Assembly: GCA_014800945.1 (NCBI GenBank) | Contig: JAAVFD010000038.1 | Location: 1 to 41,944 of the forward strand | DNA length: 41,944 bases | Direction of reading: 5' to 3' | From: Barnesiella sp. | GTDB lineage: Bacteria > Bacteroidota > Bacteroidia > Bacteroidales > Muribaculaceae | Shown here: in pieces, positions 1 through 41,944 of the stretch | Position numbering within the stretch: position 1 is the first letter of the stretch | Layout: every line of letters begins with the position of its first letter | Translations under genes and position numbers: made by a program | The notes under the pieces: generated by a model | Database searches by the model: none | What the model was told of the DNA's origin: nothing | What the model saw: the letters and a program-made list of their open reading frames with translations, nothing else

Positions 1-53
1 ATTGTAGTAAGTTTTAATAGTTTGTTGTTAGCAGTTGGTTTAGTTTGATGATG

Positions 54-82
54 CAAAGGTATAGCAAAAATATCCGTTGCAA
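54..82 (-). promoter_or_regulatory. Outward-facing promoter in left terminal repeat
   Basis: Read on the minus strand there is a -33 TTG (82-80), an 18-nt spacer and a -7 TACCTTTG (61-54). This is a close match to the Bacteroidetes consensus. It would transcribe leftward out of the window, with a leader that begins near position 49. Confidence 0.65.
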
Positions 83-145
83 GAATTATAAAGTTAACAG
101 AAGTTAAATCCGTTACAGGATTGTTACAGCGTGACGCAAACAGCT

Positions 146-190
146 GGCATTAAGGATATTAAAGTCTTTAGGGTCTCTAAGGTCTTTAAG
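146..190. repeat. Five 9-bp tandem units, left copy
   Basis: Five consecutive 9-mers approximate GTCNTTARG (units start at 146, 155, 164, 173, 182). The first two are the most degenerate. The right terminal repeat has the same number of units in the inverted orientation at 41755-41799, with different base changes. Confidence 0.7.
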
Positions 191-193
191 GGT

Positions 194-224
194 AAAAAAT
201 AGGCTGCGCCTATTTGCACAGCCT
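194..224 (-). terminator. Intrinsic terminator after mrp
   Basis: The arms 201-209 and 216-224 pair over nine positions with one G-U pair and a six-base loop. On the minus strand the hairpin is followed by a T-rich run (200-194). A second, competing 8-bp hairpin can form between 197-204 and 208-215. It lies just beyond the mrp stop codon at 258. Confidence 0.8.
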
Positions 225-257
225 AATTAATATACTCCTAATATTTTGTGTGTCCTA

Positions 258-1364
258 TCAGTGTTTGGAAACATCAACTTTTTGTGTGGGAGGAAGAGAA
301 TTATTTCTCTTATCCACCGCATCAATCACCTCGTGAGCGAGATGTTCAAATGCATGAGCGGTAATACTGTCAGCTTCAAGGGCTATTGGAGTACCGTTGT
401 CACCACCCTCACACACGCTTCCAACAAGAGGAATCTGAGCAAGCAAGGGCACACCTGCCTCTTTTGCGAGTTTGCATCCGCCTTCACGACCGAAAATATA
501 GTATTTTTCATCCGGATGTTTTTCAGGCGTGAACCATGCCATATTCTCAACGAGTCCGAGCACGGGTACATTTACCTTATCTCCAACAAACATGGAAATT
601 CCTTTACGCGCATCTGCAAGCGCAACCTCCTGAGGTGTAGTCACTACCACCACACCTGTTATGGCGAGACTCTGCACCAAAGTGAGATGAATGTCGCTTG
701 TGCCGGGAGGCATATCGATGAGGAAATAATCCAGTTCGCCCCAATCCGCCTCGGCGATAAGCTGTCGGAGAGCATTGCTCGCCATACCGCCACGCCAAAG
801 CACCGCGCTGTTTTTATCTACAAGAAAACCTATACTCAGAATTTTTACCCCATATTTTTCCAACGGTATAATGAGAGGACGGTCATTAACCTCGTGCATA
901 TACACCTGCTCATCCTCAACTCCAAACATTTTCGGAACACTCGGGCCGAAAATATCTGCGTCAAGCAGTCCTACCTTATAACCCTCACGTGCGAGAGCCA
1001 CAGCGAGATTGGAAGCAACGGTACTTTTGCCTACTCCCCCTTTTCCACTGCTCACACCTATAATGTTTTTTACACCGGGGAGTAATTTCGATTCCACTTG
1101 CTGCGGTTTAGCAAAAACTGCACTTACGGTAGGCTCCACCGATTCATTGATATATGTTTTGAGCGCTACCTCGGCAGCCTTGACAACAGATTTTGCAAAC
1201 GGATCGGTCGGCTTGTCAAAATTAATACTGAATGACACCTTGTTACCGTCAATTCTGATATCATCGGCTACCATTCCGAGCTCCACAATATTTTTACCAT
1301 TACCGGGATAGCGCACATTTTTGAGCGCTTCCAGAATTAAGTTAGGGTAAAGTCTTGATTCCAT
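258..1364 (-). CDS. mrp: Mrp/NBP35-family ATP-binding iron-sulfur carrier
   Basis: Cytoplasmic P-loop ATPase of the Mrp/ApbC family, which carries and delivers iron-sulfur clusters. The 368-residue protein has an N-terminal MIP18/DUF59-like domain (about 1-90) and then the ATPase domain. The deviant Walker A SGKGGVGKST is at 106-115 and the DADIFGPS switch region near 135-142. The CxxC cluster site of many family members is absent: the expected place reads ENMAWFTPEKHPDEKYY. As I recall, other Bacteroidetes homologues look similar, so this may be normal for the phylum. The gene starts 7 bp after the trmB stop, which suggests one transcript, and ends at the terminator in the terminal repeat. 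Confidence 0.93.
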   Translation of the reverse strand: MESRLYPNLILEALKNVRYPGNGKNIVELGMVADDIRIDGNKVSFSINFDKPTDPFAKSVVKAAEVALKTYINESVEPTVSAVFAKPQQVESKLLPGVKNIIGVSSGKGGVGKSTVASNLAVALAREGYKVGLLDADIFGPSVPKMFGVEDEQVYMHEVNDRPLIIPLEKYGVKILSIGFLVDKNSAVLWRGGMASNALRQLIAEADWGELDYFLIDMPPGTSDIHLTLVQSLAITGVVVVTTPQEVALADARKGISMFVGDKVNVPVLGLVENMAWFTPEKHPDEKYYIFGREGGCKLAKEAGVPLLAQIPLVGSVCEGGDNGTPIALEADSITAHAFEHLAHEVIDAVDKRNNSLPPTQKVDVSKH

Positions 1365-1371
1365 TATATGC

Positions 1372-2166
1372 TTATTTATTTAAGTCTTTAGGTTTAACAG
1401 CCGCCTGACGGAGGTCAGTGTGCTGAATTTCACCGCGTGAAAAACTGCGGTAAGTATCAAATTCTATATCCACTTCCGGCTCGGTTAGCATTCCCTCCTC
1501 CGGCAGACGGAAAGAAAGGTATTTAATGGTGAGTCCGCGGTCAAGCCACTGCTGCTCGTAGTATGTGCGAATACCGAGAATCTCAGATGCGGCATCACGT
1601 CCCTCACCGTACAAATCGCTTGTGTCTGCAATCAAATCCAGATTGTTATGCTGCGCCATAATCCGGGTATAGGTATAGAGAAATGGGCTGTCTGTTTTCA
1701 GATTTATAACACCTCCCGGCTCCAGCACCTTGCGGTATAGTTCCAAAAACCTGGTGCCTGTGAGCCTTTTGCGCACTTTTTTCATTTGTGGGTCCGGAAA
1801 AGTAATCCAAATTTCTGCCACTTCACCGGGTGCGAAAAAACGATCAAGAAGCTCTATATCGGTACGTAGAAATGCCACGTTGCTCAACTTTTCATCACGC
1901 GCCTCACAAGCACCTGTCCACATTCGAGCTCCTTTGATATCTATACCTATGAAATTCTTGCCCGGATAGCGTCTGGCAAGCCCTACTGTATATTCACCTT
2001 TACCACATCCAAGTTCAAGAACAATAGGATTGTTGTTGTGAAAAAAATCACTGTGCCACTTGCCGCGATAAGGAAAACCATCGCGCTGAAGCACACCAAA
2101 AGGATACTGGAGAACAAAATCCATTGTCTCCATTTCGCTGAATTTTTTCAATTTATTCTTACCCAT
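1372..2166 (-). CDS. trmB: tRNA (guanine-N7-)-methyltransferase
   Basis: Makes m7G46 in tRNA using S-adenosylmethionine. The 264-residue protein has the Rossmann SAM motif ELGCGKG at 51-57, IGIDIKG at 73-79 and the conserved FPDP at 123-126, all typical of TrmB. The start MGKNKL matches my recollection of Bacteroides TrmB N-termini. A good minus-strand promoter ends only four bases before this ATG, so the transcript would be leaderless or nearly so; otherwise translation would start at the internal Met12. It is first gene of a pair with mrp and diverges from queC. Confidence 0.95.
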
Positions 2167-2170
2167 GCCA

Positions 2171-2200
2171 CAAAGTTACTACTTTTGCAACGTATAACAA
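2171..2200 (-). promoter_or_regulatory. trmB-mrp promoter
   Basis: On the minus strand, TTG (2200-2198), a 19-nt spacer and TAACTTTG (2178-2171) match the Bacteroidetes -33/-7 consensus. The predicted transcription start falls at or next to the trmB ATG (2166). Confidence 0.65.
2180..2187 (+). promoter_or_regulatory. Probable -7 box for queC
   Basis: TACTTTTG on the plus strand lies 39 bp before the queC ATG. No clear -33 TTG is present at the expected distance. The box almost abuts the opposing trmB -7 box (2171-2178), so the two promoters may compete. Confidence 0.4.
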
Positions 2201-2226
2201 ACCGCTATAACCAATCAATACAACGT

Positions 2227-2868
2227 ATGGCTAAAGATACATTGCTTATTTTATCCGGCGGAATGGATTCCACCACTCTGCTTCATGAATATAAGGACTC
2301 GATAGCACTTGCCGTTCATTTCAACTACGGTGCCAAGCAAAACCTGAGAGAGAGCGCTTGCGCCGAAGAGCAGTGCCGTGTAGCCGGTGTGGAGTTTTTA
2401 GAACTTGATCTTGCCTTTATGGGGCGGTACTTCAGCAGCTCGCTCTTCGAAGGGGATGAAGCTGTGCCTGAAGGAAGCTACGAGGATTCGAATATGGCAT
2501 CAACAGTAGTGCCTTTCCGCAACGGCATAATGCTATCTGTTGCGGCGGGACTCGCTGAAAGCCGCGGACTCAAGAAAGTGATGATGGCAAACCACGGTGG
2601 TGATCACGCGGTTTATCCCGACTGCCGCCCTGAATTTGTAGAGGCTATGAACAGCGCGATTCAGGCAGGTACATACGCCCACATATCTCTTGTTGCACCA
2701 TACACCGGTATCACTAAAGCCGAGATAGCCAGACGCGGCAAAAGCCTCGGAGTTGACTACTCTCACACCTATTCCTGCTACAAAGGCACTCCGCACCATT
2801 GCGGTAAATGCGCCACCTGCATAGAACGCCGTCAAGCGCTTGATGCCGCCGGAATAGATTGCGAATAG
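2227..2868 (+). CDS. queC: 7-cyano-7-deazaguanine synthase (queuosine pathway)
   Basis: Converts 7-carboxy-7-deazaguanine to preQ0 with ATP and ammonia, in queuosine biosynthesis. From ATG 2227 the protein has 213 residues, with the PP-loop SGGMDS at 10-15 and four zinc-ligand cysteines at 184, 192, 195 and 198. The frame is open further upstream, but that extension overlaps trmB on the other strand and precedes the -7 box. The chosen start gives MAKDTLLILSGGMDS, a normal family N-terminus. No other queuosine gene is in the window, and I see no preQ1 riboswitch in the short leader. Confidence 0.95.
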   Translation: MAKDTLLILSGGMDSTTLLHEYKDSIALAVHFNYGAKQNLRESACAEEQCRVAGVEFLELDLAFMGRYFSSSLFEGDEAVPEGSYEDSNMASTVVPFRNGIMLSVAAGLAESRGLKKVMMANHGGDHAVYPDCRPEFVEAMNSAIQAGTYAHISLVAPYTGITKAEIARRGKSLGVDYSHTYSCYKGTPHHCGKCATCIERRQALDAAGIDCE

Positions 2869-2890
2869 CAGAAATTCCACCATTAATACA

Positions 2891-2898
2891 TAAATTTG
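2891..2898 (+). promoter_or_regulatory. Possible -7 box for the GH31 gene
   Basis: TAAATTTG lies 30 bp before the GH31 ATG. The -33 region is not recognisable, so the promoter may need an activator, or transcription may continue from queC. Confidence 0.35.
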
Positions 2899-2928
2899 CT
2901 GACATTAATTCAATAACGTAACCATATC

Positions 2929-5900
2929 ATGAAACTATCCAGCTTCTATCTGTCCGCCCTTGCTGCTGTAGCATTAGCCACATCACATGCCGGCGCCACA
3001 ACTTCCATAGCGAATTCTGTGACAGAACAACACACTCCGGATGCCATAAGTATAACCGGAGCTACACGTATAAATCCCACGACGATTGAGCTTAAACTGT
3101 CTGATGGAAAAAGATTCGTCATGGACTTTTACGGCGACAATATCTTCCGACTGTTCCGTGATGACAACGGTGGAATTATACGCAATCCTATTGCAAATCC
3201 TCCGGCTAATATTCTGGTTAAAAACCCCAGAAAGCACACCGGGGAAATCAATATCAATGACCAGGACGACAAGATTACCGTTTCCACCCCTAAAATCGCC
3301 GTGGAGTGGAACAAGGCTGACGCGACTATGAGTGTTACCGACAGAACTACCGGCAAAACGGTTGTCAGCGAAACCTCACCGGTTAAGTTTGAAAAAGGTA
3401 AAACGGTCATGACACTCGCCGAGAAACCGAACGAATACTTTTACGGTGGTGGAGTGCAGAACGGCAGATTCTCGCACAAAGGCAGAACGATAGCCATAGA
3501 AAATCAGAACAGCTGGACCGACGGAGGAGTAGCTTCCCCAACTCCCTACTACTGGTCAACCAACGGCTACGGCATTATGTTTCACACTTTCGGCAAAGGT
3601 AAGTACGATTTCGGAAGTGAAACCCCCGGAACAGTAAAACTTACCCATGACACCGATTATCTGGATGCATTTGTAATGGTAAGTCCAACTCCGGCCGGAT
3701 TGCTTAACGATTTCTATCAGCTGACAGGTAATCCTGTACTGCTACCGAAATTCGGATTCTATGAAGGTCATCTCAATGCTTACAACCGTGACTACTGGAA
3801 AGAGGATGAAAAAGGCATTCTCTTTGAAGACGGCAAGAGATACAAAGAGAGCCAGCGTGACAACGGCGGAATAAAAGAATCGCTCAACGGCGAGAAGAAT
3901 AACTATCAATTCTCCGCCCGTGCAGTCGTTGACAGATATGCTGCCCACGATATGCCGCTCGGCTGGGTTCTGCCTAACGACGGCTACGGTGCCGGTTACG
4001 GACAGACAGAAACTTTAGACGGCAACATTGAAAATCTTCGCCAATTCGGTGACTATGCACGCTCAAAAGGTGTTGAAATAGGACTTTGGACTCAGAGCAA
4101 TCTTCACCCGAACCCCGAAGTGAGCGCCCTGCTTCAGCGTGATATAGTGAAAGAGGTACGTGATGCCGGAGTAAGAGTGCTGAAAACAGACGTTGCATGG
4201 GTTGGAGCCGGATATTCATTCGGACTTAACGGAGTTGCCGATGTAGGTGAGATTATGCCATATTACGGCAATGACGCCCGTCCGTTCATCATTTCTCTTG
4301 ACGGCTGGGCCGGTACCCAGCGTTACGCAGGTGTGTGGAGCGGAGACCAGACCGGCGGTGAATGGGAATACATCCGTTTCCATATTCCCACCTATATAGG
4401 CTCTGGACTTAGCGGACAGCCCAATATCACATCTGATATGGACGGTATTTTCGGCGGACTTAACCCGGCAGTAAACATAAGAGATTTCCAGTGGAAAACA
4501 TTCTCCCCCATGCAGCTCAATATGGACGGCTGGGGAAGAAACGAAAAATATCCGCACGCCTTAGGAGAACCATCCGCGTCAATCAACCGAAACTATCTTA
4601 AACTCAAATCACAGCTACTTCCATACGCATATACTTATGCCCGCGAAGCTATTGACGGCAAACCGCTCATAAGAGCGATGTTTCTCGATTATCCCAACGA
4701 CTATACCCACTCCGCCGCCACACGCTATCAGTTCCTTTACGGGCCTGATTTTCTCGTGGCACCTATCTATCAGAACACAGCCGCTGATTCTCTCGGCAAC
4801 GACATCAGAAACGGCATCTACCTTCCGGAAGGGAACTGGATTGACTACTTCTCGGGTGACAGTTATGAAGGAAATATTGTGCTCAATAGCTTTGCAACAC
4901 CTATCTGGAAACTCCCGGTATTTGTTAAAGCCGGCGCAATAATTCCTATGGTGAATCCGAACAACAATCCGATGCAGATTGACCGCTCCAACAGAATATT
5001 TGAATTTTACCCCGACGGTAAGTCTGAATTTACCCTGTACGATGATGACGGCACTACCGAAAGCTATCGTGACGGAAAATCATTTGCAACCACAACCGTC
5101 ACCTCTACCGTTCTGCCTAAATCACTCCTTAACATATATATTGCCCCCACCGAGGGCTCTTTTGAAGGATTTACTCCGGACCAGAGCACAGAGTTAATAG
5201 TCAATGTTACTTCAGAGCCTAAGGCTGTGACCGCCAGAATCGGAAATTCAAAAGTTACTCTTAAGAAAGTGACCTCTCAGTCAGAATTTGAAAGCAACGA
5301 GAACGTTTATTATTATAACCCGGCACCGGAACTGAACAGATTCTCTACTCCCGGCTCTGAGGCGTCAAATGTCAGCATCAAGAAAAACGCTCAGCTGATG
5401 ATTAAGATTGCCAAGACAGATATCACCAAAAATTCCGTTGCTGTAGAGGTGAAAGGATTCCGTTTTGAGCCGTCCAATAACCTGCTCTCTGCACATGGTA
5501 GCCTGACTGCACCTGTAGCGCAGGTTGCTCCTGAGGCGATAGAGGCATATACCCTCACACCGTCATGGGCTCCGGTAGCTAACGCTGATTATTACGAAAT
5601 TGAATTCAACGGACTGAATTATACCAATATCCGCTCTAACTCGCTAATATTTGAAGACCTGCGGCCGGAGACAGACTACACGGTTAAGGTTCGCGCCGTA
5701 AATGCCGACGGTGTTTCACCCTGGACAGAGGTGAATGTGCGCACAAAAAATAATCCCCTCGAATTTGCTATCCGCGGTATTCAGGGTGAGGTTAATGTGC
5801 CTGTTCAGGCAGGATTCGGTGTAAGCCGCCTCTTTGACTTTGCGGAAAGCGGTGATACATGGCACACAAAATACCGTGCCAATGCTATTCCGTTTGACCT

Positions 5901-6780
5901 CACCATTGACCTTATGAGTGTCAACACTCTTGACCGGTTCGATTACCTGCCGAGACAGGATGGCGGCAACGGCACAATTCTCAAAGGAAGCGTGGCTGTG
6001 AGCATGGACAAGGAACACTGGACTGAGGTGGATTCATTCACATGGAAACGCAATGGCGAGGTTAAGTCATTCTTATTCAGCGAACGTCCTACAGCACGCT
6101 ACATCCGCCTGTCAGTAACAGAAGGTGTTGGCAACTACGGCTCAGGCAGAGAAATCTATGTATTCAAAGTGCCCGGAACTGAAAGTTACCTACCGGGAGA
6201 TATCAACAATGACGGTAAAATAGATGAAAATGATCTGATGTCTTACACCAACTACACCGGCCTTCGCACCGTTGACTCCGACTTCGATTATGTGAGTGCC
6301 GGAGATATAAACCGTAACGGTCTTATCGATGCATACGACATTTCGGCTGTTGCCACACGCCTTGATGACGGAGTTGAACCTAATGATTATGCCAAACCGC
6401 TTGCCGGTTCTATAGAAATGGAGATTCCCAAAGGTATAGTTGCCAAAGGTGATACAGTCAGCATTACGGTTAAAGGAGTTGACCTTGAAAGTGTGAATGC
6501 AATCAGCTTCGCTCTCCCCTACGACCAGCAGAAATGGGAGTTTGTCGGAATAGAGCCGGTTGCAGTGAAAGGTATGGAGAATCTCACCAACGACAGGTTG
6601 CACAGCAACAGTGTCAAAGCCCTCTATCCCACTTTCGTGAATATCGGCGACAAGCCGGATGTGTCAGGCAATGAAACCCTATTCATAATCCGCTTCGTAG
6701 CCCGTCAGAAAGGAACCTTCAACTCCAAGATGCAGGATGCGATGATAGTTGACAAAAAACTCACAACAATAAAACTCTGA
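2929..6780 (+). CDS. Secreted multidomain GH31 glycoside hydrolase with dockerin-like and cohesin-like C-terminus
   Basis: Exported alpha-glycosidase of family GH31, 1283 residues. Residues 1-23 form a signal peptide without a lipobox. An N-terminal mutarotase-like/DUF4968 region leads into the catalytic barrel (about 270-620), with probable nucleophile D421 in KTDVAW and probable acid/base D473 in WSGDQTGG. After a DUF5110-like beta domain come an FN3 domain (about 870-940), an F5/8 type C/CBM32-like module (about 945-1085), two dockerin-type calcium repeats (GDINNDGKID near 1090, GDINRNGLID near 1125) and a cohesin-like beta domain to the end. The nucleophile motif differs from the classical WxDMNE; I recall GH31 alpha-N-acetylgalactosaminidases with a similar architecture, so mucin O-glycans are a possible substrate, but this is unproven. 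No SusC/SusD pair adjoins it. Confidence 0.85.
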   Translation: MKLSSFYLSALAAVALATSHAGATTSIANSVTEQHTPDAISITGATRINPTTIELKLSDGKRFVMDFYGDNIFRLFRDDNGGIIRNPIANPPANILVKNPRKHTGEININDQDDKITVSTPKIAVEWNKADATMSVTDRTTGKTVVSETSPVKFEKGKTVMTLAEKPNEYFYGGGVQNGRFSHKGRTIAIENQNSWTDGGVASPTPYYWSTNGYGIMFHTFGKGKYDFGSETPGTVKLTHDTDYLDAFVMVSPTPAGLLNDFYQLTGNPVLLPKFGFYEGHLNAYNRDYWKEDEKGILFEDGKRYKESQRDNGGIKESLNGEKNNYQFSARAVVDRYAAHDMPLGWVLPNDGYGAGYGQTETLDGNIENLRQFGDYARSKGVEIGLWTQSNLHPNPEVSALLQRDIVKEVRDAGVRVLKTDVAWVGAGYSFGLNGVADVGEIMPYYGNDARPFIISLDGWAGTQRYAGVWSGDQTGGEWEYIRFHIPTYIGSGLSGQPNITSDMDGIFGGLNPAVNIRDFQWKTFSPMQLNMDGWGRNEKYPHALGEPSASINRNYLKLKSQLLPYAYTYAREAIDGKPLIRAMFLDYPNDYTHSAATRYQFLYGPDFLVAPIYQNTAADSLGNDIRNGIYLPEGNWIDYFSGDSYEGNIVLNSFATPIWKLPVFVKAGAIIPMVNPNNNPMQIDRSNRIFEFYPDGKSEFTLYDDDGTTESYRDGKSFATTTVTSTVLPKSLLNIYIAPTEGSFEGFTPDQSTELIVNVTSEPKAVTARIGNSKVTLKKVTSQSEFESNENVYYYNPAPELNRFSTPGSEASNVSIKKNAQLMIKIAKTDITKNSVAVEVKGFRFEPSNNLLSAHGSLTAPVAQVAPEAIEAYTLTPSWAPVANADYYEIEFNGLNYTNIRSNSLIFEDLRPETDYTVKVRAVNADGVSPWTEVNVRTKNNPLEFAIRGIQGEVNVPVQAGFGVSRLFDFAESGDTWHTKYRANAIPFDLTIDLMSVNTLDRFDYLPRQDGGNGTILKGSVAVSMDKEHWTEVDSFTWKRNGEVKSFLFSERPTARYIRLSVTEGVGNYGSGREIYVFKVPGTESYLPGDINNDGKIDENDLMSYTNYTGLRTVDSDFDYVSAGDINRNGLIDAYDISAVATRLDDGVEPNDYAKPLAGSIEMEIPKGIVAKGDTVSITVKGVDLESVNAISFALPYDQQKWEFVGIEPVAVKGMENLTNDRLHSNSVKALYPTFVNIGDKPDVSGNETLFIIRFVARQKGTFNSKMQDAMIVDKKLTTIKL

Positions 6781-6845
6781 GAAATAGCGGTCTGCACTTT
6801 AGGGAGGTAACACCGAGTGCGGATACACGATAACCCACAATAATG

Positions 6846-6883
6846 GAGTTTCGGAGAAACGACTGTTCTCCGGAACTCTTTTT
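6846..6883 (+). terminator. Intrinsic terminator after GH31
   Basis: A 13-bp stem (6846-6858 with 6866-6878, one G-U pair) has a seven-base loop and five T immediately after. It is the strongest hairpin in the intergenic region. Confidence 0.88.
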
Positions 6884-6904
6884 ATATTATACAGGCAGGG
6901 ATCA

Positions 6905-7140
6905 AGTTCAACACCTCCGGCGTTGGGGGGGGGTTGGACGGGGCTCCGGTTCCGGGCACGTAAACGTACCCGGCTAACAAAATCAAAAGCCCTCCGGGCT
7001 TACAAATCAGACGCGCCGGCAGAGCGCGTCCCTCTCCGATTCCTCGGAATTTTCCGAATTCTCCGATTATTCCGACAATGGCGCCTTCCGGCGCACACCC
7101 CCCGCCACGGCATCGCCTCTACGAGGCTCAGAGGTGTCAA
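6905..7140. other. GC-rich cluster of short hairpins and a G9 run before polA
   Basis: The 425-bp gap 6781-7205 holds no convincing gene. After the terminator, at least five short inverted repeats follow one another: 6952-6973 (one mismatch), 6987-7001, 7010-7030 (perfect 7-bp stem), 7081-7094 and 7115-7127; a weaker one is at 7044-7057. A run of nine G is at 6925-6933, and CCGAWT-like words recur between 7036 and 7075. The cluster could be an RNA leader, a REP-like element or degenerate repeat sequence; I do not recognise the family. Confidence 0.6.
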
Positions 7141-7181
7141 AGAGATGCCGCCGGGAATGTTTTTATTTTTCCAAAAATTAC

Positions 7182-7189
7182 TACCTTAG
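7182..7189 (+). promoter_or_regulatory. Probable -7 box for polA
   Basis: TACCTTAG differs from TAnnTTTG at one position. It lies 16 bp before the chosen polA ATG, in an AT-rich patch after the hairpin cluster. The position supports ATG 7206 over upstream in-frame starts. Confidence 0.4.
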
Positions 7190-7205
7190 CAGAAAAATAT
7201 ACTAT

Positions 7206-9959
7206 ATGGAACAGAAAAAACTTTTTCTGCTTGATGCTTACGCACTCATATATCGTGCTTACTATGCCCTCATCAGGTCTCCGAGAATAACAACGAAGGG
7301 ATTTAACACCTCGGCTATTTTCGGTTTCTGCAATACTCTGGATGAGGTGCTGCGCAAGGAAAATCCCACTCACATTGCCGTTTGCTTCGATCCGGCGGGA
7401 AAAACCTTCCGCCATGAAGCTTACGCCGAGTACAAGGCTCAGCGCGACAAACAGCCGGAGGATATCACCGCTTCCGTTCCATATATCAAGCGTATTCTCG
7501 CCGCTTACAACATACCGGCAGTGGAAGTTGAGGGTTATGAGGCTGATGATGTTATCGGCACCCTTTCAAGACTCGCTGAAAAAGAGGGTTTTATCACCTA
7601 CATGATGACTCCCGACAAAGACTACGGGCAACTGGTAACCGACAAGGTTTTCATGTACCGTCCATCGCTCCGCGGAGAGGGGTTTGAAATAAGAGGTCCT
7701 AAAGAGGTGTGCGCCAAATACTTGATTGACACCCCTGAACAGGTTATCGATATGCTCGCCCTTGAAGGTGATGCGAGCGACAATATACCGGGCTGTCCGG
7801 GGGTAGGAGAAAAGACCGCCGCCAAACTTATCAGTGCCTGGGGGAGCGTTGAAAATCTGCTCAATCACACCGAGGATATTAAAGGTGCGCTTCAGAAAAA
7901 AATTATTGATAACGCAGAAAATATCCGGTTCTCCAAGTTTCTTGCCACAATCAAGACGGATGTGCCTATCGGTGATATCACCCCGGACTCGCTAATACGA
8001 AAAAGTCTTGATGTGGATGCTCTTGCCGAGATTTATAAAGAGCTTGAATTCCGCACGTTCCTCAACAGGCTCGGAGTCAGCTCTACTCCCGCAGCCAAAA
8101 CGGCTCCCGCTGTAGGAGAGATGGGGAGTCTTTTTGATTTAGCCGCATCGGAAGACTCCAAGCCCAATGCCTCCATTAAATCACAGAACCATGACTATAA
8201 GCTGATTACCACTCCGGCAGAAACCGCCGAGGCTGTTAAATCTTATCTTAATTCCAACAAAATAGCCATAGCTGTGAATGCTCAAGGTGACTCAGCCATG
8301 ACAGCACGGATAGAAGGTTTGGCTATAAGCAGCTTCAAGGGAACAGCAACTTATATAGCCATGCCGGATGATAAAACAGAACGGGAGGAAATTGCAATTG
8401 CATTGCAGCCTCTGTTTGATAAAATCCCGCTGATAGTAAGCCATAATGTCAAGCGTGAATTAATTATCCTGCGCAGGGAAAATATTAATATTTCAGGCGG
8501 TTACTACGACACCTCGGTGGCGCATTATCTGATAGACCCTGAAATGAAGCATGATCTGACATTTGTTGCCGCCAAATATCTTGACTATTCGGTTATCGAG
8601 CAGGAAACCACTACCCCTAAGGCTAAACCGAAAGTTTTGTCGAGAGAAGATGCGGCTATTCGTTTCGGAGAAATTGCGGATATATCTTTGCAGCTATACT
8701 CCGTACTGTCGGAAGCAATTAAGCTGCAGGGACTCGAACCACTCCTCACCAATATCGAGATGCCGCTTGTAAGAGTACTCGCAGATATGGAGTGGAACGG
8801 AGTTAGAATAGATGTGAAAGAACTTGCCCGTCTTGAAAGTGATTTCACCACAAGGCTGAACGAGATGCAGAGCAAGATTTTTGAACTTGCCGGCGGTTCT
8901 TTCAATATCAGTTCACCGATGCAGGTAGGCGAGGTGCTGTTTGAGCGCATGAAGATAGACAGCAATGCGAAACGCACAAAAAAGGGCGGTTACTCCACCA
9001 CTGAGGAGATTCTCGAAAAATTGCGCCCTGCAAATCCGATTGTAGATCTGATTCTCAAATACCGCGCGCTCAAAAAATTGCTAACCACTTATGTGAGTGC
9101 ACTGCCTGCGATGGTAAATCCCAACACGGGCAAAATTCATACATATTTCAATCAAACCGTTACCGCAACCGGACGAATATCCTCAACAAATCCTAACCTA
9201 CAGAATATTCCCATACGGTCTGATGACGGCAGAGAAATCAGGCGCGCATTCATTGCCGACCCGGGAGATCTTATCATGAGTGCCGACTACTCTCAGATAG
9301 AGCTGAGACTGATGGCAGTGATGAGCGGTGACAAGGATATGATCGATGCATTCTTGTCCGGCGAGGATATTCATCGTGCCACCGCTGCGAAAATATACCA
9401 CGAAACACTTGAGGATGTCACCGAAACCCAGCGACGCAACGCCAAGACCGCCAACTTCGGAATAATTTACGGCATATCGGCATTCGGTTTGTCCGAAAGA
9501 TTAGGCATATCCCGCGCAGAAGCCAAAGAACTTATAGATGGTTACTTCCGCACTTACCCCGGCATCAGGGAGTTTATGAACAGCAGCATAGAGCAGGCGA
9601 GAGAGAACGGTTATGTCTCAACCGTGAAAGGTAGGAAAAGAATGCTGCCCGATATCAATAGCCGCAGTTCGGTTGTAAGAGGATATGCGGAGCGTAACGC
9701 CATTAACGCCCCTATTCAGGGTTCGGCTGCCGATATCATCAAACTTGCTATGGTTGAGATTGACCGCCACATTAACGAGGCAGGGCTCAAATCAAAAATG
9801 ATACTTCAGGTACACGATGAATTAGTATTCAATGTTAAACCGGAGGAATTGCCTGAACTGCAGAAGATTGTAGCAACCGATATGGAGGGCGCATTCTCAG
9901 CGGCAGTCCCCCTGACAGTATCAAGCGGCACCGGAACAAACTGGCTTGAGGCGCATTGA
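7206..9959 (+). CDS. polA: DNA polymerase I
   Basis: Replication and repair polymerase, 917 residues from ATG 7206 (MEQKKLFLLDAYALIYR). The 5'-3' exonuclease domain (about 1-300) has GYEADDVIG, TPDKDYGQL and GDASDNIPG. The polymerase domain has motif A DYSQIELR (D694), the O-helix RRNAKTANFGIIYG and motif C VHDE (D871, E872). The middle 3'-5' exonuclease fold is present but its catalytic residues are not: the DxE pair aligns with A356 and N358, the Asp of HNLKFD is E418 (HNVKRE), and the YxxxD motif before ADISLQLY is gone. Proofreading is therefore probably lost. The stop overlaps the next gene by one base (TGATG). Confidence 0.96.
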   Translation: MEQKKLFLLDAYALIYRAYYALIRSPRITTKGFNTSAIFGFCNTLDEVLRKENPTHIAVCFDPAGKTFRHEAYAEYKAQRDKQPEDITASVPYIKRILAAYNIPAVEVEGYEADDVIGTLSRLAEKEGFITYMMTPDKDYGQLVTDKVFMYRPSLRGEGFEIRGPKEVCAKYLIDTPEQVIDMLALEGDASDNIPGCPGVGEKTAAKLISAWGSVENLLNHTEDIKGALQKKIIDNAENIRFSKFLATIKTDVPIGDITPDSLIRKSLDVDALAEIYKELEFRTFLNRLGVSSTPAAKTAPAVGEMGSLFDLAASEDSKPNASIKSQNHDYKLITTPAETAEAVKSYLNSNKIAIAVNAQGDSAMTARIEGLAISSFKGTATYIAMPDDKTEREEIAIALQPLFDKIPLIVSHNVKRELIILRRENINISGGYYDTSVAHYLIDPEMKHDLTFVAAKYLDYSVIEQETTTPKAKPKVLSREDAAIRFGEIADISLQLYSVLSEAIKLQGLEPLLTNIEMPLVRVLADMEWNGVRIDVKELARLESDFTTRLNEMQSKIFELAGGSFNISSPMQVGEVLFERMKIDSNAKRTKKGGYSTTEEILEKLRPANPIVDLILKYRALKKLLTTYVSALPAMVNPNTGKIHTYFNQTVTATGRISSTNPNLQNIPIRSDDGREIRRAFIADPGDLIMSADYSQIELRLMAVMSGDKDMIDAFLSGEDIHRATAAKIYHETLEDVTETQRRNAKTANFGIIYGISAFGLSERLGISRAEAKELIDGYFRTYPGIREFMNSSIEQARENGYVSTVKGRKRMLPDINSRSSVVRGYAERNAINAPIQGSAADIIKLAMVEIDRHINEAGLKSKMILQVHDELVFNVKPEELPELQKIVATDMEGAFSAAVPLTVSSGTGTNWLEAH

Positions 9960-11161
9960 TGAGTAAAAAGATTGAAATAGCAGTTATCGGTGCCGGTAAC
10001 CGAGGAAGCAAGTATCTGACACTTCTTGCAGAAATGCAGGATCAGGTGCGTATTTCTGCGATCGTGGAACCTGATAGGCTCAGAGCCGCTAACGCGTCAA
10101 ACATTCTAAGGAGTTTTTCATATCCGCAACCTGAAATTTTCACCTCTTGCGAGGATATGTTAAAAACAATAACGCCTGGAGCAGTTGTTATCGCTACCCC
10201 GGAGCGTGAGCATTTCGCTCAGGCTATGCAACTTCTCGACAGGGGCATCAACATTCTCATAGAGAAGCCTCTGGCTGTAACGATAAATCAATGCGAGCAG
10301 ATTGCGGAAAAAGCGCATAAGACGGGCGCTGTTGCCGGAGTTTGCCATATATTACGGTATCATCCTTATTTTGAAACCCTTATCCATTTAGCCCATGATG
10401 TCTCGCTGGGAGAGGTGGTAAGCGTGACCCACAGGCTTGATGTGGGTATTGACCGCGCCACCCATACCTTTGTGCGCGGTCCTTGGGGAATGCCTGAGCT
10501 AACTTCTCCCATGATTCTGTCAAAAGGCTGTCACGACCTGGATATTATCGCTGCGATAACCGGTAGCAAGGTACGAGATGTATATTCTATTGGCGGCAGA
10601 CACTTTTTTACTCACGAGAAGCGCCCTGACCATGCCGCTGACAGATGTATCTACTGCCCTATTGAAACCGGTTGCCGATTTTCTGCCGTTGATTTATATC
10701 AGCGCAGAAAAGAATGGATTTCAGGATTTATACCCTATGATGGTGAAACAGTTGAGACTGTAATAAACAGACAACTCAAAAACGGTGAATATGGCAGATG
10801 TGTGTTTAATTGCAACAATACTGCAGTTGACCGCCAGATCGTTACCGCTTCATTTGATAACGGAGCTGTGGCTACAGTGACTATGAATCTTTTCACGGCA
10901 GAAGATAACCGTGACACTCATATCTCACTTACAGGCGGCGAAATTCACGGTAACGGTAAAATTATTAAAGTAATACCTCTGAGGGGATCTGAAAGAGTAT
11001 ATGACTTCACCGATGCAGCATCTCAGCCTTACCATGCCGGAGCCGACAAGGCTGTGCTCGTTGATTTTATATCATCAATAACTAATCCTGAGCATAAAAT
11101 GCGCACCACCATAAATGAGGTGATTGAAAGTCATAGAATATGTATGCTCGCTTCTGTTTGA
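9959..11161 (+). CDS. Gfo/Idh/MocA family NAD(P)-dependent oxidoreductase
   Basis: Probable cytoplasmic sugar or inositol-type dehydrogenase, 400 residues. It begins with a Rossmann nucleotide site (VIGAGNRGSKY), followed by the conserved EKP motif (IEKPLAVT). The C-terminal half holds several cysteines (CIYCPIETGC), as in some relatives. The ATG overlaps the polA stop by one base, so translation is probably coupled; a TTG three bases upstream is also in frame but less likely. The substrate cannot be inferred from the neighbours. The stop is only 6 bp from the stop of the convergent ABC gene, with no terminator between. Confidence 0.85.
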   Translation: MSKKIEIAVIGAGNRGSKYLTLLAEMQDQVRISAIVEPDRLRAANASNILRSFSYPQPEIFTSCEDMLKTITPGAVVIATPEREHFAQAMQLLDRGINILIEKPLAVTINQCEQIAEKAHKTGAVAGVCHILRYHPYFETLIHLAHDVSLGEVVSVTHRLDVGIDRATHTFVRGPWGMPELTSPMILSKGCHDLDIIAAITGSKVRDVYSIGGRHFFTHEKRPDHAADRCIYCPIETGCRFSAVDLYQRRKEWISGFIPYDGETVETVINRQLKNGEYGRCVFNCNNTAVDRQIVTASFDNGAVATVTMNLFTAEDNRDTHISLTGGEIHGNGKIIKVIPLRGSERVYDFTDAASQPYHAGADKAVLVDFISSITNPEHKMRTTINEVIESHRICMLASV

Positions 11162-11167
11162 AATCGA

Positions 11168-11956
11168 CTAAACCGTCACTTCAAACCTACGATCCTCTTG
11201 CCTGAAAACCAGCCCATCACGGTCAAAATATCTGCCGAGCTCTCCGTTATCGCTTAACTCATCCGGAGTGCCGATAGTAAGTCCTTTGTCCCTGTCAAGC
11301 AGCCAAATCTTGTCCGCGGTCTGCAACGCTATATCCAAATCATGGGTTGATTGAAATATTGTCTTGCCCTTGCTCCTTGCAAGTTCGGCAAGAAGTCTCA
11401 TCAAATCTGCCTTGCTCGGATAGTCCAGAAACGCCGACGGCTCGTCGAGAACTATTACAGGTGTGGACTGCGCCAGAGCTTTGGCTATCATTGTTTTTTG
11501 CCTCTCACCATCACTTATGGAGCTCATCGCTTTATTCTGTAACTCCGTGATTCCAACAAGTGCCATAGCCTCATCCACCAATTCGCAATCCTCACTTCCA
11601 AGCCGTCCCCAGAAACCTGTGTATGGGCTCCTTCCCATCTCAACAACCTGGCGCACAGTCACATTATTCAGAATCACCCTATCGGTCAGCACCACGCCTA
11701 TTATTTTTGACAATTCTTTCTCTGAATAATCCATGATATTCCTTCCTGCAACTCTCACATCTCCAGCCAGAGGAGGCTGAAATCCGCATAGAGTACGCAA
11801 CAAAGTTGATTTTCCCGCTCCGTTAGGGCCTAAAAGACAAGTCAGTTCCCCACTACACAGCGATGCTTCAATGCCTGAAATAACAGTTGCCTCGCCTCGG
11901 CGCTCTTTATAGCCGATACTCAGATTTTTAAGTTCTATCTCAGGATGATTTTTCAT
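11168..11956 (-). CDS. ABC transporter ATP-binding protein, FecE/BtuD type
   Basis: Cytoplasmic ATPase subunit of an importer, most like those for ferric siderophore, haem or cobalamin; 262 residues. It shows Walker A GPNGAGKST (43-51), an ABC signature in the variant form SDGERQ (148-153), Walker B VIVLDEP (167-173) and the switch His at 205. No permease or binding protein lies next to it, so the partner subunits must be encoded elsewhere. It faces polA-Gfo and diverges from pyrG across a 103-bp gap containing a promoter for each. Confidence 0.9.
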   Translation of the reverse strand: MKNHPEIELKNLSIGYKERRGEATVISGIEASLCSGELTCLLGPNGAGKSTLLRTLCGFQPPLAGDVRVAGRNIMDYSEKELSKIIGVVLTDRVILNNVTVRQVVEMGRSPYTGFWGRLGSEDCELVDEAMALVGITELQNKAMSSISDGERQKTMIAKALAQSTPVIVLDEPSAFLDYPSKADLMRLLAELARSKGKTIFQSTHDLDIALQTADKIWLLDRDKGLTIGTPDELSDNGELGRYFDRDGLVFRQEDRRFEVTV

Positions 11957-11978
11957 ATAATGCCATAAATGTTACTGA

Positions 11979-13700
<1,722 letters not shown>

Positions 13701-13707
13701 ATAATAT

Positions 13708-15807
13708 ATGGATAAAAATACACTCACCGGAGTGCTCCTGATGGGAGCCGTCATACTCGGATTCATGTGGCTCAACCAGCCATCTAAAGAAGAAATCGAG
13801 CGACAGAGAGAACAAGCCGAAGAGCAGGCACGCCTTGCCCAGCAAGCAGCCGAAAATCAGCCAGTGCTGACAATTGACAGCGTAAGCGACCTCGAAAAAG
13901 CCCAGATTGCCTCAACAATTCAGCAACTCGGCACCCTTGACACCCTTACCGGCACTCGCACACTACAGATGCCGGACGCAACGCTCACACTGACCAAAGA
14001 CGGGATCACCGCCGGAACAGTCACCACACCGGCAGCTCAAGTACCCGTTGCCGACATTCTCGCCGCCTCATACGGCAACCTTAGTCCCGAAACAGCCAAA
14101 CAGGCAGTAAACACCCTGCGCCAGGCACTCGCCTCAGCCGCAAGATACAAAGGCTTCGCCAAATACCTCACCGGCACAGACACCACTGTTGAACTCAAAA
14201 ACAGCGACCTCACAATCGGAGTATCAACCCACGGAGGAGTAATTTCATCCGCAGTGCTAAACCACTATAACAGATACGACTCCACTGCGGTCAATCTGAT
14301 GGACAAAAACGTTGACTCATACAGCTTTACACTCCAGACACCCACACAGCGATTCCTCACATCCGAATTCTACTTCACCCCCACCGAGGTAAGCGACTCA
14401 ACAGTAACCATGCAGCTCAACCTCGGTGACGGAGCAACATGGGCGATACGCTACACACTCCCCTCACAAGGCTACACCGTGAAAATGGAGCTGCTCCAGA
14501 ACGGAATGCAAGCCATCATCCCACATAGCGCAGCAGAAATGGAATTCAACTGGCACCAGAAAATGGCAAGAAACGAAGCCGGGAAAGTATTTGAAGAAAG
14601 AAACTCCGCCCTCTACTACATGTTTGTCAACGGTGATGTTGAAAACCTCAAAGAAAACAGTTCACAGACAAAAGAAGTAAAAGAACGTATCAAATGGATC
14701 GGATATAAAAACCAATTCTTCACCGCACTCCTCGTTGCAGACCAAAACTTCACATCAGCCAACTTTGACAGCCAAGTGCTTGAGCACGACCTCGGATACC
14801 TCAAGCAGATGACCACCGACGCAACACTCGAATACTCATCCGCAAGCCCCACACCCGCATCATTCACATTCTTCTTCGGACCAAACTCCTACCCACTGCT
14901 CAGCGACCTCCAGGACGAAATCGCCCCGGGGCAGAACCTCCACCTCACAAACCTCATACCACTCGGATGGGCACTCTTCAGATGGATAAACACCCTCATT
15001 GTAATCCCCGTATTTGACCTCCTCGGAAAATACATCGCAAACTACGGCATCATAATACTCATCCTCACCATATTCATCAAAATAATACTCTTCCCCTTCA
15101 CCTACAAAAGCTACATGAGCCAGGCGAAAATGAGAGTACTCGCCCCCGAAATCAAAGAAATAAACGACAAATACCCGGGCAACGAAAATGCAATGAAACG
15201 CCAGCAGGAAACAATGGCGCTATACTCCCGGGCAGGAGCAAGCCCATTCTCAGGATGCCTACCAATGCTCCTACAGCTCCCGATACTCATTGCGATGTTC
15301 AACTTCTTCCCATCCGCAATAGAACTCCGCGGAGAGCCATTCCTCTGGGCAAAAGACCTCTCCGCACCGGATGCAATCATATCCTGGACAACAAACATAC
15401 CACTCATATCATCTACATTCGGCAACCACATCAGCCTCTTCTGCCTACTCATGACAGTTGTCAACATCATCTACACCAAGATAAACATGCAGAGCCAGCC
15501 CGGAGGCAACTCTATGCCCGGAATGAAATGGATGATGTACCTCATGCCGGTAATGTTCCTCGTATTCTTCAACAACTACGCGTCAGGACTCAGCTACTAC
15601 TACTTTCTGTCACTCCTCATCACCATACTACAGACCTACATCTTCCGCAAAGTAGTTGACGAAGAGAAAGTGCGCGCCACAATGAAAGAAAACGCACGCA
15701 AACCCAAAAAGAAAAGCGGATTCATGGCACGACTCGAAGAAGCCCAGCGCAAACAGCAGGCAATGCTCCGCGAGCAAGAAAAGCAGCGCGCCAAAAACCG
15801 CAGATAA
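13708..15807 (+). CDS. yidC: Membrane protein insertase YidC
   Basis: Inner-membrane insertase working alone or with SecYEG; 699 residues. It has an N-terminal membrane segment (about 4-20), a Q/A/E-rich linker, the large periplasmic beta domain typical of Gram-negative YidC (about 60-400), and the C-terminal 60KD_IMP domain with about five membrane segments (from ALFRWINTLIV) including SGCLPMLLQLPILIAMF. It ends in a Lys/Arg/Gln-rich tail that may contact ribosomes. The coding strand is strikingly rich in C and A and poor in T, as in the next two genes. Ferritin begins 19 bp later. Confidence 0.96.
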   Translation: MDKNTLTGVLLMGAVILGFMWLNQPSKEEIERQREQAEEQARLAQQAAENQPVLTIDSVSDLEKAQIASTIQQLGTLDTLTGTRTLQMPDATLTLTKDGITAGTVTTPAAQVPVADILAASYGNLSPETAKQAVNTLRQALASAARYKGFAKYLTGTDTTVELKNSDLTIGVSTHGGVISSAVLNHYNRYDSTAVNLMDKNVDSYSFTLQTPTQRFLTSEFYFTPTEVSDSTVTMQLNLGDGATWAIRYTLPSQGYTVKMELLQNGMQAIIPHSAAEMEFNWHQKMARNEAGKVFEERNSALYYMFVNGDVENLKENSSQTKEVKERIKWIGYKNQFFTALLVADQNFTSANFDSQVLEHDLGYLKQMTTDATLEYSSASPTPASFTFFFGPNSYPLLSDLQDEIAPGQNLHLTNLIPLGWALFRWINTLIVIPVFDLLGKYIANYGIIILILTIFIKIILFPFTYKSYMSQAKMRVLAPEIKEINDKYPGNENAMKRQQETMALYSRAGASPFSGCLPMLLQLPILIAMFNFFPSAIELRGEPFLWAKDLSAPDAIISWTTNIPLISSTFGNHISLFCLLMTVVNIIYTKINMQSQPGGNSMPGMKWMMYLMPVMFLVFFNNYASGLSYYYFLSLLITILQTYIFRKVVDEEKVRATMKENARKPKKKSGFMARLEEAQRKQQAMLREQEKQRAKNRR

Positions 15808-15826
15808 CATACTAAAAACAAAACCA

Positions 15827-16348
15827 ATGCTTAACAAAAAAATTCAAGACGCACTAAACGCCCAGATCAACGCCGAGTTCTGGTCAGCCTACCTCTACCT
15901 TGCAATGGCGCTCCACTTCAAAGCAGAAGGCAGAAGCGGAGTGGCAAACTGGTTTGAAATCCAATTCAAAGAAGAGCAGGCACACGCACAAATCTTCATG
16001 AACTACATCAACCAGCGCGGCGGAAAAGTAACCCTCGCCCCTATCGATGCAGTACCCTCAACATGGCCCAGCATACTCGACGCATTCAAAGCCACCCTTG
16101 AGCACGAACAGAAAGTCACCGCACTCATCAACAACCTTTTCTCACTCGCAGAACAGGAAAAAGACTACGCCACACGCGACCGCCTCATGTGGTTCGTGAG
16201 CGAGCAGGTAGAAGAAGAGGACAACTGCCGCACACTCATTGACAAATTCACCCTTGTTGGCGACAACGGAATGGGAATATACATGCTTGACAACGAGCTT
16301 GCTGCACGCACCTACACAGAGCCATCCCCACTCACAACAGCAGAATAA
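15827..16348 (+). CDS. ftnA: Non-haem ferritin
   Basis: Cytoplasmic iron-storage ferritin of 173 residues. The ferroxidase ligands fall at the same residue numbers as in E. coli FtnA: E17, E50, H53, E94, Q127 and E130. The four-helix bundle extends to about residue 155. It is 19 bp after yidC and could be cotranscribed with it; no separate promoter is evident. A strong terminator follows. Confidence 0.95.
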   Translation: MLNKKIQDALNAQINAEFWSAYLYLAMALHFKAEGRSGVANWFEIQFKEEQAHAQIFMNYINQRGGKVTLAPIDAVPSTWPSILDAFKATLEHEQKVTALINNLFSLAEQEKDYATRDRLMWFVSEQVEEEDNCRTLIDKFTLVGDNGMGIYMLDNELAARTYTEPSPLTTAE

Positions 16349-16370
16349 CCCAATAAATATCCACAACTAA

Positions 16371-16397
16371 GAGGCACCGGTTGGTGCCTCTTTTTTT
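16371..16397 (+). terminator. Intrinsic terminator after ferritin
   Basis: A perfect 8-bp stem GAGGCACC/GGTGCCTC (16371-16378, 16383-16390) with a GGTT loop is followed by seven T. It separates the pyrG-yidC-ftnA unit from the capsule operon. Confidence 0.93.
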
Positions 16398-16426
16398 CTA
16401 TCCCCTCAAAAAACACGCACACATAT

Positions 16427-16457
16427 TTGGAAAAATCAAACGCAAACCCTACTTTTG
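16427..16457 (+). promoter_or_regulatory. Capsule operon promoter upstream of upxY
   Basis: TTG (16427-16429), a 20-nt spacer and TACTTTTG (16450-16457) match the consensus well. The predicted leader before upxY is about 65 nt, room for an UpxY-responsive leader. I find no flanking inverted repeats of the kind that make Bacteroides capsule promoters invertible, and no invertase gene nearby. Small palindromes (GCCTAAGGC at 16503-16511 and CCCGGG just after) lie in the leader. Confidence 0.7.
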
Positions 16458-16528
16458 TGAAAATCATATAACCCACCCCGAGGAAAACGGCTACAAAGAC
16501 AAGCCTAAGGCACCCGGGACATAACCAC

Positions 16529-17167
16529 ATGGAAACCAAGAGCTCAACCGAGCCAACTATTCCACCAAACAGCGCAACTGCCTGGCAATCACCCGAAAAC
16601 ACCGCCAAGCAGGACTCAAACCATTACCTCTGCGACCAAACAGACCCATCACAATGGTTCGCCATGCGCGACCTCAAGCGACCCAACGCCAAAACCCACG
16701 CATGGCAGCTCCTCACCGACAAAGGCTTCACAGTCTTCACCCCCCTCAAATGGGTCACAGAAACAATAAAAGGCAAAAAGACACGCCGTCAGGTACCCTT
16801 CATCACCGACCTCCTCTTTGTCCGCTCCACTAAAGCCGACCTTGACCCACAGGTACAAGCGACGCCAACCCTCCAGTACCGCTACGCAAAAGGAGCACAG
16901 GCAAAACCAATCACTGTGAGAGACGACCACATGAACACCTTCGTCACCGCAGTGACAAACGCACCCGATACCAAATACTACCTCCCCGGCGAGCTCTCCC
17001 CAGCCATGATAGGACGCAGAATCCTCATAGTGGGAGGCCCCCTCGAAGGCTACACCGGCACCCTCCTCAGCATCAGAGGCACACGCACCCCACGCCTCCT
17101 CGTTGACCTCCCCGGCATACTAACCGCCGCCGTCGAAGTCTCCCCCGAATACATCCAACTCGCCTAA
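16529..17167 (+). CDS. upxY: UpxY-family transcription antiterminator (NusG paralogue)
   Basis: NusG-like factor that keeps RNA polymerase transcribing its own polysaccharide operon. The 212-residue protein has a variable N-terminus, an NGN domain starting WFAMRD (about 43-145) and a KOW-like C-terminal domain (RRILIVGGPLEGYTGTLL, about 160-205). Its position at the head of a capsule operon, not beside secE/rplK, argues for UpxY over housekeeping NusG. Base use resembles yidC and ferritin, not the AT-rich genes that follow, so the operon body may have been exchanged behind a resident regulator. No upxZ follows. Confidence 0.85.
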   Translation: METKSSTEPTIPPNSATAWQSPENTAKQDSNHYLCDQTDPSQWFAMRDLKRPNAKTHAWQLLTDKGFTVFTPLKWVTETIKGKKTRRQVPFITDLLFVRSTKADLDPQVQATPTLQYRYAKGAQAKPITVRDDHMNTFVTAVTNAPDTKYYLPGELSPAMIGRRILIVGGPLEGYTGTLLSIRGTRTPRLLVDLPGILTAAVEVSPEYIQLA

Positions 17168-17191
17168 TCCCAAAACTCTCCCCAACACCCT

Positions 17192-17205
17192 AATAATCGA
17201 TTATT
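17192..17205. repeat. 14-bp perfect palindrome at the composition border
   Basis: AATAATCGATTATT lies in the 44-bp gap between upxY and the first glycosyltransferase. It sits exactly where sequence changes from C/A-rich to AT-rich. It may be a protein site or chance in AT-rich DNA. Confidence 0.5.
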
Positions 17206-17211
17206 CTTGTT

Positions 17212-18135
17212 ATGCGTGCAATTCATGTTGGCATACTTGTGTCGTATGATTACAAATATCTCCCCACCTGTATTTCATGTATTTATGACTATGCAGATAA
17301 AATAACATTAGCCATTGATAAAAACAGACGAACATGGAATGGTGAGAAATATAAATTTGATGAATCGTTCTTGCAAACAGTTCTAGCTAAAGACTATGCA
17401 AATAAGATATCCGTATATGAAGATGATTTTGCGGTATCTGAACTCACAACAATGCAATGTGATTGTCATGAAAGACAGTTATTGTACGAGTTTATGGGAT
17501 CATCAGACTTAGATGCCTGGCATATTCAGTTGGATTCTGATGAATATTTCATAGACTTCAAAGGATTTGTTGATTTTCTTCATAAACTTGAAAAATCATA
17601 TACCGGTAAGATTACCGTAATGCCGAAATTGGTAACTATATTTCGGAAGGTGGAAGATGGAATTATTATAGCAGAAGATACAAATAGTGTATTTTTCCCA
17701 GTCGCATCCATTGGTGGATGCCGTTTCAATCCGTCTAAAGATGAAATTAAGCTAACAGTTCCGTTTATAGTTCTACATCAAAGTTGGGGTAGAGATGAAA
17801 CTGAAATCCAATTTAAAATTGAGAATTGGGGACATAATCGAGACTTTGACACTAATGCATATTTTGAGTTTTGGCGTAGTGTTAATAAGTATAATGCCCC
17901 TTATATATGTGATTGTCATCCATTAGGTAAAAAATCCGGGTGGAATAAACTGTTTTTCAAGCCCGGTAAGATTCAAGATATTATTCAAGACCTTCGACGT
18001 CAGAGCCCACCTATTAACTTTAAGCCTTCTATGATTAGAAGAGCAAAAAAAGATCGTCGTATAAATAGATTAAAGCAATCTTCCGTTGGACAAAGGATAA
18101 AACCGATTGTAAAATATGTCCTCCGTAAACGTTAA
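17212..18135 (+). CDS. Probable glycosyltransferase, GT2-like fold
   Basis: Probable cytoplasmic sugar transferase of the capsule operon, 307 residues. The N-terminal part resembles a nucleotide-sugar domain, with an acidic DSDEYF motif at 108-113 in place of the usual DxD. The long basic C-terminus (many K/R after 260) may touch the membrane. It is not a close match to any family I can name. The 3' end overlaps the flippase gene by 20 bp. Confidence 0.65.
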   Translation: MRAIHVGILVSYDYKYLPTCISCIYDYADKITLAIDKNRRTWNGEKYKFDESFLQTVLAKDYANKISVYEDDFAVSELTTMQCDCHERQLLYEFMGSSDLDAWHIQLDSDEYFIDFKGFVDFLHKLEKSYTGKITVMPKLVTIFRKVEDGIIIAEDTNSVFFPVASIGGCRFNPSKDEIKLTVPFIVLHQSWGRDETEIQFKIENWGHNRDFDTNAYFEFWRSVNKYNAPYICDCHPLGKKSGWNKLFFKPGKIQDIIQDLRRQSPPINFKPSMIRRAKKDRRINRLKQSSVGQRIKPIVKYVLRKR

Positions 18136-19627
18136 GCGGACAAGTTCGATTCTCTTCTTTCTCAGGATCGTCAAACTGTTAGTGTCACTTATAACAGTGT
18201 CACTAACAGCTAAATATTTTGGCGTTTCTGTAGAAAAAGATGCGTGGTTATTAGTAATAGCCCTCATATCCTCCATAACATTGCTGGTATGGGGTCCTAT
18301 AAATGAAACATTTAGAGCGAAATTTATATTCATAAAAGAACATGACGGGGAGATGATTGCATTGAAGAGTTCTTCATCCCTTCTATGTGGAATTATAATT
18401 ATCACACTTTTTCTTATCACTATACTTGCAGTATGTGCCCCATTAATAGCCAATTTCTCAGCACATGACCTTGGTAAAAGTGGAATTGAGTGGTTTCTTT
18501 CAATCTTTCTATTTCTATTACCTTCATTGCTCATTGATGAGCTCAACAATATCTCGGCAAGTATTCTTAATGCATATAATATTTTCTACATACCGGAAAT
18601 AGTTGGTTCAATAACCTCCGCCATATATATCGTTGTTTTACTGTGGCTTGCACCACTCATAGGAATATATTCTATTGTTGTAGGACAATATATCTCCACG
18701 ATTACCCTTTTATGTGTATTATTGGTATATATTAGACGACAACACATTTTTCAAATACGTTGGTTCTTGAAGCCATCATTTCAATTGGTTAAACCATTTC
18801 TATATTATGCTCTCCCATTCTTCTTCCCCTATGCCATCGGGCAGATCAATTATTTTACAGAAAGATGGCTTGCAACACTTTTAGGAGTTGGAAATCTTTC
18901 TATTCTGGACTATTCTAGACGTTTCACTGTGATTTTACAGACTGTTATTGGCAGTGTCTTAACAACCCTGATGGTACCTCTGCTTGCAAAATCCCACATG
19001 TCCGGGAAAACAAGCGACTTTAATCTGATTGTAAAACAGAATGTCACTGTAATTTATGGGATAATGTTATTGGCAATTCCTTTTTTATTTGGTGCGTCTT
19101 ACCCAATATGTGACTTTCTCTATCATCGTGGAGACGTAACAATGAAAGATATACAGGATATTACTCAGATTTGCCAATATTATGCATTAGCTTTCCTCGG
19201 AGTAATAATCTATATTATTTTTGGGAATATATTGTTAGCATCAGAAAAGGGGAAGATTTATGCATTTTGGGGGGTTATGGCACAATTAGTTGTAATTATA
19301 ATTAATTTCGGTTTTGTATCATACTCTGGTCTCGCAATTTTTCCCTGCTCGCTTGGACTGGTTCACCTTATTGTTGGCGGAATAATGTGGAGTAAAGGCA
19401 AATCATGGTCAACAGAACTACTGAAAATAATAATTCGTAATAATATTCTCATAATTACAGTATCATTTGGGATTTATCTTTTAAGTAAACATATATATCC
19501 CCTTGCTGCAATTCCTAACATACTTCTTTGTATAGCAACGACCTTGATAAGTGCTCTTTTATTGTCTCAATTTATCGGAATCAATTCATGGTCATTATTA
19601 AAGAAAGTGCTTCAGAAGGTGAAATAA
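18116..19627 (+). CDS. wzx: Polysaccharide flippase, Wzx/MurJ-like
   Basis: Inner-membrane lipid-linked oligosaccharide flippase of the MOP superfamily, 503 residues. About 12-14 hydrophobic segments cover the whole length. Sequence features resemble MurJ/MviN-like members (for example LDYSRRFTVILQTVIGSVLTT) more than classical Wzx, but the capsule context indicates repeat-unit export. It overlaps the upstream transferase by 20 bp and the downstream acyltransferase by 40 bp. Confidence 0.85.
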   Translation: MSSVNVKRTSSILFFLRIVKLLVSLITVSLTAKYFGVSVEKDAWLLVIALISSITLLVWGPINETFRAKFIFIKEHDGEMIALKSSSSLLCGIIIITLFLITILAVCAPLIANFSAHDLGKSGIEWFLSIFLFLLPSLLIDELNNISASILNAYNIFYIPEIVGSITSAIYIVVLLWLAPLIGIYSIVVGQYISTITLLCVLLVYIRRQHIFQIRWFLKPSFQLVKPFLYYALPFFFPYAIGQINYFTERWLATLLGVGNLSILDYSRRFTVILQTVIGSVLTTLMVPLLAKSHMSGKTSDFNLIVKQNVTVIYGIMLLAIPFLFGASYPICDFLYHRGDVTMKDIQDITQICQYYALAFLGVIIYIIFGNILLASEKGKIYAFWGVMAQLVVIIINFGFVSYSGLAIFPCSLGLVHLIVGGIMWSKGKSWSTELLKIIIRNNILIITVSFGIYLLSKHIYPLAAIPNILLCIATTLISALLLSQFIGINSWSLLKKVLQKVK

Positions 19628-20643
19628 CTTGGATAAAATGGCTCCGTGTAATAGCGTGTATCATGGTTGTATGCCTACATTCGCTTCCCGCAGGAGAATT
19701 ATCGACCGAATCACGTTATCTATATTATTGTGTAATTGCCGTAACTCGTCCATGTGTACCGTTATTCCTAATGATAACCGGTTTCCTCCTTTTAAGAAAA
19801 CAAAAAACAGAGATAGATGCAGAACTATTTTGGAAAAAACGTATTCCTCGTGTTCTATACCCTCTTTTGATATGGGGTGTCATCTATGCCGTTCTTGCTT
19901 ATGCATATAATAAAGCAGAGTTTAGTACGCTTATTTATACATTGGTTTTATTACCTGTCAGATACCCACAAGAAATAGGGGGTATTTTATGGTATCTATA
20001 CACCCTGATAGGTATTTATTTGTTTTTACCCTACTTATCACCTAAAACTTGGACTAATAGATACTATAGTTCTATTTTTATTGGAATATGGTGTATAGCC
20101 TCTTTTTTTACATTCCTTAGAGATTGGGATAGTACTTTACTTTGTGGTACCACTGCATACAATTATGATGTATTACTTAATTTTTCAGGTTTATTAGGCT
20201 ATTTAATTTTAGGATGCATTTTAGGAGAATCTAATATTCATATACCCTCCATACGATTGATTTTAATAAGTATCGCAGTATTTATTACGGGAATAGTTTT
20301 ATTCTTTTCCGGAATGTTAGTGAATCATACAGGTTTTATCATGACTGCTTACCATATGTCATTTTATAGTTTGCCAGCAATTCTCACTGCAGCGTCCATA
20401 TTCCTAATAATCAGCAAATTAAAATGGGGGGGGGGTAAAATTATATCCCTTTTATCAAAACTCAGTTTTCAAATTTACTTATGCCATATGGTGATTTATA
20501 CAGTGGCGACCAGATACCTATATTTATTGTCACAATCGCCGATAATTATAATATGTGTGATGTGTAGCACTTTCATTGGAGCAACTGGATTAGCTTGGCT
20601 TCTCAATAAAGCACCTTACCATAAATACATCACCGGAGCATAA
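19588..20643 (+). CDS. Membrane acyltransferase (acyltransferase 3 family) with in-frame G10 tract
   Basis: Multi-pass membrane O-acyltransferase, probably acetylating the polysaccharide; 351 residues from ATG 19588 (MVIIKESASEGEITW). About ten hydrophobic segments follow, and RVIACIMVVCLHSLP near the N-terminus holds the family's Arg and His. An earlier ATG in frame would lengthen the overlap with wzx, so I prefer 19588. The coding sequence contains ten G at 20426-20435, coding for W280 and the next three Gly. With ten G the frame is intact. With eleven, TAA follows immediately; with nine, TGA comes about 18 codons later. Either loses about the last 50-70 residues. Confidence 0.85.
   Translation: MVIIKESASEGEITWIKWLRVIACIMVVCLHSLPAGELSTESRYLYYCVIAVTRPCVPLFLMITGFLLLRKQKTEIDAELFWKKRIPRVLYPLLIWGVIYAVLAYAYNKAEFSTLIYTLVLLPVRYPQEIGGILWYLYTLIGIYLFLPYLSPKTWTNRYYSSIFIGIWCIASFFTFLRDWDSTLLCGTTAYNYDVLLNFSGLLGYLILGCILGESNIHIPSIRLILISIAVFITGIVLFFSGMLVNHTGFIMTAYHMSFYSLPAILTAASIFLIISKLKWGGGKIISLLSKLSFQIYLCHMVIYTVATRYLYLLSQSPIIIICVMCSTFIGATGLAWLLNKAPYHKYITGA
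20426..20435 (+). repeat. Homopolymeric G10 tract in the acyltransferase gene
   Basis: Ten consecutive G in an otherwise AT-rich gene. Such tracts change length by slipped-strand mispairing. The assembled length keeps the reading frame open (ON state). Confidence 0.9.
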
Positions 20644-20662
20644 TTTATTGAAATATCTCTTA

Positions 20663-21544
20663 ATGAACAAGACCATTGGCATTGTAATCCTTAATTACAA
20701 GACGTATAGTGATACAATTCGTCTGACTAATGACCTTTTAAAGTTCAGCATTAAGGATCATTTCCATATCGTTATTGTTGATAATGAATCTCCAAACGAA
20801 TCTTTTGATGAATTGAAGAAGGCATTTGCTGATAATCCTTACGTTGATGTGGTTGCATCGGGGGAGAATGGAGGATATGCAAAAGGTAATAATGTCGGAC
20901 TTCGTTTTTTAGAAAGGTATTCTCCAGATTATGCATTGATTCTTAATAATGATGTTTGGTTTGATGAACCCACTCTTATTAAGTGTATTGAGCAATACGA
21001 GAAATTGGAAAATGTAGGAATTGTTTCACCTATGCAGCTTAATACAAACAAGGAAATTGCTTATATGGGAACCCTACGCTGCAATACTATAATAGAAGAT
21101 ATTATCAGCCAGTCAATTTTACTGACCAAACTTAGAGGCAAGCGTAAATATGAATCAAACACCGATAACCCATCATTAATGATGGTTGACATCGTTCCCG
21201 GATGTTTTATTCTCATAAATTTCAAGCTCTTTAAAGATCTCAACTATTTTGATGAAGATACATTTTTGTTTTGTGAGGAGAGATTTCTTTTCCGGAAACT
21301 TAACGACAGAGGGTATAAAAACTATCTGCTGTTAAATGAAGGGTATGTTCATGACCATTCCTTGACCATCAATAAGGAAGCAGATGCAATCCGTCAGAAA
21401 AAGATGTTCACTGATGGACAGATAGCTTTTGCAAAAAAATATAGACGCTTCCCCTCACTCTGCACATTTGCATTAAAAGTCGCATTCTATTTAGGCTGTA
21501 TGGAGTTCTATCTTATCAATACCTTGAAAAATAAAAAACAATAA
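20663..21544 (+). CDS. Glycosyltransferase family 2 (rhamnosyltransferase-like)
   Basis: Cytoplasmic inverting GT-A transferase, 293 residues. It has the N-terminal strand IGIVILNYKTYSD, VDNESPN near 39-45, NGGYAKGNN at 69-77 and the metal-binding NND at 95-97, the pattern of WbbL-type rhamnosyltransferases. The acceptor and donor are unknown. I chose ATG 20663; a TTG at 20648 would add five residues. The gene ends 5 bp before the pyruvyltransferase gene. Confidence 0.85.
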   Translation: MNKTIGIVILNYKTYSDTIRLTNDLLKFSIKDHFHIVIVDNESPNESFDELKKAFADNPYVDVVASGENGGYAKGNNVGLRFLERYSPDYALILNNDVWFDEPTLIKCIEQYEKLENVGIVSPMQLNTNKEIAYMGTLRCNTIIEDIISQSILLTKLRGKRKYESNTDNPSLMMVDIVPGCFILINFKLFKDLNYFDEDTFLFCEERFLFRKLNDRGYKNYLLLNEGYVHDHSLTINKEADAIRQKKMFTDGQIAFAKKYRRFPSLCTFALKVAFYLGCMEFYLINTLKNKKQ

Positions 21545-21549
21545 CATTC

Positions 21550-22632
21550 ATGAAGAAAGCTTCTATCATCACCATACATGTCGGTTTTAATTTCGGATCT
21601 GTTTTGCAGACCGTTGCTACAGCCGTTGTTCTTCAAGAACTTGGATATATGCCTACGATAGTGAATTATATCCCGGATAGAGTGACATATCGAAGATATT
21701 TCAAAGAGGGGCTTAAGGATTTTAGAAAACTAATACGCCGTGTATTGTACTTTCCATTCCATTTAAAAAACGTAGCAGCTTACAATGGTTTTTTAGCTAC
21801 TCATACCAACCTCTCACAGCCTATTTACTCCGGGGATGATTTTGCGGCAAAATGCCCGGTTGCAGATGTATATATAACTGGTAGCGATCAGGTCTGGAAC
21901 AGCATACATAATGAGGGGTTTGACGGGCATTATTTCTATGATGGTATAGCTGGAGCAAATAAAATTGCATTTGCATCTTCAATAGGTAGAGAAAAAATTG
22001 ATGATGAAGAGCTTCATCTATTCAAGGAGAGACTCTCACAATATAAAGCAGTCTCCGTAAGAGAGAGTAGTGCAGTAAAAATTCTGAACTCGATTGGAAT
22101 AGATTCTACACTCGTTTTGGATCCTACGCTATTACTCGATAAAGATCAATGGCTCAAAATTGCCGGTGAACGAATTGAGAAAAGCCCATATCTCCTTATT
22201 TATACTCCATATAATATAGTTGACGAAGAACTGATATATCGCGCTGCGAGAAAAATGGCTAACGAACACGGACTCAAAATCGTTACATTCTCTTGGACTC
22301 ATCGAAAGAACAAATATGCGGATTACACATACCGGTATGCCCGACCGGAAGAGTTTCTTTCGTTGATGTATTATGCTGATTTTGTTATAACAAATTCTTT
22401 TCATGGCACAGCTTTCAGCATCAATCTAAATAAGCAATTTATTGTTTATCAACCATCTGCATTCTCTACACGAATACTGAGTCTGATAGAACTTGTCGGT
22501 CTTAGTAGCCGTTTGGTTCGTAATGATACCGATATAACCACATTGCCTGAGATAAATTATTCTCAGGTCAATAAACTCCTTGACGCAGAACGCGAAAAAA
22601 GCATAGATTTCTTAAGAAAAGCACTGGGCTGA
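21550..22632 (+). CDS. Polysaccharide pyruvyl transferase family protein
   Basis: Predicted to add ketal pyruvate to a sugar of the repeat unit, using phosphoenolpyruvate; 360 residues. The N-terminal HVGFNFGSVLQT, the central TGSDQVWNS and the later TNSFHGTAFSI are characteristic of PF04230. The stop overlaps the next gene's start by one base, so this protein is tightly coupled to the FrhB-like iron-sulfur protein, a pairing common in exopolysaccharide loci. Confidence 0.88.
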   Translation: MKKASIITIHVGFNFGSVLQTVATAVVLQELGYMPTIVNYIPDRVTYRRYFKEGLKDFRKLIRRVLYFPFHLKNVAAYNGFLATHTNLSQPIYSGDDFAAKCPVADVYITGSDQVWNSIHNEGFDGHYFYDGIAGANKIAFASSIGREKIDDEELHLFKERLSQYKAVSVRESSAVKILNSIGIDSTLVLDPTLLLDKDQWLKIAGERIEKSPYLLIYTPYNIVDEELIYRAARKMANEHGLKIVTFSWTHRKNKYADYTYRYARPEEFLSLMYYADFVITNSFHGTAFSINLNKQFIVYQPSAFSTRILSLIELVGLSSRLVRNDTDITTLPEINYSQVNKLLDAEREKSIDFLRKALG

Positions 22633-23825
22633 TGTATTTACTTACCGGAAATAAAGCAGAATGTTCGGGATGCACTGCTTGTCAGCAAATTTGTGGACAT
22701 GGCTCTATCACAATGCAGACCGATGAAGATGGATTTCTTTTCCCAGTCAAAGATTTGACTACCTGCGTTAATTGCGGCCTCTGTGAAAAGGTTTGCCCTT
22801 TTGATAAACCGAACTATAATAATACTCTCACCGATGCTTATGCGACTATGGCAAAGTCTTCGGAAGAAAGGATTAAGAGTTCAAGCGGAGGACTCTTTTA
22901 CCTTATAGCAAAAAAGGTTATTGAGCTGGGAGGAATTGTGTATGGTGCCATATTAGACGATAATATGAAAGTGCATCATGCTCATGCGGAATCACTTGCC
23001 GAATTAACTCCTTTGAGAGGGTCAAAATATGTGCAAAGTTCATTAAATGACACCTATCGTGAAATAAGGTCTCATCTTCGAGCTGGAAGATTGGTTTATT
23101 TCACCGGTGTTGGCTGTCAGGTCGCCGGCTTAAAATCTTTTTTGATTAAGAGTTATGATAATCTACTAACCTCGGATCTTGTTTGCCATGGGGTGCCTAA
23201 TCAAAAACTATTTGATGAGCATATTGCTTATTTGGAAAATAAGTACAAAGGTAAAGTTGTGGATTATAAATTCAGAGATAATAAAGGCTGGGGCGGTTGT
23301 GAAAAAGTTTATATTGAAAAGAAACCCGGTAAGATTAAAATTCATACTTTACCTACTTATGATCTGTCTCCATATCTATACTCCTTTATGTACTCGATGA
23401 CAATGCGTATATCTTGTTATAGTTGTCCTTTTGCAAAGATACCGCGTCAAGGGGATATTACTCTTGCCGATTATTGGGGAGCACAGGTCTATTTCCCTGA
23501 ATTAGACAATTCTAAAGGAGTTTCACTAATTACCATAAATACACCTAAAGGCAATGAAATAATCAAAAGCATCGAGAGTGAATTGATTATTGAAAAATCA
23601 AATATCGAGGATGCTTCACATTATAATGGCAATTTAGTCCACAATACTGAAATGCCACCTATCCGTTCCTCAATATTTGAATTGATTCGTAAAGATGGGT
23701 ATAACCGTATAGCCAAAACAATTTTCAGACCACCTTACTACAATAAACTTTTTGTCAAGACAAGACTCCGGCAGTTTATTGGGGACAAATCATATAAGAT
23801 CTTGAAAAAATTTCTCACAAGATGA
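22632..23825 (+). CDS. FrhB-like 4Fe-4S protein (F420 hydrogenase beta-subunit family) of polysaccharide locus
   Basis: A 397-residue protein with two N-terminal 4Fe-4S sites, C11/C14/C17/C21 and C45/C48/C51/C55, then the FrhB N and C domains (GGLFYLIAKK, FTGVGCQVAGL, DLVCHGVPN, SCYSCPFA, GDITLADYWG). The family normally moves electrons to or from a flavin. In capsule and EPS loci it accompanies pyruvyl transferases and its substrate is not established; a redox modification of a sugar is one possibility. Nothing suggests F420 metabolism here. It overlaps both neighbours (1 bp and 4 bp). Confidence 0.88.
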   Translation: MYLLTGNKAECSGCTACQQICGHGSITMQTDEDGFLFPVKDLTTCVNCGLCEKVCPFDKPNYNNTLTDAYATMAKSSEERIKSSSGGLFYLIAKKVIELGGIVYGAILDDNMKVHHAHAESLAELTPLRGSKYVQSSLNDTYREIRSHLRAGRLVYFTGVGCQVAGLKSFLIKSYDNLLTSDLVCHGVPNQKLFDEHIAYLENKYKGKVVDYKFRDNKGWGGCEKVYIEKKPGKIKIHTLPTYDLSPYLYSFMYSMTMRISCYSCPFAKIPRQGDITLADYWGAQVYFPELDNSKGVSLITINTPKGNEIIKSIESELIIEKSNIEDASHYNGNLVHNTEMPPIRSSIFELIRKDGYNRIAKTIFRPPYYNKLFVKTRLRQFIGDKSYKILKKFLTR

Positions 23826-24973
23826 AAACAGTAATGCTTGTTTTCGGAACTCGTCCGGAAGCTATTAAAATGGCTCCACTTGTAAAGGAGTTTCAGAAAC
23901 ACCCAGATAAATTCAAAACGATTGTTTGTGTAACAGGTCAGCACCGTCAGATGCTTGATCAAGTACTTGACATTTTTGATATTACGCCTGATTTCGACCT
24001 TAATATCATGAAGCAGGGGCAGGATCTATATGATGTAACGGCACGAGTGCTTATAGGCATGAGAGATGTCCTTACGGTATCTAAACCGGATATAGTCCTT
24101 GTACACGGTGATACCACCACCTCTACTGCGGCAGCTTTAGCAGCTTTCTATCAGCAGATTCCGGTAGGTCATGTTGAAGCAGGACTGCGTACGCATAATA
24201 TCTACTCGCCTTGGCCTGAAGAAATGAACCGTCAAATAACCGGTCGCATTGCAACATATAATTTCGCTCCGACACCTCTCAGTCGTGATAATCTTCTTGC
24301 TGAAGGTGTGAACGAAAAGAAAATAACTGTAACCGGGAACACTGTTATAGATGCCCTATATTGGGTCGTTAACCGTATAAATTCATCAGCCGAATTACAG
24401 AATTCACTTGCTGACGAACTCAAGAATGCAGGTTATGACACCGCACGACTTGCAACCGGCAAAAGAATGGTGCTTATTACCGGTCATAGGAGAGAAAACT
24501 TTGGAGAAGGCTTTATTTCGATGTGTAAGGCGATAAAGACCCTCACGGAGAAATATCCCGATGTTGATTTTGTCTATCCGATGCACCTTAATCCCAATGT
24601 GCGCAAACCAATTCATGAAGTATTCGGGGAAGACCTTTCAAATTTGGAGAATATGTTCTTTATAGAACCGCTCGAATACCTCTCATTTGTCTATTTAATG
24701 GAAAAGTCCACAATAGTATTGACCGATAGCGGTGGTATTCAGGAGGAAGCTCCGGGACTTGGTAAACCGGTACTCGTCATGCGAGATACTACCGAGCGCC
24801 CCGAAGCACTATCTGCCGGAACAGTTAAACTCGTTGGAACAGACTATAACAGAATCATTTCAGAAGTATCACGTCTTCTTGACGATACCGCATATTACGA
24901 ATCAATGAGTAAGGCAGTAAATCCCTACGGTGACGGACTTGCCTGCAAAAGAATTGTTGAAACACTAAAATGA
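23822..24973 (+). CDS. wecB: UDP-N-acetylglucosamine 2-epimerase (non-hydrolysing)
   Basis: Cytoplasmic epimerase interconverting UDP-GlcNAc and UDP-ManNAc; 383 residues, the usual length. It shows GTRPEAIKMAP (9-19), HGDTTTS, GHVEAGLRT, EEMNRQ and TDSGGIQEEAP, all typical. It is the only nucleotide-sugar enzyme in the operon. No WecC dehydrogenase follows, so ManNAc may be used directly, or the dehydrogenase is encoded elsewhere. ATGA overlap with the gene before. Confidence 0.95.
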   Translation: MKTVMLVFGTRPEAIKMAPLVKEFQKHPDKFKTIVCVTGQHRQMLDQVLDIFDITPDFDLNIMKQGQDLYDVTARVLIGMRDVLTVSKPDIVLVHGDTTTSTAAALAAFYQQIPVGHVEAGLRTHNIYSPWPEEMNRQITGRIATYNFAPTPLSRDNLLAEGVNEKKITVTGNTVIDALYWVVNRINSSAELQNSLADELKNAGYDTARLATGKRMVLITGHRRENFGEGFISMCKAIKTLTEKYPDVDFVYPMHLNPNVRKPIHEVFGEDLSNLENMFFIEPLEYLSFVYLMEKSTIVLTDSGGIQEEAPGLGKPVLVMRDTTERPEALSAGTVKLVGTDYNRIISEVSRLLDDTAYYESMSKAVNPYGDGLACKRIVETLK

Positions 24974-24974
24974 G

Positions 24975-26129
24975 ATGAAAAATAAAGTATTTTTGGTTAT
25001 TAAGGCAGAGATTACAACATATCCTCCGATACTTACAATTTTGCATCATTTACTGGAAATGAATCTAACCCCAGTTGTTGTTGGTGTATTTAATCAAATT
25101 GAAGTAAGAAAATACTATGAAAATAGAGGTATGGAATATATTCCAACAATCCAATATAATCCTAAATCCAATCTCATAGACAAACTTTATAAGCAAATTC
25201 AATACAAAAGAGAAGTTAAACAAATTTTAAAAAAACGTTATAAAGAAGGGGATTATGTTTGGATTTTTAATCTTGAAACGATGATGCTTCTTGACGACAT
25301 AGTCTCTAAGTATAAAACAATTCTACACTTTTTTGAATTTGTTGGCAAATCATTTAATTGGAAATACAGATTGTTAAATCCATTCTACTCTATGGAAGAT
25401 ACGTTAGCAAAATCCTATAGAGTAATTCATTGTGAATATAATAGAGCACAAATATCTATGGGATTGTATGGAATAAAACAATTACCATTAGTATTACCCA
25501 ATAAACCATTATTCCCAAAAGATATTTTCGAAAACATACCTGATTGGATTAAGGATAGGCTTGAAAAATTTGATCGAAAAACAGATGGTAAAAAAATTAT
25601 ACTATATCAAGGTGCTTTTACTGGAAAAGAGAGACGTCTTAATGAATTTTGCGAAGCTATAGATTATTTACCCAATGAATATGTTTTTGTCGCTATGGGT
25701 AAAGAGACGTCCTATTCAAAAGAATTACAGAAAGGGTACGCAAACCCAAATGTAATTTTTGAAGATTATCTTCCTGCACCTTACCATTTACTTATTACTC
25801 AAAAAGCAAATATCGGAATATTGACATATTTCCCACTTTCAAAGAATTTTGTTGATGTCATAAATCCTATTTATTGTGCTCCAAATAAAATATTTGAATA
25901 TTCTTATTTCGGAATTCCCATGATTGGAAATAACATTCCAGGGTTAAAGTATCCCTTTAAAGAGTATCAATGTGGTGAGGTTGTTCCAATTCCTTTAAGC
26001 GCTCAACAAATAGCCTCTGCGATTATAACCATTAATAATGATTATAGTCAATACTCCGTTGGGGCAAAAAAATTATATGAATCGGTGGATATTTACTCAC
26101 TTATGAAGTCCATTTTTAATGCACAATAA
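24975..26129 (+). CDS. Glycosyltransferase, GT-B fold
   Basis: Probable retaining glycosyltransferase of 384 residues. The C-terminal half has the GT4-like plan: ILYQGAFTGKERRLNEFCEAI, then VIFEDYLP, NIGILTY and NKIFEYSYFGIPMIGN, where the NKIFEY element likely binds the donor nucleotide. The N-terminal half is divergent. Very AT-rich with poly-A runs. It starts 1 bp after the wecB stop. Confidence 0.8.
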   Translation: MKNKVFLVIKAEITTYPPILTILHHLLEMNLTPVVVGVFNQIEVRKYYENRGMEYIPTIQYNPKSNLIDKLYKQIQYKREVKQILKKRYKEGDYVWIFNLETMMLLDDIVSKYKTILHFFEFVGKSFNWKYRLLNPFYSMEDTLAKSYRVIHCEYNRAQISMGLYGIKQLPLVLPNKPLFPKDIFENIPDWIKDRLEKFDRKTDGKKIILYQGAFTGKERRLNEFCEAIDYLPNEYVFVAMGKETSYSKELQKGYANPNVIFEDYLPAPYHLLITQKANIGILTYFPLSKNFVDVINPIYCAPNKIFEYSYFGIPMIGNNIPGLKYPFKEYQCGEVVPIPLSAQQIASAIITINNDYSQYSVGAKKLYESVDIYSLMKSIFNAQ

Positions 26130-26159
26130 ATAGATGATATAGCTGAAAAAATATGGCAA

Positions 26160-27353
26160 ATGAATACATCAAATAGCTATATCCCGTTCCACATTTATTT
26201 GTTTATTTTTGGTGCATTCTACTACTGGATACTTCCTTTAGTAATTTTGAAATGCAATTTACTAGAGGGAATGCCTGGTGTACAGTTGCTTGATGAGTAT
26301 AATTTTCAGCACGTTGAAAGTATATATCTTCTTATTATTTTTTTGTTGGTTATTTCTTTTATCATTGGATCGGTATTACCTCTAAGGTTTAGAAAAATTA
26401 AACCCGTAAATAAAGTAAGTACAACACTTATCAGTCCACGCGATATCTTTTTACTGTCCCTACCTTTTTTTATTTATGGCCAATATATTGTGTTTAATGC
26501 CAGAGGATTCTTATTCAAAGGCTACACTGCCGCTCATGGTGAAGATACAATGGGACCAATAGCTACAATAAATACTATATTCCTAGTTTTATATTTATAT
26601 TTGAAATATATTAAATCAGATAATATTTGGAGAAAAAGAGCTATACAGTTATGTAAATTATCCTTGATTGAGTTCTCTGTTGTGTTATTAGGCCTTGGTT
26701 CCAGAATGTATGTTTTGATTCCAATTATTGCTTTAATGGTATCTTACTTACGTTATAATAAGCTGAACAGCAGATTGATCTTTACAGTTTTAATAGTTGC
26801 TTTTATATTCCTAACTATTGGAATATGGAGAATATCTTCTGAAGGCATGAACTGGACATTGTTGCTATATATAGGAGGTGCAGAACCATTGTTTACATGG
26901 ATTAGTGCTATTTCCTATTTTCTAAGTAATGATATTCAAATGTTTGCTTTCCCACAAAATTTCATTACCTCATTTTTTAACTTCATTCCAAGATTTCTGT
27001 TCCCTTCAAAAGGTTTATACATTCAACCTATTAATGGCAATTATGATTCTCCTCTAGGTGCTACAAACTTAATAACATCCTTACTTGCTGATTTTGGTTT
27101 AATAGGAGCCTGTTTAGCTTTATTTCTATTAGGTTTTATTCTAACACATATACTGTATAATTGGAGAAATATATATGGGCAAGTATATTATTGTTGTGTG
27201 TGTGGAATTCTACCTTTCCAATTTTTCAGAGATGCCATTCCGATTGTTAACAAAATGGCACTATTTAATATGCTGATAATTCCACTTTTTCTTTTCGTTT
27301 TTATCAGAATAACAATAAAATATAATACCCGTGAAAAATCTACTATTAGATAA
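26160..27353 (+). CDS. wzy: O-antigen/capsule repeat-unit polymerase, Wzy-like
   Basis: Inner-membrane polymerase that joins lipid-linked repeat units at the periplasmic face; 397 residues with about ten to twelve membrane segments. GLGSRMYVLIPI and the late loop DSPLGATNLITSLLADFG followed by FFRDAIP fit the Wzy pattern of some Gram-negative oligosaccharide polymerases. The family is poorly conserved, so the call rests on topology, these motifs and the position next to transferases and a flippase. It overlaps the next gene by 23 bp. Confidence 0.8.
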   Translation: MNTSNSYIPFHIYLFIFGAFYYWILPLVILKCNLLEGMPGVQLLDEYNFQHVESIYLLIIFLLVISFIIGSVLPLRFRKIKPVNKVSTTLISPRDIFLLSLPFFIYGQYIVFNARGFLFKGYTAAHGEDTMGPIATINTIFLVLYLYLKYIKSDNIWRKRAIQLCKLSLIEFSVVLLGLGSRMYVLIPIIALMVSYLRYNKLNSRLIFTVLIVAFIFLTIGIWRISSEGMNWTLLLYIGGAEPLFTWISAISYFLSNDIQMFAFPQNFITSFFNFIPRFLFPSKGLYIQPINGNYDSPLGATNLITSLLADFGLIGACLALFLLGFILTHILYNWRNIYGQVYYCCVCGILPFQFFRDAIPIVNKMALFNMLIIPLFLFVFIRITIKYNTREKSTIR

Positions 27354-28380
27354 TATTATATTTTCATTGCAGCGAGCTGGGGGAATATCCGTAGTATGGG
27401 CTAATCTCATAAACAATATTACTCAACATGGCATAGATTTCAAGTGCATTGAATATGGCGCGTCTAAAAATATATATCAAGATAAATTGAATATATCAGA
27501 TGACAGAATTATTAATTCAAGTAACAAAGCATTAGATTTTCGGAGATATTTCAGCCCAACCATCAAGATTAATTCACCAACTATCTTCCATTCTTCATAT
27601 TACCGAACTATAAACTCCCCTCTGGTAAAAAATATTACTACTGTTCATGATTTTACCTATGAATATTTCAATCATGGACCGAGAGCTTGGATTCATAAAT
27701 GGCAAAAGTTTAACGCAATCAGAAATTCTGAAAGGATAGTATGTGTAAGTAATCATACAAAATCTGACCTTTTGAAATTTTTCCCTGAAGTTTCTTCTGA
27801 TAAAATATCGGTAATTTATAATGGGGTTTCAAACTCTTATAAGAAACTATCTTCGCCCCCATACTCAGAGTATTCTGATTGCCTTTTATTCATAGGAGCT
27901 CGTGAGGGATACAAAAACTTTGATTTTGCAATAGAGGCATCTAAATCTACAAAACATCGACTCATAGTTTGTGGTAACCCATTAAATGATATTGAGAAAA
28001 AAAAACTTATTACTAATTTAGGTGAATCCGGATTTATTTCATTTAATCGTCCGACCAATGAACTACTTAATAAGCTTTATAACTCCGTTTTTGCCCTTAT
28101 TTACCCATCATCATACGAAGGCTTTGGGATACCCGTTATAGAGGCACAAAAGGCCGGATGTCCTGTCGTTTCTCTAAATGCCTCATCTATACCAGAAATA
28201 ATAGGAGAGGATTATCCCATGCTTAATAATCTAACAATTAATGAGGTCATATCATTAGATAAGACATTAAGAATACCTAATTTCAGGGATAATATCATAA
28301 ATCATGGCATTGAAAATTCCAAAAGATTTTCTTGGAAAAAAATGGGGGAACAATATATTGATATTTATAAATCCTTATAG
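27331..28380 (+). CDS. Glycosyltransferase family 4, GTG start
   Basis: Retaining GT-B transferase of 349 residues. The donor site has the EX7E pattern in SSYEGFGIPVIEAQKAG (E263, E271), preceded by VSNHTKSDL and VIYNGV. It begins with GTG inside the end of wzy. A run of nine A at 27997-28005 codes for lysines; a length change there would break the frame, though A runs are common in this AT-rich DNA. Confidence 0.88.
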   Translation: MKNLLLDNIIFSLQRAGGISVVWANLINNITQHGIDFKCIEYGASKNIYQDKLNISDDRIINSSNKALDFRRYFSPTIKINSPTIFHSSYYRTINSPLVKNITTVHDFTYEYFNHGPRAWIHKWQKFNAIRNSERIVCVSNHTKSDLLKFFPEVSSDKISVIYNGVSNSYKKLSSPPYSEYSDCLLFIGAREGYKNFDFAIEASKSTKHRLIVCGNPLNDIEKKKLITNLGESGFISFNRPTNELLNKLYNSVFALIYPSSYEGFGIPVIEAQKAGCPVVSLNASSIPEIIGEDYPMLNNLTINEVISLDKTLRIPNFRDNIINHGIENSKRFSWKKMGEQYIDIYKSL

Positions 28381-29147
28381 TGATAATTTCTATAATCACA
28401 GCAACTTACAATAGTGCAAACACTATTCGAGACACGTTTGAGAGCGTGCTGTCTCAAACATACAACAATATTGAATATATCGTTATTGATGGTGCTTCAA
28501 CAGACGGAACTATTGACATCATAAAGGAATACGAGCCCAGGTTCCAAGGGCGTTTAAAATGGATAAGTGAGCCTGATAACGGCCTTTACGATGCAATGAA
28601 TAAAGGCATAGAAATGGCAACCGGAGAGATTGTTGGAATTCTTAATTCCGATGATTTTTTTTCATCAACTGATATTCTTAAAATAGTAGCTACTAATATA
28701 ATTGATGTTGATGCTGTTTATGGTGATATTCACTATGTTAACTCGGATAATTTGAATAAATCGGTAAGAAAATATAGTTCAAAAAGTTTCCGACGTTGGA
28801 AAATGATTATGGGCTTTATGCCTGCACATCCTTCATTTTATTGCCATAGAAGAATCTATCAACAATATGGGCTTTTTGATACAACTTTCAAAGTAGCAGC
28901 TGATTTTGAACAGTTATTACGTTTGATTTACATCAATAATATATCAATACGCTATATTCCGGTAGATTTTGTTACAATGCGAACCGGTGGTGCATCGTCC
29001 TCCGGCATTTCAAGTCATAAAAAGATTATTAAAGATCATCTTAAGGCTTATAAAAAGAATAATATAAAATCAAACATACTGTTTGAAAGTTGCAGATATT
29101 TATATCGCATAGGTCAACTAATTAAATTTAAGTTGACACGAAGCTAA
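28380..29147 (+). CDS. Glycosyltransferase family 2, GTG start
   Basis: GT-A transferase of 255 residues, resembling WcaA-like capsule transferases. It begins ISIITATYNSANTI, with IDGASTDGT near 36-44, EPDNGLYDAMNKG near 64-76 and the metal-binding NSDD at 89-92. The GTG start overlaps the TAG of the gene before it by one base, a coupled arrangement. A T8 run occurs at NSDDFF. It is the last gene of the capsule operon. Confidence 0.9.
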   Translation: MIISIITATYNSANTIRDTFESVLSQTYNNIEYIVIDGASTDGTIDIIKEYEPRFQGRLKWISEPDNGLYDAMNKGIEMATGEIVGILNSDDFFSSTDILKIVATNIIDVDAVYGDIHYVNSDNLNKSVRKYSSKSFRRWKMIMGFMPAHPSFYCHRRIYQQYGLFDTTFKVAADFEQLLRLIYINNISIRYIPVDFVTMRTGGASSSGISSHKKIIKDHLKAYKKNNIKSNILFESCRYLYRIGQLIKFKLTRS

Positions 29148-29183
29148 TTATTACAAATTTACAATTCCTTTTAATAATTCTGT

Positions 29184-29219
29184 TCCGGTACAGACGTGAT
29201 GTCAGAACCGGATTTTTTT
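29184..29219 (+). terminator. Capsule operon terminator 1
   Basis: TCCGGT (29184-29189) pairs with ACCGGA (29207-29212). A short GAC/GTC stem lies in the loop, and seven T follow. Confidence 0.75.
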
Positions 29220-29277
29220 CAAGAAATATCAGTTACATATATTTTGTATAAGTAACAGCACAGGTATAAATGACAGC

Positions 29278-29304
29278 GCGCACGTTTTTTCGTGCGCTTT
29301 TTTT
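29278..29304 (+). terminator. Capsule operon terminator 2
   Basis: A perfect 7-bp stem GCGCACG/CGTGCGC (29278-29284, 29291-29297) has a T6 loop and seven T after it. It lies 20 bp past the end of the convergent aroB, but lacks a T-run in the aroB direction, so it mainly serves the capsule side. Confidence 0.85.
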
Positions 29305-29323
29305 GTTTCTATGTCACAGGGGG

Positions 29324-30400
29324 TTAGATGTGGAGGAGGTCGCGGAAGATGTCCAGAGCCGCCGCTATTTCCGCCGGAGACGCGGTTCGGTTCACATCAA
29401 CAGCACCGGGAGCTCGCAGCAGTGTGAAGCTGATGCTGCCGTCGCCCGCATTCTTCTTGTCGTGGCGCATTATCTCTATAAGTGCGTCGTAATCACCGCA
29501 TTCAATGGCTATTCTGCCGTAGTTTTCCTCAATAAACGCGGCTGCCTGGCGCAGGGTCTCGGATGGAAAGCCGAGCTGAAGATGAGACAGCACAAGGTCA
29601 ACAATCAGTCCCCATGCAACCGCATAGCCGTGAGGCACCGGTTTTCCTTGCTCCAGCGCCCACGATTCAAAAGCGTGCCCCGCCGTATGCCCCAGATTAA
29701 GGGCTTTTCTCAGCCCCATCTCAGTAGGGTCTTGCTCCACAATGTTTTTCTTGACCAACACGCTCTCTTTCAGCAGCTCCAGGAACTCTGTGGAGGTGAA
29801 ATCCACATCTTTGCTCCGGGTGAGACGGCTATAGGCATCCCCTCCGGCAATGAGCGAATGTTTAAGCATCTCGGCAAACCCGCTGAGGCGTTCGCTCTGC
29901 GGCAAGGTGCTGAAAAACAGCGTGGAGATAATCACCGCATCGGCGCTGCAAAATGCGCCAATCTCGTTCTTGAAGCCGTTAAAGTCGATTCCCGTTTTTC
30001 CTCCCACCGCAGCATCAACAGCCCCCAGCAGAGTTGTCGGCACATTCACAAACCGTATTCCGCGCTTGAATGTCGCTGCCGCAAAGCCTCCCATATCGGT
30101 GACAACTCCACCCCCAAGGTTCACCACGGCGGCGCTCCGGCTTGCGCCGTTGCCGCACAACTCGCGCCAAATACCGGCAAGAGTGTCAAGATTCTTATGC
30201 GTCTCGCCTGCCGGCACGATTATCTTGTGCGCTTCCGCAATCGCCTTGCTCCCTCGCTCTATCATAGGCAGACATAGCTTGGCGGTATTACTGTCCGCTA
30301 TTACGAACAGCTTGGAGGGCTTGGCACTTTCCACCCACTTGTTTATGGCGTGGGCGACATCATTGGTGAATATAAGTTGCTGAGATTGCTGTGATAACAT
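29324..30400 (-). CDS. aroB: 3-dehydroquinate synthase
   Basis: Second step of the shikimate pathway, cyclising DAHP with NAD and a divalent metal; 358 residues, normal length. NLGGGVVTDMGGFAAATFKRG and PTTLLGAVDAAVGGKTGID mark the NAD and substrate site. Probable metal ligands are the Glu in GFAEMLKH and the His residues in NLGHTAGHAFE and PHGYAVAWG. It is the last gene of the AsmA-HAD-aroB minus-strand unit, 13 bp after the HAD gene. Confidence 0.95.
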   Translation of the reverse strand: MLSQQSQQLIFTNDVAHAINKWVESAKPSKLFVIADSNTAKLCLPMIERGSKAIAEAHKIIVPAGETHKNLDTLAGIWRELCGNGASRSAAVVNLGGGVVTDMGGFAAATFKRGIRFVNVPTTLLGAVDAAVGGKTGIDFNGFKNEIGAFCSADAVIISTLFFSTLPQSERLSGFAEMLKHSLIAGGDAYSRLTRSKDVDFTSTEFLELLKESVLVKKNIVEQDPTEMGLRKALNLGHTAGHAFESWALEQGKPVPHGYAVAWGLIVDLVLSHLQLGFPSETLRQAAAFIEENYGRIAIECGDYDALIEIMRHDKKNAGDGSISFTLLRAPGAVDVNRTASPAEIAAALDIFRDLLHI

Positions 30401-30413
30401 CGGGGCTGTCGGT

Positions 30414-31157
30414 TTAATGGTTTGACACTGAGGATAACTCCGCGAGCAGCTGCGGCATCTGCTCTGCCAGCGCGGGCATATCGGGGAATACTATCGCCGC
30501 TCCGGCTTCTTCAAGAGCGTTGCCAGACAATGGTCCGGTGGTCACTCCAATGGTGAAGGCTGCTGCCGCATCTCCCGCCTCTACTCCTAAGGGAGCGTTT
30601 TCAATCACAATGCTTTGCCACGGGCTCACAGCCGCTTTTTTCATCGCGGCAAGGTATGGCTCGGGGGCGGGCTTCCCTTTCACCACATCGCGGCCTGTAA
30701 TCCTCATATCGGGTGCGAAGGCTCCGGGAAAATCGGCGTCAAGCCGGTTTATCAGCGAGCTCTGCCCCGATCCGGTGACAAGCACGCGCTTCAAGCCGGC
30801 TGCTTCGAGTTCGCGCATCATCTTCTGAGCACCTGGCATGGGGCTTACATCGGGCAATTCGGTGAAATACACCGTTTTGCGGTGGTACAGGTCCTTGATT
30901 TCCTCATCGGTGGCATCTCTGCCAAACTCTCTGTTAAACAACAGGTTGATAGTTGATGCTCCGGTGCGCCCTTCGTATAGAAAAAACTCTTCCAAGGTGG
31001 CATGAATACCTATCTCGCTCACCATCCGCATCCACGCCTGGGCGTGACGCGGCATGGAGTCATACAAAGTGCCGTCCATATCTATCAGGGCGGCGCGCGG
31101 CTCAATCACCTTATAGCTATGTCGCTTCAAAAATCGCTCTATCTGCTGCTCAAACAT
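30414..31157 (-). CDS. HAD-superfamily hydrolase, beta-phosphoglucomutase-like
   Basis: Cytoplasmic HAD phosphatase or phosphomutase, 247 residues. The nucleophile motif is DMDGTLYDS (D26, D28), motif II VTGSGQSS, then the Lys in KGKPAPEPY and the acidic motif ENAPLGVEAG. A helical cap lies between motifs I and II, as in the PGMB/Gph subfamily. The substrate is unknown. Its ATG overlaps the stop of the AsmA-like gene by one base. Confidence 0.88.
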   Translation of the reverse strand: MFEQQIERFLKRHSYKVIEPRAALIDMDGTLYDSMPRHAQAWMRMVSEIGIHATLEEFFLYEGRTGASTINLLFNREFGRDATDEEIKDLYHRKTVYFTELPDVSPMPGAQKMMRELEAAGLKRVLVTGSGQSSLINRLDADFPGAFAPDMRITGRDVVKGKPAPEPYLAAMKKAAVSPWQSIVIENAPLGVEAGDAAAAFTIGVTTGPLSGNALEEAGAAIVFPDMPALAEQMPQLLAELSSVSNH

Positions 31158-34100
31158 CAGTGCCTTTTTTTCTTCTTATCTTTCTTTTTGTCCTTGGCAG
31201 GATTGTCGGTCATTGGAAACGGAGGCGCCGCCGGACCCTCTATGGCTCCGCCCTGAATGAATATCAGCGAGTCCTCATGAGTCAGGGTATCTGATACCTG
31301 GAATTCGGCGGCTGTCTGTTTGGGGTTCTTGAGAATCAGATCCGTGCGCTTGCCGGTGCGCGCTCCGAACTTAAACACCTCGCGTATCTCGTTCACCAGA
31401 TTCATTCTAAGGGTGTCTGTGAGCTGGTGGCTGAAAGCAATCTTATTCTCGTCAAAGTTTGCTTTGCCGAATCTCACTTTCAGATTTCCCGGCCTGCCGG
31501 TGATATTCACTCCGAACTTAAACGGTATCGGTGATTTCAGCACCGCGATATGGTAGTCCAAATCCATATCAAGGGTATTATGGCCGCTCACACCGATGCG
31601 GTAACGGTCAAAGTCAAACACAAATGGGAACACATCGAGCTTGGTGTCCTTTATCATCAGCTCAACCTTCATGCTGTTGATGAGATTGCGGTTTTTCTTC
31701 TTGAACATCAGCCACTTCGCCATTTTTTCGAAGGTCTTGTTATCTACCAGCACAAGGCTGTCACCGGCAAGCTTCATCACCAGATTGAAGGTGTTGAACT
31801 TAAGGTTCATCATTGAGTCAATCTGGGTGCTCATAGCCACATCGGCTGTAATTATACCGTTAACTTCTCGCAGCAGTGGGAGCACGGAGTCAATCTGCGG
31901 CAGCAGTTGCAGAAACTCTTTCAGGTGGAGACTTCTCACAACAACTCCGGCGGCAAAATGAATATCTTTTTTGGTGGGAGCGGAGTAGAGCGCGGTCATA
32001 TCCATCGAACCTATGGGTGTGTATCCTCCCAGCCGGTCAAGATGCACCGCTCCGTCATGAATGGCTATCTTACCCCTGAGTTTCTGAAACCAGATATCGG
32101 CGTAAAGCACCTCTTTAGCCCTCATGTTCAGATTGGCGTCAAGATTGCTCGGCACCACAAATGCCGGATGCTCATACGTTTCGGTTTCTTTTTCTATCTC
32201 CTTCTGCCTGGCGTCCTCGTCATCGGTCTGCACCAGGTTCACCTGTCCATTAGCAAGACGCTCGGCAAACGTTGAGCCCGCGCTCACAGCTTCATAAATA
32301 TCATTTATGTTTATTGTGTCGCTTTGAATGTCGAAATCCACTTTCAGCGGTGAGCCTCTCCGCGAGGTCAGTGCGCGGGATATGTTGCTTATAGTGCCAT
32401 TTATCAGGAAATTACTTTTACCGAGGGTATATGATGTGTTTCGCAGCACAACGCTGTCGGTTGAAAAACTCATGTCGAGATTTCTCAGGATATTGCGCAC
32501 CGGGAAGAAAGGTGTCACCAGCCTGCCGCGTCGCGCTTTCACGCTTCCTTCCGCTTTCCATTTTCTCAAAAGCGATACCAGGTTGCGGTCCACTCCGAAA
32601 TCCATATTCTCTTTGCCGGAACTGCGCGATATGCTGTCGGAGCGGTGGATTCGCTCGCGCAATGCTTTGATGCGCACCGAGTCTCGCACTGAATCACGCA
32701 CCGAGCTTCGAACTGCGCGTTTGCGTGCAACCGGATGGAGGCTCATGCTTGCCGAGGCATCTGTCAGTGACAGTGAGTTCAACGGGTCACGATAACGCGC
32801 TCTGCCGGCAGACAGGTCAAGACTCAGCAGCGGAGCGGTGGCGGAGTTGTTAAACCGCTTAAGAGTTGCTTTAACAGCAGCATCGCGCAGGCGAACCTTT
32901 ACAGAATCGCTGTCGGAAGTCAGAGAAATTCGTGCGGCTCTCATAGCAATGCCCAGAGGGTTGATGCGGTTGGTGTCCATGCTCCCGGCTACATTACGCG
33001 CAGCTATAACAAAATCGGCATCTGAAGCGCTAAGGTCTATTCCCTCACCGCGATATGACAGAGTATCTGTTTTCAGACTTATCCGCAGCAGTGAGTCAAC
33101 GCGAAGGGTATCTGCTATGCTCATCCGCGCATCAGTACCAAAAGCCATGCTCGTTTTCCTGGTGGCAAGTGCTATATCATTTTCTTGAGAGAGCAAGCTA
33201 AAGTCGCTCAGAGTGATTTTGCCATTCGCCTTTACTCTGTGGAAACGCTTGGGGGTGAAGTCATCGAGACGGAAGCGCAGCTTGGCTTCGCCGCCAATCA
33301 CTCCGCTTGCCTGCCACTTGAGTTTGCGCCACAACTCACGTGGCAACATCGAGGTGTTGAGCTGCCCACGGAAATTACCCTCCACTGCAGCATTTGATGT
33401 GAGATTTTTTACTCTACCATCAAGTGAAAAGCGTAAACTCCGTCCGTTAACAGTGAGATTGTTTACGGTTATTTCCGCCATATCAGTATTTCCTTCGGGC
33501 AAAACAGCCTCTATGTCGGCTTTGAGCGATTTCAGAGCCATTCTGTCGTAGTTCAAATGCCCCTCACTTATTTTGAGTGCCGCTTTCAGTGCAGGAAGAG
33601 ACTTTGAATCAAGATTATACGGCTGCAGCAATTCGCCGCTGAAATTCACCGCCACATCGGTGTCAATCTTTTTAAGGGCACCGGCATACTGCTCCGGAAT
33701 CATGGCTATCAGTTCCGCCAGACTGATATCTTTTGCCGTAATGTCAAGACTCTCTATCACCGGCGATTTCTCAAAGTTGACATTAGTATTAACAGTCACA
33801 CCGATATTATTGGCGCTCACCTTAAAATCCTGTAGCCCAATATGATGAGGATTGCGCTGATTCCAGTCTATCCTTCCGTCAACCCCGAATTTCATATCGC
33901 TGAGCCTCAGTCCGGGCATTATCTCACCAGCACCGGAACCGTCTATATCCAAAGTATATACCGGAGCGTCAGTGCCCCCTATTGCTGCATCGGCGATTGT
34001 TACAGATAAGTCTATGGAATCGGCAAGCGAGAATAGTCGCACCGGCGCACCGCCCTCTATAACAAAGCGATTGATAACCAGATAGGGCATATTGGTTTCG

Positions 34101-34615
34101 GTAGTGTCCTCCTCGGTCGGGGGAACAATAAGATAGTTGGCAGTGGAGTCATTAACCTGCACGATGTTGATATCAGGCTTGCTGAAGGTCACATCATACA
34201 GCATCACTGTGCCTCCCATGAGCGCCCAGATATTAACTCCTCCATCAAATCGTTTGAGTGTGAGCAGAGTATCGGCATCTGCAGGAAGCTGACGCCTCAC
34301 GCTGTCCGGCACGTTATTCAGCGACTTGCTCACCACAGTGAGATCATCCACCTTCAGCGACACCTTAGGAAAGGTTGACCAGAAACTAAGCTCCACCTTG
34401 CTTGCGGTGACATTAGCGTTCAGGTACTTGCTTGAGTACTGACTCACCATAGGAGTGAGTTCATCAGGGCTGAGCAACCACACCCCTATGCTTATCAGAG
34501 CGGTTAACAAAAACAAAACGATACCTATAGATATAAGTACCCATTTCAACACCCTTCTCCATCGAGATTTTCCTCCGGCTGACGCGGTATCTCTGTTATC
34601 CTTTTCTATATCCAC
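31157..34615 (-). CDS. AsmA-like family protein (envelope)
   Basis: Large membrane-anchored periplasmic protein of the AsmA/TamB-like group, linked in other bacteria to outer-membrane lipid transport and homeostasis; 1152 residues. One membrane segment lies near 25-50 (VLISIGIVLFLLTALISIG), followed by an AsmA N-terminal region and long beta-rich repeats. A Ser/Arg/Asp-rich stretch near 630-660 contains tandem SVRD. An AsmA_2-type C-terminal region ends in a Lys-rich tail (DKKKDKKKKRH). The start is GTG at 34615, with an in-frame stop directly upstream. It leads the unit with the HAD and aroB genes. Confidence 0.85.
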   Translation of the reverse strand: MDIEKDNRDTASAGGKSRWRRVLKWVLISIGIVLFLLTALISIGVWLLSPDELTPMVSQYSSKYLNANVTASKVELSFWSTFPKVSLKVDDLTVVSKSLNNVPDSVRRQLPADADTLLTLKRFDGGVNIWALMGGTVMLYDVTFSKPDINIVQVNDSTANYLIVPPTEEDTTETNMPYLVINRFVIEGGAPVRLFSLADSIDLSVTIADAAIGGTDAPVYTLDIDGSGAGEIMPGLRLSDMKFGVDGRIDWNQRNPHHIGLQDFKVSANNIGVTVNTNVNFEKSPVIESLDITAKDISLAELIAMIPEQYAGALKKIDTDVAVNFSGELLQPYNLDSKSLPALKAALKISEGHLNYDRMALKSLKADIEAVLPEGNTDMAEITVNNLTVNGRSLRFSLDGRVKNLTSNAAVEGNFRGQLNTSMLPRELWRKLKWQASGVIGGEAKLRFRLDDFTPKRFHRVKANGKITLSDFSLLSQENDIALATRKTSMAFGTDARMSIADTLRVDSLLRISLKTDTLSYRGEGIDLSASDADFVIAARNVAGSMDTNRINPLGIAMRAARISLTSDSDSVKVRLRDAAVKATLKRFNNSATAPLLSLDLSAGRARYRDPLNSLSLTDASASMSLHPVARKRAVRSSVRDSVRDSVRIKALRERIHRSDSISRSSGKENMDFGVDRNLVSLLRKWKAEGSVKARRGRLVTPFFPVRNILRNLDMSFSTDSVVLRNTSYTLGKSNFLINGTISNISRALTSRRGSPLKVDFDIQSDTININDIYEAVSAGSTFAERLANGQVNLVQTDDEDARQKEIEKETETYEHPAFVVPSNLDANLNMRAKEVLYADIWFQKLRGKIAIHDGAVHLDRLGGYTPIGSMDMTALYSAPTKKDIHFAAGVVVRSLHLKEFLQLLPQIDSVLPLLREVNGIITADVAMSTQIDSMMNLKFNTFNLVMKLAGDSLVLVDNKTFEKMAKWLMFKKKNRNLINSMKVELMIKDTKLDVFPFVFDFDRYRIGVSGHNTLDMDLDYHIAVLKSPIPFKFGVNITGRPGNLKVRFGKANFDENKIAFSHQLTDTLRMNLVNEIREVFKFGARTGKRTDLILKNPKQTAAEFQVSDTLTHEDSLIFIQGGAIEGPAAPPFPMTDNPAKDKKKDKKKKRH

Positions 34616-34683
34616 TTAATCTGATAATTTTTACCCGTTTTACATTTTTACGCCAAAAAAATCATTGTTCGTAAAATACTCCG

Positions 34684-34714
34684 TAAAAGTACAAACAAGT
34701 TAATTATCCGACAA
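34684..34714 (-). promoter_or_regulatory. Proximal promoter of the AsmA-HAD-aroB unit
   Basis: On the minus strand TTG (34714-34712), a 20-nt spacer and TACTTTTA (34691-34684), one mismatch from the -7 consensus. The expected leader is about 65 nt. Confidence 0.5.
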
Positions 34715-34813
34715 ACCTTCCACTAATAAACCGCTCATTCCCTCGATTTAGAGTCAACCCATAATTGATATTTTATATAATCCCGGATAAGGCGGTTACA
34801 ATTGTTATTTATA

Positions 34814-34842
34814 CAAAATTACAAAAAAAATTGAGGTGACAA
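34814..34842 (-). promoter_or_regulatory. Distal promoter of the AsmA unit
   Basis: On the minus strand TTG (34842-34840), an 18-nt spacer and TAATTTTG (34821-34814), a full -7 match. It starts just after the ATPase stop codon and would give a leader of about 190 nt. The rest of the 231-bp gap is AT-rich, with no gene. Confidence 0.45.
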
Positions 34843-34846
34843 GATA

Positions 34847-36115
34847 TTATGACAGAAGCCATTTGTATGCTGCACTGACATTTATGTTGTGCCCATCAAC
34901 CTCCAACTCACGTTCTTCATAAGCCGTTACAAGAGTTAGTTTATCACACTTGAGTGATATACCGGCTTTTACCAAAGCAGAGGTCTCACGATTGAGTGTT
35001 TTTTCAGATGATATATCATAGGAAACTTGAACTAATTCGATGACTGTTGCTCGATGACAAACCACGAAATCCACCTCGAAAGAATCAGTTTTGTGATAAT
35101 AGATGTCATAACCTGATCCATACTTTCTGCACAATGCCAGATAAATTAAAGACTCGAGTCTCCATCCCAAATTGTCTTTTGCAAATGCATCCTTCCTTGC
35201 ATTCATAAGCGAAACGTCAATTGGGTAGCATTTTGCATTACGAATCCGCTCACTGCTCTTGGGTGAATATTTGCGCAACTGTTTCAGAAGATATGCTTGA
35301 TAGAGATAACTGACATAATTTTCAACTGTTTTATCATTCTTGAAATTAAAAATCTTTTGCAACGCTGCATAAACAATCTCGCATGGAGCATTATTCATGA
35401 GATGATTAGATAATGACTTAAATGCATCTTTGTATCTCACCTTAAAACGTTGCACAATATCTCTTTCCAAGATATTTGAAACCAGTGTATCTACGTATTC
35501 ATCGGCGATTTCTTCACCACTGATTATTTCCGGAAAACCACCAACCTCCATGTACCTGTCAAATGCCCTGCGAAGTAAAGCATCGGTTTTGGTAGATAGA
35601 TTTGTGGTTTCAACCTTCTCAATTTCGCAAAATTCTCCAAACGAAAATGGGTACAATTCTATTTCATGATAGCGCCCGGTGAGATATGTGGAGAGTTCGC
35701 TGCTAAGTAGTTTTGCATTGCTACCGGTAATGATAACCTTTATTCCTTGTCGGAGCAATCTGTTGACAAATAGATGCCATCCTTCTACATTCTGTGCCTC
35801 ATCAAGAAATATGTGAGTAAAGTCTCCATAAGTCTGATATAGACCCTTTAGTACGTCGTTTAAATCATCAGCTGACAAACGCATTAAACGCTCATCATCA
35901 AAATTCACATAAGCGAACTTTACCTGAGCTTTATGCAATACGTTGAAGCACAGTGTCGATTTTCCACTACGACGTACGCCTATTACAACTTGAGCCTTTT
36001 TGCTATCAAGTTTTATCAAATCTTCTTCCTTCCGTTTACAAAAGCTTTGAGAACTGAAGTTAACCAATTCCTCTCGTTGGTCTCGTAATATTTCAAGTAA
36101 TACTGATGAGTCCAT
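34847..36115 (-). CDS. AAA ATPase with DUF4143 domain
   Basis: A 422-residue P-loop ATPase of the AAA_14/DUF4143 group, common as orphan genes in Bacteroidales; its biological role is not established. Walker A is GVRRSGKST, Walker B HIFLDEAQN, and sensor 1 IITGSNAKLLSSEL. The DUF4143 part (about 200-422) has a nuclease-like segment DSFEVDFVVCHRATVIELVQVSYD, whose D...ELVQV spacing resembles PD-(D/E)XK folds with the usual Lys replaced. It is transcribed alone from a promoter set in a 33-bp repeat array. Confidence 0.88.
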   Translation of the reverse strand: MDSSVLLEILRDQREELVNFSSQSFCKRKEEDLIKLDSKKAQVVIGVRRSGKSTLCFNVLHKAQVKFAYVNFDDERLMRLSADDLNDVLKGLYQTYGDFTHIFLDEAQNVEGWHLFVNRLLRQGIKVIITGSNAKLLSSELSTYLTGRYHEIELYPFSFGEFCEIEKVETTNLSTKTDALLRRAFDRYMEVGGFPEIISGEEIADEYVDTLVSNILERDIVQRFKVRYKDAFKSLSNHLMNNAPCEIVYAALQKIFNFKNDKTVENYVSYLYQAYLLKQLRKYSPKSSERIRNAKCYPIDVSLMNARKDAFAKDNLGWRLESLIYLALCRKYGSGYDIYYHKTDSFEVDFVVCHRATVIELVQVSYDISSEKTLNRETSALVKAGISLKCDKLTLVTAYEERELEVDGHNINVSAAYKWLLS

Positions 36116-36136
36116 TAATGTCTTGTTTTAATGACA

Positions 36137-36167
36137 CAAAGATAGGCAAACTTCGGTATTTCGGCAA
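36137..36167 (-). promoter_or_regulatory. Promoter of the AAA/DUF4143 gene, inside the first 33-bp repeat
   Basis: On the minus strand TTG (36167-36165), a 20-nt spacer and TATCTTTG (36144-36137), a perfect -7 match. The -33 element lies within the repeat unit. The gene starts about 21 bp past the -7 box. Confidence 0.7.
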
Positions 36168-36284
36168 ATTTAGGTATAACAAACTTCGGTATTCCGGGAT
36201 TTTTGAGGGGTGCAAACTTCGGTATTTCGGCAAATTTAGGCACCGTGAACTTCGGTAAATCGGCATCAAGGGGTCAAACCTCGG
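36147..36284. repeat. 33-bp tandem repeat array (four units plus a partial)
   Basis: Units begin at 36147, 36180, 36213 and 36246, exactly 33 bp apart, with a degenerate fifth at 36275. The shared core is CAAACTTCGGTATTTCGGC. Bases 36146-36174 and 36212-36240 are identical over 29 nt. Units abut with no spacers. Copies two and four are diverged in their second half. The array covers and extends upstream of the ATPase promoter. Confidence 0.88.
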
Positions 36285-36353
36285 GTACTAACCGAGGCTG
36301 CCTGGACGCATAGAGCCCTTATCTTCAATAAGGTACCCTATAGACAGATGCGT
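36279..36353 (-). other. Stem-loop cluster after bioB
   Basis: Directly after the bioB stop, ACGCAT (36306-36311) pairs with ATGCGT (36348-36353), enclosing CCTTAT/ATAAGG (36317-36333). A separate CCTCGG/CCGAGG hairpin follows at 36279-36297. On the minus strand there is no long T-run, so this is a weak or factor-dependent terminator, or a stabilising 3' structure. Confidence 0.5.
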
Positions 36354-36356
36354 TTT

Positions 36357-37343
36357 CTATTCGGAGATTTGGGTGGAGTCGGGTAGAGTGTAACCGGTGG
36401 CTGTGAAGAGTTCGTAGTCTTGCTTGACGTTGTTGCCACTGGTGGTGAGTAGGTCGCCTATCATTGCACCGTTCATGCCGCCACGAAGAATCCGTTCGGT
36501 CATTTTTTGACTCATCCGGGCTCTTCCTCCGGCAAAACGCAAGGTGCAGTCCGGAGCTACAAAGCGCATAAGCGCTACTGTGCGGGCTATCTCCTCTTCG
36601 CTTATAAGCGGTTGATTTTCAAGAGGTGTCCCCTTTATTGGAGAGAGCACGTTTATTGGAATTGAAGTGGCTCCGGCTTGACGCGCTTCCTGAGCGAGCT
36701 CAAGGCGGTGACGCATAGTTTCTCCCATACCAATGATGCCGCCGCTACACACTTCCATGCCGACCTCAAGTGCGGCGCGGATAGTGCGCAGCTTGTCCTC
36801 ATACGTGTGGGTTGTGCATAGTTCTGGAAAGTAAGATGATGATGTTTCAAGATTGCAGTGGTATCTTTTCACTCCGGCATCTTTGAGTTTCTGCAGCTCG
36901 TTTTTAGACAGGAGACCCATCGAGGCGCAGAGGTAAAGGTTTGTTTTCTCCGCCACTTTGCGGTAGAGATCGCAAAAACGGTCTATCTTGTCAGCGGTGA
37001 CTTTTCTGCCGCTTGTAACCAGCGAGAAGCGTTTCACTCCGTGGTTGTTGTAAGCGCAGGCAATGTCAAGCAGTTCTTTTTCCGGAATTATGTCATACTC
37101 CTCCACTCCGGTTTTGTGGTGGATGCTCTGGGCGCACCATTTGCAGTTTTCTGGGCAACGTCCCGAACGGGCGTTGACAATCGAGCAGGTGTCTATTACA
37201 TTTCCTTCTCTTGCAGCGCGCACTTCGTCCGCTGCATCGCATAGCTCGTCAAGCGTATAGCTCTCGTGGAGCTGCATTGCTTCTTCAACGGTAGCGGGTA
37301 TGCCTTGCAGGGCGCGTTGCTTTATCTTGTCAAGTAGATTCAT
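36357..37343 (-). CDS. bioB: Biotin synthase
   Basis: Radical SAM enzyme that inserts sulfur into dethiobiotin; 328 residues. The radical cluster cysteines are C63, C67 and C70 (CPENCKWC). Other conserved pieces are YHCNLETSSSYFP, CSGGIIGMGET and LRFAGGR, which carry the [2Fe-2S] ligands. The frame is open 33 codons further upstream, but MNLLDKIKQRALQG fits the family and lies downstream of a TAAATTTG -7-like box (37377-37370, minus), so I start at 37343. No other bio gene is near. Confidence 0.94.
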   Translation of the reverse strand: MNLLDKIKQRALQGIPATVEEAMQLHESYTLDELCDAADEVRAAREGNVIDTCSIVNARSGRCPENCKWCAQSIHHKTGVEEYDIIPEKELLDIACAYNNHGVKRFSLVTSGRKVTADKIDRFCDLYRKVAEKTNLYLCASMGLLSKNELQKLKDAGVKRYHCNLETSSSYFPELCTTHTYEDKLRTIRAALEVGMEVCSGGIIGMGETMRHRLELAQEARQAGATSIPINVLSPIKGTPLENQPLISEEEIARTVALMRFVAPDCTLRFAGGRARMSQKMTERILRGGMNGAMIGDLLTTSGNNVKQDYELFTATGYTLPDSTQISE

Positions 37344-37492
37344 CGGTCGGTAATTTTTGTTAAGACCGGCAAATTTAGTGCACTGAGTTATCGGAAATTC
37401 ATAATTAACGTTTTTTATATTTGTGATGCGGTAAAAAGGCACGGGTTGAGTGATTTTTTTCTACCTTTACAATCTCATTATCATTAATTGCA

Positions 37493-38659
37493 ATGCGTTG
37501 CTATAATTTACTGATTTATTTAGCCTCAATTCTGTGGGCTCTTGCTGCCGACGCGCAAGTGACAGTGGGTGCTGCTCGCACCGCTGATTATCTGCCGCTT
37601 ATGCAGGGTAAAAGGGTTGCGTTGTTGAGCAACCACACTGGAATGGTGGGAGATGAGCACACCCTGGACCTGATGCTGCGCAACGGGGTGAATGTGACAA
37701 CAATCTTTTCACCGGAGCACGGTTTCCGAGGCACGGCAGATGCCGGCGAACATGTTGCAGGAGGCAAGGATGTTAAAACGGGTATTCCCATAGCATCGCT
37801 TTATGACGGGCGCACCCGTATGCCGGCAAAGAGCGTGATGGATAACATAGATGTTATTGCAGTTGACATTCAGGATGTTGGCTTGCGGTTCTATACCTAC
37901 TACTGCACGATGATCGATCTGATGAACGCTGCTGCCCGCTATGGCAAGGAATTTATTGTGCTTGACCGTCCTAACCCCAATGGAATGAGCGTTGACGGCC
38001 CGGTGCTTGACATGAAATATGCCAGCGGAGTGGGACGGCTGCCGATTCCAACGCTTCACGGCATGACTCTCGGTGAACTTGCTATGATGGCTAACGGTGA
38101 GGGTTGGCTGAAAGATGGCAAGAAGGTAAAACTCAGTGTTATTCCATGCACAGGTTATACTCATGCCACCCGCTACCGTCTGCCGGTGCCTCCTTCGCCC
38201 AATCTGCCGGACATGAAGGCGGTGTATATGTACCCCTCCACCTGCTATTTTGAGGCTACTCCGGTGAGTCTGGGTCGCGGAACCGATACTCCTTTTACTG
38301 TCTATGGTCATCCGCAGATGAAAGCCGGGGATTACTATTTTACACCCGACAGCCGCCCCGGCGCCAAGAATCCCCCTCAGCTCGGCAAAAGATGCCGTGG
38401 ACGCAATCTGCGCTCCATGAGCGAGGATGATATGATTGCACAGGGGGTTAATTTCGAGTATGTTATTGATGCTTACAACGCTATGGGCAGACCTAAGAAT
38501 TTCTTCACATCTTTTTTTGAACTGCTTGCCGGCAATGCAAAAATCAGACAGATGATTGAGAGCGGAGCGAGTGCCGAGCAGATTCGCGCCACCTGGAGCG
38601 ATAATGTTAAGACATTCAAAGCCAAGCGAAAACCGTATCTATTATATCCCGAATCATGA
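37493..38659 (+). CDS. namZ: Exo-beta-N-acetylmuramidase NamZ (DUF1343, GH171)
   Basis: Exported enzyme of the DUF1343 family, whose characterised members release MurNAc from the non-reducing end of peptidoglycan chains. The 388-residue protein has a signal peptide (about 1-22, ending ADAQ). Conserved segments include LLSNHTGMV, FSPEHGFRGTADAGEHV, VDIQDVGLRFYTYYCTM, VLDRPNPNG and FEATPVSLGRGTDTPF; the last two are hallmark family motifs. It starts the namZ-symporter-WYL-trmD operon. A weak -7-like TACCTTTA is at 37462-37469, with no good -33. Confidence 0.92.
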   Translation: MRCYNLLIYLASILWALAADAQVTVGAARTADYLPLMQGKRVALLSNHTGMVGDEHTLDLMLRNGVNVTTIFSPEHGFRGTADAGEHVAGGKDVKTGIPIASLYDGRTRMPAKSVMDNIDVIAVDIQDVGLRFYTYYCTMIDLMNAAARYGKEFIVLDRPNPNGMSVDGPVLDMKYASGVGRLPIPTLHGMTLGELAMMANGEGWLKDGKKVKLSVIPCTGYTHATRYRLPVPPSPNLPDMKAVYMYPSTCYFEATPVSLGRGTDTPFTVYGHPQMKAGDYYFTPDSRPGAKNPPQLGKRCRGRNLRSMSEDDMIAQGVNFEYVIDAYNAMGRPKNFFTSFFELLAGNAKIRQMIESGASAEQIRATWSDNVKTFKAKRKPYLLYPES

Positions 38660-40134
38660 GTCCTGTAACTGTTATAATCACTGTCGCGGCTTATTTCGCT
38701 CTCTTGATGGCTATTTCGGCGATAGCATCACGCGGTGGCGACAACGCAACTTTCTTTACCGGCAACCGCAAGGCTCCGTGGGCGGTGGTGGCGTTTGCAA
38801 TGATAGGGGCATCTATTTCAGGTGTAACCTTTATATCTGTTCCCGGAATGGTTGCCGCAAAGGGGCACGCTTACCTTCAGATGGTTCTCGGCTTTATAGT
38901 GGGCTATGTTGTTATAGCACTGGTTTTGGTGCCGGTGTTTTACAAGCGTAACCTGGTGTCAATCTATGGCTATCTGGGTCAACGTTTTGGTCAGCGAAGC
39001 TACCGCAGCGGCGCGTGGATATTCTTTATTTCCAAAATGCTGGGCGCGTCGGTGCGCTTCTTTGTGGTGTGTGCTGTGCTTCAGCTCCTTGTATTCCGTC
39101 CTCTCGGTGTGCCTTTTGAGGTGAACGTTCTCCTTACCGTCGGGCTTATATGGCTTTACACTGTTAACGGAGGAGTGAAGACTCTGATTTGGACCGACAC
39201 ATTGAAGAGCGCGTGCCTGATAGGCTCAGTTGGGCTATGCATTTTCTTTGTAGCCGACAATATGCACCTGTCATTTGGCGAAATGGTAAATGCGGTTAAA
39301 GCACATGAGTCGTCCCGGATATTCTTTTTTGATGACCCGATGAGCGGCTCGTATTTCTGGAAACAGTTTCTTGCCGGTGTTTTCATGGCAATCGCCACAA
39401 ACGGTCTTGATCAGGATATGATGCAGCGCCACCTTGCCTGCTGCGATTCTGTGTCCTCGCGAAAGAATATGATACTAAGCGGAGTGATGCAGTTTTTTGT
39501 AATCGGACTATTTCTTATTCTTGGCACTCTGGTGGTAATCTACACCGCCTATGCTGGTATAGAAATGCCGGCAAAGAGCGATGAACTGTTCGGGCTTGTA
39601 GCCACCCACTCCTCCATGCCGGTAATTGTCGGAATAATCTTTATCGTGGGGCTTATTTCAGCGGCATATTCCGCTGCCGGAAGCGCTCTCACATCGCTCA
39701 CCACCTCATTTACAGTAGATATTCTGGATGCGCCTTCCCGTCAGGCAGAAAAGGAGTTGCAGCGCACCCGCAAGGTAGTTCATCTGTTCATGTCGCTCAT
39801 AATGGCAGGGGTGATTATCGCTTTTTACCGGATGAGCGATTCCGATGCCATAAGTGCGGTATATACCTTGGCATCATACACTTACGGTCCTATTCTGGGA
39901 CTATTTGCTTTCGGCTTGCTGAGCAAGCGCGGTGTGCGCGATTCAGCGGTGCCTTTCGTATGCATAGCGGCTCCTGCCGCAGCATGGCTCATTCAGGCTT
40001 GCCTGAACCGATACCTGAATTACGAAACCGGATTTGAGCTACTGATTCTCAATGCGGTGCTGACAATGCTCGGGCTCCGTTTGAGTGGTTTGTTTTCTGT
40101 AAAATCAAGAGATTATGTCACGAAATCTGTTTAG
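38656..40134 (+). CDS. Sodium:solute symporter (SSS family), possible MurNAc transporter
   Basis: Inner-membrane cation-coupled importer, 492 residues with about 13 membrane segments; the N-terminal FFTGNRKAPWAVVAFAMIGASISGVTF region is characteristic of SSS. It overlaps namZ by 4 bp (ATGA). In Tannerella forsythia a symporter (MurT) takes up MurNAc for salvage, so import of the NamZ product is a reasonable inference here. MurQ and MurK are not in the window. Confidence 0.88.
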   Translation: MSPVTVIITVAAYFALLMAISAIASRGGDNATFFTGNRKAPWAVVAFAMIGASISGVTFISVPGMVAAKGHAYLQMVLGFIVGYVVIALVLVPVFYKRNLVSIYGYLGQRFGQRSYRSGAWIFFISKMLGASVRFFVVCAVLQLLVFRPLGVPFEVNVLLTVGLIWLYTVNGGVKTLIWTDTLKSACLIGSVGLCIFFVADNMHLSFGEMVNAVKAHESSRIFFFDDPMSGSYFWKQFLAGVFMAIATNGLDQDMMQRHLACCDSVSSRKNMILSGVMQFFVIGLFLILGTLVVIYTAYAGIEMPAKSDELFGLVATHSSMPVIVGIIFIVGLISAAYSAAGSALTSLTTSFTVDILDAPSRQAEKELQRTRKVVHLFMSLIMAGVIIAFYRMSDSDAISAVYTLASYTYGPILGLFAFGLLSKRGVRDSAVPFVCIAAPAAAWLIQACLNRYLNYETGFELLILNAVLTMLGLRLSGLFSVKSRDYVTKSV

Positions 40135-41017
40135 CCGCTACATCTGGCTTATCGATACTATCCGCCGCTACGGCTGCATTACGCGTGAAGAACTTAATGT
40201 GTTGTGGAAAAAGACTGATTTTTCCAATGGTGAACCGTTGCCACGCAGAACGTTCTATAATTACCGCAATGCTATAGAGGAGCTGTTCAAAATCAGCATC
40301 GAGTGCAATCCGGCAACGTTTGAGTACTATATTGACAATGGCGACGAGCACAGCGAGAGTGTTACCGACTGGCTGCTTAATGCTGCATCAATGAGCAATG
40401 TTCTCACCGATGCGCGTGAGGTTAGTCACAAAGTTTTTCTGGAGGATGTGCCCTCGAGCCGGTTCTATCTGGAGTCCGTGCTTAGCGCCCTGAAGGAACA
40501 GCGCACCCTGGTGTTTACCTACTGCCCGTTTTCACGGTCAAATCCTACGCGCGATGTAGTTATCGAGCCTTACTTCATCAAACTTTTCAAGCAGCGCTGG
40601 TATGTAATCGGGCGCAACGTCAAGGAGGATAGCATAAAAACCTACTCACTTGACCGAATGAGTGATGCGGTAGTGGGATCCGACAGCTTCGAGGTGCCGG
40701 AGTGGTTTGATGCCGAGGAGTATTTCAGCGACACTTTCGGCATTGTTTATTCACGCGGCGAACCCAAGCAGGTTGCAATACGCACCGATTCCCGTCAGGC
40801 TAAATATTTCCGCGCATTGCCGCTTCACAGCAGCCAGAAGGAGATGGTTCACGATGACTATTCCATATTCACATATAAGCTTAAACTCACTCAGGATTTT
40901 GTTCAGGAGCTGCTTAGCCACGGGCCGCACATCACAGTTATTTCTCCGCCGGAGCTCCGCGCAATGATGGTGACCAGTCTGGAGGAGAGCATTAGAAATT
41001 ATAAAGGAGACAATTAG
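40115..41017 (+). CDS. WYL-domain transcriptional regulator
   Basis: Cytoplasmic DNA-binding regulator of 300 residues. The N-terminal ~90 residues are a winged-helix-like region ([27 protein letters not shown]). The WYL domain (about 125-215) holds [10 protein letters not shown] and IKTYSLDRM, followed by a WCX-like C-terminal domain. It overlaps the symporter by 20 bp, and trmD follows after 4 bp. It may control this operon in response to a ligand, which is inference from position. Confidence 0.88.
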
Positions 41018-41021
41018 TGTT

Positions 41022-41696
41022 ATGAGAATTGATATACTCACAGTGGTGCCTGAAATGTTTGACTCACCGCTGAACTGTAGCATTTTGAAACGGGCTCAGG
41101 ATAAGGGTCTGGTAGAGATAGTCGTGCATAACCTGCGGGATTATACCACAAACAAGCATCGCAAGGTGGATGATTATCCTTTTGGCGGCGAGGCCGGCAT
41201 GGTGATGCAGATAGAACCTATTGACAGGGCAATAGATAGCTTGCTGAGCGAGAGGAAGTATGATGAGGTGATTTTCACTTCACCGGACGGCGAGCAGTTT
41301 GACCAGAAGATGGCTAACAGTATGTCACTCCTCGAAAACATGATAATTCTGTGTGGTCACTACAAGGGTATCGACTACCGTATTCGTGAACATCTTATAA
41401 CTAAAGAGATTTCGGTGGGTGATTATGTGCTCACCGGAGGTGAGTTGCCCGCTCTGGCTATTACTGACGCTGTTGTGCGCCTTATTCCCGGAGCTATAGG
41501 CGATGAGCAAAGTGCCCTGAGTGATAGTTTTCAGGACAATTTGTTGGCTCCGCCGGTTTATAGCCGACCTGCCGAGTACAAGGGCTGGCGAGTGCCAGAT
41601 GTGCTGTTGAGCGGTCATGCTGCCAGAATTGATGAGTGGAAGCATGAGCAGGCTCTGGAGCGCACGCGGCGGTTGCGTTCCGATTTACTGGAATAA
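41022..41696 (+). CDS. trmD: tRNA (guanosine(37)-N1)-methyltransferase
   Basis: SPOUT methyltransferase making m1G37 next to the anticodon; 224 residues. [18 protein letters not shown] (50-67), [11 protein letters not shown] (111-121) and [14 protein letters not shown] (132-145) form the trefoil-knot SAM site; SDSFQDNLL carries the probable catalytic Asp (about 168). It ends the namZ operon, not the usual rpsP-rimM-trmD-rplS cluster; I believe that separation is common in Bacteroidetes. The terminator of the right terminal repeat follows. Confidence 0.95.
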
Positions 41697-41720
41697 TAAT
41701 ATATAAGTAGCATATTAATT

Positions 41721-41750
41721 AGGCTGTGCAAATAGGCGCAGCCTATTTTT
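41721..41750 (+). terminator. Intrinsic terminator after trmD
   Basis: AGGCTGTGC (41721-41729) pairs with GCGCAGCCT (41736-41744) with one G-U pair, followed by ATTTTTT. A competing perfect 8-bp hairpin, AAATAGGC/GCCTATTT (41730-41737 with 41741-41748), uses overlapping bases. Confidence 0.85.
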
Positions 41751-41754
41751 TACC

Positions 41755-41799
41755 CTTAAAGACCTTAATGACCCTAAAGACCTTAACGACCCTAATACC
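41755..41799. repeat. Five 9-bp tandem units, right copy
   Basis: Five consecutive 9-mers approximate CYTAANGAC (starts 41755, 41764, 41773, 41782, 41791). They lie between the trmD terminator and the outward promoter, mirroring 146-190. Confidence 0.75.
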
Positions 41800-41862
41800 A
41801 AGCTATTGCATTGCGCTGTAACAACCCTGTAACGGATTTAACTTCTGTTAACTTTATAATTC

Positions 41863-41891
41863 TTGCAACGGATATTTTTGCTATACCTTTG
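41863..41891 (+). promoter_or_regulatory. Outward-facing promoter in right terminal repeat
   Basis: TTG (41863-41865), an 18-nt spacer and TACCTTTG (41884-41891) match the Bacteroidetes consensus. Transcription would leave the window to the right; the last ~50 bp are leader. The final bases CAAT would allow an ATG if the next base is G, so a multicopy protein gene is also possible. Confidence 0.7.
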
Positions 41892-41944
41892 CATCATCAA
41901 ACTAAACCAACTGCTAACAACAAACTATTAAAACTTACTACAAT

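What the first reader, a model, noticed from the sequence alone, without database searches (positions are those of the whole stretch)
20426..20435. G10 tract predicts phase-variable capsule acylation
Ten G lie inside the acyltransferase 3 gene of the capsule operon, in AT-rich surroundings. With ten G the frame is intact. With eleven, TAA follows at once; with nine, TGA follows about 18 codons on; either removes the last 50-70 of 351 residues. Slippage in such tracts is an established phase-variation mechanism in Neisseria, Haemophilus and Campylobacter. Bacteroidales are better known for invertible promoters, so a slippage switch on a capsule-modifying enzyme would add a second layer of surface variation.
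Basis: partly seen in the sequence, partly recalled or inferred. Interest (0 to 1): 0.78.

Follow-up and report, generated by a model that had tools for sequence, protein, structure and literature searches.

The report
Poly-G switch in capsule acyltransferase gene
A run of ten Gs inside a surface-polysaccharide gene of a gut-type bacterium looks like a slip-prone on/off switch, and it belongs to a large set of such G-run switches on surface genes across its bacterial family, whose order is best known for switching genes by flipping DNA.

Summary
Chance is unlikely: exact G-run counts in this genome fall from 108 (length 6) to 9 and 5, then rise to 12 (length 9), 4 and 2. The two orthologues found keep a G9 at the site at 79% and 49% protein identity, with other residues. 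A second acyltransferase-3 gene here is broken at a G8, and its G006 relative is open with G9. A SusC-type gene is broken at G10 and open at G9 in a relative. Two overlapping contigs differ over 3.3 kb by five substitutions and one indel, which lies in a G run. The larger finding is a poly-G set across Muribaculaceae: G runs ahead of a Bacteroidetes -7 box (TAnnTTTG) in 246 of 397 genomes and 26 of 30 genera; in fetched sites the spacer is most often 18-19 bases. Switching was not measured, and no OFF allele of this gene was seen. The mechanism is known elsewhere; nine literature searches gave no report in Bacteroidales.

The parts
20426..20435 (+). G10 tract, in frame (reads W G G G, residues 280-283)
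   Evidence: same-site G9 in L010 and L011
19588..20643 (+). acyltransferase-3 (PF01757) gene, 351 aa; well kept H31, W135, Y297 and H300, the last two downstream of the tract
18116..19627 (+). MurJ-type flippase gene, overlaps the start of the acyltransferase; a similar ORF precedes the orthologue in G025 and G031
   Evidence: ORFs in L010, L011
20648..21544 (+). family 2 glycosyltransferase ORF, begins 4 bases after the acyltransferase stop (first start codon TTG)
16529..17167 (+). NusG-like first gene of the polysaccharide operon (resembles UpxY of Bacteroides; that label is recalled)
16426..16457 (+). ordinary -33/-7 type promoter match (TTTG, 20 bases, TACTTTTG) ahead of the operon, without a G tract
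   Evidence: no inverted repeats of 13 bp or more in 15750-17300
21550..29147 (+). rest of the polysaccharide operon (pyruvyl transferase, FrhB-like, UDP-GlcNAc 2-epimerase, glycosyltransferases; 26160-27353 has no Pfam match)

Best explanation
The G10 is a contingency (phase-variation) tract. Slippage during replication adds or removes a G. With 10 G (or 7, 13) the surface-polysaccharide acyltransferase is made whole (ON). The other lengths tried (8, 9, 11, 12) end it at 282-302 residues, without the native Y297/H300 motif and the last hydrophobic segments, so the polysaccharide would be left unacylated (OFF). Cells would thus differ at random, and reversibly, in acylation of this polysaccharide. 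The same genome carries G tracts of 8-11 in or ahead of other surface genes. Shown: tract, frame, conservation as DNA in three orthologues, excess over expectation, open and broken relatives at same-site tracts of other genes, length differences between near-identical copies. Inferred: slippage as the cause, loss of activity on truncation, acyl transfer to the capsule, reversibility and rate.
For: Excess of runs at 9-11 with deficit at 6-8. Same-site G9 in both orthologues, 79% and 49% identity, read as VGGGK and RGGV instead of WGGGK; GGG is 12% of Gly codons in 27 window ORFs and 16% within the operon. AT3 genes of the genus: 7 G/C runs of 9 or more in 106 AT3 ORFs (114.5 kb) against 0.66 expected at the genus density (441 runs in 76.5 Mb); by locus and tract position these are 5 lineages (no tree built); Poisson 6e-6 for 7, 6e-4 for 5. 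Own second AT3 gene (G000:C20) is split into two PF01757 pieces in different frames at a G8; its two pieces are 65% and 59% identical to an open G006 gene with G9 there. SusC-type gene: own G10 out of frame, G9 in G025, G029 and an own paralogue, open in G025 and the paralogue where the frame was read. In 7 of 7 clusters of fetched tracts with conserved flanks the length differs. C9 and C17 overlap over 3281 bp at 99.3%; leaving out N they differ by five substitutions and one indel, 2 bases in a G tract. Truncation removes H300, present in 91% of 105 aligned AT3 sequences.
Against: No reads were available, so tract length in the population is unknown. All three alleles of this gene are in frame; no OFF allele of it was seen. 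Only three orthologues were found. Genomes are one per species and mostly many-contig assemblies; homopolymer errors could cause some length differences, and some runs sit at contig ends and look like artefacts. In the own/G006 AT3 pair the stretch just after the run also differs in length, so that pair does not differ by run length alone. Distant AT3 relatives lack the run. The reversed-pattern controls were not empty: 2 placements, 25 in 22 genomes. A truncated AT3 might keep some activity.
Confidence: 0.85

Rival explanations
1. The run is a by-product: a glycine-rich loop that happens to use GGG codons, or a mutational ratchet, without selection for switching.
For: All three alleles of this gene are in frame; the run lies between two hydropathy peaks, residues 257-275 and 285-303; GGG is somewhat commoner in this operon (16% of Gly codons).
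Against: Residues change while the run stays; runs of 6-8 are fewer than expected and only 9-11 are in excess; in this genome 12 of 23 runs of 8 or more go with receptor, AT3 or DUF3575 genes, while 1.39 Mb around yidC in 80 relatives holds only 2 runs of 9 or more.
Confidence: 0.08
2. Assembly or sequencing artefact: the true length differs, or length differences between copies are errors.
For: Own contig C9 carries many N near its tract; some runs lie near contig ends; mononucleotide tracts are a problem for sequencers (PMC4235727, passage).
Against: With 10 G the frame is open over 351 codons; a run is present at the same site in G025 and G031; the promoter arrangement recurs in 246 of 397 genomes. 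The existence of the run does not depend on its exact length.
Confidence: 0.03
3. Transcriptional or ribosomal slippage on the run makes a fixed mixture of full and short protein from one DNA length (programmed, not heritable).
For: Long homopolymers can provoke RNA polymerase slippage (recalled); would also explain conservation of the run.
Against: Does not explain DNA length differences between relatives and between C9 and C17, nor the tracts placed ahead of promoter boxes.
Confidence: 0.04

Closest known systems
Poly-G contingency loci in reading frames (Neisseria hmbR/hpuAB: start of abstract of PMC3786947 seen in the listing; Campylobacter surface-glycan genes: recalled)
   Same: Mononucleotide G tract in a surface gene, open at one length in three; several such loci per genome; receptor, glycan and restriction-modification genes affected.
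   Different: Host is a gut Bacteroidales (Muribaculaceae); enzyme is an AT3 in a NusG/flippase polysaccharide operon; switching not measured here.
Poly-G promoter tract of Neisseria meningitidis porA (PMC3639595, abstract read)
   Same: G tract of 9-11 in the promoter of an outer-membrane protein gene; length sets expression there.
   Different: Here the tract most often ends 18-19 bases before a Bacteroidetes -7 box (TAnnTTTG), about where the -33 element would lie, with TTAA(C) elements upstream; several genes per genome.
Invertible promoters of Bacteroides capsule and SusC/D loci (passages of PMC12632263)
   Same: Same kinds of gene made variable: capsule and SusC-type receptors.
   Different: DNA inversion by an invertase; no inverted repeats of 13 bp or more found at the start of this operon.
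Bacteroides fragilis 638R acetyltransferase frameshift (PMC3090145, passages read)
   Same: Acetyltransferase-related gene of a polysaccharide locus disrupted by one extra C; authors suggest slippage could vary the polysaccharide.
   Different: Run of only 4 C; no set of long tracts and no conservation of the run in the passages read.

Membership tests
Acyl_transf_3 (PF01757) | match over the curated score across the domain | tested here: met
   136.4 bits, cut-off 31, profile 2-325 of 326
Acyl_transf_3 (PF01757) | residues well kept among the genus AT3 sequences | tested here: met
   H31, W135, Y297, H300 kept, 83-98% in 105 aligned sequences
Poly-G phase-variable contingency locus | mononucleotide tract longer than chance allows | tested here: met
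Poly-G phase-variable contingency locus | tract length sets the reading frame | tested here: met
   in silico
Poly-G phase-variable contingency locus | tract conserved as DNA across relatives | tested here: met
   3 of 3 orthologues (own included) found in 397 family genomes at E 1e-45
Poly-G phase-variable contingency locus | ON and OFF lengths found for this gene | tested here: inconclusive
   10, 9 and 9 G, all in frame; open and broken copies only for other genes
Poly-G phase-variable contingency locus | frequent, reversible switching in culture with a change of phenotype | not testable with these tools
   needs reads and strains
Bacteroidales invertible promoter locus | inverted repeats flanking the promoter | tested here: not met
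   no inverted pair of 13 bp or more in 15750-17300

The most novel reading that the evidence does not exclude
Muribaculaceae run a slippage-based phasome. A distinct promoter type (TTAAC, a few bases, TTAA, then G8-11, then mostly 18-19 bases, then TAnnTTTG) puts SusC/TonB receptors and other exported proteins under poly-G length control, and G tracts inside capsule acyltransferases, SusC signal regions, a type I specificity subunit and a TupA-like ATP-grasp gene switch those genes. It replaces or complements the recombinase inversions of Bacteroides.
Probability: 0.75. Interest if true: 0.85.

Novelty: new variant of a known kind. Interest (0 to 1): 0.74.

Why it matters
In the passages I read of two 2025 reviews, phase variation of Bacteroides is described as DNA inversion. 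If G tracts also gate receptors and capsule acylation in Muribaculaceae, then nutrient uptake, immune recognition and phage sensitivity could vary cell by cell in this gut family by a mechanism that inversion screens would not detect. Tract length can be counted in existing reads, so the idea can be tested at once.

Tried and rejected
Looked for an invertible promoter at the operon start: no inverted pair of 13 bp or more. Looked for P0001 relatives in named genome contigs: 39 pattern stretches, none confirmed. Looked for more orthologues in 397 family genomes at E 1e-45: only the three already known. Searched solved structures for P0001: 0 matches up to E 0.01, so truncation was judged by kept residues and hydropathy only; I ran no structure prediction. 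The closest yidC relative by identity (L231, 91%) gives no P0001 match in the DNA held. I considered that the second window run (G9 at 6925) is a promoter switch of polA: no TAnnTTTG close behind it seen by eye, so not claimed. Literature searches whose listings showed no report of G-tract phase variation in Bacteroidales: 20 of 54 papers listed; held open-access library only.

Full report
1. The observation. The run of ten G is at 20426-20435, inside an ORF that from its ATG at 19588 codes 351 residues and matches PF01757 over nearly the whole domain. The gene lies between a MurJ-type flippase and a glycosyltransferase in an operon that starts with a NusG-like gene and goes on with a pyruvyl transferase, UDP-GlcNAc 2-epimerase and glycosyltransferases. 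The operon has an ordinary TTTG-N20-TACTTTTG promoter match and no inverted repeat of 13 bp or more around its start.

2. Chance. In the 2.34 Mb genome (38 contigs, 82% complete) exact G-run lengths on both strands are 108 (6), 9 (7), 5 (8), 12 (9), 4 (10), 2 (11). A first-order model with the window's parameters expects 369, 84, 19, 4.3, 1.0 and 0.2. Short runs are fewer and runs of 9-11 more than expected. One locus may be counted twice (C9 and C17). All 34 genomes searched in the genus hold runs of 9 or more, 441 in 76.5 Mb (sum); some of these sit at contig ends and look like artefacts (for example G025:C44). In 1.39 Mb around yidC in 80 named relatives there are 2.

3. This gene in relatives. 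Among 34 genus genomes and then 397 family genomes the close orthologues are in G025 (79% identity) and G031 (49%). Both keep a G9 at the same site. The coded residues differ, WGGGK, VGGGK and RGGV, so the run is kept as DNA rather than for its residues. GGG makes up 12% of Gly codons in 27 window ORFs and 16% in the operon. All three are in frame; I saw no OFF allele of this gene. The five more distant rows (28-32% identity) have no run of 7 or more inside the gene.

4. Other AT3 genes. A PF01757 search of the 34 genomes gave matches in 32. I fetched every listed row but two weak ones (G027:C11:33875 and G008:C18:18194), as L070-L179, 110 loci. A profile built here found 106 distinct AT3 ORFs, 114.5 kb, with 7 runs of 9 or more G or C inside, against 0.66 expected from the genus density. 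Five are G and two are C on the coding strand. By locus and tract position they make 5 lineages; I built no tree. In the own genome a second AT3 gene on C20 is broken: PF01757 matches 2-107 and 123-323 lie in different frames on either side of a G8. A G006 gene, 65% and 59% identical to the two pieces, has G9 there and an open frame; the stretch just after the run also differs in length between them.

5. Other own tracts. Of 23 own runs of 8 or more, 9 go with TonB-dependent or SusC-type receptors by Pfam (7 upstream, 2 inside; L021 is a weak match and L023 matches only the carboxypeptidase-like domains), 2 with AT3, 1 with a DUF3575 protein. The rest go with proteins of other or no Pfam family or were not assigned; L020 and L027 were not scanned, being close to each other and related to L031. 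Six of the seven upstream tracts run in the gene's direction, L021 against it. One SusC-type gene has signal peptide and body in different frames meeting at a G10; in G025 the same site is G9 and open, and an own paralogue with G9 is open. G029 has G9 at the site. G033 has tracts in a type I specificity subunit (Methylase_S), a TupA-like ATP-grasp gene and AT3 genes.

6. Length differences. Clustering the fetched tracts by conserved flanks gave 7 clusters of 2-4 members; in 7 of 7 at least two lengths occur, between 9 and 11. Own contigs C9 and C17 overlap at their ends over 3281 bp at 99.3%; leaving out N, they differ by five substitutions and one indel, which is 2 bases in the G tract (9 against 11). 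These may be two strain versions of one locus or a recent copy; C9 has many N there.

7. Promoter form. In the genus, G8 + 14-24 bases + TANNTTTGC gave 90 placements in 25 of 34 genomes, against 2 for the reversed pattern (sum; a run of 9 counts more than once). With the run anchored (HG8, 15-24, TANNTTTG) 246 of 397 family genomes in 26 of 30 genera match. In the 34 genus genomes of that table there are 88 matches in 29 genomes (sum) against 1 reversed; over the whole family I counted by eye 25 reversed matches in 22 genomes and did not sum the forward ones. Among 47 distinct fetched sites 24 have a spacer of 18 or 19, and 38 of 39 with spacers of 14-24 have a TTAAC/GTTAA/TTTAA element within 35 bases upstream. 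Many of these sites were fetched by the promoter pattern itself, so the range is partly set by the search; and AT-rich sequence makes the element common, with no control run. The tract thus sits about where a -33 element would lie. That length changes promoter strength is inferred by analogy with porA (PMC3639595, abstract).

8. Mechanism. Slippage changes the run, and the frame decides between 351 aa and a product without the native Y297 and H300. These are among the better kept residues here (83% and 91% of 105 sequences). No solved relative was found by sequence. Loss of function on truncation, the acyl group and the acceptor are inferred.

9. What is known. The -7 consensus TANNTTTGY for Bacteroides is in PMC12632263 (passages), where 'slippage' and 'homopolymer' do not occur in the main text. 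In the 12 of 14 passages shown of PMC11868660, switching genes of Bacteroides are tied to invertases, and the authors ask for reversibility and high rate before the term phase variation is used; I cannot meet that standard with sequences alone. PMC4235727 (passages) names Bacteroides among bacteria with contingency loci, without a mechanism in that sentence. PMC3090145 (passages) discusses slippage as a possibility for a B. fragilis polysaccharide locus. The listings of nine searches showed no report of G-tract phase variation in Bacteroidales; the library holds open-access papers only. The family name is inferred from this.

10. Verdict. Observation confirmed, interpretation supported by comparison but not by measurement, and the context makes it larger: a new variant (family, promoter form, gene set) of a known kind (poly-G contingency loci).

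Noticed in passing
window 6925-6933: A second long run, G9, in the gap between a GH31-type gene and polA, without a promoter box close behind it by eye; may be another variable tract or part of an intergenic repeat.
   Followed up: partly
L019 (G000:C8, about 30729-30738): SusC-type receptor gene with signal peptide and body in different frames at a G10; G9 and open in G025 (L065) and in own paralogue L034; G029 (L069) also has G9.
   Followed up: yes
L173 (G000:C20, about 41001-41008): Second acyltransferase-3 gene broken at a G8; relative in G006 (L146) open with G9.
   Followed up: yes
L227 (G033:C18, about 34979): Type I restriction specificity gene (Methylase_S) with an internal G9: a possible phase-variable methylation system.
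   Followed up: partly
L230 (G033:C32, about 1200): TupA-like ATP-grasp gene that ends just after a G9 at its 3' end, with another frame open beyond it.
   Followed up: no
L341 and L342 (G000:C9 and C17): Contig ends overlap by 3.3 kb at 99.3% with one indel, in the G tract upstream of a protein whose relative (L031) has no Pfam match; C9 carries many N there.
   Followed up: yes
L210 (G025:C44:1-130): Contig end made of broken long G runs (12, 11, 15) just before a receptor-like gene, perhaps an assembly artefact at a tract.
   Followed up: no
L098 (position 2401) and L170 (position 553): AT3 genes with a C9 or G8 run at or just before their start, not counted among the 7 internal runs of 9 or more.
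   Followed up: no
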